Below are positions 1 through 64,000 of a DNA stretch of 64,000 nucleotides, one piece after another. The position numbers and the translations under genes were made by a program. This DNA comes from Serpula lacrymans var. lacrymans S7.9 (Eukaryota; Basidiomycota; Agaricomycetes; Boletales; Serpulaceae). Each line of letters opens with the position of its first letter. Position 1 is the first letter of the stretch. The stretch spans positions 238,715 to 302,714 of the forward strand of contig NW_006763296.1 of the NCBI RefSeq assembly GCF_000218685.1, given 5' to 3'. Below the pieces are notes generated by a model. It was not told the origin of the DNA. It was given only the letters and a program-made list of their open reading frames with translations, and did not search any database.

Positions 1-3000
1 GCATAGGTAAGTGTTTTGCGCGCCAGATCAAAATCATGAAATAACGTAGAATCAATGATCGCCCATTTGAAGCATTTATTGAGAAGTTGCTTAACTTGGA
101 CGAAGCAAATCGTTATCGCATCGTCACTTGCGGGGAAGGTTTGTCTTTTTGATGTCGTAGCATTGATTCACTATTTGATCGAGCGCGGTTTCCCCAGAGT
201 TACATCTAGCATACAACCGAGTAGCCCTCACGGACTATTTTCAGCACCGATCTGTCGAGAAGCTCTATCTGAACCAATGTACCGTGTCCACCTTAATATG
301 TTATCGGTTTATCTCATTGATCTCGCGTCCTTATACAGTCGAGTGGTATGCCCGTCAAGATCCGGAGCGGTTCCTTTTCCACACTTGTGAACAAGTCACA
401 TCCTTGGACACTCTTGGACAAAATGTCACCACAAGTGAAGGTCGCACGATAAACTATGACTACTGTGTGCTCGCTACTGGTTCCGAGAGCACTCTGCCTC
501 CGTATATTCCACCAGAGAGGGCAGAAAGAACGCAGGGCATTTTCGTTTATCGCAATATTTCTGATCTAGACAAAATATTGGCTTATTCCAATAAGGATGG
601 GGTCAGCGGCGGACGGGTTAGTTTTTTTGTGTATTTGCATTCATCCATACTTACTGACATAATCCGCTTAGGCCGTAGTTGTGGGAGGCGGATTACTTGG
701 ATTGGAAGCTGCGAAGGCTGTGTTTGACCTGTACGTAGCCCTGTTTTCCTTATCTTGCAAGGAACTAAATAATGATTTTGATGTAGTGAATCAATTGCAA
801 AGGTTGCCATCGTTAATCGACAGGCTTTCCCCCTATCTCGTCAACTCGATAATGAAGGAGGCGAAATTGTACTACGTCGTATCGAAGCTATGGGTGTCGA
901 GGTTCTGACCAAGACCTCCGTCAAGGACATCACCACCTCTCCCGAAGGCATTTTCACAGGACTCATCCTTTCAGACGATACCCATTTTGAAGCCCAGATG
1001 GTGATCTTCGCCATCGGCATTACTCCAAGAGACGATTTAGCGAGAAAGTCAGGCTTGACGTGTCACGACAAGGGTGGTATTATCGTTGACGGTTCCTTAA
1101 AGACGAGTGCAGATAATGTGTATGCTATTGGCGAGTGTGCAAGCTGGAAAGGTAATACTTATGGCTTGATTGCGCCTGGAAGTAAGTGGTTTCGCATATC
1201 CGTAATCTGTTTTGAAAACTTATTTGGAAACTCAGTTGAGATGGCAGACATTCTCTCTTTCAACTTCACCCAAGTCGAGACGGGCGTTGGTGGATTCCGA
1301 CCCAGGCAAATGGTAAAGTTATACTTACAGCTTTGGTTTGATTAATCCTTTAACCATCAAAACCATAGAATATGCCGGACCTTTCTACGAAGTTGAAATT
1401 AATGGGCGTAGACGTAAGTAATAAAACTTATGTTTTCTCCATAAGTGAACTAATAATTTCGTCTACTTATTATCCATTTGGCTGGCTTACTGTAGGTCGC
1501 ATCTTTCGGAGATTATTTCGCCGACAAGGGGATCAACCAACAGGGCGGCAAGGCTATTCCAGTGGAGGTGAAAGTGGACATAGCTAGCCTTCCTAAAGTG
1601 GAGTCGAATAAGCCAAGTGCGGAAAAAGCGGCACCAGTCTGGGAGATCAAAATTGATGAAACTGCAAACCCCAGTGGAGCGACCTCCAAGGACGCTGCTG
1701 GCGCAGATAAGAGCGACCGCGCCCATATACGAAAACGAGCAGCATTAGGAGGACCGGTGGAATGCTTGACATATCGCGACCCTTTTGCATTTGTTTATAA
1801 GAAGTACGCTGAAGTTTGAAGTTTTTTTTCAAAATCAACATGTTGATAGCCCTGCACGCCAGATACATATTTACTGCAGATGGAAAATACTTGCTTGGGG
1901 GCATGATGGTCGGGGATACGTCGGACTATGTGAAACTCATGTCGTTGGTGAAGAAAAAGGCGAGTCAATTCGAGTACCAACTATATTTTAGGCGTAGCTG
2001 ATTATATATCATCAACTCCACAGAAAGTCATCGAAGTACCGCCTTCTGAGCTCATCATTGGCTCTGGAAAGAAAGGCGAAGACGATGGCGCTGACCTAGA
2101 TGACGATACTCAGATCTGTAGTTGTCACGTATGTGTTATTTATTTGGGACCTTGATCACCGAAGACTGAGATGTCGCACAGAATGTCACAAAAGCGGCGA
2201 TTGCAGATTCTGTCAAGGCTGGCGTTAGCACACTCGGCGATCTCAAAGCGAAAACTAAAGCAGGGTCAGGTTGCGGAGGATGCATGCCTCTTGTTACCAA
2301 CATATTCAAGGTATTTTCCATCGGTTTGTTCGTGACTGTGATACCGAGGCTTATGGCGACATACAACACAGGCTGAAATGAAGAAGGCAGGCCATGCAGT
2401 TTCAAACAATCTATGCCCACATTTTGCAATGACGCGCCAAGAACTTTTTACTGTCATCAAGTACGTTTCCTGATTTGCATGAAAGTTATTGGCGTGAATT
2501 GGTCTGTCGTTGTTAACAAGGATTCGGAAATTGAAAACTCTCACTGACGTTATGGAATCCGCTGGTGTCAAGAAAGGTTCCATAGGCTGCGAGCTTTGTA
2601 AACCAGTCATAGGTATGTGCATAGCTACTTTTGTGCACCGCATTCTCATAGCAGCAGGTTCTATCCTTTCATCTTTGTATAACGAGCATATCATGGAGCC
2701 GGCTCACCATGCCAATCAAGACACAAATGACAGGTACACGAGGATTGAGTACTTAACCAAATGGTGCTCATACAATATTGCAGATTTCTCGCAAATATAC
2801 AGCGAAACGGTTCGCCAACCCTTTACGATTTATTCCTCTAATATTCAACTTGGTTTGCAGGAACATTCTCTGTCATTCCTCGGATTGCGGGAGGAGAGGT
2901 CAGTATTTCTTTTTTAATGTAAACCATAATACTCACCTTTCACAGATTACTCCAGAGAAGCTTATCGCCCTTGGTCAAGTTGCACAGAAGTGTAAGGGTT

Positions 3001-4888
3001 TGAATTTGAGGTCGCAACATCATCTAATTCTAGTGTTTAGACAAGCTATATACCAAGATAACCGGAGGGTGAGGGAAACAGTAATTTTTTCTTGTATGGT
3101 GTATTGATTTTTTGGGAAAAAACAGGCAGCGTATTGATCTGTTCGGAGCCCAAAAGCAAGACTTGCCCTGCATATGGGAAGAGCTCATCTCAGCAGGATT
3201 CGAAAGTGGCCATGCTTATGGTAATATCGAACGTTCTACTATTGATTTTATCGTACTTATATAAAAATACAGGCAAAGCTCTGCGTACTGTCAAATCGTG
3301 TGTTGGCACTACTTGGTGTCGTTACGGGATCGGTGATTCTGTTGGAAGTAAGTCACGCTTATATATAATAGTGCTAAAATGGGCACTCAGCTAATGTCTT
3401 CCAGTGGCAATCTATCTTGAAGAGCGGTACAAAGGTATACGATCGCCTCATAAGTTAAAGGGCGGTGTCAGTGGTTGTGTACGTGAATGTGCGGAAGCCC
3501 AGTCCAAAGATTTCGGGCTTATTGCGACAGATAAAGGTTGGAACAGTGAGTAACTTCCTAGTAATTGCCTTGTTCTTCTCACTCAGACACATGCTTTGCA
3601 GTCTTCTTGGCTGGCAACGGTGGCTCTATCCCACGACATGCCACCCTATTTGCGACGGATGTACCACCTTCGAAAGTAATTCGTATTTTGGATCGCTTCC
3701 TCATGTACTACATCCGCACGGCTGACAAGCTCATGCGAACCGCGCGTTGGGTGGAGCAGTTCGAAGGTGGAGTAGAAGTAGGTTTTCATTAATCAATTTG
3801 GAATGGCCCCTTATCCTGATCCGTCACAACAGAGACTAAAGAAGATCCTCTTGGATGACGACCTTGGGATCTGCTCAGAGCTCGAAAAAGAAATGGATGA
3901 TTTGGTCGGGTCGTTCTCAGATGAATGGGCTACTGTTGTCAAAGATCCTGTCAAAAGGCGGCAATTCCGCCAGTTTGCTAACACTGTAAGCATGGCATTT
4001 CTTACGCTGTGGAGGCAAAACTAAGCAGTAAATTACAGGACGAACGACGTCCTTTAGTAGAGGAAATCACAGAACGTGGGCAACCACGTCCTGCCGATTG
4101 GCCAAAGCAATTCCCTCCTGCTAAGATTCACTCTTCAGCTATCAGAGTTCCAAAAGCCGAGTGGAGGTGGCGCAGGCTGGCGTCTGTGAATGACCTAATG
4201 CCCTCGAACGCTGGGACAACGTATGTGTAGCTGTTTCTAACTTTCTAGGATAATAATTGATCACGAACGGGGGTATTGTCCTTCTCCCAGATCTGTCGCT
4301 GTGAAGTATGGAGACAGTCAGCTAGCGATCTTTCACATCCCTCACAAAGGTTATTATGCGACGCAACAGGTAGGCCCCCCTGTATCGCTGCAACGCTGGC
4401 TTTGCGAACTAACTTTAATTATAGATGTGCCCTCATAAACGAGCATTTGTGCTTGAACACGGCATCATCGGCGACGATGCTGATGGCAATCTGTATATTT
4501 CATGTGAGTTTCACATCTCTATTCTATAATCCGCTTATTCCAACACAAGATCTACCTCATGCTCCTAGGCCCTCTTCATAAACGAAACTTCCGATTAAAC
4601 GACGGTGAATGTCTCAACGATGATGAATATTCAATTATCGCTTTTGACGTCAAGCAGGAAGGCGACGAGCTTTCGTTGCTGCTGCCCGAGGCTGAAGACC
4701 TGGATGCGGTCATCGGGACCAATAAGTGGATGGTGCGACAGGCAACAGCTGAAGCTGTCAACCGAGGTGGAGAGGGGATCGAAATTGCTGATGTCAATGG
4801 TACAGACCCCGATGCCGTTCAGGCTGCGGAGGGTTGTGGAGGTAGCGGAGGGTCATGCAGTGGTGGAAATTCGTCTTTGGAATGGTAG
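1..4888 (+). CDS. niiA: Assimilatory NAD(P)H nitrite reductase, 5'-truncated by the window edge
   Basis: This enzyme reduces nitrite to ammonium in nitrate assimilation, in the cytosol. Many short introns separate the exons. In order the exons show an FAD/NAD-binding pyridine-nucleotide reductase region (GGGLLGLEAAKAV near 680-725, YAIGECASW near 1120-1150), two BFD-like [2Fe-2S] modules (CSCH...CGGC near 2120-2285; GCELCKPVIG near 2585-2612), the siroheme/[4Fe-4S] core (CVGTTWCRYGIGDS near 3300-3350 and SGCVRECAEAQ near 3475-3505) and a C-terminal Rieske domain (CPHKRAF near 4430 and CPLHKRNF near 4560-4590). The protein ends in a Gly/Ser/Cys-rich tail with stop at 4886-4888. The fusion of NirB-like and Rieske NirD-like parts is the usual fungal form. 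The N-terminal FAD segment lies upstream of base 1. Partner genes of the usual nitrate cluster (nitrate reductase, transporter) are not in the window. No frame break was seen, but the exon boundaries were not all fixed. Confidence 0.92.
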
Positions 4889-5191
4889 TCAGACTGGAAG
4901 CAATTTCACGGAGGGGGAAAAGAAAGATGAAGTAGCAATTGATGTATTATTATTGTTCTTTATCGTCTGAACAAATTAGAAAATTGCAGAGTTATGTGTC
5001 ATAATGTCAACGATAAATTGCAACGAAAGCATATGCAAGGATAAATACATTGTAGTTACACTAGAATCCGACCGCCCAAATAATACAGCTACATGTGCAT
5101 AGGGTATATCTGCTACAAGTTACAGGTGTCAACAAAAGAAATTGGCATGCAGAAATCGTCTGTTATGATGTTATGAAGAGAGCACAATAGA
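4889..5191. other. Convergent intergenic region
   Basis: Short AT-rich gap between the 3' ends of nitrite reductase (rightward) and the PARP-like gene (leftward). It presumably holds both polyadenylation regions. No other structure was seen. Confidence 0.5.
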
Positions 5192-6919
5192 TTAAGCATC
5201 GTATACAACAAGATATGAAGGCCGTATAGCATCCTCATTATAGCAAATGAGTTCGTCGTAGTTGAGAGAGCCACCAAGACGAACTTCTGCTAGCACCTGT
5301 ACGAGACCAAGTCAGCGTGTGATGGTAGGGATTAAAGACGTGGAGCTGCTGCCTTACCGAATCATAACCAGCAGGTGGCGCTGTCAGCTTCGTGTTGTCT
5401 TGAGTCATCTTGTATCCTTTACCAACAACAACCTTGTTCAGTAGGATAGTCTTGCAATTAGATGGCTGTGTGTTGTTGGAATAATCATTCGACCTAACGG
5501 TATGGTAGGCATATCAATAACGCTGTTATCGATGAAAAAAAAGTTACTAGTGCCACTCACTTTGATGACGTCGACGACGTATATATCCCCGCGCCGAATC
5601 TGCCCCACCCCGTCTTCTTCCCAAATAACTTCAGGCAATACGATGTACTGATGATCGAGCACAATGAACACGTAGCAGAGCCGCACAGCGTCGAGTTGCC
5701 GTTGTCGCCGAGCGTGCACTCACGCGTCGTCCCGTGCCATCGACGGTTCTCGTTTCCTGCCGTACGCCCCGAGGCTGCAAAGTTGCCACGGGACTCGACA
5801 GAGGCGCTGGAGATAAGAGTATAGCGAAAAACGCGGACATGCGGTCAGACATCGCGAGGTCTACTTGCCAAAATCATCGGACTCACCGGTATGCGTCGTA
5901 TCTGGCCAGAGAAGCCTGCGGCGTGATTACTTTATAAACTCTCCTCACAGCCGGACAAGCCGTCTTGTGCCTCCACGACGACTTAAACTGGCCTGCGACT
6001 GTTATGTTGACAAATCAGCAAGTGCAAGAAATAGGGTAAAAAAAATGCTTCAAGTTTTGCTTACCACTTGCAAACGAAGGATGCGAAGCTGGCACCTCCA
6101 ATATCGTTGGCGCCCTTCTCTCAGCGTTATCAGCGCATGATTTTCGGCAGAATACACCACCTTTCTTCGAGACTTTACCACACACCAAGCACGCCCCTCC
6201 TCCTCCACCACCACCACCACCACCACCACCACCACCGTTACGATTCGCTGCGCTAGATGGCAAAGCGTTAACCTTCGACGAGAATAATTCGAGAAGCCGT
6301 TGGACAAACTTTGGACCTGGACCTGCCGCTGGTGCTGGGCCTGCAGCACCCTGAGCTTTGGCACGCTGTGCACATGATTTCCCGCAGAATTGATGTGTCG
6401 TCTTTCCATCAAAGTATTTGGGTTTCTTGTGGCAGGACTAGTCAAATATGTGAAAAATGTGGATATAAAATTCAGATGATAGCCATTAGAGTGACCATGA
6501 GCCATGAATCGTGAAGACGCGAGGGAAATCGAGACGTACATCGCACATACCCCCGCGGGCTGCACCGTTAGCAGGGGCCTTGGTAGTCGGCTTGCGAGTG
6601 ACGTTCACATTTCCACCTCCGTTTCCGTTGGCGGCGCCCTTAATCTTGGCAGCGCACCGTTTGCCACAATACGCATGGGTCTTCGTCCCATCAAAATACT
6701 TTGGCTTTGCATGACACGACTGAATCCCATCGATTTGAGTCAGCGTGAGTAGAATGAGATACTGGCTTAGCAGTGGATACGCACATCACATAGGTTTGCG
6801 GGCCCTGCTGCGGCTGCACGGGGGGCGCCTTGAGTGCCGTTGTGAGCTTGAGCTTGGGAAGCCAAGTATTGCGTGGCTACGGTAGAGAGAACGGAAAGCG
6901 CGTTGGGGATAGTTGCCAT
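5192..6919 (-). CDS. PARP-like ADP-ribosyltransferase with N-terminal Cys-rich modules
   Basis: Read leftward from ATG at 6919-6917 (MATIPNALSVLSTVATQYL) to TAA at 5194-5192, with several introns. Two related zinc-binding-type modules come first: KPKYFDGTKTHAYCGKRCA (about 6715-6650) and KPKYFDGKTTHQFCGKSCA (about 6420-6370). A third Cys motif, CLVCGKVSKKGGVFCRKSC, follows a run of about 14 glycines. The C-terminal half has the marks of a PARP catalytic fold: WHGT (NAD-binding His), FGAGIYTSSTSSKSNDY, and NYDELICYNEDAIRPSYLVVY, which holds the Glu expected at the catalytic position. From family knowledge it would transfer ADP-ribose from NAD to protein or nucleic acid. Target and location are unknown. 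The H-Y-E triad looks complete, which suggests activity. Exact splice sites in the middle were not all resolved. Confidence 0.72.
6196..6236. repeat. Trinucleotide repeat encoding polyglycine
   Basis: A (CCA)n/(CCT)n microsatellite inside the PARP-like gene. On the coding (minus) strand it reads GGT/GGA codons for about 14 consecutive glycines, a linker between the Cys-rich modules. Confidence 0.85.
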
Positions 6920-8405
6920 CTTTAATTAGCGTTTATGATTGAGGAGTAATGAGAGGGTGTAAGAGTAGATTGACGAAGGGCCGGCCTCAGATGCGAAGAG
7001 ATATGATGGGACTGAGAGTCTGAAGATATAAGCAGTCGTAGTAGGCTCGCCAGGGGCTTTAGAGTTGCAAGATACGAGAAGTCACAGTAAGCTCGCCAGG
7101 AGCTTGGTGAAATTGAAAGATCAAGATAAAACCGAATGAAGGTTGAGAAGGATACCGTAGTGAAGAAATAAGAGACGATGGGACAAAGACCCGATAGCAT
7201 GAGCATTTTATAATGAGGGTGTAGGGCGATAGACACACGGCATACACACATTCCGCCTCGAGTCTAAACTTCAATTTGCCCGAAGCGAGCATGCATCCCA
7301 CCCCGGGCTGTTCAGGATCACGGGGGACAGAAAACAGCGCAGGATACACGTGTATGCTGATTCCTGCGAGTGAGGGCTGATCGTTGAAACCTATGCGCAC
7401 CACGGCTAAGATAATACAACGAGTTTTATGGGTGCATCACTGTGATGCGAAGATGTAGGCTCATGATTGTGAATGAAGGCCATAAAGATATGGTAAGGCA
7501 AGGATATAGCTCTCCTGAGGTAACGCTGTGGTCATCACGAGAACGATGGGTGTGGTGTGCGTGAGGTGAAGCTGTGCATACCATGACCTTATCCTCCTAT
7601 GGTCTATTAGCTATGTCCTAGCGAGATGGACAAGCATCAGCATGCGGATAAGCGTAACTTGAGGAGAATGTGCGGTTCGTAACATTGCACTGCAGACAAC
7701 TTGGAAAATAGAGGGTAAAATTGACATTTGTAGTAAAGTTATAACCAAAATACTTTTGCTTGTATCTCTAAATATTGAGCAAACGCCGACCTTATCATGA
7801 TGCGTGATGTTTCACAGCGAACACATGAGGAAGGAATATGAAACGAAGCGAAAGGAGCATGTCACCGTAGATGAAGTCAAAGTTAATAGAGTGTGACTGC
7901 CAGCGTCACATGCCTTGACGCTCTCATCTGAGATTTGATCCAGACATTTCGATAACCACTCTGCATTTCCACCCAAACCATCACAAATGATATCTCTTTA
8001 TGTGAAAACCAGCAAATAATGTACGGTATAACAACGTCGACTCCAAGTCATATTCCAACAATCCCCTTGAAAGCTTCACAGCAGCCTAAACATATTCGTT
8101 CTGTTGTCTAACGGCGTCATGCCGCCATATCTGTAGGTAGGACGTAGGATAGGGACAGGGCAACAAGTAACGTGCGTGAGAGGAGGATAGGTACCATGGA
8201 AGATATGATATACGAGGCTTTGGGAAGTAGGGATCTTGTCGAAAGCGGGTGTCGTACCCAACAATCACGATTCCAGGCATAATCTATCGGGGGAAATCGT
8301 TGAATACGTGAATACGCCACACACCTTCTCGTCCAACGGAGGCAGCCCCACATCCCTCCTGCCCTGATAGTTCTGCGAAAAGACACCTACAACCTCCGCG
8401 ACAAG
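6920..8405. other. Long intergenic region without a convincing gene
   Basis: About 1.5 kb upstream of the PARP-like gene. The phrase GCTCGCCAGGRGCTT occurs twice in the same orientation (about 7049-7063 and 7091-7105). The short frames present have no recognisable domain and no consistent codon pattern. Confidence 0.4.
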
Positions 8406-8706
8406 CTAAGCTCCAGCTCGAGAAAATGGGCCATCCATACGTTTGTCCCCTTGACCAAGTACTAAATAGAGGTATGTCGTTCTGAGAACGGTCGACAAGG
8501 CAAACATCGGTCTTGCTACGCTTTCTCCAGACTTTGGGCGGGGGTGCATCGCCAAATCAAGCAAACCGATGAGCCCCGCATTTCTGTCCTGCATCATAGC
8601 AGTGCCTTCTGCGTGATCCAGGATCTGTGGATCAACATGCGGTGGCTGCAACCACCGCACACCAAAGAAATCGAGGGGTCAGGAAAACCTATCTATGTGA
8701 TATGAT
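8076..8706 (-). pseudogene. Possible coding remnant, function unknown
   Basis: A leftward frame at about 8690-8406 looks protein-like around residues VRWLQPPHVDPQILDHAEG and DRNAGLIGLLDLAMHPRPKSG, and ends without a clear gene structure. A second leftward frame (about 8386-8080) may continue it after an intron. I do not recognise the family. The pieces have no convincing start, so this may be a decayed gene or a chance frame. Confidence 0.25.
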
Positions 8707-9039
8707 ATGTGTCTAGTTCATTGATTGCCCAGTCGTTGCCAGAATTCGAGTGGACCTTGGGGAGCAGCGATAGACAAGTTGTGCCCGTAGTGGCGAGAGC
8801 GCAGTGCTTTGTGGCATGCTCGCTTACTCCCACGTGAGACGCACGCGGCATCCATGTGTTTCCGCTACACCCTTCCTAAACGGGAAGTGGGGGAGCAAGA
8901 AGGAACAGACCAGCCCCACAATCTACATTTATTTCAATCCTGGGGTGCAGGTGTAGTTTCCATCAAAGTCATGGTCTATTATAGTAGTCCCGGGCCAATG
9001 TATGCAATAGTCCGATCATTCCTGAAACAAAAACAGAGA

Positions 9040-9610
9040 GAAGGACAGGTAGCTATAGAGAAAGGACTCGAGATAACAGTGCTAGCGACGACGAGGGAAA
9101 TAACAATAAAAACTTTTTTAAGAGGGATGGACTGGAGAGGGAGAGGAAGAGAGAGAAAGCTAGCGATACAAGGATGAGATGGGGAAGACAAGGAGAAAGG
9201 AACAAAAAAGAGAGTGAGAGGTGGGGGAGATGAGAAAGCGAGAGATGATCTAATTGCGGTTATGCTGGTATTGTGGGGAAAGAGTCGAGAAAATAAAATA
9301 AAAAGTGGAAAGTGGTATCTATTCATACGATATGAAGGTGTTGTATAAAATGGAAGTAGATAAAGAGAAAAATCTAAGAGATACAATAGACAGTGGTGAA
9401 TGATTACAAACGAGTAGATTGAGAGACATAACAGCCCCGACGTGAAGGAGAGATTAGAAAGAAAAACATGAGAAAGAATAGGAAACGGAAAGAAGGAAGA
9501 AAAAAGCTAAGCGATACAGTAGATGAAGATAAGATCGAGTACTACAAATAACCAGAATATTTCTTTTTTTGAAAGCAAGTTGTAAAATTAAAATATAGTG
9601 AAATGGGAAG
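9040..9610. repeat. Purine-rich low-complexity tract
   Basis: For roughly 570 nt the plus strand is strongly biased to A and G (runs of AGAGA, GGAAA, GAAAGA), with pyrimidines on the other strand. This creates a long antisense frame of Ser/Pro/Leu/Phe that has no domain and is treated as spurious. Such tracts can form triplex DNA. Confidence 0.7.
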
Positions 9611-9820
9611 AAGGAAGAAAAGAAGGTCCTTGCAGTTTTCGGCGCATCTACCAAGGACGCACTTCACCGTCCCCATTATTTTTTTCACGGAAAGCTAGAG
9701 CCGTCCTCCAAACAGGGCTTCAAAAACACACGACGGAACCCATCTATCAAAAAAAAAAAACAATCCTCTCATCAGCAAACGATATTCACACCCTGACACC
9801 CGCAAAGGGCTTAGGGGCAT

Positions 9821-11029
9821 CTACTCACCACGGATAGGACTCATCGGGGGAGACAAGGGGAGTGGAATGGAGGAAGGACAAGGGCCTGCCGACGTCCCCA
9901 TCCCCTCTCCCTCCCTCTTACGTTGCACCCCCTTGGGTAGGCGTCCACACGCATGCATACTCAGCTCACGCGCGCACTCGTAGTGTCTCCCGCACTCTGC
10001 GCACGCGACTCCTAGTCCGAGCCCTCCAGGGGCGTGTCGGTGACGTGCGTGGCGAACACTGTTGTTCGGGAGGGGTGCGTTAGCAATGGAACAATAAAGG
10101 AGTGGAAAGAGAGGGCGGACGTACGTTTCGTGAATGTTGTGGATGTGGATGTGGAATGTTAGTGACTTGAGGCTGTGGAGCGTGTCGTAGCACCCCGGAC
10201 GCTGGCATGTCACGCGGTCTGACCTGCCTAGTCCTGTGCGCTGAAGGACTTGAAGAGCTTCGCGTTCCTGTCATAATAATACGAGGATATGTGAGTATAT
10301 GAATACACGGTGTGTTAGGAAAGGACAGGGGCGAGGAAAGGGAAGGTGACAAGGAAAGGGACTCACAGCTTCCTCTAGCGCATTGGCATCTGAGCGGCGG
10401 CGACGGAGTTTAAGGTCCTCGATCGGCTTGGGTGGAGAGACGTCCAAGGCTGAGTGGCAAGAGAGAGAAGGGGCGACCGTGTACACAGATATCGCGTCCT
10501 TGCCTACGTCTGGAATACTTGGGAGTTCTTTATCACAGATACCCTGTTCCTGTCCGTCCTCGTGCACGCTCTCCTGGACTTCCTCGGGGTCGCAGTACAT
10601 GGCACGATATAAAGCAGCGATCTCTTGAGCAGCACTGACGGTGGAGATGAGGCTCGCGTTTGTGTGGTCTGGGGAAGTGACAGCAGAGTACGCGGTGGGA
10701 GGGACATACTCCCACTGACTCTCGTCGTCTGACACGGAATCGACGTCAGACTCGAGATCACGGTGCTCTGCGTGAGACTGGGCACCATCGAGGTACTCAT
10801 CGAGATCGCCGTCGTAGTCAGAGACGGTGTCTGCATCTGTGTCCGTGGGGAGACTGCAGCAATTGGGGATGTGGAAGAGGGCAGCGTAGCGGCGTGTGTT
10901 AGGTTGTGCTTGTGCTGGCTGCTTGTGCCGGCGTAGAACCTGTCGCAGGTGCGAGAGATCGATGGAGAGAGAGCGTTCACCGGTGTTGTCCTGCTCGCCG
11001 GGGGGCACGGGGAGAGATGTAGGGGCCAT
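9821..11029 (-). CDS. C2H2 zinc-finger protein, probable transcription factor
   Basis: Three exons read leftward. Exon 1 starts at ATG 11029 (MAPTSLPVPPGEQDNTGERS) and encodes an acidic, Ser/Asp-rich region with stretches such as DTDADTVSDYDGDLDEY, then ends in a basic patch (KLRRRRSDANALEEA) at a GTGAGT donor near 10367. Exon 2 (about 10275-10126) holds a finger CQRPGCYDTLHSLKSLTFHI followed by further histidines. Exon 3, after an intron closing at AACAACAG, holds CAECGRHYECARELSMHAC, a second finger-like motif. The stop is at 9823-9821. An acidic region next to paired C2H2-type fingers suggests a DNA-binding regulator, but this is inference. The gene is divergent from COQ4. Confidence 0.7.
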
Positions 11030-11117
11030 TTAGGGTGTGAGTGGGTTGGACGATGAGAGTGAATGCGGGGAAAGGGGAACGCGATGCACGTTGAGATGAG
11101 TGAAGATCATAGGAGGT

Positions 11118-11125
11118 TTATATAG
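11118..11125 (-). promoter_or_regulatory. TATA box of the zinc-finger gene
   Basis: TATATAAA on the minus strand, about 90 nt upstream of the zinc-finger start codon, within the divergent interval shared with COQ4. Confidence 0.5.
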
Positions 11126-11501
11126 AGTCGAGGGTGAGGTGACGCTTTGAAGAGTGGCTGAGGCTGGCCACGGTCAAAGCTATTGAGAATGTTCTGATGA
11201 GAGGCCACACCGCACCGATAGCAAGTCGCGCCCTGTGCCAGTGGTGGTGAATAGTAACCAGGCCACCCACGTCCACCTCCTCTGTGGACGTATCCATTTG
11301 CTTTGTTTTTGTGGACGGTGTTATTGTTCTTGGGATGCCTAACGGGTGGTGGTGGACAGATGGCCGACTATCTTGCTGATGTGCTGATTGTCATACGGAG
11401 AATGATCAATCGCGAGTCGAGGTGGCCACAATAGCTGCATTCGGGTTAGGGTTTGTGTGTGTCGACAATCATTGAGTTACTCACAGCTCTGTTGTCTACC
11501 A

Positions 11502-12421
11502 ATGTCGGTGCTCGCCTCTTTCGCACGCAGATCCACTCCCTATGTCAAACCTATAGCCCGTTCCTTCTTTTCGCCTACTGTGGGCTCGCAACATCCGGCC
11601 TACCAAGGCCACATCCCCCTGAACCGCTTTGAGAATGCTTTTCTCGCTGCTGGCTCTGCACTGATCTCTCTCGCAAACCCAAGACGCGGCGGTGAGCCAC
11701 ACACTCTACTCTATACTTATACCAGTAACGGGGGCTAGATATGGTTGCCGCTCTTGGCGAGACCACCGCGGGACCGAGCCTCGACATACTCAGGGATCGC
11801 ATGCTTGAAAGCCCAGAAGGAAGGCGCATACTCAAGCAACGCCCCAGAGTAACCTCGCAGTCTGTCGACATGCACAAGCTTGCACAGTACCCACAAGGAA
11901 CCTTTGGGCGATCCTACGTCACCTGGCTCGAACGCTGTGGCGTCACCCCCGATACCCGCGAACCTGTATGTCCCGTCCTCTTCTACATCGCCCGTCCTAT
12001 TTAACAATATCGCCAGGTCCACTACATCGACGACCCAGAGCTCGCCTATGTCATGCAGCGCTACAGAGAATGTCACGACTTCTACCACTGCATATGTTCC
12101 CTCCCCGTCAACGTCGAATCAGAACTCGCACTCAAATTCTTCGAGTTTGCCAACCTCGGACTACCTGTCGCTGCCATCTCGGGCGTGTTTGGCCATCTCA
12201 GACTCGACGCCAAAAAAAGGGCTAGGTTGTTTTCCGAGTATCTGCCGTGGGCTGTGAAGTGTGGAGGCAGTGCTAGGAGCTTGATTACCGTATACTGGGA
12301 GGAGAGGTGGGGCCAGGATGTCGAGGAAATGAAGAGGGAACTAGGCATTTGGGATCCACCCGAGGCGAGGTGGAGTAAACCCCTGAGCGAAGCGGCGAAG
12401 GCTGCTGCTGCGAGGAAATAG
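11502..12421 (+). CDS. COQ4: COQ4, coenzyme Q biosynthesis protein
   Basis: COQ4 organises the mitochondrial coenzyme Q biosynthetic complex at the matrix side of the inner membrane and has been linked to C1 decarboxylation/hydroxylation of the ring. Three exons (11502-11691, 11739-11965, 12017-12421) join in phase to give 273 residues, the usual family length. The family zinc motif HDxxH-x11-E is present exactly, starting HDFYH in exon 3 and ending at the Glu of VESE. The N-terminus (MSVLASFARRSTPYVKPIAR) is basic and Ser-rich, as expected for a mitochondrial presequence. The start was chosen because it gives this presequence and a normal length. No defect was seen. Confidence 0.95.
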
Positions 12422-12707
12422 AGGGGCTAACTGTACTTTAGACTATCCTAGACCGCGCCTTGTGCGCTCGTATGACCAGATACTGTGGCAATACTCTCAT
12501 AATTTAATCCAATATCATTTTCCCTGCTCCTGAGCCAAGTGTGCGTCTCCATCGAATCCATGGTAGAGCGAGGTTGCGATTATAGTGCAATGAACCGCTT
12601 CGTTGAATGTGGAACAGGACCAGACTTCAAGTTAGACGTTCTTTTCATCCACTTTCCTCTTTTGGGACATCCTTATCGTGATGCACAATTATCGGCCAAA
12701 GTATAAC
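12422..12707. other. Intergenic region
   Basis: AT-moderate spacer between COQ4 and the tRNA gene. It should contain the COQ4 3' UTR. Nothing else was recognised. Confidence 0.4.
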
Positions 12708-12779
12708 AGCAGCATGGCGCAGTGGAAGCGCGCAGGGCTCATAACCCTGAGGTCACTTGATCGAAACAAGTTGCTGCTA
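12708..12779 (+). tRNA. Initiator tRNA-Met (CAT)
   Basis: This 72-nt cloverleaf has a perfect 7-bp acceptor stem (AGCAGCA with TGCTGCT), a GCGC D-stem, anticodon stem CAGGG/CCCTG with loop CTCATAA (anticodon CAT), and T-stem ACTTG/CAAGT with loop ATCGAAA. The AUCGA T-loop in place of TTC, and discriminator A, mark the eukaryotic initiator rather than the elongator. There is no intron. Its anticodon arm matches the primer-binding site of the copia remnant 3 kb downstream. Confidence 0.95.
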
Positions 12780-13013
12780 AGTTGGTGTTTATTTTATATT
12801 TTTCCTCGCCTGTTTTCTAATGCACTGCTTTTATCAACACGTTTCCCTGTTCTAGTCTCGTGAACCAGACGTCCCAAACGGGAACGGGGGTGCTTCCGTG
12901 CCGCTCAAATAGGATTGATTTTATTTTTACTGTAAGCACTTGGTGAAACCGCAAGTGGCTCTCTGTATATACGAAAAACCATACAACACTATAATAACAC
13001 AATCACTCTTTTC

Positions 13014-13420
13014 ATGCCCTCTGTCCCCTCTTGGCCAACCTCCCACCAAGAAAGAGAAAGAAAATCCTACACTAATCTAGTTAATGCTCGCATCAAGTCC
13101 CAAGGTACCCAGTCTGGGTATTCCAGCTCTAATATTCGACAGGCCCTCGAGTGTGCAGTCCAGTCAGCCTGCAATCAATGGACACCATATGTTTGGCAAG
13201 CTGATGCCAGTGAAACCTTTTACCTTGGGTTGGATTGTGTTGTATGGGCTGGCACAAAGGAAGATCACCATTGTCATCTCACCCCTCAATGCTCTTGAGG
13301 AAGATCAGGTATGAATCAGATAACAGTGACCTATACACTCATATTAATGTCAGTGCAATAGGCACAACAGTTTAATAAGATGGGACTTAGCAGTATACAG
13401 TAGCTATCAACTTGCAAACT
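13014..13420 (+). pseudogene. RecQ-like DEAD/DEAH helicase fragment
   Basis: The frame reads a Q-motif-like stretch (QWTPYVWQADASETFYLGLD) and then AGT, where the Walker A motif (usually followed by GKT) should lie. That segment is missing and the frame shifts to ITIVISPLNALEEDQ, motif Ia of RecQ-type helicases of agaricomycetes. After a possible intron the text AQQFNKMGLSSI continues before stops appear. The copy therefore has a small deletion over the ATP-binding loop and is truncated after about 120 residues, just before R1-related sequence. Such helicase genes are often multicopy in mushroom genomes. Family assignment is from motif memory only. Confidence 0.6.
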
Positions 13421-13430
13421 TACACACCGG

Positions 13431-13472
13431 TGTCATGCACCAAAGTTGATTGGTAGCATGGACAGGTGTCAA
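13431..13472 (+). repeat. R1 terminal sequence, isolated copy
   Basis: Starts TGTCATGCACCAAAG and ends ACAGGTGTCA. The same stretch lies at the left end of R1 copy B (49731) and, inverted, at the right end of copy C (53144). Here it stands alone, directly before a tRNA-like sequence. Confidence 0.8.
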
Positions 13473-13523
13473 AAATGAAGCGGATGACAAATTATGACAT
13501 TTGTTTATAGTATGAGAAAACAT

Positions 13524-13596
13524 GCATTGGCCAGGGCTTGAACCTGGGACTCCAGCTTTCATGGTCTGGTGCTTTTACCAACTAAGCTACCAAGGT
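13524..13596 (-). pseudogene. tRNA-like sequence, probable SINE head
   Basis: On the minus strand there is an A box (TAGCTTAGTTGG, 13589-13578), a D-stem GCTT/AAGC, a perfect T-arm (CCAGG TTCAAGC CCTGG) and a B box (GGTTCAAGCCC, 13544-13534). The acceptor stem pairs at only five of seven positions and the anticodon loop has eight bases (around CAT). It therefore looks like a tRNA pseudogene or the RNA polymerase III promoter of a SINE rather than a functional tRNA. Confidence 0.55.
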
Positions 13597-13724
13597 GTAC
13601 TTGGAAAGCATACTGATTGGTTGCATGCCCAGAAGGTCCAGAATCACTGTACACGGGTGCAGATCCCATTGTGTTGTGATAGCCTCCCTGAAGCTGATCC
13701 ATTGGACAGGCTGTCTAGCTGTAT

Positions 13725-14909
13725 TCAGACTTTTTCCACATCAGCTAGCTGTATGTTGAGGGGCTGTCCCCCCACTGACTGTAACTCTGCTTTGGCTTTC
13801 CGTTCTGAAGATGGCCAGTGTTCAGGTCTTGGTTGTAGAGACTGTTGTGGAGGGTGTCTTAGCTGATCAGGTGCTCCCACTGCTCTCGGAATGTCTCCAC
13901 GGAGGTATTGCCCCACTGCTCTCGGAACATCTTCATGCTGATATGGTTCCATTGCTTGTGGAATATCTCCTTGGAGATGTGGTTCCATTTGCAATTCATT
14001 TGGATCTCGGATCTGAGGGTCAGGATCATCCTCCTCCAATGTTTTTTGGTCTGGATAGTGAGCATTCTCTGGAATGAGTCCCTCCCACTGATCTGTGCTA
14101 GTGTCTGTGTTCCAGGGAGCAGTGTCATCCTTTTGTACCTTTCCGGATTTATTGAATATAACATGCCGACTGGAAAACACAGTCCGTCTTTCAGTGTCTA
14201 GGAGTTTGTAAGCTTGCTTTCCATGTGTGTAGCCAATTATTATGGCTTTGCGCCCCTTGGAGTAAAACTTCCCTTGCCTTTTGTCTTTCGAAATCAAGGC
14301 ATATGCTTGGCATCTGAAAGGGCGAAACAAAGTTGGATCAACTCTCCTTTTAAACAGTATTTCATATGGGGTCTTTCCATGGAGTCCTGATGCTGGGCTG
14401 CGTGCTGTGATATATGCAGCTGTTTGCATGGCATCTACCCAAAATGACTTTGGGAGCTTGGAATCATGGAGCATAGTGGTTGTTAATGTAGCCAATGTCT
14501 GATTCATGCGTTCTGCAATGCCATTTTGTTCCGGAGTATCTGCAGCTGTAGTTTCTTGGATGACACCATCTCCTCAGAGTTGATTTTTGAATGCATTGCC
14601 AGTATATTCTCCTCCCCCATCGCTCCGGAGGAATTCTGTGTATAGTGGAGTGAAGTTTTCTTCTCCCAAATGAGTCCGGAAGAATGTTTGGACATCTTCT
14701 TTCCATTGCTTGTATTGTTCCAGTGCTTCACTTTTATGTTTTAGGAAATATATCCATGGAAATTTGGAGAAATCATCTACAATGATAATCCAGTACCAAA
14801 AACCCTCCCTGGAAGTTGGTTTAATTGGTCCTCCAACATCTGTGTGCACAATTTGTATGGGGTGCTTGGCTCGGTTTCCTCCAGTGGACTTGAAAGGTAA
14901 TTTCTTCAT
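13725..14909 (-). pseudogene. Copia integrase fragment
   Basis: Retroviral-type integrase core in two in-phase stretches. The first (14909-14574) has HTDVGGP, the central Asp in DDFSKFPW and LRSDGGGEY. It ends at an in-frame TGA, after which the same frame continues TPEQNGIAERMNQTLATL with the rest of the core, including the position of the catalytic Glu (NGIAER). The C-terminal part reads AYALISKDKRQGKFYSKGRK and a degenerate repetitive tail (PQAMEPYQHEDVPRAVGQY...). It would catalyse cDNA insertion if intact; the stop and lost domains make it inactive. No reverse transcriptase follows. Confidence 0.85.
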
Positions 14910-14914
14910 CTTTC

Positions 14915-15712
14915 CTATGATTGCTCCACTGTATTTGCCTTTTCCTTCTCTTTTCCTTTATCCTTGTGTCTTTCCTTTCCCTTCTTCCTTTGACCTTTTT
15001 CAGCTGACTGAAGTGTTCGACACTCTGAGGTGTTGTGTGATTTGGCTTTGTGGAAGTTACACCATTTCTCCTCGGATTTGAGTGCTGATTCAAAACCTCC
15101 AGGGGCCTTCCCTGACTGTCGTGCAACTTCTGCAGTGATCCGGATCTCAACTGCATCAAAGGTAAGTTTATTTTCTTCAATCGTGTTGATTACTGATGAC
15201 TGAAATATTTGCCATTCAGGAGTGCATGGGAGAGATTGGAGAAGAGCAAAAGCCATGAGTTTGGTATCAACTCCTAGTTTCATTCCGGAGAGGTGTGAAT
15301 CAATTGTCCAGATTTTCGCAATGTGGTCCTGGATAGGTGATGTCCCATCCCAGGACAATTTGGTGAGTTGCTGGAATGAATAGAAGGCTGAGGCAATGTT
15401 GGACGTTTGATGGAGTGAGACAAGTTTATCAAATAACTCCTTGGAGCTGGTGAGGTCTTCAGTCCTCATTAGGAGGGCATCAGAGATGTGGTCCTGGATG
15501 ATTCCATGTGCCTTCTCATCCTTAAGTATCCAGGTGATCTCAGGATCCTCCGAGGAGGTAGGTTTTCCTGGTGAGGGCTTAAGCTCCTCTCCAATAACAA
15601 CCCGGAGAACTTTTTCCCGACGTAGCTTTGAGATGATCCGGAGTTTCCATATCTGAAAATTGTTGGGTCCAGTGAGAACTGGACATGCGGATGTATCGTG
15701 TGCTGTGGTCAT
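14915..15712 (-). pseudogene. Copia gag polyprotein (open but orphaned)
   Basis: This uninterrupted frame of 265 residues starts MTTAHDTSACPVLTGPNNFQ. It contains the UBN2/gag-like region (LTGPNNFQIWKLRI; DHIAKIWTIDSHLSGM) and a zinc-knuckle-like Cys/His cluster, CNFHKAKSHNTSEC. The C-terminus is a run of Lys/Glu (KGKERHKDKGKEKEKAN) and ends next to integrase sequence, without a protease. The nucleocapsid-like protein could in principle be made, but the element around it is defective. Confidence 0.8.
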
Positions 15713-15767
15713 GGTTCCGAGGTTGCTGTTTCAAATAAGAATTATTTCCTGCGTAGCTTTTGCGCAC

Positions 15768-15781
15768 CAGGGCTCATAACC
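15768..15781 (-). promoter_or_regulatory. Copia primer-binding site (half-tRNA-iMet type)
   Basis: The plus strand reads CAGGGCTCATAACC, identical over 14 nt to the anticodon arm of the initiator tRNA at 12733-12746, so the element's sense strand is complementary to the tRNA. Drosophila copia is known to prime from an internal cut of initiator tRNA-Met in the same way. It sits about 55 nt before gag, as expected just inside the 5' LTR. Confidence 0.75.
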
Positions 15782-16097
15782 TAATAAACCTATGTGAAAC
15801 TCAGCCGCTGCCCAAGAGGCTATAGAAACGACTATATTATTTACCTATGTGAAACTACAATGGATGCTAGTTTAAGGTGATCTCTAATAAATGTAATGTA
15901 ACATATCTCAGCAGCTGCCCAAGAGGCTATAGAAACGACTGAGGTATTTCTATACTAAACCCCCTACTACTTATAGTCGGAGGTGCTACTCGCTACAGTA
16001 TAATGACTCCTAGGAGTACAATGGTTACTCCATGGAGTGGTGGCTATGCTCCATGGAGAACAATGGCTGCTTTGGCAGAGACCGGGTTTATCCGGTT
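15782..16097 (-). repeat. Probable copia LTR remnant with internal duplication
   Basis: Sequence immediately outside the primer-binding site. A 32-nt phrase containing GCTGCCCAAGAGGCTATAG occurs at 15802-15833 and again at 15909-15940, and CCTATGTGAAACT also recurs. Clear TG...CA ends were not found, so the LTR boundaries are uncertain. Confidence 0.45.
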
Positions 16098-16360
16098 TTG
16101 TCAGCGGATATTCAAAAAGACTCGCCTTTGCGCCACACAGGCACAGTGCCATGTGGAATAGTGATTAATATTGCCTTTTTCAAACTTGTGGCTGATCAGC
16201 ACCACCTCTATTAGGCAATCCAGTCATGCTCACCTTTGCTTTTCCATTCGGTACTTTCTGCATTTCGGCATTTCAGCAAATTTTCACATCACCACTGGCT
16301 ACACATTGCGCCCTTGCTTTCATTGTTTCCCCTTACTTTTTTTCTTTGCTCAGCCCCACC

Positions 16361-16903
16361 ATGAGACCCTTGCTCTCTTTTTTATTCTCACCTAACGGTC
16401 GCTTCTGGATTCCCATTCTAGTTCACCTCCTTGTCACCTCTACCCTCCTCTTACTTGTCCTCTTTGCTCCCCCACCATACCTGATGTCACCACTTTCTAT
16501 CTGCTTCCGTCGCTGATCTGTTAACCACCACGTGCCGCTGCTGATATCAGCAAAGCCCCGGCGGCCAGTCCAAATTGGGCAAAAGGTCCATCTTCATAAC
16601 GTCAACCTTCCATTGTATACTATCAAATCATTGATTGCTCGTCTTGCCTGGTTGGAGCGTGGGTGGGTAGTTTTTGAGCTGGAGAAGTTCATCCCTTTGC
16701 GATGCCTATGTACATCACCGTCCCATTCACTTGGGAACATTTGTCCTTCGTCCATTATCTTTGCTACAGCTACACCTACCACACACTGCCTGGGACTCAC
16801 TTGTTCCAAATTGAAACTACTCCCCTCCCTCCCTCGTTTGACCAGGTGGTCCAGTACAACCAGTCCATTGGTAAAGCCATGGAACCGTCGGATTTGGACT
16901 AGG
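16361..16903 (+). pseudogene. R1-encoded small protein, broken copy
   Basis: Counterpart of the intact 180-residue frame in copy B. It starts at ATG 16361 (MRPLLSFLFSPNGRFWIPIL), reaches a stop codon after ICFRR where copy B has an open codon, and has a frameshift after WVVFELEK. The later piece still reads TYHTLPGTHLFQI. The same protein with synonymous and conservative changes in both copies suggests it was once under selection. Confidence 0.6.
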
Positions 16904-17740
16904 TGGTGGACCGGTGGCTCCAGTTTCTTTTTTTTCAGCAGAACATTCATTTACAGTGTGATTATTTTTGATTTTTGTATCATTTTTATGGACACATGTT
17001 TTTTTAGAATGCCTGACTGACAATAAAGGAACTGTGTTGATACTGATATTTTTTTGCCTTGCCCTTTTTTTACTGTATCTTCCCATGACATCATGATTTT
17101 CCTGCTCTCTTTTTGCTATTGGACTTTACTTTATGGCTGTACAAATCTGTGACATTACTCACAGCATTCATTGTTCTATCCCTTTCTTTTCCTTTTTTTG
17201 ACAATCTTATTCTGTACTACCTACGCAGGATTTATCAGCATACATTCCTTCCTTCATGTTCTTTCTCATTCTTTTTGCACAGCTATTCTGTGCATAGCCT
17301 ACTTTTCTTTCACTATATAAACCCCTGTATTTTACCTTGTGAAAACAAAACAAGAACTCCAATCCAGACTTCTTCTCTAATCTCAAGTTCACTACTCTGC
17401 TACTTGTGATCCAGTGTGGTCACAACACTTCCCACTGCTACCACTGTTAACTGCTGTCATTGTCACTCGTCACTTTTGAAAATCATTGACATCCCTTTCG
17501 ATTAGAGTCCTTCTAAGCACTACAGTTTGTGCGTCAGGAGCCTGCTATCACTGGGAACCTTGTCACTGTTGGCATATCCTGTTTATGATACACTCACATC
17601 CTATCATTTTATCCTTTTATTTCTTCATTTCCATACACCATTCTTTCATCTCTACTTGACCGCTTTTCCACTACATTACATAAGCTCAAAACTTTCCCAC
17701 ACTTATTCCAAAAACTCGTAGCACTCTACCTTACACAAAC

Positions 17741-17905
17741 TTCAGTCTCTTGATTATAAGACTGAGGTATGTCTGGTTATCTTACAGTTTACTTTATATC
17801 ATCATACTCACTTTACACTATTAGAAATACTCTCTTTTAGGTATATTATCCTTCAATATGAGTCTCTTGATTATAAGACTGAGAAATACTCTCTTTTAGT
17901 CTTCT
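17741..17905 (+). repeat. Short direct repeats inside the copy-A-specific segment
   Basis: CTCTTGATTATAAGACTGAG occurs near 17747 and again near 17863, and GAAATACTCTCTTTTAG near 17824 and near 17883. The pair looks like a local tandem duplication of about 115 nt with divergence. Confidence 0.7.
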
Positions 17906-17931
17906 CATAGCCTAACAATCACCTCATTATC

Positions 17932-18309
17932 TTGTCGTTCTCAAACCTACCTTGTGCTAAAATTAGCAAGGTAGTGCTTGTCCGTTCTCATTATAAAGCC
18001 CCTATCCTCTATAAATCAACTATCCCTCCTCCTCAAAACCCACACCCATACATCTCTGGGTTTTACTTTGAAGGATCATTGTACGTACCACCCCACAAAC
18101 AACCAGACCACTCCACTTTGTTCGCATCCCTCAAGGAACACCAAACTGGTGTTTTTGATGATGTATATTTCCAGGCGGGTGTGTATCGGGATTTTTATGC
18201 TAAATGTGTTGCAGTCATTGAGGATATCTGCAAGCCTGGTAATGAGGCAGCCGCTGCGAGATTCAACGCTTATGAGGCAGCTATTCTTGCTCGTAGATTG
18301 GCATTGTGA
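17932..18309 (+). CDS. Hypothetical protein at the end of R1 copy A
   Basis: An open frame whose reliable part reads YFEGSLYVPPHKQPDHSTLF, then FDDVYFQAGVYRDFYAKCVA and a helical Ala-rich tail NAYEAAILARRLAL. Copy B preserves only the first part and diverges at the PDHST position. A GTGAGC/CACAG intron just before the stop could extend the frame towards the rDNA. I do not recognise the family. It may be the first internal gene of the R1 element (gag-like position) or an unrelated host gene cut by R1. Confidence 0.35.
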   Translation: MSFSNLPCAKISKVVLVRSHYKAPILYKSTIPPPQNPHPYISGFYFEGSLYVPPHKQPDHSTLFASLKEHQTGVFDDVYFQAGVYRDFYAKCVAVIEDICKPGNEAAAARFNAYEAAILARRLAL

Positions 18310-18371
18310 GCTTAATTGTCTCATTCCTCTATTTACACTATCTAATCCTCAATTCACAGGGCTGAAGTTCT

Positions 18372-18560
18372 TTTTGTATGCTCTGGTCTTTGTGTAGTCT
18401 ATCTCAGTGTTCCCGCTTTTTGGAGATCGGAGCTGGAATGGGGGAGCCTTTTGATATCTGTCTAGGTTGATGAACTCCGACCTCTGTTGGGGAGGTTTCT
18501 TGTGAACCTCCTTTGGAGGCTTGACGTGTGCCGTGAGGTGCAAGTCTAGGGAATAGTAGT
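18372..18560 (+). other. Probable 5' external transcribed spacer of rDNA
   Basis: GC-richer sequence immediately upstream of the mature 18S start, with paired phrases (GGGGAGGTTTCTTGTGAACC, TTTGGAGGCTTGAC) able to fold. The upstream limit is uncertain because the preceding sequence may belong to R1. Confidence 0.45.
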
Positions 18561-19672
18561 TACCTGGTTGATCCTGCCAGTAGTCATATGCTTGTCTCAA
18601 AGATTAAGCCATGCATGTCTAAGTATAAACAATTTTGTACTGTGAAACTGCAAATGGCTCATTAAATCAGTTATAGTTTATTTGATGATATCTTGCTACA
18701 TGGATAACTGTGGTAATTCTAGAGCTAATACATGCAATCAAAGCCCCGACTTCTGGGAGGAGTGTATTTATTAGATAAAAAACCAACGCGGCTTGCCACT
18801 CGTTTGGTGATTCATAATAACTTCTCAAATTGCATGGCCTTGTGCCGGAAATGCTTCATTCAAATATCTGTCCTATCAACTTTTGATGGTAGGATAGAGG
18901 CCTACCATGGTTTCAACGGGTAACGGGGAATAAGGGTTCGATTCCGGAGAGGGAGCCTGAGAAACGGCTACCACATCCAAGGAAGGCAGCAGGCGCGCAA
19001 ATTACCCAATCCCGATACGGGGAGGTAGTGACAATAAATAACAATATAGGGCTCTTTTGGGTCTTATAATTGGAATGAGTACAATTTAAATATCTTAACG
19101 AGGAACAATTGGAGGGCAAGTCTGGTGCCAGCAGCCGCGGTAATTCCAGCTCCAATAGTGTATATTAAAGTTGTTGCAGTTAAAAAGCTCGTAGTTGAAC
19201 TTTGGGCCTGGGTGGGTGGTCTGCCTCACGGCATTGTACTGTCTGGCCGGGCCTTTCCTTTTGGTGAGCCGGTGTGCCCTTTATTGGGTGCATCGGGGAA
19301 CCAGGACTTTTACCTTGAGAAAATTAGAGTGTTCAAAGCAGGCCTTTTGCCCAAATACATTAGCATGGAATAATAAAATAGGATGTGCGGTTCTATTTTG
19401 TTGGTTTCTAGAGTTGCCATAATGATTAATAGGGACAGTTGGGGACATTAGTATTCGGTTGCTAGAGGTGAAATTCTTGGATTTACTGAAGACTAACTAT
19501 TGCGAAAGCATTTGTCAAGGATGTTTTCATTAATCAAGAACGAAGGTTAGGGGATTGAAAACGATCAGATACCGTTGTAGTCTTAACAGTAAACTATGCC
19601 GACTAGGGATCGGACAACCTCTTTTTGATGTGTTGTTCGGCACCTTACGAGAAATCAAAGTCTTTGGGTTCT

Positions 19673-19703
<31 letters not shown>

Positions 19704-19707
19704 TCGT

Positions 19708-19741
<34 letters not shown>

Positions 19742-19934
19742 GCGGCTTAATTTGACTCAACACGGGGAAACTCACCAGGTCCAGACATGACTAGGATTGA
19801 CAGATTGATAGCTCTTTCATGATTTTATGGGTGGTGGTGCATGGCCGTTCTTAGTTGGTGGAGTGATTTGTCTGGTTAATTCCGATAACGAACGAGACCT
19901 TAACCTGCTAAATAGCCAGGCCGGCTTTTGCTGG
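18561..19934 (+). rRNA. 18S rRNA, 5' portion (interrupted gene)
   Basis: Begins with the universal TACCTGGTTGATCCTGCCAG and contains the 530-loop (GCCAGCAGCCGCGGTAATTC), the GATACCGTTGTAGTC region and the GACGGAAGGGCACCACCAG block. The text stays canonical until GGCTTTTGCTGG (19934), where it passes abruptly into the insert. With the 3' portion, and counting the 284-nt duplication once, the gene would be 1,809 nt, a normal fungal length. The gene codes the small ribosomal subunit RNA, but this copy cannot yield a normal 18S unless the insert is removed. Confidence 0.97.
19651..19934 (+). repeat. Left copy of 284-nt 18S duplication
   Basis: Direct repeat of 25335-25618 in the same orientation, spacing 5,684 nt. 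The copies differ at six positions, all transitions. At five of them this left copy has the canonical 18S base. Confidence 0.95.
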
Positions 19935-20137
19935 GCGGAGGTTAATGAAGGGGTGGGTTGCTACGTGCATATGGAGTTACTTAAATATGCACAAGGTGGG
20001 GATTCTTTGATAGGGTGACTTTGGGCGCTTGCATCCACGCTTCGCTCTCTTCTTTCACTCACTTAGTCTGCCGGGCGGCTTTTTGTTCTTTTTGGGACAG
20101 TATTAAATATATTTATGCGGAAATGTTACAAATGGAG

Positions 20138-21595
20138 CTAGCTAACCATCTCTATAGGCTCGAAATTGCCAAGTTTCTTGGTCCGTAAAGCTGGTGCATC
20201 ACGGAACCACACACGTGTGGTCAATTCGGCTTCAAGCCACGCAAATTCTGGCCCTACGTTGAGAGGATTGAGTCCCTTTACGGGCGATCCATCATCCGAA
20301 TCATCACTGCTATCCCCATCCTCTTCTGCCTTCGATGCTGATCGTGTTTTCGGTTTTGAAGGCCCGGCATCAGGCTGCTTGGCTTTGCCTTTCACGGCAG
20401 CTCTCTTCTGTTGCTGAAGTGTAGAGATTGAATCTCCCCAACCAGCTCCAGTGGTTTCATTGACAGCTGCATCCAGGTTTTCCACGCGTGCCTCAAAAGC
20501 GGCTTCACTTTCACCAGGAAGACGATCATAAGGATTGTCAAACCTATCACGATTAACAGAGTGAGAAGGTCGGCCTGTAACAAACTTTTTCTTATGATCT
20601 TTGTCGAGCGGTTTGTAGTTGGGAGGGACAAAGTCCATACGAGGTCCGGGGGCAACACAATAGGCAATCATAGTGAAAAATAACGCCTTGCGAGTAGGAT
20701 TGGGGTTCGGGTGATCCAACTTGGTGAACGAAAATTCATCAACGTCCTCATTGTATTCGTATGTATGATTCATAGGTTTGAATAAATTAAAGGGTTGATT
20801 TTGGGCGACACCAGATCCATTCTTAAATGTTCTTCTGAGCTCATAGAACGGTCTGAATCCTGTGCTTCGAACAGGATAACCGTACATATAAACATCCCTT
20901 CTTTCCAAACCATAAGATTGACGATGCATCCAATCAAACGGCATGAAGTGAGGGTCTCCAGATGTGTCATCAGAACAATTGACTACTTTACCAGTAAACC
21001 CGACGGGCGCGGACCTGTAAGTTCCATATTCATCTTGAAAACTGCGGGCGACTCCTTTGTTTCGAAATGTTTCCCTCTGGGGATCGACGGCATTGGCGTC
21101 CACGTGATAAAATAAAAATCGTATCATCCATTGACTTTGCGGACTGATCCGGAAAACAAATCTGGTACAAACACCTACCACCTTCGCACGAGTGGAATGA
21201 CGATGTTTGCGGATGTTCCTATTGGTCGAATAAGGTATATGATTCAACTGCACCGTATAATGCTGCGCATAAGCTGCGGTAGCGCAAGTGTCTACCATGC
21301 GATTGCGGGTATCAAATCTCAAGGGGACCTTAGTAATTGACTCATCCGCAGCTCGCTCGACAACGGTATACGTAAGTTCCTCAATACGTGAACCAACTCG
21401 GCGTGTTGCCTTTGAATATCTGGATCGTACACGGCGTGAATAACGCGATTTGGCGCGGACAGTTCGGGAGCCCAACTTCCGTCCGCTCCGACGGCGCCGT
21501 CCTCGTGAAACACGAGCTGTCTTGCGACGGCAAAACGTACGACATTTGTGGAATTTATTGTTACAATGAACCACGCCATAACTGCGACGTGGCAT
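20138..21595 (-). CDS. Capsid-like protein of the CRESS element
   Basis: An uninterrupted leftward frame. The first ATG that gives a sensible protein is at 21595 (MPRRSYGVVHC), about 45 nt after a TATA box, for 485 residues. A frame extended five codons upstream would need a TTG start. Residues 1-75 are strongly arginine-rich (e.g. SRGRRRRSGRKLGSRTVRAK), as in DNA-packaging arms of geminivirus and genomovirus capsids. The middle is rich in aromatic residues and beta-type strands (RFVFRISPQSQWMIRFLFYH), compatible with a jelly-roll. The last 110 residues are acidic and Lys/Ser-rich (KAEEDGDSSDDSDDGSPVKG), an unusual extension. The capsid call rests on position, charge pattern and size; I could not align it. 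No stop or frameshift was seen, unlike Rep. Confidence 0.65.
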   Translation of the reverse strand: MPRRSYGVVHCNNKFHKCRTFCRRKTARVSRGRRRRSGRKLGSRTVRAKSRYSRRVRSRYSKATRRVGSRIEELTYTVVERAADESITKVPLRFDTRNRMVDTCATAAYAQHYTVQLNHIPYSTNRNIRKHRHSTRAKVVGVCTRFVFRISPQSQWMIRFLFYHVDANAVDPQRETFRNKGVARSFQDEYGTYRSAPVGFTGKVVNCSDDTSGDPHFMPFDWMHRQSYGLERRDVYMYGYPVRSTGFRPFYELRRTFKNGSGVAQNQPFNLFKPMNHTYEYNEDVDEFSFTKLDHPNPNPTRKALFFTMIAYCVAPGPRMDFVPPNYKPLDKDHKKKFVTGRPSHSVNRDRFDNPYDRLPGESEAAFEARVENLDAAVNETTGAGWGDSISTLQQQKRAAVKGKAKQPDAGPSKPKTRSASKAEEDGDSSDDSDDGSPVKGLNPLNVGPEFAWLEAELTTRVWFRDAPALRTKKLGNFEPIEMVS

Positions 21596-21643
21596 ATAAG
21601 CATAAAACAAGAAGGGAAATGAAACTACTTACACAACTCAGGC

Positions 21644-21651
21644 TATTTATA
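21644..21651 (-). promoter_or_regulatory. TATA box of the capsid-like gene
   Basis: TATAAATA on the minus strand, about 50 nt before the chosen ATG. It resembles the TATA box of the neighbouring leftward gene (22900-22891). Confidence 0.55.
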
Positions 21652-21736
21652 GTTTTTCACACATTTCAAACTCCGAATGACGACTTTATTTTTTTTTAAC
21701 ACAGATCCAAAATAATTACTAATGCTACTATAGTAA

Positions 21737-22853
21737 TTAATCAGATCTGGACCGACCCCGCCCCGCAGCGAACCCATCCCGATACGCCTGGGCAGCGTGC
21801 TCCTCTATGGCCTTCTCCAAGTTAGCCATATCATCACCTGCCAGCAGGAACACCAGGTCCTGCCGCAAACCTTCCATTCTCAACTTCATTTTGTCGAGCG
21901 AAAGGCGGATTTCAGAGCGCGGTACAAACAGGGCTGGAGGGGTTCTCCCGCTGTCGCCAGCGCGGAGTCTACGACCTCCTGCAGTGCCACGTACCAAATT
22001 ACCGGGCACCCGGGATGACTGCCGACAACGGTGAGTTCTTCGTAATCCGGGCCGATCGACATCAGGTACCGCTGATTCTCCGGCACCTGCAGCGAGAACT
22101 CGTCCTGCGGGCTCATCCATCGCTGGGCCCGGGGAAGGAGGTAGGGCAGCAGAGTCCTCGGAGGGGACGTCAGGCCAGGGGCCTGGGGAGACACATCTCC
22201 AAAGGTCCTCTTCCGACTGGGAGAGGGCGGGGGCGCCAAGGGGTCCGGGAAGAGAGGGACTACCGGCCTTAACCTCGCTGTCTGACGCCGAGGCGACACA
22301 GCGAGGCGGGCTTTCGCCAGCCTCTTCCAATGGGCCTCTAGGGACCTCCTCTCCGTCAGCGGATGGTCCTTCCCGGCCTTGTACAAGTGTTTGGAGGGCG
22401 GGGGTACGGGACTCTGTGAATGTCACAGGGCCGGGTGTACGGAACAAATCGTTGATTTCCTTAAAATAAGTAAGACTATTGAAATAATAAAAATAAATTA
22501 CTTACCTTGCGACCGGGGGGGCATGGGGACTGGGGTGGGAGCTCGTGGGACCCCACATCGTTGAGGGCCCGCCTCACCCCGGTAAGGAGGTGGCGGAACC
22601 CATCCTCCGACACCTCGTACCGCTCCACGAAGCGGAGCATCATTTCGAAGAAATGATGGTCGACAGTGGGGGGATGCTTGTCCCAGTGACTCACCCCATG
22701 ACTGGGGTGGTTGCACAACGGGGGGACTGGGTTGGGAGCCTCAGCAAGGCTGTACGGCGTATTGGGCCGGGTAGGAGCCTCCTCTAGATCGAGGAAGGGG
22801 TTGGGAGACTGGCAACGAGGAGAGGGGCACTGTTTCGATTGTGAAGCGGACAT
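21737..22853 (-). CDS. Unknown protein in the V2/movement position of the CRESS element
   Basis: Exon 1 (22853-22506, 116 codons) starts MSASQSKQCPSPRCQ and ends ...PPGRK at a GTAAGT donor. A 46-nt intron (22505-22460) joins it in phase to exon 2 (22459-21737), giving about 356 residues. The N-terminal half is Pro-rich with a more structured patch (HHFFEMMLRFVERYEVSEDG). The C-terminus looks helical (LRMEGLRQDLVFLLAGDDMA; AIEEHAAQAYRDGFAAGRGR). The second exon is overlapped on the same strand by a 166-residue frame (22386-21886), itself protein-like (SLEAHWKRLAKARLAVSPRR; ENQRYLMSIGPDYEELTVVG). Either true overlapping coding or frame decay could explain this. I do not recognise the family. 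Its place next to the large intergenic region equals that of V2/movement genes in geminiviruses, but function is not shown. Confidence 0.5.
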
Positions 22854-22890
22854 GATGGTTCATTGAAGAAAACTTCATCTTACTAACTGG

Positions 22891-22900
22891 TATTTATAGA
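22891..22900 (-). promoter_or_regulatory. TATA box of the leftward V2-position gene
   Basis: TCTATAAATA on the minus strand, about 40 nt before ATG 22853. It forms the leftward half of a bidirectional promoter region. Confidence 0.6.
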
Positions 22901-23163
22901 TGTTAACAGCAGATGGGAAAAAAATCTATTCTTAGAAGTATGCTGACTGATGCGCAGCAGCATGACAAATAGATTAATCATCTGATTTAGAAGGCTGTGA
23001 AGCGTGAGAGCTAGCAACCAGGGTCTGTGTCCTATTATAGAACAAACATTTTTTTTAGCTGCGCCAGCTAAGCTTTAACGGGTTAAATGATCCAGGGTGC
23101 TTAACGACAGTTCTCACGTCAAGCTGACTGATTGAACCTAATTACAAATGATTCCGGTTGCCT

Positions 23164-23336
23164 GGGTAGAGGTCTATTTATGGATGGGTAGACCTTTAAC
23201 TAGGTAGGGGCACCGTGAGAGCGCACCCAACTTTCCCAATATAGGTAGATTAAGCCTAATCAAAGAATCTGATTGGACAACAACCGTGTGAACTGGGTAT
23301 TCCTTGTCCATTTCAGGTAAGTGGGTAGAGGGTAGA
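23164..23336 (+). repeat. Iteron-like GGTAGA repeats
   Basis: GGGTAGA or GGTAGA occurs five times in the same direction (23164, 23186, 23244, 23323 and 23330), the last two in tandem and abutting the hairpin. GGTCTA (23171) with TAGACC (23189) adds a small inverted repeat. CRESS Rep proteins bind such iterons next to the nick-site hairpin. Confidence 0.6.
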
Positions 23337-23375
23337 GACCGTCCCCACCAATGTTAAGTTATGTGGGGACGGTCT
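23336..23375. other. Hairpin replication origin of the CRESS element
   Basis: A perfect 13-bp stem (AGACCGTCCCCAC at 23336-23348 with GTGGGGACGGTCT at 23363-23375) closes a 14-nt loop CAATGTTAAGTTAT. The loop contains CAATGTTAA, seven of nine positions matching the TAATRTTAC nonanucleotide where CRESS Rep proteins nick. Its location between divergent gene sets and beside iterons is the expected one. Confidence 0.8.
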
Positions 23376-23410
23376 GCATCACGCATGTGACATCACTACC
23401 CTCTAAGGGA

Positions 23411-23417
23411 TATATAA
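23411..23417 (+). promoter_or_regulatory. TATA box of the Rep gene
   Basis: TATATAA at 23411 lies about 45 nt before ATG 23461. The upstream in-frame ATG at 23422 is too close to the TATA box to be in a normal transcript, which decides the start at 23461. Confidence 0.65.
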
Positions 23418-23460
23418 GCACATGATGGGTCTCCTTCCTACTCTCACTACACCTGCCACG

Positions 23461-25193
23461 ATGGCGAGTTTCATTTGGTCACTTCCTTCCACACTATCAA
23501 CCTTAACACCTTCTCCTGCTCCTCAATCAGTATGCGCCCCTTCTGTTCCTGCCACCCCCTCTGCTAGGGGTAATGGAGAAATCGCCGACGACCGTATCAG
23601 TAACTGGTCGTTGTCACCGGCACCAAATCGCCGACTTCAACGTCGAATTCAGCCTTCACCTGCGCCCTCTGTCGCATCGGCGCACTCAGAGGCTTCTAAT
23701 GCACGTCATGCTCAACGTGGAGAGAGGCATGAAGGAGGTAACCCCAACTTCCGTTGGTCAGCAAGAAACATGCTACTGACATATTCCCAAGTGAGTCATC
23801 CATTACATAAGATAAGCGAATTAAACTTAAACAAGACATTACCTGCCCTTCCGGATAGATCGGAGATAGGCCCAACCAGGCCCTTTCTGATGTGATCGCC
23901 CAATTATCGCTGCAACTGGCGGAATGGGCTGCTATTAGAGAGCACCACCAGGACGGGGGATCCCATTGGCATGTCATCGTCAAATTCGATGTGCCAATCA
24001 GATCAAGAAACCCCGCCTTCTTCGACGTGGATGGCATACATCCAAACGTTAAAACGTAAGTACCCTAACTTTAACCTTAACCCTAACTTGCTAACCAGGT
24101 TTTTCGCCTGTTTTTCGCACCGCCTTCGGCGGCACGTGATTAATATCCCCAACACTTATCCTTAACAGGTGAGCATTTACATTGGGGAGTTAGGTGTGGC
24201 TAAGCGGGACCTAAGTGCTGGTCCAAGTTTCATGACGCTAACCTAACTTCTTTCTCAGGCTGGCTTCTGCAAAGTCTGTATGCAACGCCTGGACCTACCT
24301 CCAGAAAGAAGAAGGGGCGGACCACTTTGGACCCTGGCAGGGTCCAGAGGCCGTCCTCGATGCAGAGGGAGGAATGGGAAAAGCTAAGAAGGACGAAAAG
24401 TGGGGTCATATCATCGCCTCATTGTCTAGGGACGAGTACGAGGAGCAGGTCCAAACGTTCAGGCCATATGATTGGGTCGTTAACCACAACAAAATTATCA
24501 ACTCTGCCGACAAGCACTGGCCCGCCGAGCCGGAACAATATGTATTGGAAGTTACTGAATTCCCACACCTGACAGAGGAAATGAGGGATTGGGTAACTAA
24601 TGAGATGCCTAAAAGGGATAGGCCTAAATTGTTAGTGGTTTGGGGCCCGACTAGGACCGGTAAAACGGAATGGGCTAGATCATTAGGTGAGTCTTTGAAG
24701 ACATGTTTTAAGTGCGATCATACTTACCTTGGAATTCACAGGTCGTCATACTTACATGAACAGTTTGTTCAATGCAGACGACATCAACGAGGCATCCGAC
24801 TATATTGTTCTCGACGACATCAGCCTAGAGCACTTCCCAAACTACAAGTCTTGGTTTGGGGCTCAAAAGCAATTCATCGTCACCGACAAGTACAAGTCAA
24901 AGTGAACCATCAAATGGGGTAAGCCATGCATTTGGCTATCAAACGAAAACCCATTGGACATAAGGGCAAGGGGCATCAACACTGAATGGATCGCAGGTAA
25001 CACCATCGTTGTCAACCTTGACCACCGCCTTTACGATGTACCTGACAAACCAGCTCCGCAACCAGTGCGTGTAGAATGGCAAGGAAATGTCGTAGAACGC
25101 ATAGCCCAGCCTGTTCCACAAAGGCCTATTCCAGAAAGAGAAGATGTAGTGTACTTAGAGGACCTTTATGGTTCAAACCCTGTATGGAGATAG
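23461..25193 (+). pseudogene. rep: Spliced CRESS-DNA Rep, broken by an in-frame stop
   Basis: Rep nicks and joins viral DNA in rolling-circle replication and carries a superfamily 3 helicase. Four exons are inferred from GT-AG sites and motif continuity: 23461-23790, 23859-24055, 24259-24686 and 24742-25193. A disordered N-terminus of about 100 residues precedes motif I (MLLTYSQ), motif II (HWHVIVKF), a geminivirus-Rep-sequence-like stretch (FFDVDGIHPNV) and motif III with the catalytic Tyr (YLQKE). The helicase half has Walker A (GPTRTGKT), Walker B (IVLDDI) and motif C (WLSNEN). A TGA at 24903-24905 interrupts exon 4 between Walker B and motif C; the frame then stays open to TAG 25191-25193. 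Spliced Rep is known in mastreviruses and genomoviruses. Phylogenetic placement was not tested. Confidence 0.85.
24056..24258 (+). other. Two abutting introns in Rep
   Basis: The interval starts GTAAGT and ends TTTCTCAG, but inside is an acceptor immediately followed by a donor (AACAG|GTGAGC, junction 24168/24169). It can be read as introns of 113 and 90 nt with no exon between. The first half carries degenerate telomere-like text (CCCTAACTTTAACCTTAACC). Confidence 0.55.
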
Positions 25194-25334
25194 TTTACGC
25201 TTCGCTTTCTTTTCTCTTTAACCCCCCTTAATCCCCCAAGGCGGAAATTACTTGATATATTGATTAATTATGAGTGAGCTTGAGTTATGTAAATCAAAAC
25301 TTGTGGTTGTTGTTTTTAATCAGAACTTTACAAA

Positions 25335-25391
25335 GAAATCAAAGTCTTTGGGTTCTGGGGGGAGTATGGCCGCAAGGCTGAAACTTATCGT

Positions 25392-25425
<34 letters not shown>

Positions 25426-25618
25426 GCAGCTTAATTTGACTCAACACAGGGAAACTCACCAGGTCCAGACATGACTAGGATTGACAGATTGATAGCTCTT
25501 TCATGATTTTATGGGTGGTGGTGCATGGCCGTTCTTAGTTGGTGGAGTGATTTGTCTGGTTAATTCCGATAACAAATGAGACCTTAACCTGCTAAATAGC
25601 CAGGCTGGCTTTTGCTGG
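25335..25618 (+). repeat. Right copy of 284-nt 18S duplication
   Basis: Matches 19651-19934 with six transitions and no indel. After 25618 the sequence continues as true 18S (TCTCCGGCTTCTTAGAGGGA), whereas after 19934 it enters the viral insert. Confidence 0.95.
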
Positions 25619-25995
25619 TCTCCGGCTTCTTAGAGGGACTGTCAGCGTCTAGCCGACGGAAGTTTGAGACAATAACAGGTCTGTGATGCCCTTAGATGTT
25701 CTGGGCCACACGCGCGCTACACTGACAGAGCCAGCGAGTTTATTTTCCTTGGCCGGAAGGTCTGGGTAATCTTGTGAAACTCTGTCGTGCTGGGGATAGA
25801 GCATTGCAATTATTGCTCTTCAACGAGGAATTCCTAGTAAGTGTGAGTCATCAGCTCGCGTTGATTACGTCCCTGCCCTTTGTACACACTGCCCGTCGCT
25901 ACTACTGATTGAATGGCTTAGTGAGGTCTCCGGACTAGCTTTTGAGAGCTGGCAACGGCACTCGTTTGCTGAGAAGCTGATCAAACTTGGTCATT

Positions 25996-26053
<58 letters not shown>
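25335..26053 (+). rRNA. 18S rRNA, 3' portion (interrupted gene)
   Basis: Resumes at GAAATCAAAGTCTTTGGG, repeats 284 nt of the left part, then continues with new 18S sequence through TTGTACACACTGCCCGTCGC to the conserved 3' end GCGGAAGGATCATTA. Relative to canonical 18S the duplicated part shows five C:G to T:A changes, suggesting decay or mutation of this copy. Confidence 0.96.
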
Positions 26054-26150
26054 TCGATTCAACGAAGTGCTTGTGAAGTTGTGCTGGCCTCTCTCGAGGC
26101 ATGTGCACGCTTTATGGGATTCCCACAGACATTTTCATGCATTTGTGTAA
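26054..26150 (+). other. ITS1 fragment; rDNA unit ends here
   Basis: Agaricomycete-type ITS1 text (GTTGTGCTGGCCTCTCTCGA, GCATGTGCACGCTTTATG) follows the 18S end but gives way to unrelated AT-rich sequence. No 5.8S or 28S follows, so the rDNA copy is an orphan fragment. The end point is approximate. Confidence 0.6.
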
Positions 26151-26450
26151 ATCAGTTCTCAATATAAATCTTATCGCGATCTTATCTCTATATGATAAGA
26201 TTATAGCGAATCTTATCTTCACGTTGACTTCACCACTAAACCGTAATGTCTGAAATTACCATATTAAGTTAAATTTCATTCAAATCTAAGGTTTTCGCTA
26301 GTTTCTACACTAATCCCCATGCAGGTGCGTAAAAGTTTGGGACAGAACGTTTTCCGGACTATTTTCAGTCAGATGTGCCAATTTCCCCCTATTTTCGTGA
26401 TGCTTCGTTATAGATTATAGATTTGTGTCAATCTAACCAAGTGCCACAGC
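26151..26450. other. AT-rich spacer with GATAAG palindromes
   Basis: The phrase ATCTTATC and its complement recur four times around 26166-26220 and can fold into small hairpins. It separates the rDNA fragment from the Crinkler-like gene. No gene was seen. Confidence 0.4.
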
Positions 26451-28155
26451 ATGGAAACACTCAACTGCTGGGTTCACGGTGAAGATGTTGAAAAGATCTT
26501 TACTGTCAACATCTCAAGTTCAGAGACTGTCTCAGATCTCAAAGATGTCATCAAGAACAAGAACTCCTTACAGTTCCGCAATTTGGATGCGAGCGGTCTC
26601 GATCTCTACTCCATTTGCCTTCCTGACGATGAACAACTGGAAGGCTCACTTAGTCGGTGGGATCATTCAGAGGAAAGGAAGCTCAACGGACGATACAAAT
26701 TATCAGCCATTTCCCCCGACTCTAAGGAAGGGGTGTGGTTCATCATCGTCCGTGCACCCAGTTCTTGTACGCATTTATCACTGTATCCTATTACCCTTCT
26801 GACAGCAAACTTTATGACTCACAATTGGACTCCCTGTTGTGGTCCCAGACTGGACTATTACCTGCTGGATCTACGGTTCAGATGTTGAAAGCATCTTTAA
26901 TGTCAAAATCTCAAGTTCAGAGACTGTCTCGAACCTCAGAGATGTCATCAAGAATGTCAACACCAACAAGTTACGCAATGTGGATGCGAGCGATCTCGAT
27001 CTCTACTCCATTTGCCTTCCTGACGATGAGCAACTGGAAGGCACGCTTAGTCTGTGGGACGATTCAGAGGAAAAGAAGCTCACCCGACCATTAAAAGGTC
27101 TTGACAAGATATCCAAAGTTTTCTCCGAACCGCCTAAGGAGGATCACCTGCACATCATCGTTCAAAATCCAGCCACCGGTGAGCTGTCTGTCGTTGACTC
27201 TTCCCTTTATAATGCTCATATCATCATCCGGATTCCTAACTCTTTTAGCTGGGCCGAATCTCTCGCCTATCTACCAATGAACTGAGTATATTTCAAAACA
27301 TGTATTTGAAGCTCCTCTGTCTGGCAAAAAGCCATCTGTATTCTCGGCTAAACAATGCAGAACCGAATTCCTTTGCAATCATCCTTCCGAAGCTGCCAGC
27401 CCTATTCCCGTTACGCTTCTGGAGCCCATATTTGCGCAGTTCATGGATGATTATCAAGATTACGAACCAAACTACAAGGACAATCATTTCATTTACGAGC
27501 TTTCGACGTCATTGTGTACCTTTTATCCTTCTGAGACTGCAAGAATGACCGTTTTTAGAACAATTCTTGAGTCCTATGGTATAGATATTTCTACTACCGA
27601 GTATGGCTCGAAAGGATATAGAACAGATGGTCATTTGATGGCTGGGAAGTTCATTGCATTGATAGCGGAGGGAAAGAAAGAGATTTCATGTAGTGTAGCG
27701 GTGCAGAGCCCTTTCTGGAAGCTATTTATCACTACCGCGAATTTATTCACTCTTTGAACGAGGAGATGGTCGTTGAAACACTGCGATCTGTTCTAGCCAT
27801 CTTCGGCCTCATCAAAAAGCTACATGCTGCAGATTACGTTCATGGTGACCTTCGTGATGTCAACCTCTTTGTGCAAGATCAACAAGACGAAACATCAACC
27901 AACTTTATGCTCTTCGACTTCAATAGGGCTGGTCTAGCTGAAGCAACATGCTATTCGATTTACGTCGATCGAAATGGGATCTATCGTCCCCGGAGCGCAC
28001 AGGATGGGAAGAAGATTGAAAAAGCGCATGATATAGACATGCTCAGGTATCTATTCCATCCCGAGGACTATGTGGCTAAGATGGTTTTCAATGACTTTAA
28101 CGCACTATCGTTCCAAGAGGAAAGCAGCCAGAGTGAGAGCAAAGACGAGAATTAG
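26451..28155 (+). pseudogene. Crinkler (CRN)-like gene with two N-domains and a kinase-like C-terminus, broken
   Basis: The first module (26451-26760; METLNCWVHGEDVEKIFTVN, ...FIIVRAPSS) and a second (26839-27190; TCWIYGSDVESIFNVKISSS, ...HIIVQNP) are both ubiquitin-like CRN N-terminal domains, about 70% alike by eye. After a stop at 27283 another frame begins (HVFEAPLSGKKPSVFSAKQC) and runs into a kinase-like domain. A frameshift lies near 27690-27705. The last frame holds YVHGDLRDVNLFV (catalytic loop) and FMLFDFNRAG (DFG position as DFN). CRN proteins pair this N-domain with kinase or nuclease-like parts and in other microbes act in host cells or nuclei. Here the stop and frameshift argue for a pseudogene, though unpredicted introns could rescue part of it. 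Confidence 0.7.
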
Positions 28156-28526
28156 AATTACCGCTTGCTCTTGTCATCAGCGACCAAGAGAGGTTGCTAC
28201 ATAGTCATGTCATTGAGCTAGACTTGTCCAATCTACAGCTGAATTCATCATGATAGTTTTGTGCACGATGGCCTTGTAGCAGGGATTAGTAAGCGAGCTT
28301 TGAGGACCGTTACTCTATTACCATAGTTGCTACTCCTGTGGCTAAGCCTGGCAATATGCCACTCGCTCCCTTTCAAGTTCTCCTTCAAGGCTACATCCAA
28401 CAACAATCAGCCTTGATCAGTACTACGGACTGATATAATATCAGTAAGCAGTCCATTCCTCCACAAGTTCGGTATTGATTCTGCGCACAATTTGGCTTAG
28501 ATTATTCATCTTTACTAGTAACACAG
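28156..28526. other. Intergenic region
   Basis: Spacer between the Crinkler-like remnant and the kinase-like gene. It presumably holds the promoter of the latter. No repeats were recognised. Confidence 0.4.
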
Positions 28527-30677
28527 ATGAAGCGCGGCTTTTTGAACACTAGCAAGGCGCGTAGCCGTATAGAACGTTCGCAGATGGCGGCTGCATCGGA
28601 AACGGCCATGCCATCGCCACCACCACCACCACAGTCACCGCTCTCTAGCGACGTCTCGGAAGAAGAAGCCACAGAGGTAGATCTACACAAACTTCCCCCA
28701 GACATCCGAGAGGAGCTGGACGCTGGGAACGATGACCGTAAACGTATTATCTTTCGTGCTTGGCCCCGAGATTCAAGGGGAGAATACATTCCTGAAGCAA
28801 ATGATCCTGGCATAAGAGGAAAAGAGACATCAAATGGTATCGGGTACTGGGGAGCCACCCTCTATGACTTTTACCTTGTATTTCGTTCGCCTCGAAACCT
28901 CTTCCATCGGTCGGCCGACACTGGGAGCAGACTTGCGAAGGCGGTGCGGACATTTGGCGAATTCGTCGCAGCAGACGAGTTACGTCGGGCAGACGAAGAG
29001 GAAAACCCACGCCAGCTGCAACCGTATGATATTGAAAAGCTCATTGAAGAATCTGACAAAAGAATTCATGCTGGGGATTTCGACAGCTATTCCATGAGGA
29101 AAGGGAAGGCGCAAGCAAATTCATCAGGAGCCACTCAGATATCATTTGAACCTTCTTTCTTCGATTTACCCTCCTACCCTTACCCGTGGCCTTTTATCCC
29201 ATTCGCTCTTCCTGAAGATCCCCCAAAGCTACAAAAACGGCTTCCACTCCATCTTCTACCCAAGAAACTCGTCGTTCATGACCCTTGGAACGTCTTATCA
29301 GTAAGCGCTGTGCACAAAGACCATGACACACCATGGACACAAAAAAAGGACATCGTTCGGACGTACAGTCTCAGATTATCTAGCTCTGGTCAACAAATGG
29401 TTGAGGATGAGCTCAAAGACCGTAAAGCCGCAATAGACGCGTCTGAGAAGAAAGCGAGAGATGGACCCGAACTTCTGTTTATGCCAAAAGAAGAAGATCA
29501 CGGTCCAATCGTTTGCGTCGTTCCTCCACGACGTTCGCCTCCAGAGATGGTTCCAGAGGCTCATCTTTACCTATCCGCCAAACATATCCTTGGTGAAGGT
29601 AATCATTCCTTCGTATACAAGGCTGAATTGGAGCTTCCTCGCACCGTGTTGGTAGCAGATAAAAAATGTAACACGTGTGTCTTGGATGGCATGGAAGAAC
29701 TTAGGGATAGCTGTATTGCAAGTTCCTTGAACCCCAATCAAGAAACATCAAAAGGAATTTCTTCGCATAAGGACGCGGAAGTGGATTTGTCGAGCTATGC
29801 TCTCGATGAAGCAGGGTCTGTTTCTAGTGCCGGCATTATTCCCCCCTTAAAAGATTACAAAGGGCCAGCGACTATCACCTCTCATCCAAAGATTAGATGG
29901 CAACATCCTTCTTATGCACCAGGACTCTGTGAGCATAATCTACCGCGGGGGAAAGGCGTTCCTCGTACTGCCAAAGTGCGGGTTGCAGCCAAACTTTCAG
30001 TTCAGGATGACAATCATCTCGATATAGAATGCAGCAATTACCAAAAATTCCCAGCACATTTCTTTGAGCATTGGAATGGGTACAATCTAATCAAACCTCT
30101 GCGAGATCCGGTTCCGGTGGGCGCCGTCGTCCCTCAGTTCTACGGCTATTATGTTCCCGACACACCCGATGGAGGTATCGATGAAGATGCCACAGACCCG
30201 CTATCGAAAAAGGAAGAGAAGGATTCCTCGTCAAAGCATTCCCGATCCAAGTCTTCCGAAGCCCAAGAGCTTTACTTGAGCCCAATCATGCTGCTCGAGG
30301 ACTGTGGTTCCCCGATAACGCCAGAAAATCTCACAAAAGACCAGAGGAGAGAGTGTGCTTCTTTGCTCTACAAATTCCACCGTGAAGGGTGGCTTCATGA
30401 ATCTTTTGCTCTCCGTAATTTCGTGGTACAACCTGGTCCACTGACCGAGTCACCTACCGTCCGAGCGTCTAGCGATGTGTCCAGCTTCCGAATGATTGAT
30501 TTCGGGAGGTCAGTCGATGTAGGGAAGTCATCCTTCACATTTTATTCAGAGGCAAGGAGGGCTGCTCAAACCCTTCAAGTTGACAAATACGATGACGAGA
30601 TCTCATTCGCGGCGACCATAGATAGCATCATCGATACGGAAGAAGCTTCACATGAAGGCGCTAACAGCACGGAATAG
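28527..30677 (+). CDS. Atypical protein-kinase-like protein (fungal, probably inactive)
   Basis: A single 716-codon frame from ATG 28527. The N-terminal third is Ser/Pro-rich and acidic (PSPPPPPQSPLSSDVSEEEA). A conserved-looking unknown region follows (GYWGATLYDFYLVFRSPRNL). The kinase-like domain starts at about residue 352 with a glycine loop (LGEGNHSFVYKAELEL) and a Lys at RVAAKL. The catalytic loop reads GWLHESFALRNFV, so the HRD Asp is replaced while the Asn remains. The metal-binding motif is MIDFGRS. Loss of the catalytic Asp suggests a pseudokinase or an atypical enzyme. I recall related intronless basidiomycete proteins with the same HxS...RN loop, so the change is probably a family trait. 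Cellular role unknown. Confidence 0.75.
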   Translation: MKRGFLNTSKARSRIERSQMAAASETAMPSPPPPPQSPLSSDVSEEEATEVDLHKLPPDIREELDAGNDDRKRIIFRAWPRDSRGEYIPEANDPGIRGKETSNGIGYWGATLYDFYLVFRSPRNLFHRSADTGSRLAKAVRTFGEFVAADELRRADEEENPRQLQPYDIEKLIEESDKRIHAGDFDSYSMRKGKAQANSSGATQISFEPSFFDLPSYPYPWPFIPFALPEDPPKLQKRLPLHLLPKKLVVHDPWNVLSVSAVHKDHDTPWTQKKDIVRTYSLRLSSSGQQMVEDELKDRKAAIDASEKKARDGPELLFMPKEEDHGPIVCVVPPRRSPPEMVPEAHLYLSAKHILGEGNHSFVYKAELELPRTVLVADKKCNTCVLDGMEELRDSCIASSLNPNQETSKGISSHKDAEVDLSSYALDEAGSVSSAGIIPPLKDYKGPATITSHPKIRWQHPSYAPGLCEHNLPRGKGVPRTAKVRVAAKLSVQDDNHLDIECSNYQKFPAHFFEHWNGYNLIKPLRDPVPVGAVVPQFYGYYVPDTPDGGIDEDATDPLSKKEEKDSSSKHSRSKSSEAQELYLSPIMLLEDCGSPITPENLTKDQRRECASLLYKFHREGWLHESFALRNFVVQPGPLTESPTVRASSDVSSFRMIDFGRSVDVGKSSFTFYSEARRAAQTLQVDKYDDEISFAATIDSIIDTEEASHEGANSTE

Positions 30678-30966
30678 TATGTGCGTAGTTAACTGATACG
30701 CACATTTTTGAAGTCTACTAATTTTCTAAATGACTCACATACTTTTGTATTGAAGCTAGAATAAGTCTTAACTACCGGATCATCTTGCCATTTCAAAATA
30801 TGCTGTGCATATTCGGGGCTACTTGTGGCAATGACTTGCAATGATCGTATCGTTTCACGATAAAGCGCTCAATTTCTGTAAATGAATTCGATGATAAACG
30901 GAATATGTAACGATTACATGCAGTATAACAGTATCAATTGGGTTTTAATCTTCTAGATGACTCCAT
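30678..30966. other. Convergent intergenic region
   Basis: 3' regions of the kinase-like gene and of CCT5. AT-rich, with no feature recognised. Confidence 0.4.
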
Positions 30967-33221
30967 CTATTCTTCGTCTTGACCTGACACTATGACATCG
31001 TCTAAAATGGCATTATCCGTAAGCTCGTGAAGTTGTGGAAATCCAGAGGGACTTACCAATTTTCAAAACGGCACGTACAAGCTAGAACGATGAAAAAGAT
31101 TCAGGCTCCATAATAGGTTGATCGATAGAATGACTCACCTGTGTAGCAAGTAGATATTGCTGTCTTTTGGAGATTAGAGGGTCATATACAAACTGGGTCT
31201 TCATATCTATACAGTGTATCGCCTCAGAACATGCCTTGAGCGATAGAGAAAGCGGGATGCGTACCATTCTCGCCCCGACCCGAACAGTCTATGCCTAGGC
31301 GTGTGTTTTTCTCATTGACCTGTCTGCTCTTCACCTCGGTGAGCGTCTCTATAGGTGACAATCCGCTGTTCTCCGCAAGCGCCAACGGGATAGCATCCAA
31401 AGCGGATGCAAAGGCACGCATAGCGTATTGTTCGATCGATGGAATCTAGCGCAATTTGTTACGTTATAAAGTCATTAGCTGGAATGCTGATTTCCAATTA
31501 CCTCGTCTGCAGCCTTCGACACAGCAACTGAGCAGCTAATGTCGGCAGCGCCTCCGCCGTAAACAACCCGGTTATCTACCACGAGGTTTCGCACTGCGCA
31601 GATGGCATCGTGTAATGCACGCTTTGCCTCATCAACGATCTGAAAGCGATAGCAATCAGTATATCGTTTTTAATGGTTTAGGCAGCAGTGAGCTAACCAT
31701 TTTATTGCTTCCACGAACGAAAATCGTCACGGCACGAGAGTTGGCGCACTCCTCAATGACAAGCATCTTGTCACGCGTGGTGCCAAAGGAGACCTCCCGC
31801 ACTATGCCTGCTTTACCAAGCTTTTCTGCAGTAAGATCCTCAAATCGCGGCACGATACGACCCTGCGTGGCTATTGCTATGAGCTGAATAGAAGGTTTGG
31901 GTACGTCAATAAGTAGCTTTACTGATATAAGCAATTGCGCACCTCGATCTCTGGGCCACCAACCCAGCGGACAGCGGGCAATTCATTTTGCATCAGCAAG
32001 TGATTAGCCTCATCGTCAAAGCCCCACTGACAGATAACCAAGTTGGCGCCAGTATCCTTTACTTTCTTGATCATATCCGCGAACTTTTCTTTTTCGTACT
32101 CTCGCAGCTTTTTGAATTCATCCACACTGGTGATGTCCAGCTTATGCTTTGTCTTTGGGCGGGGCGGCTCAAAGGGGCAGGTGAGGATCGCAAGTCGGGC
32201 GTCGGAAACGGAACTTGGCATTTGAGGGTGTGACATGTCTTTATCGATCAATACGCCTCTGATAAGTGTAGTATCTGCAAGGGACCCGCCAACTTTGCCT
32301 TCAACTTTGATGAGGTCGAAAGGAACGTCGCGGCGTTGAAGGTCGGCCACAGTAAGTACTGCATCAACTGCTATCTGAGCAAATTGTTGGTGTTCTTTTG
32401 AGACACTGCATGACGGGATAAATGACTAAGATGTAGAAAATGATAATGCAAGGTCATCCGACGTACATTTTGCTTCCTAGACTGGTCATGGCAGTCTTGA
32501 GGAGATTAGCGTTACTATCCTTGGAGAACTCGACGCGATCTGAAATGCGGTCGAGCTGTTCCACGGCCACTGTACATGCTTTGTCAAAACCATCTGCAAT
32601 ACGGATCGGATGGATTCCTCGGTCAAGGAGAGCCTCGCTTTGTTCCAGCAATGCACCAGCGAGGACTACGCAAGTAGTACTGATCAAAACGAAAGACTGA
32701 ATGAAAGTAAAAAAACTGACGCACCAACAACGCCCGTCGTCCCATCTCCGATTTCATCATCCTGACTCTTGGAAAGCTGCACGAGGAGTCTTGCGATCTG
32801 ATGTTCCACCTGCATCTGTCCCAAGATCGTAGCACCATCGTTAGTGACAGTGATGTCACCATCTGGCGAGATAAGGATTTTGTCCAGCCCTGCACGATAG
32901 TGGTAAGAACTGTAGCACACCACAACATCAGTAGATCAGCAGTACTTACCTCTTGGACCTAACGATGTACGAATGATGTTCGCAACTGTGCGTGCAGCAA
33001 GGATATGGGACTGAGGGTGGTTTTGTGTGAAGATGACGGGTTTGATAGTAAAATGATTTACTTGCCTTGATTGCCTCGACACCATGACTCCTTGTCTTCT
33101 TTCCCTGTTCCCGCAGGATGATAAAAGGCCTTCCGTACTACAAAGACAGGTCAGTTACAGAGTTACGATAATGATTATTACGCACCTCGTCAGTAGCATA
33201 GACAGCTTCAGGTTGTGCCAT
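30967..33221 (-). CDS. CCT5: T-complex protein 1 (CCT/TRiC) subunit epsilon
   Basis: A cytosolic group II chaperonin subunit that folds actin, tubulin and WD proteins with ATP. It is read leftward from ATG 33221 ([20 protein letters not shown]) through about ten exons to TAG 30969-30967. Motifs are LGPRGLDKIL with [14 protein letters not shown] (nucleotide site), [11 protein letters not shown] (ATP hydrolysis loop), and [14 protein letters not shown] near the C-terminus. The tail ends [11 protein letters not shown]. The N-terminal text and the apical-domain sequence [10 protein letters not shown] are those of the epsilon subunit. The gene is complete and of normal size and is divergent from the PP2A gene with about 190 nt between starts. 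Confidence 0.95.
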
Positions 33222-33410
33222 TTTACAGTGCGGTTATGAAATCTGCAAAGAACGCGTCTCGCGATCTGGTATTGCGTCACGCTTCACCTGTGACAGTCGG
33301 CATATACGGCGTGACGGTGACCTAGGGTTTATTGACAAGTGCAATTGGACAGCCGCCATCTTTACGTCTCTTATCCTTGTGTCTTCATTCATTTACACGC
33401 AAAAGCAACC

Positions 33411-34827
<1,417 letters not shown>

Positions 34828-35742
34828 TTATTTCCCTGTCGCGGGTCGTATTGTACATATTGCCTGTATCGTGTACTACATGATTATTGAGCCAACACGT
34901 CACTCAATAACGTTCCTTATACCGGAGTGCCGCACGATGTTTTGTGACGAATAATAAAGCAAATTCCCTCTCGATTGATCTTGAGCATCGTGCATGGTTC
35001 TCCGGCTTGGTTTTTCCTTTCTCTTTTCATATTCAGGACAGTTTCTGTTACACGAACTCTGTAGTATGTTGCGAAAGGTGTTTTGACGACCTTTACACAT
35101 GGTCGGGGGGCACGAGCAGTTATTAAGTGATTGGGCGATCGATAGGTTCAGGAAACGGCTTTATATTGAACACATGTGACGGTACGTGTTATCAAAGCAG
35201 TGCTGGATCAACAATAATAAACAATTCCCTGCTTTGGAATATATTGCAGAGCAAAGACTCAACGGTGAATACAGTCTCCGTGGAATGGGTCTATGAGTTT
35301 ATTGAGAGACAGTAAACAAGGAATTAATATGGGGCCTGTGCTTGCCTTGTAATACAATGGCTTTGTGGCTTTGAGGGCATTGTCTGAAGACTACAACTGC
35401 CTTTTTGGGATACAATATACGCGGTGCAAACAGAGGTAAACGGAGATGATGAGGGCCACGCTTTGCCATGCGCGTTTTGTTATGCCACCGACATCCACCT
35501 TGCAAAGCCTCATATCACACAAATCACAGCCAGAAACACACATTCACACCTTGCTTTACAACCACCACCATCGCTGCAAGTATAAACCAGCCTGTGTTCT
35601 GTGAGGGCCGCCTTCTGTTACCCTCACCCGACATCACAACGTTATTTCTCTGCTAACACGCTGCCTCCGCCCTGCCGAAACGTGCTGAAAACGAGGTAAA
35701 CTCATTCTCAATACCACTGGCCATACGTCGCGTGGATAGTAC
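34828..35742. other. Intergenic region without a convincing gene
   Basis: About 900 nt between PP2A and the SUN-domain gene. Only short frames without domain signature were seen. The part near 35480-35740 is C-rich on the plus strand and is likely promoter and 5' UTR of the next gene. Confidence 0.4.
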
Positions 35743-38700
35743 ATGTCATTCTCGGGCACACCACTAGGTCAAGGCAGACGTCTCGATCACCGCACTTTTC
35801 TCAATAGGCAAAATCCCAACACCAACCATAACAACCCCAGAACTGTCAACCCCCCTACCAGTCCTCAGCGCATAATCCCAACCTCTTACGCTTACGGGTG
35901 AGTCATAAATACCATTCGGTTTTGAAAGGTTGTCTAGATAAGACATGTCCAGAGCACCCACTGCCGCTACCCGATCTCCGCCAAAGCCCTTATCGGCCAA
36001 TTCAACGCAAGAGCTGGGGCAAGAAGGCAATACAGACGAACCTGCCCTCGTACGCTACGCTCATATCAAACAGCGAGAACAAACCACCCACACTCGTCCC
36101 AGCGCTCAGTTGGGACCACGCACCATCACCTCACCACCTCGCCCAGAGAAGTGGAGTGTTAAAGACACATCAGTTAATATCGCAACTGCATTTTTACAAG
36201 CAGCATCGAGCTCTCACGAAATGCAATCCAATAATCCCAATCATTCCTGGGCCTCAGGGTCCCAAACCAACCTCAATGTACCACGAAGCACGTCAGTCGA
36301 GTATGAGAAGGAGACTCAGTCCATAAGCAATCGACGCCTTGCACCACCACCAAACAGACTGTCTCAGCGGTCTAACCGTATACCGCTTTCGAAACAGGTT
36401 TCAGTCACGCAGGTCCCGGACTCCGAAGGGGAGGATGAAGCCGTGGACGAAAATGGTCGTGCGAAGACTCCTTTTGAGCAGGTGGTAGACATCACGAAGC
36501 GCGTGCTGGCACCTGCGACGTTCTACCTGCGGCAGCGATCACAAGAACCAGCAGATCATTCAAATGTATCAAACGGCAAAGATTCCAGTTACGATTACTC
36601 TGCAGAGGAGCGTGAATACCAAGAGATGCAAGGTCAGAAGGAAGGAGAAGACCAAAATGGAGATCAGGACGCCAAAGCATCGTCTCGAAGGATAAATGCA
36701 ACACATAAGCGGAACCGGATGTCCATGGATAACAAGGCGTATCGCCCGTCTGTATCAGAAATGGAAGAATCAGAGGATGACCTCTCAGACGATGGGAAAA
36801 AGAGGAGACGGCGAGCGAAGAAGAAAGAATTGGGCGGGGGACCCCTAACAACACTTCCCGTAGCAAGTTATGGTAAGCGGAGGAGAAGAAAAGGACGTGG
36901 AAGTAATAGGAATTTAGAGGAAATAGGAGAAGAAGAACAGGAAGGGAGCAGCAGTGGTAACGAACAGGTTAGTGATCACCATGAATTAGTCTTTATCTAT
37001 TTCTTCTATTTCTTATCAACGTTACACAGCGATCAGCTCCTCAAAGGACGTCTATTCCGCGGGGTTCGGCCCCTCCATCTGTACGAGGATCTATCCCACC
37101 GGTGCACGAGACTTCGCAAGATGAGTCGATGGACGTCGAGGCTGGTCTACAATCAATACCAGAGATAGATGAGCCACCTGTGGTGGATGGGTATATGGGT
37201 AGCCAACCAGTGCCAGCGCGGTCCAAATCATTTTCAATAGGAGGACTTTTGGGTAAGCTGGTAAATAGGCTGTGGCGAGGGATAGTGGCCGTACTGCATT
37301 TTCTGCTCGACGTGTGCACTGCGGTAGCAATGCTCGCTGGTAAGGTGCTCGGGACAATCGTCGATGTGATCTTACGTCGCCCCGCGGATATGGTTTCACG
37401 TACTAATCCAGGTCCTTTTGTTCAACTGGGAAAATACTTAATGGTAGCGCTAAGCGTGTACGCCGCTTGGTATGCTCTTCGCGATCCTTTCCTCCAATGG
37501 ATACCCTCGCGCATTTCAGGCCCACCTACTTATTATGCCCCAGATACCCCAATCACGGATTTTACCGAGTTTACTGCGCGACTACAAAATATCGAAAGCG
37601 CATTGTCGGGACTTTCCCTTGATCACCAACGCTCTCGCTCGCAGCTGGATGTGGATGCTCGGAGTAACGCAGAGCTGATCAACAGGATCTTTGCTCTTGA
37701 GGCCCGTGTCAAGGAGGAAATTAAGCGTTCTGTGGAAGCGCAGCACCTCCTCCAAGCCGCTACAAGTCGAAGTCTGCAGGAAGTACGTGAAGAGATGGAG
37801 GCGGTCCAATCGCATGTCCAGGAAGTTGAGGCCCACCCGCGAGAATCTGTAGAACGACATGCTGCAGAAGTGAGCGATGAAGAAGCCAGGGGGAAACTGA
37901 AGGTCTTGGAGGAACGTTTAGGCACTGTAGAAGGCGGTGTGAAAGAGGCGCTCGAACTAGGCAAGAATTCCGTCAGGCTGGAGGCGTTGCAGCTTCTGGT
38001 GCGGCTTGGTGGAACAAGCTCTCCTCTGGTAGTGCTACGGGCTCTGGTATTACCATCAAGTCGAGCGATGGGCATGATGTCACTTCTCTCATTGGTCACT
38101 TGGTCGAATCTGCTGTCTTAAAGTACAGTCAGCAGGACGACCTCTCGCGACCCGACTTTGCCCTCCATTCCGCTGGAGCGCGACTCATACCATCGCTCAC
38201 CAGCCAGACGCTTACTATTTATCCTGCAACGTTGGGCGCACGTCTGTACGGTTTAGTTTCAGGGCAAGGAACTGCGACGGGAAGGACTCCAGTTACAGTG
38301 CTGCATCACGAGGTACATAATGGATACTGCTGGCCGATGGAGGGTACCAAGGGGTCAGTGGGTGTAATGCTTGCATACCCTGCTTATGTCTCGGACTTCA
38401 CCATCGACCACGTTTCTAAGGAAGTGGCATTTGATCTCCGCTCAGCGCCTAGAGACATGGAAGTCTGGGGTTTTGTGGATGGTAAAGATAACTTGGCTAA
38501 GGTGAGAGAGTGGCAGGCGGATAAGGCCAAACGCCGCGAGGAGGCGAGGAGGATAGCGGAAGAAGAAGGTTTGGAATATGTGGAGGAATCGGAACCGGAA
38601 TACCCCAGCATGCTCCCAACGTCGGAACCCTACATTCGCATCGCATCGTTCACATACGACATATACTCATCAAGGAATATTCAGACCTTCCCCGTATCGC

Positions 38701-38861
38701 AGGAAATCAAAGATCTCGGTATCGATTTTGGTGTTGTTGTGTTGGTTATAAACAACAACTGGGGCCGTGACGAGTTCACTTGCATCTATCGATTCCGTGT
38801 ACATGGAGAACTGATGGGAGAGATGGCTCTGCCCTATCCTGAAGAAACCTCTGAATCATAA
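35743..38861 (+). CDS. SUN-domain inner nuclear membrane protein (Sad1/UNC-84 family)
   Basis: SUN proteins span the inner nuclear membrane and bind KASH partners to link chromatin to the cytoskeleton. Exon 1 (35743-35897, MSFSGTPLGQGRRLDHRTFL) joins to 35953, giving a long basic, disordered nucleoplasmic region. Exon 3 starts at 37030. Hydrophobic stretches follow (VLHFLLDVCTAVAMLAGKVL and LMVALSVYAAWYAL), then a coiled coil (about 37580-37960). The SUN domain reads DFALHSAGARLIPSLTS, VLHHEVHNGYCWPMEG, APRDMEVWGFVDG and INNNWGRDEFTCIYRFRVHG. The frame changes between the coiled coil and AASGAAWWNKL. A weak 50-nt intron 37927-37976 (GTAGAA...GTCAG) restores phase; otherwise there is a frameshift there. 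The domain identity is firm. Confidence 0.9.
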
Positions 38862-39256
38862 AATTAGATTTAACACATTGTATATATCTCGATCCTTATA
38901 TCGGCTTTCTTAAGGGTTTCCTTACATATTTTCTCATTTCTCTACGTATTTCTCACTGGCTAGCTTTGACGTGGTTCCCATGATATCGATTATTGCAACC
39001 TGCTTTCACGTTCACGTATGTAGCTACCGCTTACTTTTTATACTTACGCTTCATCGTATCATACTCATCGGATAGATTTTTTGTGAAGCTGCGCACAATG
39101 AAAGACCGGTATCTCAGCCTATTAAAAATACAACTTTATATTGCTCCAGAATTTCCGTCACTTCAGGCTGGTATTTAACAATATTCCTCAAGTACTATTT
39201 AGTTATTCGTTCAAGTAGATCGCCGTTAGAAGTTCAGCACCCAGAATTTTGAGATT
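38862..39256. other. Convergent intergenic region
   Basis: AT-rich spacer between the SUN-domain gene and the proline iminopeptidase gene, presumably 3' UTRs. Nothing else was seen. Confidence 0.4.
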
Positions 39257-41127
<1,871 letters not shown>

Positions 41128-41433
41128 CTTGGTTGCAAAGGTCCTGTTGGTAAAACTACGATGTATGGGGGGGTTATACGCAGACAAAGATGTTCTGATG
41201 GCTATCGTGCGATGTCGCGATGAACGTCGAGAAAGCGAATTGAGGATTTCTGCAAACGGACGGTATGATCTAATCATGGTCTTTTGAGCTCCGATGTCGA
41301 ATGCTGTCAGGGACAAAGGGCCAGCGCTTCCAAATAGTAGAAAATGGGACCATGACCGTCAACAAAAAGTACACACGCGTCTTGCTTTTCTCCATACCTT
41401 TGGTCTTCACCGCACTCTGCATTCGCGTCAGTC

Positions 41434-42756
41434 ATGTCTGAGTCCCAGATATTTGAGCCCATTCCCGTCCCCGTCCTACCTGACCCCAAGCCTCTTCCTG
41501 AACTAAGTGCAAATGAGGCCATGATGTATGAAAAAGTATACCAGCATTTTGTGCAAGATGGATATGTAGTCCCAGAGCTCGAGAACGGCGAGTTACTGGA
41601 AGAGGAGAAGATGTGGCTTGTATGTTCTATAACATATCTTCACAATGTTGTGGTAAGACTGATTGATTCTGCGTCTTGTGAATTGTCTACCAGTCATATG
41701 AATGCATCCTTCGGTGAGTCGTGTTGCAACATCGTTATTGGCTGTCAATACTAACTCAATGTTTTAGATATCTTCGCGCTACGAAGTGGGACGTGAACGA
41801 GGCCATCAAACGTCTGGAGGGAACGCTCAAATGGCGACGTGAATACGGGCTATACGATACTGTTACCCCAGACCTTGTTGAGCCCGAGGTACACGCGCGT
41901 GCTACTAGCACTCTATCTCACTAACCGTTTGACTCAGGCAGTCACTGGCAAAGAGTTCATATTTGGCTACGACACTGCTGGACGACCGGCGACCTACATG
42001 ATCCCCAGTCGGCAAAATACAGAGGAAAGCCCTCGCCAGATACAGTACACTGTGTGGATGCTTGAACGCGCAATTGACCTCATGGGTCCAGGAGTAGAGT
42101 ATGTAGTGTCTCGATTATCACACAGGCCGCTTTACTCATGTGTTTGTCCCATTTCGAACACCTGTTACGGCGACCCTTTTATTATCTATAGGACACTTGC
42201 ACTCATGATCAACTACGCCGATAAAGCGAAGAATACATCTCTTAGCACTGCACGCACAGTATGGCTTATCTCTCGTCACTGTGTCCTTTTTTGACATATA
42301 CAACAGGTTCTGAACATCCTCCAAACACATTATCCAGAGCGTCTGGGATTAGCGCTGATCTTGAATACTCCATGGATGCTTTACGCTTTCTACAAGGTCG
42401 TTACGCCTTTCATCGACCCCATCACTCGTCAAAAGATGCGATTCAATCCCAAGGCGGTTGCGGATGGCATATTCGTACCAGAAATGCTTGTCAAGCAGTG
42501 GTGGGGTGGTGCTATGGATTTCGAATATGAGCATGGTAAGTACTGGAAGGGGCTGGTTGGTATGTGTGACGAGAGAAGGAGAGAGCTTTTGGAGAAGTGG
42601 AGGGAGATGGGTGCTGCTATTGGGTTAAAAGAGTGGGATGTGAAGCGGGCTGTAGAAGCTAGCACAAGCGTGAATAATGTGGAGGAATCGATAATTGTCG
42701 ACGACGAAAAAATGAGCCCTGTTGAAGGGATCCCAGGTAATGGCATTGCTATTTGA
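41434..42756 (+). CDS. Sec14-like CRAL-TRIO lipid-transfer protein
   Basis: Family members exchange phosphatidylinositol and other lipids between membranes. Starts at ATG 41434 (MSESQIFEPIPVPVLPDPKP), with about five exons. The CRAL-TRIO N-terminal helix region reads RYLRATKWDVNEAIKRLEGT and LKWRREYGLYD. The lipid-binding part follows with GYDTAGRPATYMIPSRQNT, MINYADKAKNTS, LNILQTHYPERLGLALILNT and PWMLYAFYKVVTPFIDPITR. The last part has WWGGAMDFEYEHGKYW and an acidic tail ending at 42756. The motif set is typical. Which lipid it carries cannot be read from sequence. Confidence 0.92.
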
Positions 42757-43176
42757 TTTATATTGAATTTCTATCCATCTAGATATCACGACTATTGCAT
42801 ACTCAAAATGTTCAGGCTCTTTATATACCAATATACATATACTTGATAATTTCTGATATACTCGAACCTACATGTGCCCAGATGCTGTATATTGGGCAAT
42901 TGGATACGTCGTTTTCCACAGGTATATTCACCTATTATCACTCTTTTTCGTGCATATACCGAATTTACTTGGTAATGCGGTGGATAAAGAATGGTTCGAG
43001 ACCAACTTTGAGAATTGTCTCATGTACATAGGGGCTTGAATCTCTTTTTCGTGTCTGCACACGAGCTTTTTGCATAATAGATACTCCGAGAGCCAGTGCT
43101 ATTCATACAAGCAGTATTTGATATCACATGAAAGCTAGACGGCAAATTTTCAAAGAAGAGTCTTAATTTCTATGCT
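42757..43176. other. Convergent intergenic region
   Basis: AT-rich, with several TATATAC runs. It lies between the 3' ends of the Sec14-like gene and the first alcohol dehydrogenase. No gene was seen. Confidence 0.4.
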
Positions 43177-44319
43177 CTATGCTCCCTCAACAACAAGAAC
43201 GGCTCTATATCGAACTTCTCCCTTCTCCAGTTTCTGCATTGCATCTTCGATACCTTCAAGGTTCATCGGGAATGTCTGTACGATAGGCTTGATTTGATGG
43301 AAAGCCGCAAAACGTAGCATCTTAATGTGTGTTCCACGCGAAGGTGTAATGCTTCCCTGTATGCGGATTCCATTCTGGACAAGTTCGAGGTATGGCATAG
43401 TCAGACTATCCTGCGACACCGTTAGAGGATAGATGGCAGCATTTGGAGCAAGCACGGAAAAAAATCTGATTATTGAATTTGAGCAACCGAGTCGCATAAT
43501 CCAAGATAAACGAAAACGCACAAAGGCCAATCGGGTTGAGAACTTGTGGTAACAAAAAGATGCTTCAACTTTCTTCCAATGTCAAGCTTCTTCACGTCTT
43601 TTGTAGCATAAAATTCGCTAGCGCCTAAATGCATCGCCTCTTGCTTTTTACTTTCCGTGCCAGAGAATACAACTACTTCACACCCCATTCTTGATGCAAA
43701 TTGAATTGCGAGATGTCCAAGACCCCCGATTCCAACGATACCGACCCGGTCAGTGGGCCGGACATCATGAGAGTAAAGTGCATTGAACACAGTTGCGCCG
43801 GCACACATGAGAGGCGCAGCTTCAGCTGACTGAATGGATTCGGGAACATGGAACAGGAATCGAGCTCGCCACACAGCATGCGTAGCAAATGAGCCTTGGT
43901 CAAATTCGGAAATTCCGTACATGTGCCTCTCGGGACAATGCATCTCGTTCCCGTTTAGACACTCGTCGCAATGGCCACAAGAGTCGTGTTCGTATCCCCA
44001 ACCGACGCGCTCACCGCTGTGTATACAGGTTAGTGAATACGGTGAAGTTTAGAGTGAAAACGGTAGTTTGTGATGAGTGTTTTGGAGTAGACGCTCACAC
44101 TTTGAAGGATGTAACAGTGGAGCCGATTTGCTGGACTATACCAACGCCTTCGTGACCAAGAACCATCTCTTCCGATCTATAATGTTGATCTGTACCACAA
44201 AGACCGGAATGCGTCACTTGAATGAGGACCTCGTCAGGATCAAGAGTGTCTTTGTGAGTGGTTGATTTGGTGATCTTTCCATCTTTCGATCCCTTGAAGA
44301 CAGTAAAGTCGAATCCCAT
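43177..44319 (-). CDS. Zinc-type alcohol dehydrogenase, CAD-like, paralogue 1
   Basis: A medium-chain dehydrogenase that probably interconverts aldehydes and alcohols with NADP(H); substrate unknown. Three exons leftward from ATG 44319 (MGFDFTVFKGSKDGKITKST). Catalytic zinc ligands are the Cys of GLCGTDQHYR, His-Glu of LGHEGVG and the Cys of APLMCAGATVF. Structural zinc is bound by CGHCDECLNGNEMHC. The nucleotide fold reads VGIGGLGHLAIQFA. The end is RYRAVLVVEGA. Introns fall after TSFKV and after QPDWPL, the same places as in the two paralogues at 45328-46457 and 58326-59447. Confidence 0.9.
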
Positions 44320-44385
44320 AGTTGATAGGTCGCTAAGTGACGGTCGAGGTGATGGTCGATAGCGGGGAGAATTAGAAAAGCGATG

Positions 44386-44392
44386 TTTTATA
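44386..44392 (-). promoter_or_regulatory. TATA box of alcohol dehydrogenase 1
   Basis: TATAAAA on the minus strand, about 67 nt before the start codon. Confidence 0.5.
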
Positions 44393-45226
44393 TTGACATT
44401 TTGCTACAGAATGATCCTATGACGTCAGGCATAGATTATGACGCATTCACTGTGACAATCGCCGTTCAATGCTCAACGACCTGGGTCGGTATAGGTCTCG
44501 GTGGCTTCGGTCGTCCATTTCATCCTTTATCGACCCGGACTAGAGCGCAACGTTCAAGCGTCATGCGGTCAGTGGTAAGAGGGATTTGTTTGAATCAGAG
44601 GCTGTTGCCAAACAAAGCCCGTAGGACCACAGTGGCACAGTTGTGGCCCTATTTTTCGGGTTTGGGGCTGGTCGTTGGGCGCTGGTACGATCTGAGCGTG
44701 GGCCCATCTCAAAGTTGACCTTCATAAACATTTGAAATAAAAGGATTAGCGGGAAGTTCAAGTCATTCCAGATTGCTTATCGAGGATTTTCTAAACAGCT
44801 GTCCTCCGGTGTCTTAACAGTACCCGAACCCGAAGAGCCAATCGGTTCTTTGCATCGAGCATCGATAAGCTGGCTCGGTGATCATTACTTCGCGCCCGAG
44901 TGTGTTGGATCTCACTGGAAACATATAGTAGTACTGCAGTTGTCCGATTTGTTGATATATCGCACTGTAAGCTTCGTCGTGTCATTTCTCTGTATGAAGT
45001 ATACATGATTCGTTCGGATCGGATGCATGATGTTGAAACCAAGAATGGAGTTGGGTCAGCACATTCGAGACTGCGACTCGGAGCTGTGAGTAATGGCTTC
45101 CACCTTATCGTTCGTCCAATGTGTCATTCGTAGCACACCCCAACCGTTACGCATCTGCATACTGGTATTCGCGGTGACGACGTACCCGGTGAGCCTGTCA
45201 TGCGGCAAAATAGGCTAGACCAGAGA
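44393..45226. other. Divergent promoter region of two alcohol dehydrogenases
   Basis: About 830 nt between two head-to-head paralogues, each with its own TATA box. No other gene or repeat was recognised. Confidence 0.45.
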
Positions 45227-45233
45227 TATAAAA
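45227..45233 (+). promoter_or_regulatory. TATA box of alcohol dehydrogenase 2
   Basis: TATAAAA about 95 nt before ATG 45328. Confidence 0.5.
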
Positions 45234-45327
45234 GCGAAAGGCTTGTCTTAGACTCAAATTCAGCTTCTTAATCCATACTACCGACACACCACAAACCCCG
45301 CCACATTCCCCCCGATCCACACTCGCA

Positions 45328-46457
45328 ATGCCATCTGAGCTATCATTTGCAGTCTTCAAGGGCTCAGAGGCCGGCAAGGTTGTGCAGTCTATTTCGACCA
45401 GAGAGCGCCTCCTTCCCGACGAAGTCCTGTTGAAAGTGACACATTCAGGTGTATGTGGAACAGACGTGCATTTTAAATCCAAGGATATTGTCCTCGGCCA
45501 TGAAGGCGTTGGCATCATCGAGCAGATTGGGTCAGGTGTCAAGGCATTTTCCGTGTATGTCCCCGTGTTCATCGTCCAAATACCGCGACTACCCCCTCCT
45601 TCGTGCTCACCTTTCCAACCTATAGAGGCGATAGGGCAGGTTTCGGTTTCCTCCAAAATGCTTGTGAAAACTGCGCTCAGTGTCGCGCTAGCGATGAAAT
45701 TTACTGTCACTCACGACAGATCTACGGCTTGGGCATACTTGATCAAGGCTCGTTCGCAACTTACTCCATTCAAAAAGCCGCTTTCATTTTCCCTATCCCC
45801 TCCAAACTCGATTCCGCATATGCCGCTCCGTTGATGTGTGCAGGCGCGACCGTATTCAATGCTCTCTTTACTGGGAACGTGCGCCCTGCTGATCGCGTAG
45901 GCGTCATTGGTGTCGGCGGTCTTGGACATCTCGCTATCCAGTTCGCGGCGAAGATGGGCTGCGAAGTCACCGTGTTTTCTAGTTCCGATAGCAAGAAGCA
46001 GGAGGCACTGCAGCTCGGAGCCACCGAGTTTTACGCCACTAGGGGTATGAAGACTCTCGAAGGTGCAAAAGAAATCAATCACCTTCTTGTGACGACGAGT
46101 GCGCAGCCCGATTGGGACTTGTGAGTTTGCATATATAGCTTAGTAACCTCGGCCTACTTCTTATCTGTTAGATACATCCCGATAATGGCCCCCAGAGGAA
46201 CCATCTTTCCGCTTTCTGTGTCTCAGGAGAATCTCGTCGTGCCTTACATGCCGCTCGTTGTTGGTGGACTTCGCATCCAGGGTAGCCTGGTGTGTTCGAG
46301 GGGTGTGCACAGCAAGATGTTAGAATTTGCTGCGACGCAGGGGATCAAGCCGTTTGTTGAAACCTTTGATATGAGCGTAGAAGGTATAGAACAAGCATTC
46401 GAGCGGATGGAGCAGGGAAAACTACGTTATCGGGCCGTACTTGTCGCAAAGCAGTGA
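45328..46457 (+). CDS. Zinc-type alcohol dehydrogenase, CAD-like, paralogue 2
   Basis: Three exons from ATG 45328 (MPSELSFAVFKGSEAGKVVQ). Catalytic zinc residues lie in GVCGTDVHFK, LGHEGVG and APLMCAGATVF, structural zinc in CENCAQCRASDEIYC, and the cofactor fold is VGVGGLGHLAIQFA. The C-terminus is RYRAVLVAKQ. It differs from the other two paralogues mainly around the structural zinc lobe (GDRAGFGFLQNACENC in place of GWGYEHDSC), so substrate preference may differ. Head to head with paralogue 1. Confidence 0.9.
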
Positions 46458-48130
46458 GCGATATGATCTCAGGTACTTTGAAAGAGTACTGGGGTCAGTT
46501 TGAAGCGGTGCCTGTGTAAAGTACAAGAACCTGGTGCCTTTAAATTGTCAATAGTGTTATGTGTACAATTATTGTCGTCGTCTTCGTGTTTCGATATTTG
46601 AGCCTTGAAAAGACTGTAACTTGTTCTATGACTTACGAAATCAAATTTGACTCTTCATTATCAGTTATGTTCTCGTCCACGTCCTGAGCTGGTAATGCCA
46701 TTCTCACCTTGTTGCGACGAATGTGATAATTCAAGTTCAGCGACTCGCACAAGTTTTCTCTTAATAATTTCCTGTAACTGAAACTAGTTGAAACTATGCC
46801 ACGAACAGTTCGGAAAAAATACGACAGGTGCCAGCGAGATGGACGTACTTCGGAAGCTGAAATGCCTATTCCTGTAATCTACTCGTATGGATAAGTAGAA
46901 GAGTCACACATCGCTATACTTACTACTAGTTTCATATGGTTTCAGCTAGTATCACCGCAGAAAAAGTCGGATTTTCCACGGTCAACATGTGGCAAAAATC
47001 TAGATATTTTCGCCACATGTTGGTCAGATGTTAATCAGATGTTGAAGGATCAAAATGCGATCAAAATGGGCATATGTTACACCACATATCTATGAGATAT
47101 TAAGGATTACGCCCCTCATGTCCTGCCAGTCAACATAACCCTGTGCCCCATCTCCACATGGTACTCCGGACATCCGCCCTGATCCTCCTACACCGGACTT
47201 CTAGTCCACCATACATTTTCCTATGCACATTTTTGTGCTCCTCATGAACTCTGTAGTTTAGACCTTATAGTACACTCCTTGCACATACATTTCCCTTCAC
47301 TAGATAATTGTCTGCATGGAACTCCGTACTTACATTATGAGTTACTCCTTACAAGCTCCCATTCCTCCAACAGTATATAAGTTGTAACTCCTGTACCCCA
47401 TTCCTGCAGTTTGAGTATCGACTAGATTCCCTTGCCTTTCTAAGTTTTCCAGTCCTTCTCCAAAGGGCCTTTACTCTGCTCCTCTTTCATCCTCCACTTT
47501 CATCTGTTCATTCTGACAAGTTAGGGACCAAGGTCCACAGAAGGACCTAGCGCACAAGCTAAGTTGATTCCCAACCTCGTACTCCATTACTCTCTCCACT
47601 CCATCTCCACACTCCGAAACTCTGTTACTCTGAAAGGTCATGGCTCTGACACATTTTGACAGTCTATTCATGCATGAATATCTCGGAATTTCATTATAAT
47701 TACTCAATAATATTGTACATATTATGTAATTACCAATTACCATATTTATTCATATATACCGCTTTTTCGTTGGCAGGAATGTTCTTATTCCCATATTCCT
47801 AATGATGGTGCAATGTCTGCTAACCAAGTGCAGAAGAGCCTTGATGCTGTTTCATCAAAGCCTGTTAGAGTGAGTGTTAAGATAGAAGAAAGACTCATCC
47901 ACTAAAAACCTAACAAGGATGCAATTCTCGAGGCCTTTTCCCATTACATGGGGGGGGATAAGCAACGTCCAGCCAAAAGATCTACCTGCCTTGCTATTTG
48001 GCATTTCCAAAAATCACCAAACATGGCCTAAAGATCCCTTGACTTAGAAACCATTTCACTGTTACAACTGGACACTTACCACAGACAACAAGACCAATGT
48101 GGAGTCTCTTCAAGAGATCCAAGCTGGGTC
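46458..48130. other. Gene-poor AT-rich region with decayed repeat coding
   Basis: A hairpin lies at 46983-47022 (CAACATGTGGC with GCCACATGTTG). Near 47812-48000 a rightward text reads MSANQVQKSLDAVSSKP and, after a stop, DAILEAFSHYMGG, which looks like the 5' part of the hypothetical frame at 48131. Otherwise no gene was seen. Confidence 0.4.
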
Positions 48131-48508
48131 ATGGATAATGTGCCCACTGAGATTCTAGAGGCTGCACCAATGATCAAGACTGTTCTCCCTAAAGATCTAA
48201 GGCAGAAAAATTGCAAAAAATATCAGTACCTGTCAAGGAAATATTGCGAAAGGCATAACAAAGAAGTGGACGTACTGGAAGAGGGTCTTAAAGATGAAGG
48301 AGATGTCTGCAAGGCCTTAAGCAAGCCTGTAAGAGATTCACAAGCTGAATCATTGAGTCTTCACCATCATTTAGAAACAATTACTTACCTAGATCAGAAA
48401 CTTAAACAATGCATCCAGAAACACCCATTATTGCAGTATCAAGACTCCAAATACAATGCAGCTTTTATCATCAATGCCATGTCAGATGACAAAGATGATC
48501 CTGACTAG
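48131..48508 (+). CDS. Hypothetical protein fragment, probably repeat-associated
   Basis: A 125-residue frame rich in Lys, Asp and Glu (KDLRQKNCKKYQYLSRKYCE; AESLSLHHHLETITYLDQKL) ending SDDKDDPD. Decayed sequence upstream (47812-48130) appears to belong to the same protein. It lies in a repeat block and I do not recognise a domain. It may be a remnant of a multicopy fungal protein of unknown role. Confidence 0.4.
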   Translation: MDNVPTEILEAAPMIKTVLPKDLRQKNCKKYQYLSRKYCERHNKEVDVLEEGLKDEGDVCKALSKPVRDSQAESLSLHHHLETITYLDQKLKQCIQKHPLLQYQDSKYNAAFIINAMSDDKDDPD

Positions 48509-48610
48509 AGACTGATATCAGCTAAAATCACAAACTATATAGGTCATGCACCTGACTATCACAGTCCATTAGTAAGTTCTTGCTTCAACATCAGGAAAAA
48601 CACTTTGGCT

Positions 48611-48715
48611 ATATAGCAGAGGCAATACTATTTATGCTATTATAGTTCTAATAGTACTATATAGCAGAGGCAATACTATTTATACTATTATAGCTCTGAT
48701 AGTGTTATATAGCAG
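48611..48715 (+). repeat. 48-bp tandem repeat
   Basis: Unit beginning ATATAGCAGAGGCAATACTA at 48611, 48659 and, truncated, 48707. Related phrases (CTATTATAGCTCTTATAGTA) recur near 49430-49560. The units are partly self-complementary. Confidence 0.8.
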
Positions 48716-48716
48716 G

Positions 48717-49420
48717 GTGTAAGGACCATTTTATTATTTCCTCATCTTCGCTATGTCTTGGTTCTTGAACGCTTTTCCCATTACGCCTCTGGCTCTAGGG
48801 CTAGAGGTATCATTTGCCGTTCTACTTCTCATAGCCCTCACAGGCTTTCTTAACCATCGTTACCATTTTATATCACAGATCAGAGACTGGGTATCACTCC
48901 CAGCCAGCCAGCACACTGGGTAGAGACTGGTAGTAGGCATCTCGCCAACCAGCTCCAAGCCCCAGTAAAGCCTGGTAATACTAATAACGCCTTATCTAGA
49001 ATCGTACCTCATCATGAGGATACGGTTCCTGACCACGCGTGACAATCCTCTATTATTAGTACAAGTCTCTCACCTGCTGATTAATCAAGTCAGAAGTCGT
49101 ACAATAGTTACTCTCCCTTTTTCTTATTGGTTGATTAATTCCTCAGACCACTTTTCGTATATTCTCCTTTCGGTCTGAGGAACGGACAATTCCCTATATA
49201 AAGCCGTACCTATTCATGTATGGCTCCTTAGCTTTCTATTACTGAATTTACCCGCTTTACTCCTCAACAAGAACCTTTGAAGCTTACCTCTCAAAGTCCT
49301 CTACTTGCTATATTTGCTAGCGTCTGTCGACCTCAAGCTCATTGAACCCTTACTCCCTGCAAGTGCAGAAGGAGATAGGTTTAGTTTTTGTTATAGTTTA
49401 TCGTTGCCTCACACAGGGGC
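48717..49420 (+). mobile_element. Possible solo LTR
   Basis: Starts TGTAAGGACC, has a TATA-like CCCTATATAAAGCC near 49193 and a pyrimidine-rich stretch after it, and lies between copies of the same AT-rich repeat (48611-48715 and 49430-49560). A related stretch (TTTTCTTATTGGTTAGCTAG, CAGACCACTTTCTCAG) is at 51600-51645 beside the assembly gap. No internal coding region, and exact ends were not found. Confidence 0.4.
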
Positions 49421-49730
49421 ATTACTATAAATGCTATTATAGCTCTTATAGTATTATAAGTTTGAGCACACATGTATAATGTTATATAGCTAGCCAAGGC
49501 ATTATAATGGCTTTTATAGCTCTAATAGCTTATATAGCTGTTAAGACCATAGTACATATTTATGGTAATGCTTTATCCAAGTATAAGTTGTGACAATGTG
49601 TAAAAAAAAATGACAAGTCCATAAAAGGTCAATATATTACACATGTATACTATATTTTGTAAGCCTTTATGGTGTAGTGGATAAATGTGTGGTATGTGGC
49701 TGTAGATTAATTAGTCAGCAAAAAAGCGGT

Positions 49731-51460
49731 GTCATGCACCAAAGTTGATTGGTAGCATGGACAGGTGTCAATAACAAAGCGAATATTCAAAAAGACTCGC
49801 CTTTGCGCCACACAGGCACAGTGGCACGTGGAATAGTAATTAATATTGCCTGTTTTGAACTTGTGGCTGATCAGCACCACCTCTATTAGGCAATCCAGTC
49901 ATGCTCACCTTTGCTTTTCCATTCGGTACTTTCCGTGTTTCGGCATTTCGGCAAATTTTCGCGTCGCCACTGGCTACACATTGCATTGCGCCCTCGCTTT
50001 TGTCGTTTCCCTTACTCCCCTTCCTTTGCCTAGCCCCACCATGGGCCCCTTCCTCTCCTTTTTATTCTCACCCGACGGTCGTTTCTGGGTCCCCATTTTA
50101 GTTCACCTCCTCGTCACCTCCACCCTCCTCCTCCTCATCTTCTTTGCACCCCCACCATTTCTGATGTCACCACTTCCTATCCGCTTCCGTCGCCGATCCG
50201 TTGACTACCACGTGCCACTGCTGATATCAGCAAAGCCCCGGCAGCCGGTCCAAATAGGGCAACAGGTCCATCTTCATGACGTCGATCTGCCATCATATAC
50301 TATCAAAACATCGGTCGCTCGTCTTGCCTGGTTGGAGCGTGGGTGGGTAGTTTTTGAGCTGGAGAAGGTTCATCCCCTTGCGTCGCCCATGTTCATCGCT
50401 GTCCCATTCACTTGGGTACACTTATCATTTGTCCATCGTCTTCGCTACAGCTACACCTACCACACGCTGCCTGGGACTCACTTGTTCCAAATTGGAACTA
50501 CTCCTCTCCCTCCCTCGTTTGATCAGGTGGTCCAACACAACCAGTCCATTGGTAAGGCCATGGAACTGTCAGATTTGGACTAGGTGGTGGACCGGTGGCT
50601 CCAGTTTCTTTTTTTTCAGCAGAACATTCATTTACAGTGCGATTATTTTTGATTTTTGAATCATTTTTATGGACACATATTTTTTTAGAATGCCTGACTG
50701 ACAATAAAGGAACTGTGTTGATACTGATAGTGTTTTGCTTTGCCCTTTTTTTACTGCATCTTCCCATGACATCATGATTTTCCTGCTCTCTTTTTGCTAT
50801 TGGACTTTACTTTATGGCTGTACAAACCTGTGACATTACTCACAGCATTTATTGTTCTATCCCTTTCTTTTCTTTTTTTGACAATCTTATCCTGTACTAC
50901 CTACGCAGGATTCGTCAGCGTACATTCCTTCCTTCATATTCTTTCTCATTCTTTTTGCACAGCTATACTGTGCATAGCCTACTTCTCTTTTACTATATAA
51001 ACCCCTGTATTTTACCTTGTAAAAAAAACAACAAGAACTCGATTCCAGACTTCTTCTCTAATCTTAAGTCCACTTCTTACTGCTACTTGTGATCCAGTGT
51101 GGTCACAACACTTCCCACTTCTACCACTGTTAACTGCTGTCATCGTCACTCGTCACTTTTGAAAGTGATTGTCATCCCCTTCGATTAGAGTCCTTCTGAG
51201 CACTACAGTTTGTGCGTCAGGAGCCTGCTATCACTGGGAACCTCGTCACCTCGTCATCCTCATTGTTCTCAAACCTACCTTGTGCTACGATTAGCAAGGT
51301 AGTGCTCGTCTATACTCGCCACACACCCCCTATCTTTCTATAAATTCAACTATCCCTCCTCCTCAAAACCCACACTCATACACCACTGGGTTTTACTTTG
51401 AAGGATCTTTATACGTACCACCCCACGAACAACCAGACCACTCCACTGTTCTAGGAGGCA
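49731..51460 (+). mobile_element. Dispersed repeat R1, copy B (best preserved)
   Basis: Begins TGTCATGCACCAAAGTTG, contains the intact small membrane-protein frame, a TATA-like CTATATAAACCCC near 50995 and the R1 tail YFEGSLYVPPHEQPDHST region. Compared with copy A it lacks about 360 nt near 51250 and diverges after about 51447. The sequence before it (49663-49716, TGGTGTAGTGGATAA) resembles a tRNA A box. Copy C lies inverted across the assembly gap. Confidence 0.65.
50041..50583 (+). CDS. R1-encoded small membrane protein (intact)
   Basis: From ATG 50041 (MGPFLSFLFSPDGRFWVPIL) the frame runs 180 residues to TAG. One hydrophobic segment (HLLVTSTLLLLIFFAPPPFL) near residues 20-45 could be a membrane anchor. 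The rest reads as a folded soluble domain (PVQIGQQVHLHDVDLPSYTI; WLERGWVVFELEKV; TYHTLPGTHLFQIG). Copies A and C of R1 carry the same frame with a stop and frameshifts. The domain is unknown to me. It might be a retroelement accessory protein or a captured host gene. Confidence 0.5.
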   Translation: MGPFLSFLFSPDGRFWVPILVHLLVTSTLLLLIFFAPPPFLMSPLPIRFRRRSVDYHVPLLISAKPRQPVQIGQQVHLHDVDLPSYTIKTSVARLAWLERGWVVFELEKVHPLASPMFIAVPFTWVHLSFVHRLRYSYTYHTLPGTHLFQIGTTPLPPSFDQVVQHNQSIGKAMELSDLD

Positions 51461-51554
51461 AAGCCCATAAACAAGTTCCGTGGAATCTGGGAGGATTGTG
51501 TGTTAGTTTGTTTTGTGTGTGGTTTTCTAACAACAGTTCTCATCATCGACAACG
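51416..51554 (+). repeat. 139-nt direct repeat, left copy
   Basis: Matches 53487-53625 nearly base for base (shared phrases CTAGGAGGCAAAGCCCATAA and GGTTTTCTAACAACAGTTCT). The two copies flank the assembly gap and R1 copy C. Confidence 0.85.
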
Positions 51555-51651
51555 TTTTCTCATACGATTAGTAAATACGATAGATCGGACCACCTTCTCC
51601 TTTTTTCTTATTGGTTAGCTAGCTGGTCAGACCACTTTCTCAGTTCTTCCC

Positions 51652-52545
51652 NNNNNNNNNNNNNNNNNNNNNNNNNNNNNNNNNNNNNNNNNNNNNNNNN
51701 NNNNNNNNNNNNNNNNNNNNNNNNNNNNNNNNNNNNNNNNNNNNNNNNNNNNNNNNNNNNNNNNNNNNNNNNNNNNNNNNNNNNNNNNNNNNNNNNNNNN
51801 NNNNNNNNNNNNNNNNNNNNNNNNNNNNNNNNNNNNNNNNNNNNNNNNNNNNNNNNNNNNNNNNNNNNNNNNNNNNNNNNNNNNNNNNNNNNNNNNNNNN
51901 NNNNNNNNNNNNNNNNNNNNNNNNNNNNNNNNNNNNNNNNNNNNNNNNNNNNNNNNNNNNNNNNNNNNNNNNNNNNNNNNNNNNNNNNNNNNNNNNNNNN
52001 NNNNNNNNNNNNNNNNNNNNNNNNNNNNNNNNNNNNNNNNNNNNNNNNNNNNNNNNNNNNNNNNNNNNNNNNNNNNNNNNNNNNNNNNNNNNNNNNNNNN
52101 NNNNNNNNNNNNNNNNNNNNNNNNNNNNNNNNNNNNNNNNNNNNNNNNNNNNNNNNNNNNNNNNNNNNNNNNNNNNNNNNNNNNNNNNNNNNNNNNNNNN
52201 NNNNNNNNNNNNNNNNNNNNNNNNNNNNNNNNNNNNNNNNNNNNNNNNNNNNNNNNNNNNNNNNNNNNNNNNNNNNNNNNNNNNNNNNNNNNNNNNNNNN
52301 NNNNNNNNNNNNNNNNNNNNNNNNNNNNNNNNNNNNNNNNNNNNNNNNNNNNNNNNNNNNNNNNNNNNNNNNNNNNNNNNNNNNNNNNNNNNNNNNNNNN
52401 NNNNNNNNNNNNNNNNNNNNNNNNNNNNNNNNNNNNNNNNNNNNNNNNNNNNNNNNNNNNNNNNNNNNNNNNNNNNNNNNNNNNNNNNNNNNNNNNNNNN
52501 NNNNNNNNNNNNNNNNNNNNNNNNNNNNNNNNNNNNNNNNNNNNN
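51652..52545. other. Assembly gap (894 N)
   Basis: Unresolved bases. The true length and content are unknown. Long frames reported through it are artefacts. Confidence 1.
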
Positions 52546-53144
52546 TAGTATTATGAATGCGCACAATCGACGTCACGAGGATGGCCTCTTCCCCTATTTG
52601 GACCCGCGCGCCGGGGCTTTGTTGATACCAGCAGTGGCCCGGTGGGTAGTCAACGAATGGGCGACGGGAAGCGGATAGGAAGTTGTGACATCCAGAAAAG
52701 GGTGGGGGGGCCAAAAAAAGATGAGGAGGAGGGAGGGTGGAGGTGACGAGGGAGGTGAACTAAAATGGGGGGCCCCAGAAAACGACCCTTGGGGTGAGAA
52801 TAAAAAGGAGAGGGAAAGGGGGCCCATGGTGGGGCTAGGCAAAAGGAAGGGGAGTAAGGGGAAACGACAAAAGCGAGGGCGCAATGCAATGTGTAGCCCA
52901 GTGGCGGCCGTGAAAATTTGCCGAAATCCCGAAATGCCCGAAAGTACCGGATGGAAAAAGCAAAGGTGAGCGTGACTGGATTGCCTAATAGAGGTGGTGC
53001 TGATCAGCCACAAGTTCAAAAAGGGCAATATTAATTACTATTCCACGTGGCACTGTGCCTGTGTGGCGCAAAGGCGAGTCTTTTTGAATATTCGCTTCGT
53101 TATTGACACCTGTCCATACTACCAATCAACTTTGGTGCATGACA
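52546..53144 (-). mobile_element. Dispersed repeat R1, copy C (inverted, cut by the gap)
   Basis: Reads leftward from the R1 end at 53144 (TGTCATGCACCAAAGTTG on the minus strand) through the start of the small-protein region (MGPLSLSFLFSPQG), which is frameshifted, into the gap. Copies B and C thus form an inverted pair around the gap, a likely cause of the assembly failure. Confidence 0.75.
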
Positions 53145-53486
53145 ACGTATTGGTAAGGGATGTCGTTTGGTGACGGGATTCATTAGCCAAGATGGCGCTG
53201 ACTCACACCCTTCTTCGCTTATCAATATTCCTCCGAAGTATTCCCAGACATAGCACTGGATCGTGGCTATGTCATCTGGATATCTTCTCGAGGGTCGACA
53301 ACAAGTCTACGTCGTTGTAGGTACGATAGAACGTGAGTGTGAAGAGAGAATAAGAAGGAAAATGATAAAAGTAATAAGACACCTGCTGTAATCTCTAGTC
53401 CAAGGGCAAGAGGAGTGACGGGGATCGAGTCTGCTAACCACAACATGATGGGAATGTGATAAGAAAAATTGATTCCTCACAATACA

Positions 53487-53625
53487 TACCACCCCACGAA
53501 CAACCAGAGCACCCACTGTTCTAGGAGGCAAAGCCCATAAACAAGTTCCATGGAATCTGGGAGGATTGTGTGTTAGTTTGTTTTTGTGTGTGGTTTTCTA
53601 ACAACAGTTCTCATCATCAACAACG
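53487..53625 (+). repeat. 139-nt direct repeat, right copy
   Basis: Pair of 51416-51554. A few substitutions and a one-base run-length difference were seen. Confidence 0.85.
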
Positions 53626-53822
53626 ACCAAGAGTTTCTTACTGTGGCGCACAACTTGGACAAGCAAAGAGAAGAGAGAAAGAGGGATCACCCCTCAGGTT
53701 TCAACGGGTTTGTTGTGCTAGACAACAGGAGGACTCGCTGAGTCCTTCCCCATGTATTGCTCCTGTATATATACTAAAATACATGAGGTACTCTACAGTT
53801 GTAAATAAAGTTTAAAGTCCGA

Positions 53823-54647
53823 TGTCTGGCATGTGACCGGTCACATGGTGAGCCTAGACACTGGTCAGGTGTTGTGTCACATGACTTGGTCATGTGACTA
53901 TGAAAAAGTCGAAAATGTAAAGTAAAGTAAATGGTCACATGATTGGTCATGTGACTTGGAAAAATAAAAGTAAAAGTACAAAAAAGGTGAAAGTGTAAGT
54001 AGGTACTGGTACATCAATTGTAACAGTATGGTGTAAAATAACCAAACTGTCATCAACTGTCTGTTCGGATGGGGGGGGCTATTTGGACATTTCTGAAAAT
54101 ATACATTCCACTGTCATTTTCCCTCAACAACTTAATTTATTGTAGCAGTACCTGGTGCCAGTCCCCAACTTGCTAAATCATGAAAACTGTTGTGCCCAAT
54201 GTAGTGTCAGTGACCAGTAGGGTCACATGATGTTACGATAACACAATTTTTGGACCTTTAATTTTCATTCTCCTTTTTAACCTTTTTCTGTAGTTTTCAC
54301 ACACTGTGCCATGCGGCACTCTCCCTTTTGTTCAAACTCCTCTTTCTCACACTACACTGCCTTTTCCTTATTTTCAGATACAACTCTCTCACACAGTGGA
54401 GCTGGTCACATGGGCTGTGCCCCATGACATCATCAGCCACTGCCTCCATCAACTGTACAGTACACATGTACAAACAACCCTGTAGTAGTATATATACCCT
54501 AATAGATCAAGGAGACTCCTCAGCGAGGTCCTCCTGTTGTATACCCACAACTAACTCGGTCCTACCTAAGGGGTAACCACTCCCTCATCACTACCTTTAT
54601 AGTCTGTTCTAGTTGTGCACCAGAGTAACTAACTCTTGGTTGTTACA
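53823..54647 (+). mobile_element. Possible LTR with GTCACATGAC palindromes
   Basis: Bounded by TGTCTGGCATG and GGTTGTTACA, with a TATA-like AGTATATATACCC at 54486-54498. Its first 150 nt contain at least five copies of GTCACATG or CATGTGAC. No target duplication was seen and no retroelement genes adjoin, so this is tentative. Confidence 0.35.
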
Positions 54648-54740
54648 CATGATGTGGGACAAAAATGTTGAGCAATTGACAGAAAGGTGGCTGTTTGTGC
54701 GCAATAAGGCACTACATAGTTCTTAACAATGTGTTTGTTG

Positions 54741-55044
54741 TGCATACACACCAAGCATAACTGACTTTTATCACACCCAAAATTGATGAAAAAGCCTGAA
54801 GGTGGTTAAGATATTTGATTGTATCTTGGACCTACAAGATTTTGTCAGAATACTGTATTTTTGTTGAAATAATTTTATATTTCCACACAAAACATAGTAT
54901 CAATGGAAATATGTGAACAAAAATACAGTATTCTGACAAAATCTTGTATGTCCAAAAATACAATCAAATATTCCAACCACTTCCAGGCTTCTTCATCAAT
55001 TTTGGGTGTGACAAAACTTGGTTATGCTTGGTGTGCATGTAAAT
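54741..55044. repeat. Foldback element (about 140-nt inverted arms)
   Basis: The left arm (from GTGCATACACACCAAGCATA) pairs with the right arm (ending GGTTATGCTTGGTGTGCATG) through CACACCCAAAATTGATGA, TATTTGATTGTAT and AAGATTTTGTCAGAATACTG, leaving a loop of 10-20 nt. No coding potential. It resembles a MITE or other foldback transposon. Confidence 0.8.
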
Positions 55045-55531
55045 GTAACCAGCTGTACATTCAACCAGTCAGATCCAACAGAAACTCAAGGTCCAGGTCT
55101 GCCCCAGAGGGCAATGTTATCACCTGCTGTATACATTATTCTGGTATACCATGTATCTGGTATCTGCCGATTTTCCACACTTCGATTGTGGCCTCTTATG
55201 TAAGCGAGGCAGTTCTGGAGACCATGGTAACTTTACTGAAGTAGCGTCTTCGACCTCCTCCCCTTGATACCTCATTTTCATTGCCAGTCCTTACGGGAAG
55301 ATCTAATGGACAACAGCCTGCTTGGCAATGCTGACCGACAACCCTTTCCTAAGAATGCACGAAAATGGTGGAACATTGGTGAGACCATGCACAAAGGACG
55401 GTCAAGAGACGGGAAACGTTTTAGGAACTTCAAGATAGGATCAATACAATATACCATACTATATCAACATCCTCCATTATCAATCGTCGGTGTATCTTCA
55501 TAATCACCTGCCTATTCCCAGCTGATTTAAA
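55045..55531. other. Spacer upstream of the glycosyltransferase gene
   Basis: Contains only short frames. The part near 55440-55530 (ATACCATACTATATC) is likely promoter. A decayed frame around 55264-55500 has no recognisable domain. Confidence 0.35.
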
Positions 55532-57253
55532 ATGAAGCTCTTTGCACTGCTTATCTTCACCGTTTTCGCCATAACGTTGACTCTGTCATTAAAGTACATA
55601 TTGAATCCCGATAGAGAGCCTTTGCCATGGCAAGCTTATTGCTCGATCCCTTCTTCAACGACTACTCCTCCAATGTATCGCTCAGCGTCACCATACCCGT
55701 ATCTGGATCTAAGTTCGAACGCGTCGTCCGTATTTCTCCCTCATGACCTGGACTGTCTACCTCCAACAGGCATATTTTTAGGCGTGTTCTCCATGGACAC
55801 TTCCTTTGAGCGAAGGATGCTCATACGTACTACATGGGCCAGTCATCCACGAAGTCGCAACGGTGCGGGCGATGGAGACCAAGGTTTAGGCACCTCCCGG
55901 ACTGTGGTTCGCTTTATTATCGGTAGGCCTCGTAAAGACTGGGAGCGAAGGATTCAGACAGAAATAGAGCGTGAGTAGACTACATCATTCGGGCGGTTTC
56001 CTTTTGGATCAAAATGACACTATTCTGTGCAGTGTACCATGATATCGTTATCCTCCCCATTACAGAGAACATGAACTCTGGAAAAACTCATTCATACTTT
56101 ACATGGGCGGCTTCTAGTGCCTGGGTTCCTCCCAACTACTTTAATAGGACTGTCTCTCGCCAATTCTCGTACTCCAATGCCACATCTCCCGAGCCCCTCC
56201 TAGCCCATCACGATCCCGCTGCAGCTTGGGAGCATCGCTCCTCTGGCCAATCAAAACCATGGGTGCGGCCAGATTATGTAGCGAAGGTCGACGACGACGC
56301 ATTTGTTATGCTTGCCGAGCTTGAATCGCGCCTTCGGCTTGAGCTTTATTCTGAAACTCAAAAGCCATATGGGGCCAAAGGTTTAGAGGCTGGAGTGAAT
56401 GTGACTGCTATACCTACACACTCTTCTTCAGATGGCATCATCGGAGATGCCTTGTCACATACAGGATGCTCCCCACTCTCTGCTCAGTCTCGAGACCCTT
56501 TAGTCTATTGGGGTTACTTGGTAAAAGAACGGTTTATGGCAGGGGAACTATATGCCCTCACCTGGAGTTTGACTGAATGGGTATCAGTTACCCCGGCTGT
56601 CAAAGCACTGAGCAAGGGCGCAGAAGACAAACAAACTGCAAAATGGATGGCCCTCCATCCGCGTTCAAATGAAATTCGATGGTCGAGCGAGCGCTGTTGG
56701 ATATACGATCATCCTCGTTCGGGTACTGTGTAAGACGAGCATTGTTTAGCATTGAAAATTTTACAATTTTTTGAATTATTCATTTCTTCTCCTACAGGTA
56801 CTCCCATGGCTTTTTGTTCCCTTCTGAGGTTACACGTATCCGTCAACGGGTATTGTCTTATATTGCTGGCGCAAGTTCCACATTGCCACTCAATGTGCCG
56901 ATACCAACGGAATGGTCTCTGTCGAGCGTTTCGACTTTTGGCGTGCGATATTCTCCTCCACTCTCAGACATGTCATTGTTAGAAAGTGTTGAGGCCCTTG
57001 TTGAAGGAAGCCACATGTCCAGAATACGAGAAGGTATGAATTTTCTTGGATAGAGCAGAAAACATTCTGACGCCATGACATAGATAGCACCACGGAAGCC
57101 GAAATTGCCTGGAGTCGTCGGGAGAGTCGAAACATACGATACGAAAATAAACGTGTGGGCGGTACGGTTGTCGTACATTTCGTCAAGAAGCATATGTGGT
57201 TCTTGGAGACAGCTCTGGCTATGTTGGATGACGAAAATTACTCTGACAAATAG
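55532..57253 (+). CDS. GT31-like glycosyltransferase, type II membrane protein
   Basis: Probably transfers galactose or N-acetylglucosamine in the Golgi lumen. The start at 55532 gives a short cytosolic end and a signal anchor (MKLFALLIFTVFAITLTLSL). A luminal stem is followed by family 31 features: RRMLIRTTWASHPRS (the RxxxRxTW type motif), a strand VRFIIGRP, the segment ENMNSGKTHSYFTWA, and YVAKVDDDAFVML with the DxD-type metal motif. A second part after a short intron reads YSHGFLFPSEVTRIRQRVLS. Four exons. The end is MLDDENYSDK at 57253. The assignment to the beta-1,3-galactosyltransferase clan rests on these motifs; donor and acceptor are unknown. Confidence 0.78.
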
Positions 57254-58325
57254 ACTGAATGTTGGCTAAAGAAAGCTACCTTAATGTCGGCATAGACGAA
57301 TCCTCAGGCCAGTCCGATTGCACAGCCCCAGCTATTCCCATATTAGAATGAACTCCTACTAGTAGGTTGGGGCGCGCTGATAAGAAAAGGCAATGCTTGA
57401 ATGCTGCAATGCTGCCAACCCATGATGTGACTGAGTCATCGGGCATGGCGGTCACTTAGAGCCCTTCACTCGAGAATGCTGGATTTTCCTTCATGGGTAG
57501 ATACTACTCATTTCATATACACTCTCATCGTAGCCATAGAACACGCAAATCGATCTTATAGCGTTAGATTTTGCGCCCATCAAGTCAGGGGTACTTGTTG
57601 CGTGGCTAACGGCTCGCAGGTATCGGTGGTATGATTGGGGGGAAATAAATGTTAAACATTATAGAGATTCCCGGTTTCGGGGCGGTCTGAAGATGGATTA
57701 ACCGATAAAAATACGTAAGGTCACGATATAGGAAACTAAAAATATCAGATGAAAGTAGATTTGAACAAAGACTGACGTGTTTGATCATAGCTAGAGAGAT
57801 TTTTGAACATTGCGTACATGCGAATGAATTTATCCTACACTCTGTTCTTCAATAAGCTTTGATACGCAACGTCACCTTACTGGAGCTTAGACACGCAGAA
57901 TTTCATCATTAGAAATTGAAGAGGAAGTGGGTGGTGATGACCTACCCTGCCAGTGCTCATACAGATGAGTGATTAACAGCATCAGTTAAGGGGCACGTAC
58001 TTGAACAAGAATTTAGTTTGTGACGAATTTCGTGCGTTTGCGCAATTTGGGCCTTCGAATTCAGAGGTGGTAACCAATGGAATGGAAATAAGGGGTAGCA
58101 ACTCCGTTGATCGTCCAGCTCAGGGATCAGAAGAGCGTATGTGGAAAGTATAAATTTGGAAAAGGAGCATTGCCCCCCCACAGGGGTCGAAACCCTATTT
58201 ACAATCAGTTGAATGGGTCAATAATCCAATACCTCACTACCTTCCTTAGTATACAAGGATATCATCCAACAGGTAAAATATGTAAGACATACCATACACC
58301 ACTTCCAATTACTACGACGTGATTG
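57254..58325. other. Intergenic region without a convincing gene
   Basis: About 1.07 kb between the glycosyltransferase and the third alcohol dehydrogenase, both 3' ends. Only short chance frames were seen. A CCCACAGGGGTCGAAACCC stretch at 58179 resembles a tRNA T-arm but has no cloverleaf around it. Confidence 0.4.
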
Positions 58326-59447
58326 TTATGCTCCCTCAGCGACTAGCACGACCCTATACCTAATCTCCCCTTTATGAAGCTTCTGCATTGCTTCCTCGAT
58401 GCCTTCAATGTTCAAGGGGAATACTTGGTTGATAGGTTTGATGTTGTGAAATGCAGCAAAGTTCAGCATCTTGATGTGCGCGCCCCGTGAAGCGGACATA
58501 CAGCCTTGTATGGTCAACCCATTCATCAAGAGCGGCATATAGGGTACAGTGAGATCTTTCAGTGATATCGATAGCGGGTATATAGCGGCTCTGGGCGCCA
58601 GCACGGGTAGATATCTAATTATATGCGCAACGCTTATGATCAGCACTATACTAGCGGCTCATTGAATACACGTACAATGACCAGTCTGGCTGTTCACTTG
58701 TAGTAACAATAAGATGCTTCAATTTTGGCCCGATGTAAAGCGTCTTGGTGTCCTTAGTCGGGTAGAACTCTGTGGCTCCCAGATCCATCGCCTCCTTCCT
58801 CTTATTCTCCGTGCTAGAGAAGACCACTACCTGGCATCCCATCTTGGCTGCGAATTGGATTGCAAGGTGCCCAAGGCCACCGATGCCGACAATACCGATG
58901 CGGTCAGTTGGAGATACACTATGAAGATGGAAGACATTATAGACGGTTGACCCAGCGCACATAAGGGGGGCTGCATCCGCTGATGACATAGATTCTGGAA
59001 TATGGAAGAGGGATTTGGCAGGCCACACCGCGTGTGTAGAAAAAGAGCCCTGGTCTAATGATGCGCTACCAAATATTTGTCGGTCGGGACAGTACATTTC
59101 GTGACTACCGAGGCACTCGTCACAGTATCCGCAGGAACCATGTTCGTATCCCCAGCCAACGCGGTCGCCCCTGTAATTACACGAATGAGTGGTCTGGTCA
59201 GCATATAGCTAAGAGAATAACTCACACTTTCATCGATTTCACGTCGGTACCGATCTCTTGAACCAAGCCTACACCTTCATGGCCAAGGGCCACATCGAAC
59301 GTCCTGTAATGCAAGTCCGTACCGCATAAACCTGAGTGGGTTACTCTCACGAGAACGTCGTCAGGTTTAAGACTATCTCGATGAGTGGTTGCTTTGACAA
59401 TACGACCATCTTCCGAGCCTTTGTAGACAGTGAAGTCGAGTCCCATG
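58326..59447 (-). CDS. Zinc-type alcohol dehydrogenase, CAD-like, paralogue 3
   Basis: Leftward from ATG 59447 (MGLDFTVYKGSEDGRIVKAT); an upstream in-frame ATG would precede the TATA region and is rejected. Zinc and cofactor motifs are intact: GLCGTDLHYR, LGHEGVG, CGYCDECLGSHEMYC, APLMCAGSTVY and VGIGGLGHLAIQFA. It ends RYRVVLVAEGA. Intron positions match paralogues 1 and 2. It is closer to paralogue 1 than to paralogue 2 by eye, including the structural zinc lobe. Confidence 0.9.
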
Positions 59448-59505
59448 GTTTTGTCGGTGCTCACGTTAAGAAATGGGAAATGGTAGACGAGAAGGAACGA
59501 TAGAG

Positions 59506-59512
59506 TATATAT
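59506..59512 (-). promoter_or_regulatory. TATA box of alcohol dehydrogenase 3
   Basis: ATATATA on the minus strand, about 60 nt before ATG 59447. Confidence 0.5.
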
Positions 59513-59886
59513 AGTCCCGGACCCTGCCCCAGTATCATTTGACGATAGAGCTAAGCCATGATGTTGAAGCATAAACGCCCAGTGGAAGGCCCATGACCTC
59601 TCTGCTAAGTTTCACCTTTCCCCTTCAATCTTCAGATGATTGTAGAAAGGAACTCGGAAAAGAGTTGGTCGGCATCAATCGTGATCACCGCACCGAGCTC
59701 ACCGGGTGCATCATCACGTGGCCTTCTGTCCGCGTCATGGCTTTGCCAGCGCTCTTGCCCGGAATATAGTTGATGATCTTCTTATCAGTGTCATGACAAA
59801 TAGTACAACTTGATTATTTTGACAACACTTGCAACAACATGAAATAAATACGTATTGCGAAGTCAATCCACGATAGCAACATTCTC

Positions 59887-61158
59887 TCAAGGGCAGAAAG
59901 TGACGGTGTAAGAGGCAGCCTTGCCAGCATCGCAAGTCCAGAGAGCAGTGCCGCTCGCCTCGTCGTAAGCATAGCAGTACGAGTTGGGGCAGGCGTTCTC
60001 TGACGTGATGAAAAAAAGAAAATGTAAGCACATATCTTTGTACACGTGGAAAGATACGCACTGAAGTAAGAGTAGTCAGTAACTCCGGAAGAGGGGCAAG
60101 TAGCCTGGGTGGCATGAGAACCGCTGCAGCAGTTGGCAGAGTCGGCTGGTTAGGAGTCCAGTCACGCATCAGCCGTGTGAATTATAAGGACTGGGTGAAA
60201 TCAACATACTGGGGTTGCCGTCAAGGTTGGCGAAGCAAGCACTCTTGCATCCCTCGTTGCCAGAGGCTCCAGAAGGTCCTTGGAGCTCAGCAGGGCCTAT
60301 ATGTCCACGCAAAGAAAAGAAAAACGCGTTCAGCAAAAGCAAAAGCTAGATCCAGAGAAACACATGTACTTACAGTTGGCGTTCAAGTCAACTGGGCAGT
60401 CAGCAGTGCTGCATCCCTGGTCGTTGGTGATGGCAACGGGGATGTTGAAACCATCGACTAGGGAAACGTCGTAGAAGTCCTGGTTTCCGCTGGCGGCCAA
60501 GGTGAACTCGGCGAGGGTAGCGGGGGGAGTTCCCTGTGTCAATTCAATTCGTTAAAGAGTGTGTGGTGGAGAGAACAGGGGAGTGAAGGCTTACGGGTTG
60601 AGTGCAGACGATACCACCAGCACAGTTACCAGTGACACAGGTGCCGCTGGCGTCGCAGTCACGGCGACCCTAAGATGAACTGATTAGTGACTTTGGGCCA
60701 GTGAGGATGGTATATGGACATACCCAGATTCGTCCAGCAGTCCAGTTGTCGGGAACCTGCAAAGTAAGATCACGGTGAGTGAATAACGATGAGCATTGGC
60801 AGGAAACATCAGCGCACATCGAAGGTGACGGTGTCACCAGTGTTCGCCTGCCAGCTATAGAAGTTCATCAGTTTCGAATGAATGTCCTCAAAAAGAGGAA
60901 TAGCGTACCCAGTGGTTTGGCTGGGCGCAGTTCCGGAGCCAGTGTAGATCTAACGAAAATAAGTAACGAGGACTTCATTACAGGGAGTCTGGAGACATAC
61001 AGCAGGCCTGTCACATAAGTGTAAGTGAACTGGATACGACGATAAGAAATAAAAACAACTCACCAGACGGTGTATGAGCACTTGTTAGTGACCGTAATGG
61101 AACGGGCCGAAGCACCAGCAACGAGAGCGAGGGAAGAGGCGGCGAGAGCGAACTTCAT
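59887..61158 (-). CDS. Thaumatin-like secreted protein, left copy
   Basis: Thaumatin-like proteins are small disulfide-rich secreted proteins; some fungal members cleave beta-1,3-glucans. Start ATG 61158 gives a signal peptide ([18 protein letters not shown]) and the mature start [14 protein letters not shown]. Further exons contain [93 protein letters not shown] and VTFCP. The Cys content fits a full set of disulfides. About eight introns, one bordering a 7-nt exon at 61001-61007. The protein appears identical to the right copy. Confidence 0.93.
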
Positions 61159-61225
61159 GTTTGTGATAGACAAGCTGGATATAATTCAGGAGTGCAAGAT
61201 GTAGAACATATGTCCCACTAGTGAG

Positions 61226-61233
61226 CTTTATAT
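61226..61233 (-). promoter_or_regulatory. TATA box of the left thaumatin-like gene
   Basis: ATATAAAG on the minus strand, at the very inner end of the inverted repeat, about 70 nt before the start codon. Confidence 0.6.
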
Positions 61234-62346
61234 GTCCAGCAAGCTAACTTCCTGGGGGTGCGCGTTCATCATATGACAGACTTGGTAACGAGTTGACTTC
61301 GTAGCGAGAGAAAAGTGCTGTGGAGTGATATTGATCTATGACATAAGTGCAGCGCCGTTGTGGGGTAAAACTTTCGCGTCTGGCACGAGGGTACTGGACA
61401 GCCAAGAGTACTCGACTTGCCAGGAATGTCGAATGCTTCAAGTTCGCAAGAGTCTTTGTCCTGTTTCAAAGCTTCCTAGTTCCTGTTCCAACATTGAATC
61501 CAGAAGAAACGCTGTAGACTAGATTACGAAGGGCTCATAAAAAGCCTGAGGTAGTAATAAACTGAGAGTACAGATAGGACCATTAGCTGCCGCGGCGTGA
61601 ACTTGAAGCGCTACCAAATTAGGTAACCGTGGGATCGCCTACGACCAGCACAGCATCAAATCATGGCAGGATCCGGTAACTTGCTCTGTACACCCATGAT
61701 TCTCATTTTGAGTTCGAAGTCATTCTTTTTTACATGGCCACGACTTGGATTTGCGTTTCGTCAAGGCTGACCCAATTGATTGTATATGGAAAACAACACT
61801 AATTGGTTTGTGCTCCCATGTCAAGTCAAATCTCGTAGCAGATTGAGAGCCGAAACATTTACCTCAGCATCAGCTCTATTAACTGGGTCGGAATAGCGGC
61901 TGTAGAGAAAACTATTGCTTGGCCGCACCGACGAAAGACACGCGGAAAGATCCTAAGCCAAAACGACAAAACATCATCGCATGCTTGCTCTTTTTGTTCC
62001 TGATTTAAACGACGAGGAAGTTGACTTTTATGGAAATTAGAATCCTTCGTCTAATTTGTGCGGCTCCAAATACACGTTGCGTCTAGTTCCTTGGCAGATC
62101 CTTTCACATTTCTCGGTCGCGGATACGAACGGACCCTCTGATACTACTACATATGGTCTGACCAAGTTTTGAACATTCTTCGCCAAACTCTGCGCTATCT
62201 TGGCTTGGCTGCTGTTGTACCCTCGTGCTATGAGAAAGAACCCCGCAACGACTGCTACACTGATGTCATAATTGCTTTGCTCAGGCAACGAATCAATCTG
62301 TCGTATCACGGCCGCTATGTTACTGCAAGGAATCATGCTGTTGGGT
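61234..62346. other. Unique spacer between thaumatin-like genes
   Basis: About 1.1 kb of non-palindromic sequence between the two inverted arms. It must contain the upstream control of both genes. A 99-codon leftward frame (62336-62037) has no known domain and is doubtful. Confidence 0.5.
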
Positions 62347-62354
62347 ATATAAAG
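62347..62354 (+). promoter_or_regulatory. TATA box of the right thaumatin-like gene
   Basis: ATATAAAG (preceded by GGGT) at the inner end of the right arm, mirror of 61226-61233. Confidence 0.6.
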
Positions 62355-62421
62355 CTCACTAGTGGGACATATGTTCTACATCTTGCACTCCTGAATTATA
62401 TCCAGCTTGTCTATCACAAAC

Positions 62422-63693
62422 ATGAAGTTCGCTCTCGCCGCCTCTTCCCTCGCTCTCGTTGCTGGTGCTTCGGCCCGTTCCATTACGGTCACTAACAAGT
62501 GCTCATACACCGTCTGGTGAGTTGTTTTTATTTCTTATCGTCGTATCCAGTTCACTTACACTTATGTGACAGGCCTGCTGTATGTCTCCAGACTCCCTGT
62601 AATGAAGTCCTCGTTACTTATTTTCGTTAGATCTACACTGGCTCCGGAACTGCGCCCAGCCAAACCACTGGGTACGCTATTCCTCTTTTTAAGGACATTC
62701 ATTCGAAACTGATGAACTTCTATAGCTGGCAGGCGAACACTGGTGACACCGTCACCTTCGATGTGCGCTGATGTTTCCTGCCAATGCTCATCGTTATTCA
62801 CTCACCGTGATCTTACTTTGCAGGTTCCCGACAACTGGACTGCTGGACGAATCTGGGTATGTCCATATACCATCCTCACTGGCCCAAAGTCACTAATCAG
62901 TTCATCTTAGGGTCGCCGTGACTGCGACGCCAGCGGCACCTGTGTCACTGGTAACTGTGCTGGTGGTATCGTCTGCACTCAACCCGTAAGCCTTCACTCC
63001 CCTGTTCTCTCCACCACACACTCTTTAACGAATTGAATTGACACAGGGAACTCCCCCCGCTACCCTCGCCGAGTTCACCTTGGCCGCCAGCGGAAACCAG
63101 GACTTCTACGACGTTTCCCTAGTCGATGGTTTCAACATCCCCGTTGCCATCACCAACGACCAGGGATGCAGCACTGCTGACTGCCCAGTTGACTTGAACG
63201 CCAACTGTAAGTACATGTGTTTCTCTGGATCTAGCTTTTGCTTTTGCTGAACGCGTTTTTCTTTTCTTTGCGTGGACATATAGGCCCTGCTGAGCTCCAA
63301 GGACCTTCTGGAGCCTCTGGCAACGAGGGATGCAAGAGTGCTTGCTTCGCCAACCTTGACGGCAACCCCAGTATGTTGATTTCACCCAGTCCTTATTATT
63401 CACTCGGCTGATGCGTGACTGGACTCCTAACCAGCCGACTCTGCCAACTGCTGCAGCGGTTCTCATGCCACCCAGGCTACTTGCCCCTCTTCCGGAGTTA
63501 CTGACTACTCTTACTTCAGTGCGTATCTTTCCACGTGTACAAAGATATGTGCTTACATTTTCTTTTCTTCATGACGTCAGAGAACGCCTGCCCCAACTCG
63601 TACTGCTATGCTTACGACGAGGCGAGCGGCACTGCTCTCTGGACTTGCGATGCTGGCAAGGCTGCCTCTTACACCGTCACTTTCTGCCCTTGA
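62422..63693 (+). CDS. Thaumatin-like secreted protein, right copy
   Basis: Same gene as the left copy in opposite orientation, from ATG 62422 to TGA 63693. Signal peptide, Cys pattern and exon structure are identical. A 7-nt exon (62573-62579) lies between GTGAGT...GACAG and GTATGT...GTTAG introns; it supplies the codons between CSYTVW and IYTGSG. Differences from the left copy seen by eye are in introns (e.g. near 63400 and 63572) and the 3' UTR. Head-to-head arrangement with about 1.26 kb between start codons. Confidence 0.93.
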
Positions 63694-63775
63694 GAGAGTG
63701 TTGCCGTTGTGGATTGACTTCGCAATACGTATTTATTTCATGTTGTTGCAAGTGTTGTCAAAATAATCAAGTTGT

Positions 63776-64000
63776 TGTATATTTCATGATTCGACAGTGT
63801 GATACCTTCTGTGAAATGCCCGTCAGTATATAGCATGACTCTTGTGTTTCCTAGCTTGATTGTCACAGCGACATCACTGGGATGAGATATATGTATTACT
63901 CTAGCTTCATGTGCGACAGGAGGGCTAAATCTTAACGCCAACTGTCTTCATCTCAGAGCTGTGATAGTGGAAACAGAAGGCGTAATCATGCATCAAACAG
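63776..64000. other. Sequence beyond the right arm
   Basis: Single-copy sequence to the window end. No gene was recognised. Confidence 0.35.

What the first reader, a model, noticed from the sequence alone, without database searches (positions are those of the whole stretch)
19935..25334. Geminivirus-like CRESS-DNA genome, nearly whole, inside a fungal 18S rRNA gene
Rep motifs for rolling-circle nicking and helicase, a hairpin origin with iterons, bidirectional TATA boxes and a basic capsid-like gene occur together in the order LIR - V2-position gene - capsid-like gene - SIR - spliced Rep - LIR. This is the mastrevirus-type plan, but 5.4 kb long and in a basidiomycete. As established background recalled from the literature, Rep-like fragments from geminivirus-like viruses are known in fungal genomes; a full layout with capsid-like and origin regions in rDNA would be much more informative about an unknown fungal DNA virus.
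Basis: partly seen in the sequence, partly recalled or inferred. Interest (0 to 1): 0.95.

Follow-up and report, generated by a model that had tools for sequence, protein, structure and literature searches.

The report
Near-complete DNA virus fossil in fungus
A dry-rot fungus carries, inside a copy of a ribosomal RNA gene, what looks like almost the whole genome of an unknown small circular DNA virus related to plant geminiviruses and fungal genomoviruses, roughly twice their usual size.

Summary
Window 19935-25333 (5,399 bp, Serpula lacrymans) is a foreign block in an 18S gene: a spliced geminivirus-type Rep (one in-frame stop here), an intergenic region with a 13-bp perfect hairpin and repeats, two leftward genes and three TATA boxes. 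A second copy, with open Rep, begins another contig. Rep falls on a well-supported branch of agaricomycete and environmental Reps, apart from all sampled genomoviruses (unrooted tree). New here: both copies share the left 18S junction; 285 bp of 18S are duplicated around the insert; and between the copies the capsid-candidate core, the first exon of the third gene and two Rep exons show purifying selection, so these frames are most simply real genes of something that replicated. NOT shown: that the capsid candidate is a capsid. It has an arginine-rich arm without acidic residues and the right place, but no homologue outside Serpula, and both structure predictions failed (pLDDT about 29). Best reading: an endogenous, near-complete 5.4-5.9 kb CRESS-DNA virus (or capsid-bearing replicon) whose circle, carrying a piece of 18S, entered rDNA by homologous recombination. 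Rep fossils in fungi, Serpula included, were known; I found no paper describing this three-gene layout in the listings seen.

The parts
18564..19934 (+). 18S rRNA gene, left part, up to the insert
   Evidence: Rfam RF01960; edge by comparison with right arm and second copy
19650..19934 (+). 18S direct duplication, left arm (285 bp)
19935..20137 (.). non-coding stretch beyond the end of the capsid-position gene (one half of the SIR-like region)
   Evidence: 6 of 198 aligned bases (19940-20137) differ between copies
20138..21595 (-). capsid-candidate gene, 485 aa (P0001); Arg-rich arm residues 1-66, core 67-345 under purifying selection, tail 346-485
   Evidence: open in both copies; core dN/dS 0.16, 2 of 2000 null runs; no family match
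21651..21651 (-). TATAAATA box, first base, about 56 bp before the capsid-candidate ATG
21737..22447 (-). second exon region of the V2-position gene; two overlapping frames (236 and 166 aa) are open in both copies, neither shows significant selection
22512..22853 (-). first exon of the V2-position gene (stretch tested), strong purifying selection
   Evidence: dN/dS 0.08; 0 of 2000 null runs
22854..23460 (.). bidirectional intergenic region (LIR-like) with TATA boxes at 22898(-) and 23411(+)
23336..23375 (+). hairpin, 13-bp perfect stem, 14-nt loop CAATGTTAAGTTAT: putative replication origin; GGGTAG repeats at 23164, 23186, 23323, 23330, inverted at 23396
23461..25193 (+). rep gene in four exon-like pieces (about 23461-23796, 23859-24053, 24258-24686, 24741-25193) with one in-frame stop in the last piece
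   Evidence: tblastn of P0007; Pfam; stop
25194..25333 (.). non-coding stretch beyond the end of rep (other half of the SIR-like region), shortened against the second copy
   Evidence: 124 gap columns against C12
25334..25618 (+). 18S direct duplication, right arm; 6 differences from the left arm, 5 of them CpG to TpG/CpA in the right arm
25619..26045 (+). 18S rRNA gene, rest of the 3' part

Best explanation
It is an endogenous, nearly complete genome of a three-gene CRESS-DNA virus (or closely related capsid-bearing circular replicon) of agaricomycete fungi. Shown: a geminivirus-type Rep (both Gemini_AL1 domains in the gene model of the second copy, the central domain in the window copy), a conserved hairpin between two divergently transcribed units, three genes of which at least part evolves under constraint, two copies with one shared 18S junction. 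Inferred: Rep nicks the hairpin loop and drives rolling-circle replication of a 5.4-5.9 kb circle; the leftward 485-aa protein is the capsid protein; the V2-position protein is an accessory protein. Entry (inferred): a circle carrying about 375 bp of host 18S recombined by one crossover with an 18S gene, which leaves the element flanked by a direct duplication of that 18S stretch, as seen. The window copy has since decayed (stop in rep, CpG loss); the block now lies in a solitary rDNA fragment (18S and, read by eye, part of ITS1; no 5.8S or 28S match in the window).
For: Rep. Branch: 21 of 40 rows, 100/99; 20 of 38 rows, 100/99, 100% of 200 bootstrap trees. Two places only for CP, Rep exon, LIR and mid region (2 matches each). 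A second assembly: S. lacrymans S7.3 has a named capsid-candidate fragment P0002 and a named Rep P0013, both on a contig of 2,701,176 bp, presumably one. Selection. Hairpin. 18S duplication and shared left junction; C12 18S pieces show no difference from the window left arm at 393 compared positions; C12 begins one base before, and its right 18S ends with, the same 12-mer, as a circle opened there would give. The right C12 flank (401 bases) has one match in the genome, so it is not an abundant repeat.
Against: No homologue of the capsid candidate outside Serpula (2 hits from 5,989 candidates) and no usable fold. No exogenous relative could be read: six viral-contig scans found none, but the one control scan, with a genomovirus Rep alignment, found none either, so this is no evidence of absence. 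The C12 left junction is at the first base of a contig, and 18S pieces without any difference beside element DNA that mostly differs by 2-7% are odd (though one 126-bp element spacer also has no difference): bulk rDNA reads may have been drawn into the assembly, or gene conversion acted. The 18S piece may not belong to the free circle. Selection rests on a single pair of copies; Rep exon 1 (191 of 2000) and mid exon 2 (642 and 548 of 2000) are not significant, and the capsid candidate's arm and tail show no constraint. The trees are unrooted, so a place within Genomoviridae is not excluded.
Confidence: 0.66

Rival explanations
1. A capsidless geminivirus-type plasmid or transposon: Rep and origin are viral in origin, but the element moves inside fungal genomes and the two leftward genes are cargo.
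For: Liu et al. 2011 describe a geminivirus-like transposon in Tuber with Rep, transposase frames and 37-bp TIRs. No capsid homology here. The V2-position region is GC-rich (0.569 at 22001-23000 against 0.46-0.49 in the neighbouring kilobases), as foreign cargo might be.
Against: Only two places in the genome; no inverted repeat joins the two ends of the window copy; the ends are 18S sequence, not TIRs or a short target duplication; no transposase match among the frames scanned; Arg-rich arm and selected core fit a capsid.
Confidence: 0.2
2. Domesticated host genes: Rep and neighbours are kept by the fungus for a cellular role, which would also give low dN/dS.
For: dN/dS well under 1; Rep is listed as a host hypothetical protein in C12.
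Against: A stop in rep in the window copy; hairpin and intergenic region kept as a unit with the genes (2.0% different, hairpin identical). Distribution among strains and species was not surveyed.
Confidence: 0.08
3. Assembly artefact: viral or plasmid DNA present in the culture was joined to 18S reads.
For: C12 copy at a contig end; 18S pieces identical; of 5 matches to the left 18S part only the window's own covers it whole, so the rDNA array seems largely unassembled.
Against: The S7.3 assembly has both proteins on a contig of the same 2.7-Mb length; the right 18S arm in the window has decayed (5 of 6 differences CpG type).
Confidence: 0.06

Closest known systems
Genomoviridae (SsHADV-1-like viruses; also segmented fungal members such as FgGMTV1 and BcssDV1)
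   Same: Geminivirus-type Rep; Rep and CP-position gene on opposite strands (recalled for the family); hairpin origin; loop 9-mer CAATGTTAA matches 7 of 9 letters of TAATGTTAT, listed for a genomovirus-like molecule in PMC6186406 (passage); fungal hosts.
   Different: Genomoviruses have 1.8-2.4 kb and two ORFs (PMC10731770, passages); here 5.4 kb and three genes. Rep lies on a branch of its own, unrooted. No CP match.
Geminiviridae, Mastrevirus-type plan
   Same: Order LIR, V2-position gene, CP-position gene, SIR, spliced Rep (plan recalled); Gemini_AL1 and Gemini_AL1_M domains; N-domain matches to solved chains deposited as Rep or replication-associated protein, best E 2.3e-7 (their virus of origin is recalled, not shown).
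   Different: No geminivirus coat match in Pfam; no TAATATTAC in the loop; single 5.4-kb unit; fungal host.
Rep-like endogenous elements of fungi (Laccaria, Tuber, Nectria and others, Liu et al. 2011; Serpula, Pisolithus, Laccaria hits in Puustusmaa et al. 2017)
   Same: Same Rep lineage: the Laccaria and Pisolithus Reps sampled here fall on the same branch. The Serpula Rep itself was already noticed in 2017 (PMC5618006, passage).
   Different: The passages read concern Rep; Liu et al. report only three CP-like sequences in their survey of eukaryotic genomes, from tobacco and sloth (passage). Here two further genes, each constrained at least in part, and an origin come with Rep.
Bacilladnaviridae and Gandreviridae (large CRESS-DNA viruses, T=3 capsids)
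   Same: Genome size class: about 4-6 kb and 5.2-9.1 kb (PMC11945456, passages). That a 5.4-5.9 kb circle here would need more than a T=1 shell is my inference.
   Different: Different Rep lineage (recalled); no sequence match of the capsid candidate to any solved chain.

Membership tests
Genomoviridae | Geminivirus-type Rep with HUH nuclease and SF3 helicase domains | tested here: met
   Gemini_AL1 2.6e-11, Gemini_AL1_M 2.7e-40 on P0007; HWH and GPTRTGKT motifs read in the translation, named from recall
Genomoviridae | Rep nested within the family tree | tested here: inconclusive
   20 of 38 rows (the fungal and related environmental rows) form one side of a branch, 100/99; unrooted, no geminivirus row; on the midpoint drawing they join 6 of the 18 genomovirus-type rows at 98/96
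Genomoviridae | 1.8-2.4 kb genome with two ORFs | tested here: not met
   5,399 bp here, about 5.55 kb non-18S in C12, three genes; size range from PMC10731770
Genomoviridae | Homologous capsid protein | tested here: inconclusive
   No match in protein, Pfam, NCBIfam, PHROG, PDB searches; no genomovirus CP was held for a direct comparison; models failed
Geminiviridae | Gemini coat protein | tested here: not met
   No geminivirus coat family in Pfam scans up to E 10; remote homology not excluded
Geminiviridae | TAATATTAC in the origin loop | tested here: not met
   Loop is CAATGTTAAGTTAT in both copies; the nonanucleotide is recalled
Geminiviridae | Geminate particles, plant host | not testable with these tools
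   Sequence only; fungal host
Geminivirus-like transposon (Tuber type) | Terminal inverted repeats and transposase frames | tested here: not met
   No end-to-end inverted repeat in the window copy; no transposase match in scanned frames; definition from PMC3198968 section 8
CRESS-DNA viruses (Cressdnaviricota) | Rolling-circle Rep plus origin plus jelly-roll capsid in one circle | tested here: inconclusive
   Rep and hairpin met; capsid fold not shown; circular form inferred from C12 ends only

The most novel reading that the evidence does not exclude
The element is the first three-gene blueprint of an unrecognised, family-level lineage of 5-6 kb single-circle CRESS-DNA viruses of mushroom-forming fungi, with mastrevirus-like gene order, a new and larger capsid (possibly more than T=1), and a circle that carries a piece of host 18S and so enters rDNA by homologous recombination. 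Relatives may be circulating now: Reps of the same branch lie on short unnamed contigs of 5,790 and 5,586 bp, the very size expected, though those contigs could not be read here.
Probability: 0.35. Interest if true: 0.85.

Novelty: new variant of a known kind. Interest (0 to 1): 0.66.

Why it matters
Geminivirus-type rep fossils are known from many fungal genomes, mostly without the rest of the virus. A copy that keeps rep together with an origin and two further genes gives a likely gene content and size of such a virus, says what to look for in viromes (5-6 kb circles), and offers a capsid candidate for structural study. It also bears on whether geminiviruses and genomoviruses had larger fungal relatives, and suggests rDNA as a landing site reached through carried 18S sequence.

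Tried and rejected
Capsid by homology: protein search (2 hits from 5,989 candidates, one the window's own protein and one Serpula S7.3), PHROGs, Pfam, NCBIfam and PDB; the weak Sf6_terminase (E 0.032) and OXA beta-lactamase (E 0.013) matches lie far below their cut-offs and were set aside. Capsid by structure: two AlphaFold jobs, mean pLDDT 29.7 and 28.8, so no fold search was made. A Chou-Fasman score put the capsid core above 114 of 120 other session proteins (Rep hits) in strand preference; too crude to count as evidence. Free relatives: six scans of viral contigs gave none, including one with a genomovirus Rep alignment as control, so the collection is uninformative here. The Rep exon 2 row was computed out of frame and is discarded; exon 2 was not in the null test. 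In one search the one 'stop-change' of the whole-CP row comes from the way single changes are scored; both frames are open. Whether the rDNA array is otherwise in the assembly (28S search) was asked seven times and not answered.

Rows dropped: tree 2 leaves out the long branches P0032 and P0033 and also P0013, P0025, P0078, P0095, P0116 of tree 1, and adds P0018, P0020, P0040, P0042, P0063; both trees use a choice from the 120 of 394 hits listed.
Full report
What is there. The block 19935-25333 interrupts an 18S rRNA gene (edges). The host is Serpula lacrymans: the named capsid-candidate hit is from S7.3 and the nearest named Rep hits from S7.9 and S7.3, and the contig length of the S7.9 Rep record (1,564,726) equals that of contig C12 of the window's own genome. 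In window order the block holds a short non-coding stretch, a leftward 485-aa gene, a leftward spliced gene, a 607-bp intergenic region with the hairpin, a rightward Rep gene in four pieces, and a second short non-coding stretch. Each gene has a TATA box 45-56 bp before its ATG (distances counted from coordinates).

Rep. The main exon matches Gemini_AL1_M at 7.6e-36. The gene model of the second copy, P0007 (468 aa; 'hypothetical protein' at NCBI, UniRef name beginning 'CRESS-DNA'), has Gemini_AL1 (2.6e-11) and Gemini_AL1_M (2.7e-40), and its N-terminal domain matches solved Rep or replication-associated proteins (best E 2.3e-7; 6 distinct sequences). The window copy has one in-frame stop in the last piece; the second copy is open there. 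A profile search found 394 relatives among 3,548 candidates; the 120 listed include, besides Serpula, named records from 14 species in 11 agaricomycete genera (Suillus, Pisolithus, Trametes, Amanita, Laccaria, Russula, Lactifluus, Flammula, Cerrena, Gymnopilus, Lactarius; class recalled) and rows named as genomoviruses. In two trees the fungal rows and some environmental rows are separated from the genomovirus rows and the other environmental rows with support 100/99 (21 of 40 rows; 20 of 38 rows). Serpula sits with Pisolithus and one environmental row (83/88 and 91/89, not decisive); the Russulales rows form one group (100/98, 100/97). The trees are unrooted and hold no geminivirus; on the midpoint drawing the fungal branch joins 6 genomovirus rows (98/96). 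So neither 'sister of' nor 'within' Genomoviridae is shown.

Two copies. Searches of the own genome with the capsid candidate, the Rep exon, the intergenic region and the mid region each gave two places, C7 (window) and C12, all within C12:1-5942. Differences by region: intergenic region 2.0%, capsid gene 3.1%, mid exons 5-7%, Rep exons 3-6%; extremes are 0 of 126 in the spacer between capsid and mid genes and 14% in the 56-bp mid intron. The window copy has lost more CpG: 66 sites are TpG/CpA here and CpG in C12, 16 the other way, in line with its broken Rep.

Selection. Counting substitutions between the copies (Nei-Gojobori), dN/dS is 0.36 over the whole capsid candidate (bootstrap 0.19-0.71) and 0.16 in its core (0.05-0.38), 0.08 in mid exon 1, 0.16 and 0.14 in Rep exons 3 and 4. 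A null that places the same numbers of CpG transitions, other transitions and transversions at random on the C12 sequence gives as few amino-acid changes in 15 (whole capsid candidate), 2 (core), 0 (mid exon 1), 24 and 10 (Rep exons 3, 4) of 2000 runs. It does so in 191 of 2000 for Rep exon 1 and in 642 and 548 of 2000 for the two frames of mid exon 2, which are therefore not supported. The N-terminal arm (dN/dS 1.93, 0.22-3.05) and tail (0.82, 0.23-3.91) of the capsid candidate show no constraint. This is the strongest new evidence: the capsid-position frame is a gene that evolved under constraint along with Rep, most simply in a replicating element before or between insertions.

Origin. The intergenic region holds a 13-bp perfect stem with a 14-nt loop, identical in both copies and not reached in 300 resamplings (fold z -4.27). 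The loop 9-mer CAATGTTAA agrees with TAATGTTAT, listed for a genomovirus-like molecule in PMC6186406 (passage), at 7 of 9 letters. GGGTAG repeats flank it. Nicking there is inferred.

How it got in. In the window, 18S runs to 19934, then the element, then 18S again from an upstream position, so 285 bp are duplicated. In C12 the same left junction is present; on the right 18S resumes 91 bases further upstream, and the window copy appears to have lost that part with the end of the element (124 gap columns). The 18S of C12 ends, before host sequence that has one match in the genome, with the 12-mer CAGGTCCAGACA, and the contig begins one base before the same 12-mer. Joined as a circle, the C12 unit would be about 5.92 kb with one unbroken piece of 18S (about 375 bp). 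One crossover between such a circle and an 18S gene gives the window structure. Caveats: the C12 left end is a contig end; C12 18S pieces show no difference from the window left arm at 393 compared positions (five of them just past the edge) although element DNA mostly differs by 2-7%, which points to gene conversion, late capture or rDNA reads drawn into the assembly. The window's 18S is solitary: no 5.8S or 28S match in 64 kb at gathering scores.

Capsid question. The 485-aa protein has 27 R/K and no D/E in its first 66 residues, the place and strand of a capsid gene, and a constrained core. Many ssDNA viruses have basic arms at the capsid-protein N-terminus (PMC11945456, passage). No family or structure match was found and both models failed. 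I put the capsid reading at about 0.7. If right, 485 aa and 5.4-5.9 kb recall the size class of T=3 CRESS viruses more than that of genomoviruses (genome sizes), but no sequence link was found.

Print record. Liu et al. 2011 (PMC3198968; passages and section 8) describe Rep fossils in fungi including Laccaria and a Rep-bearing transposon in Tuber, and only three capsid-related sequences in their survey. Puustusmaa et al. 2017 (PMC5618006, passages) note that the Serpula, Pisolithus and Laccaria Rep domains recognise each other. PMC6186406 (passages) says that endogenous elements of fungal genomes cluster near Genomoviridae and Geminiviridae; PMC6668415 was seen in passages only. Ten searches of the held library listed no paper that names, in title or abstract start, the capsid-position gene or the full element. 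Lists were capped (one search showed 20 of 1,427, 10 of 12, 8 of 102), and subscription papers and preprints are not held, so absence from print is not shown.

Noticed in passing
window 24057-24257: The second Rep intron holds degenerate telomere-like CCCTAA/CCTTAA repeats, more of them in the C12 copy.
   Followed up: partly
window 21737-22853: The V2-position gene is GC-rich against the rest of the element and its second exon keeps two overlapping open frames in both copies.
   Followed up: partly
G000:C1:3209452-3209986 (L007): A further decayed 18S fragment, 86% identical; its surroundings were not read.
   Followed up: no
L005 5937-8360: Right of the C12 copy the sequence reads like the 3' end of a host gene and then a LINE-like endonuclease frame (recalled resemblance).
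   Followed up: no
window 26100-28200: Just after the ITS1 stub the sequence reads like a run of ubiquitin-like-header (Crinkler-like) and kinase-like gene pieces; named from recall, not scanned.
   Followed up: no
window 13725-15730: Frames that read like Ty1/copia integrase and gag (recalled), i.e. a retrotransposon a few kb upstream.
   Followed up: no
window 43470-44048, 45232-46124, 58651-59208: Three alcohol-dehydrogenase-like genes in one neighbourhood (recalled resemblance).
   Followed up: no
window about 51640-52548: Translations read X throughout, i.e. a run of N (assembly gap or masked stretch).
   Followed up: no
P0002, P0013 (S. lacrymans S7.3 records): Public gene models of the window-type copy look wrong: P0002 starts in another frame, and the Rep model P0013 leaves out a stretch of the last exon.
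   Followed up: partly
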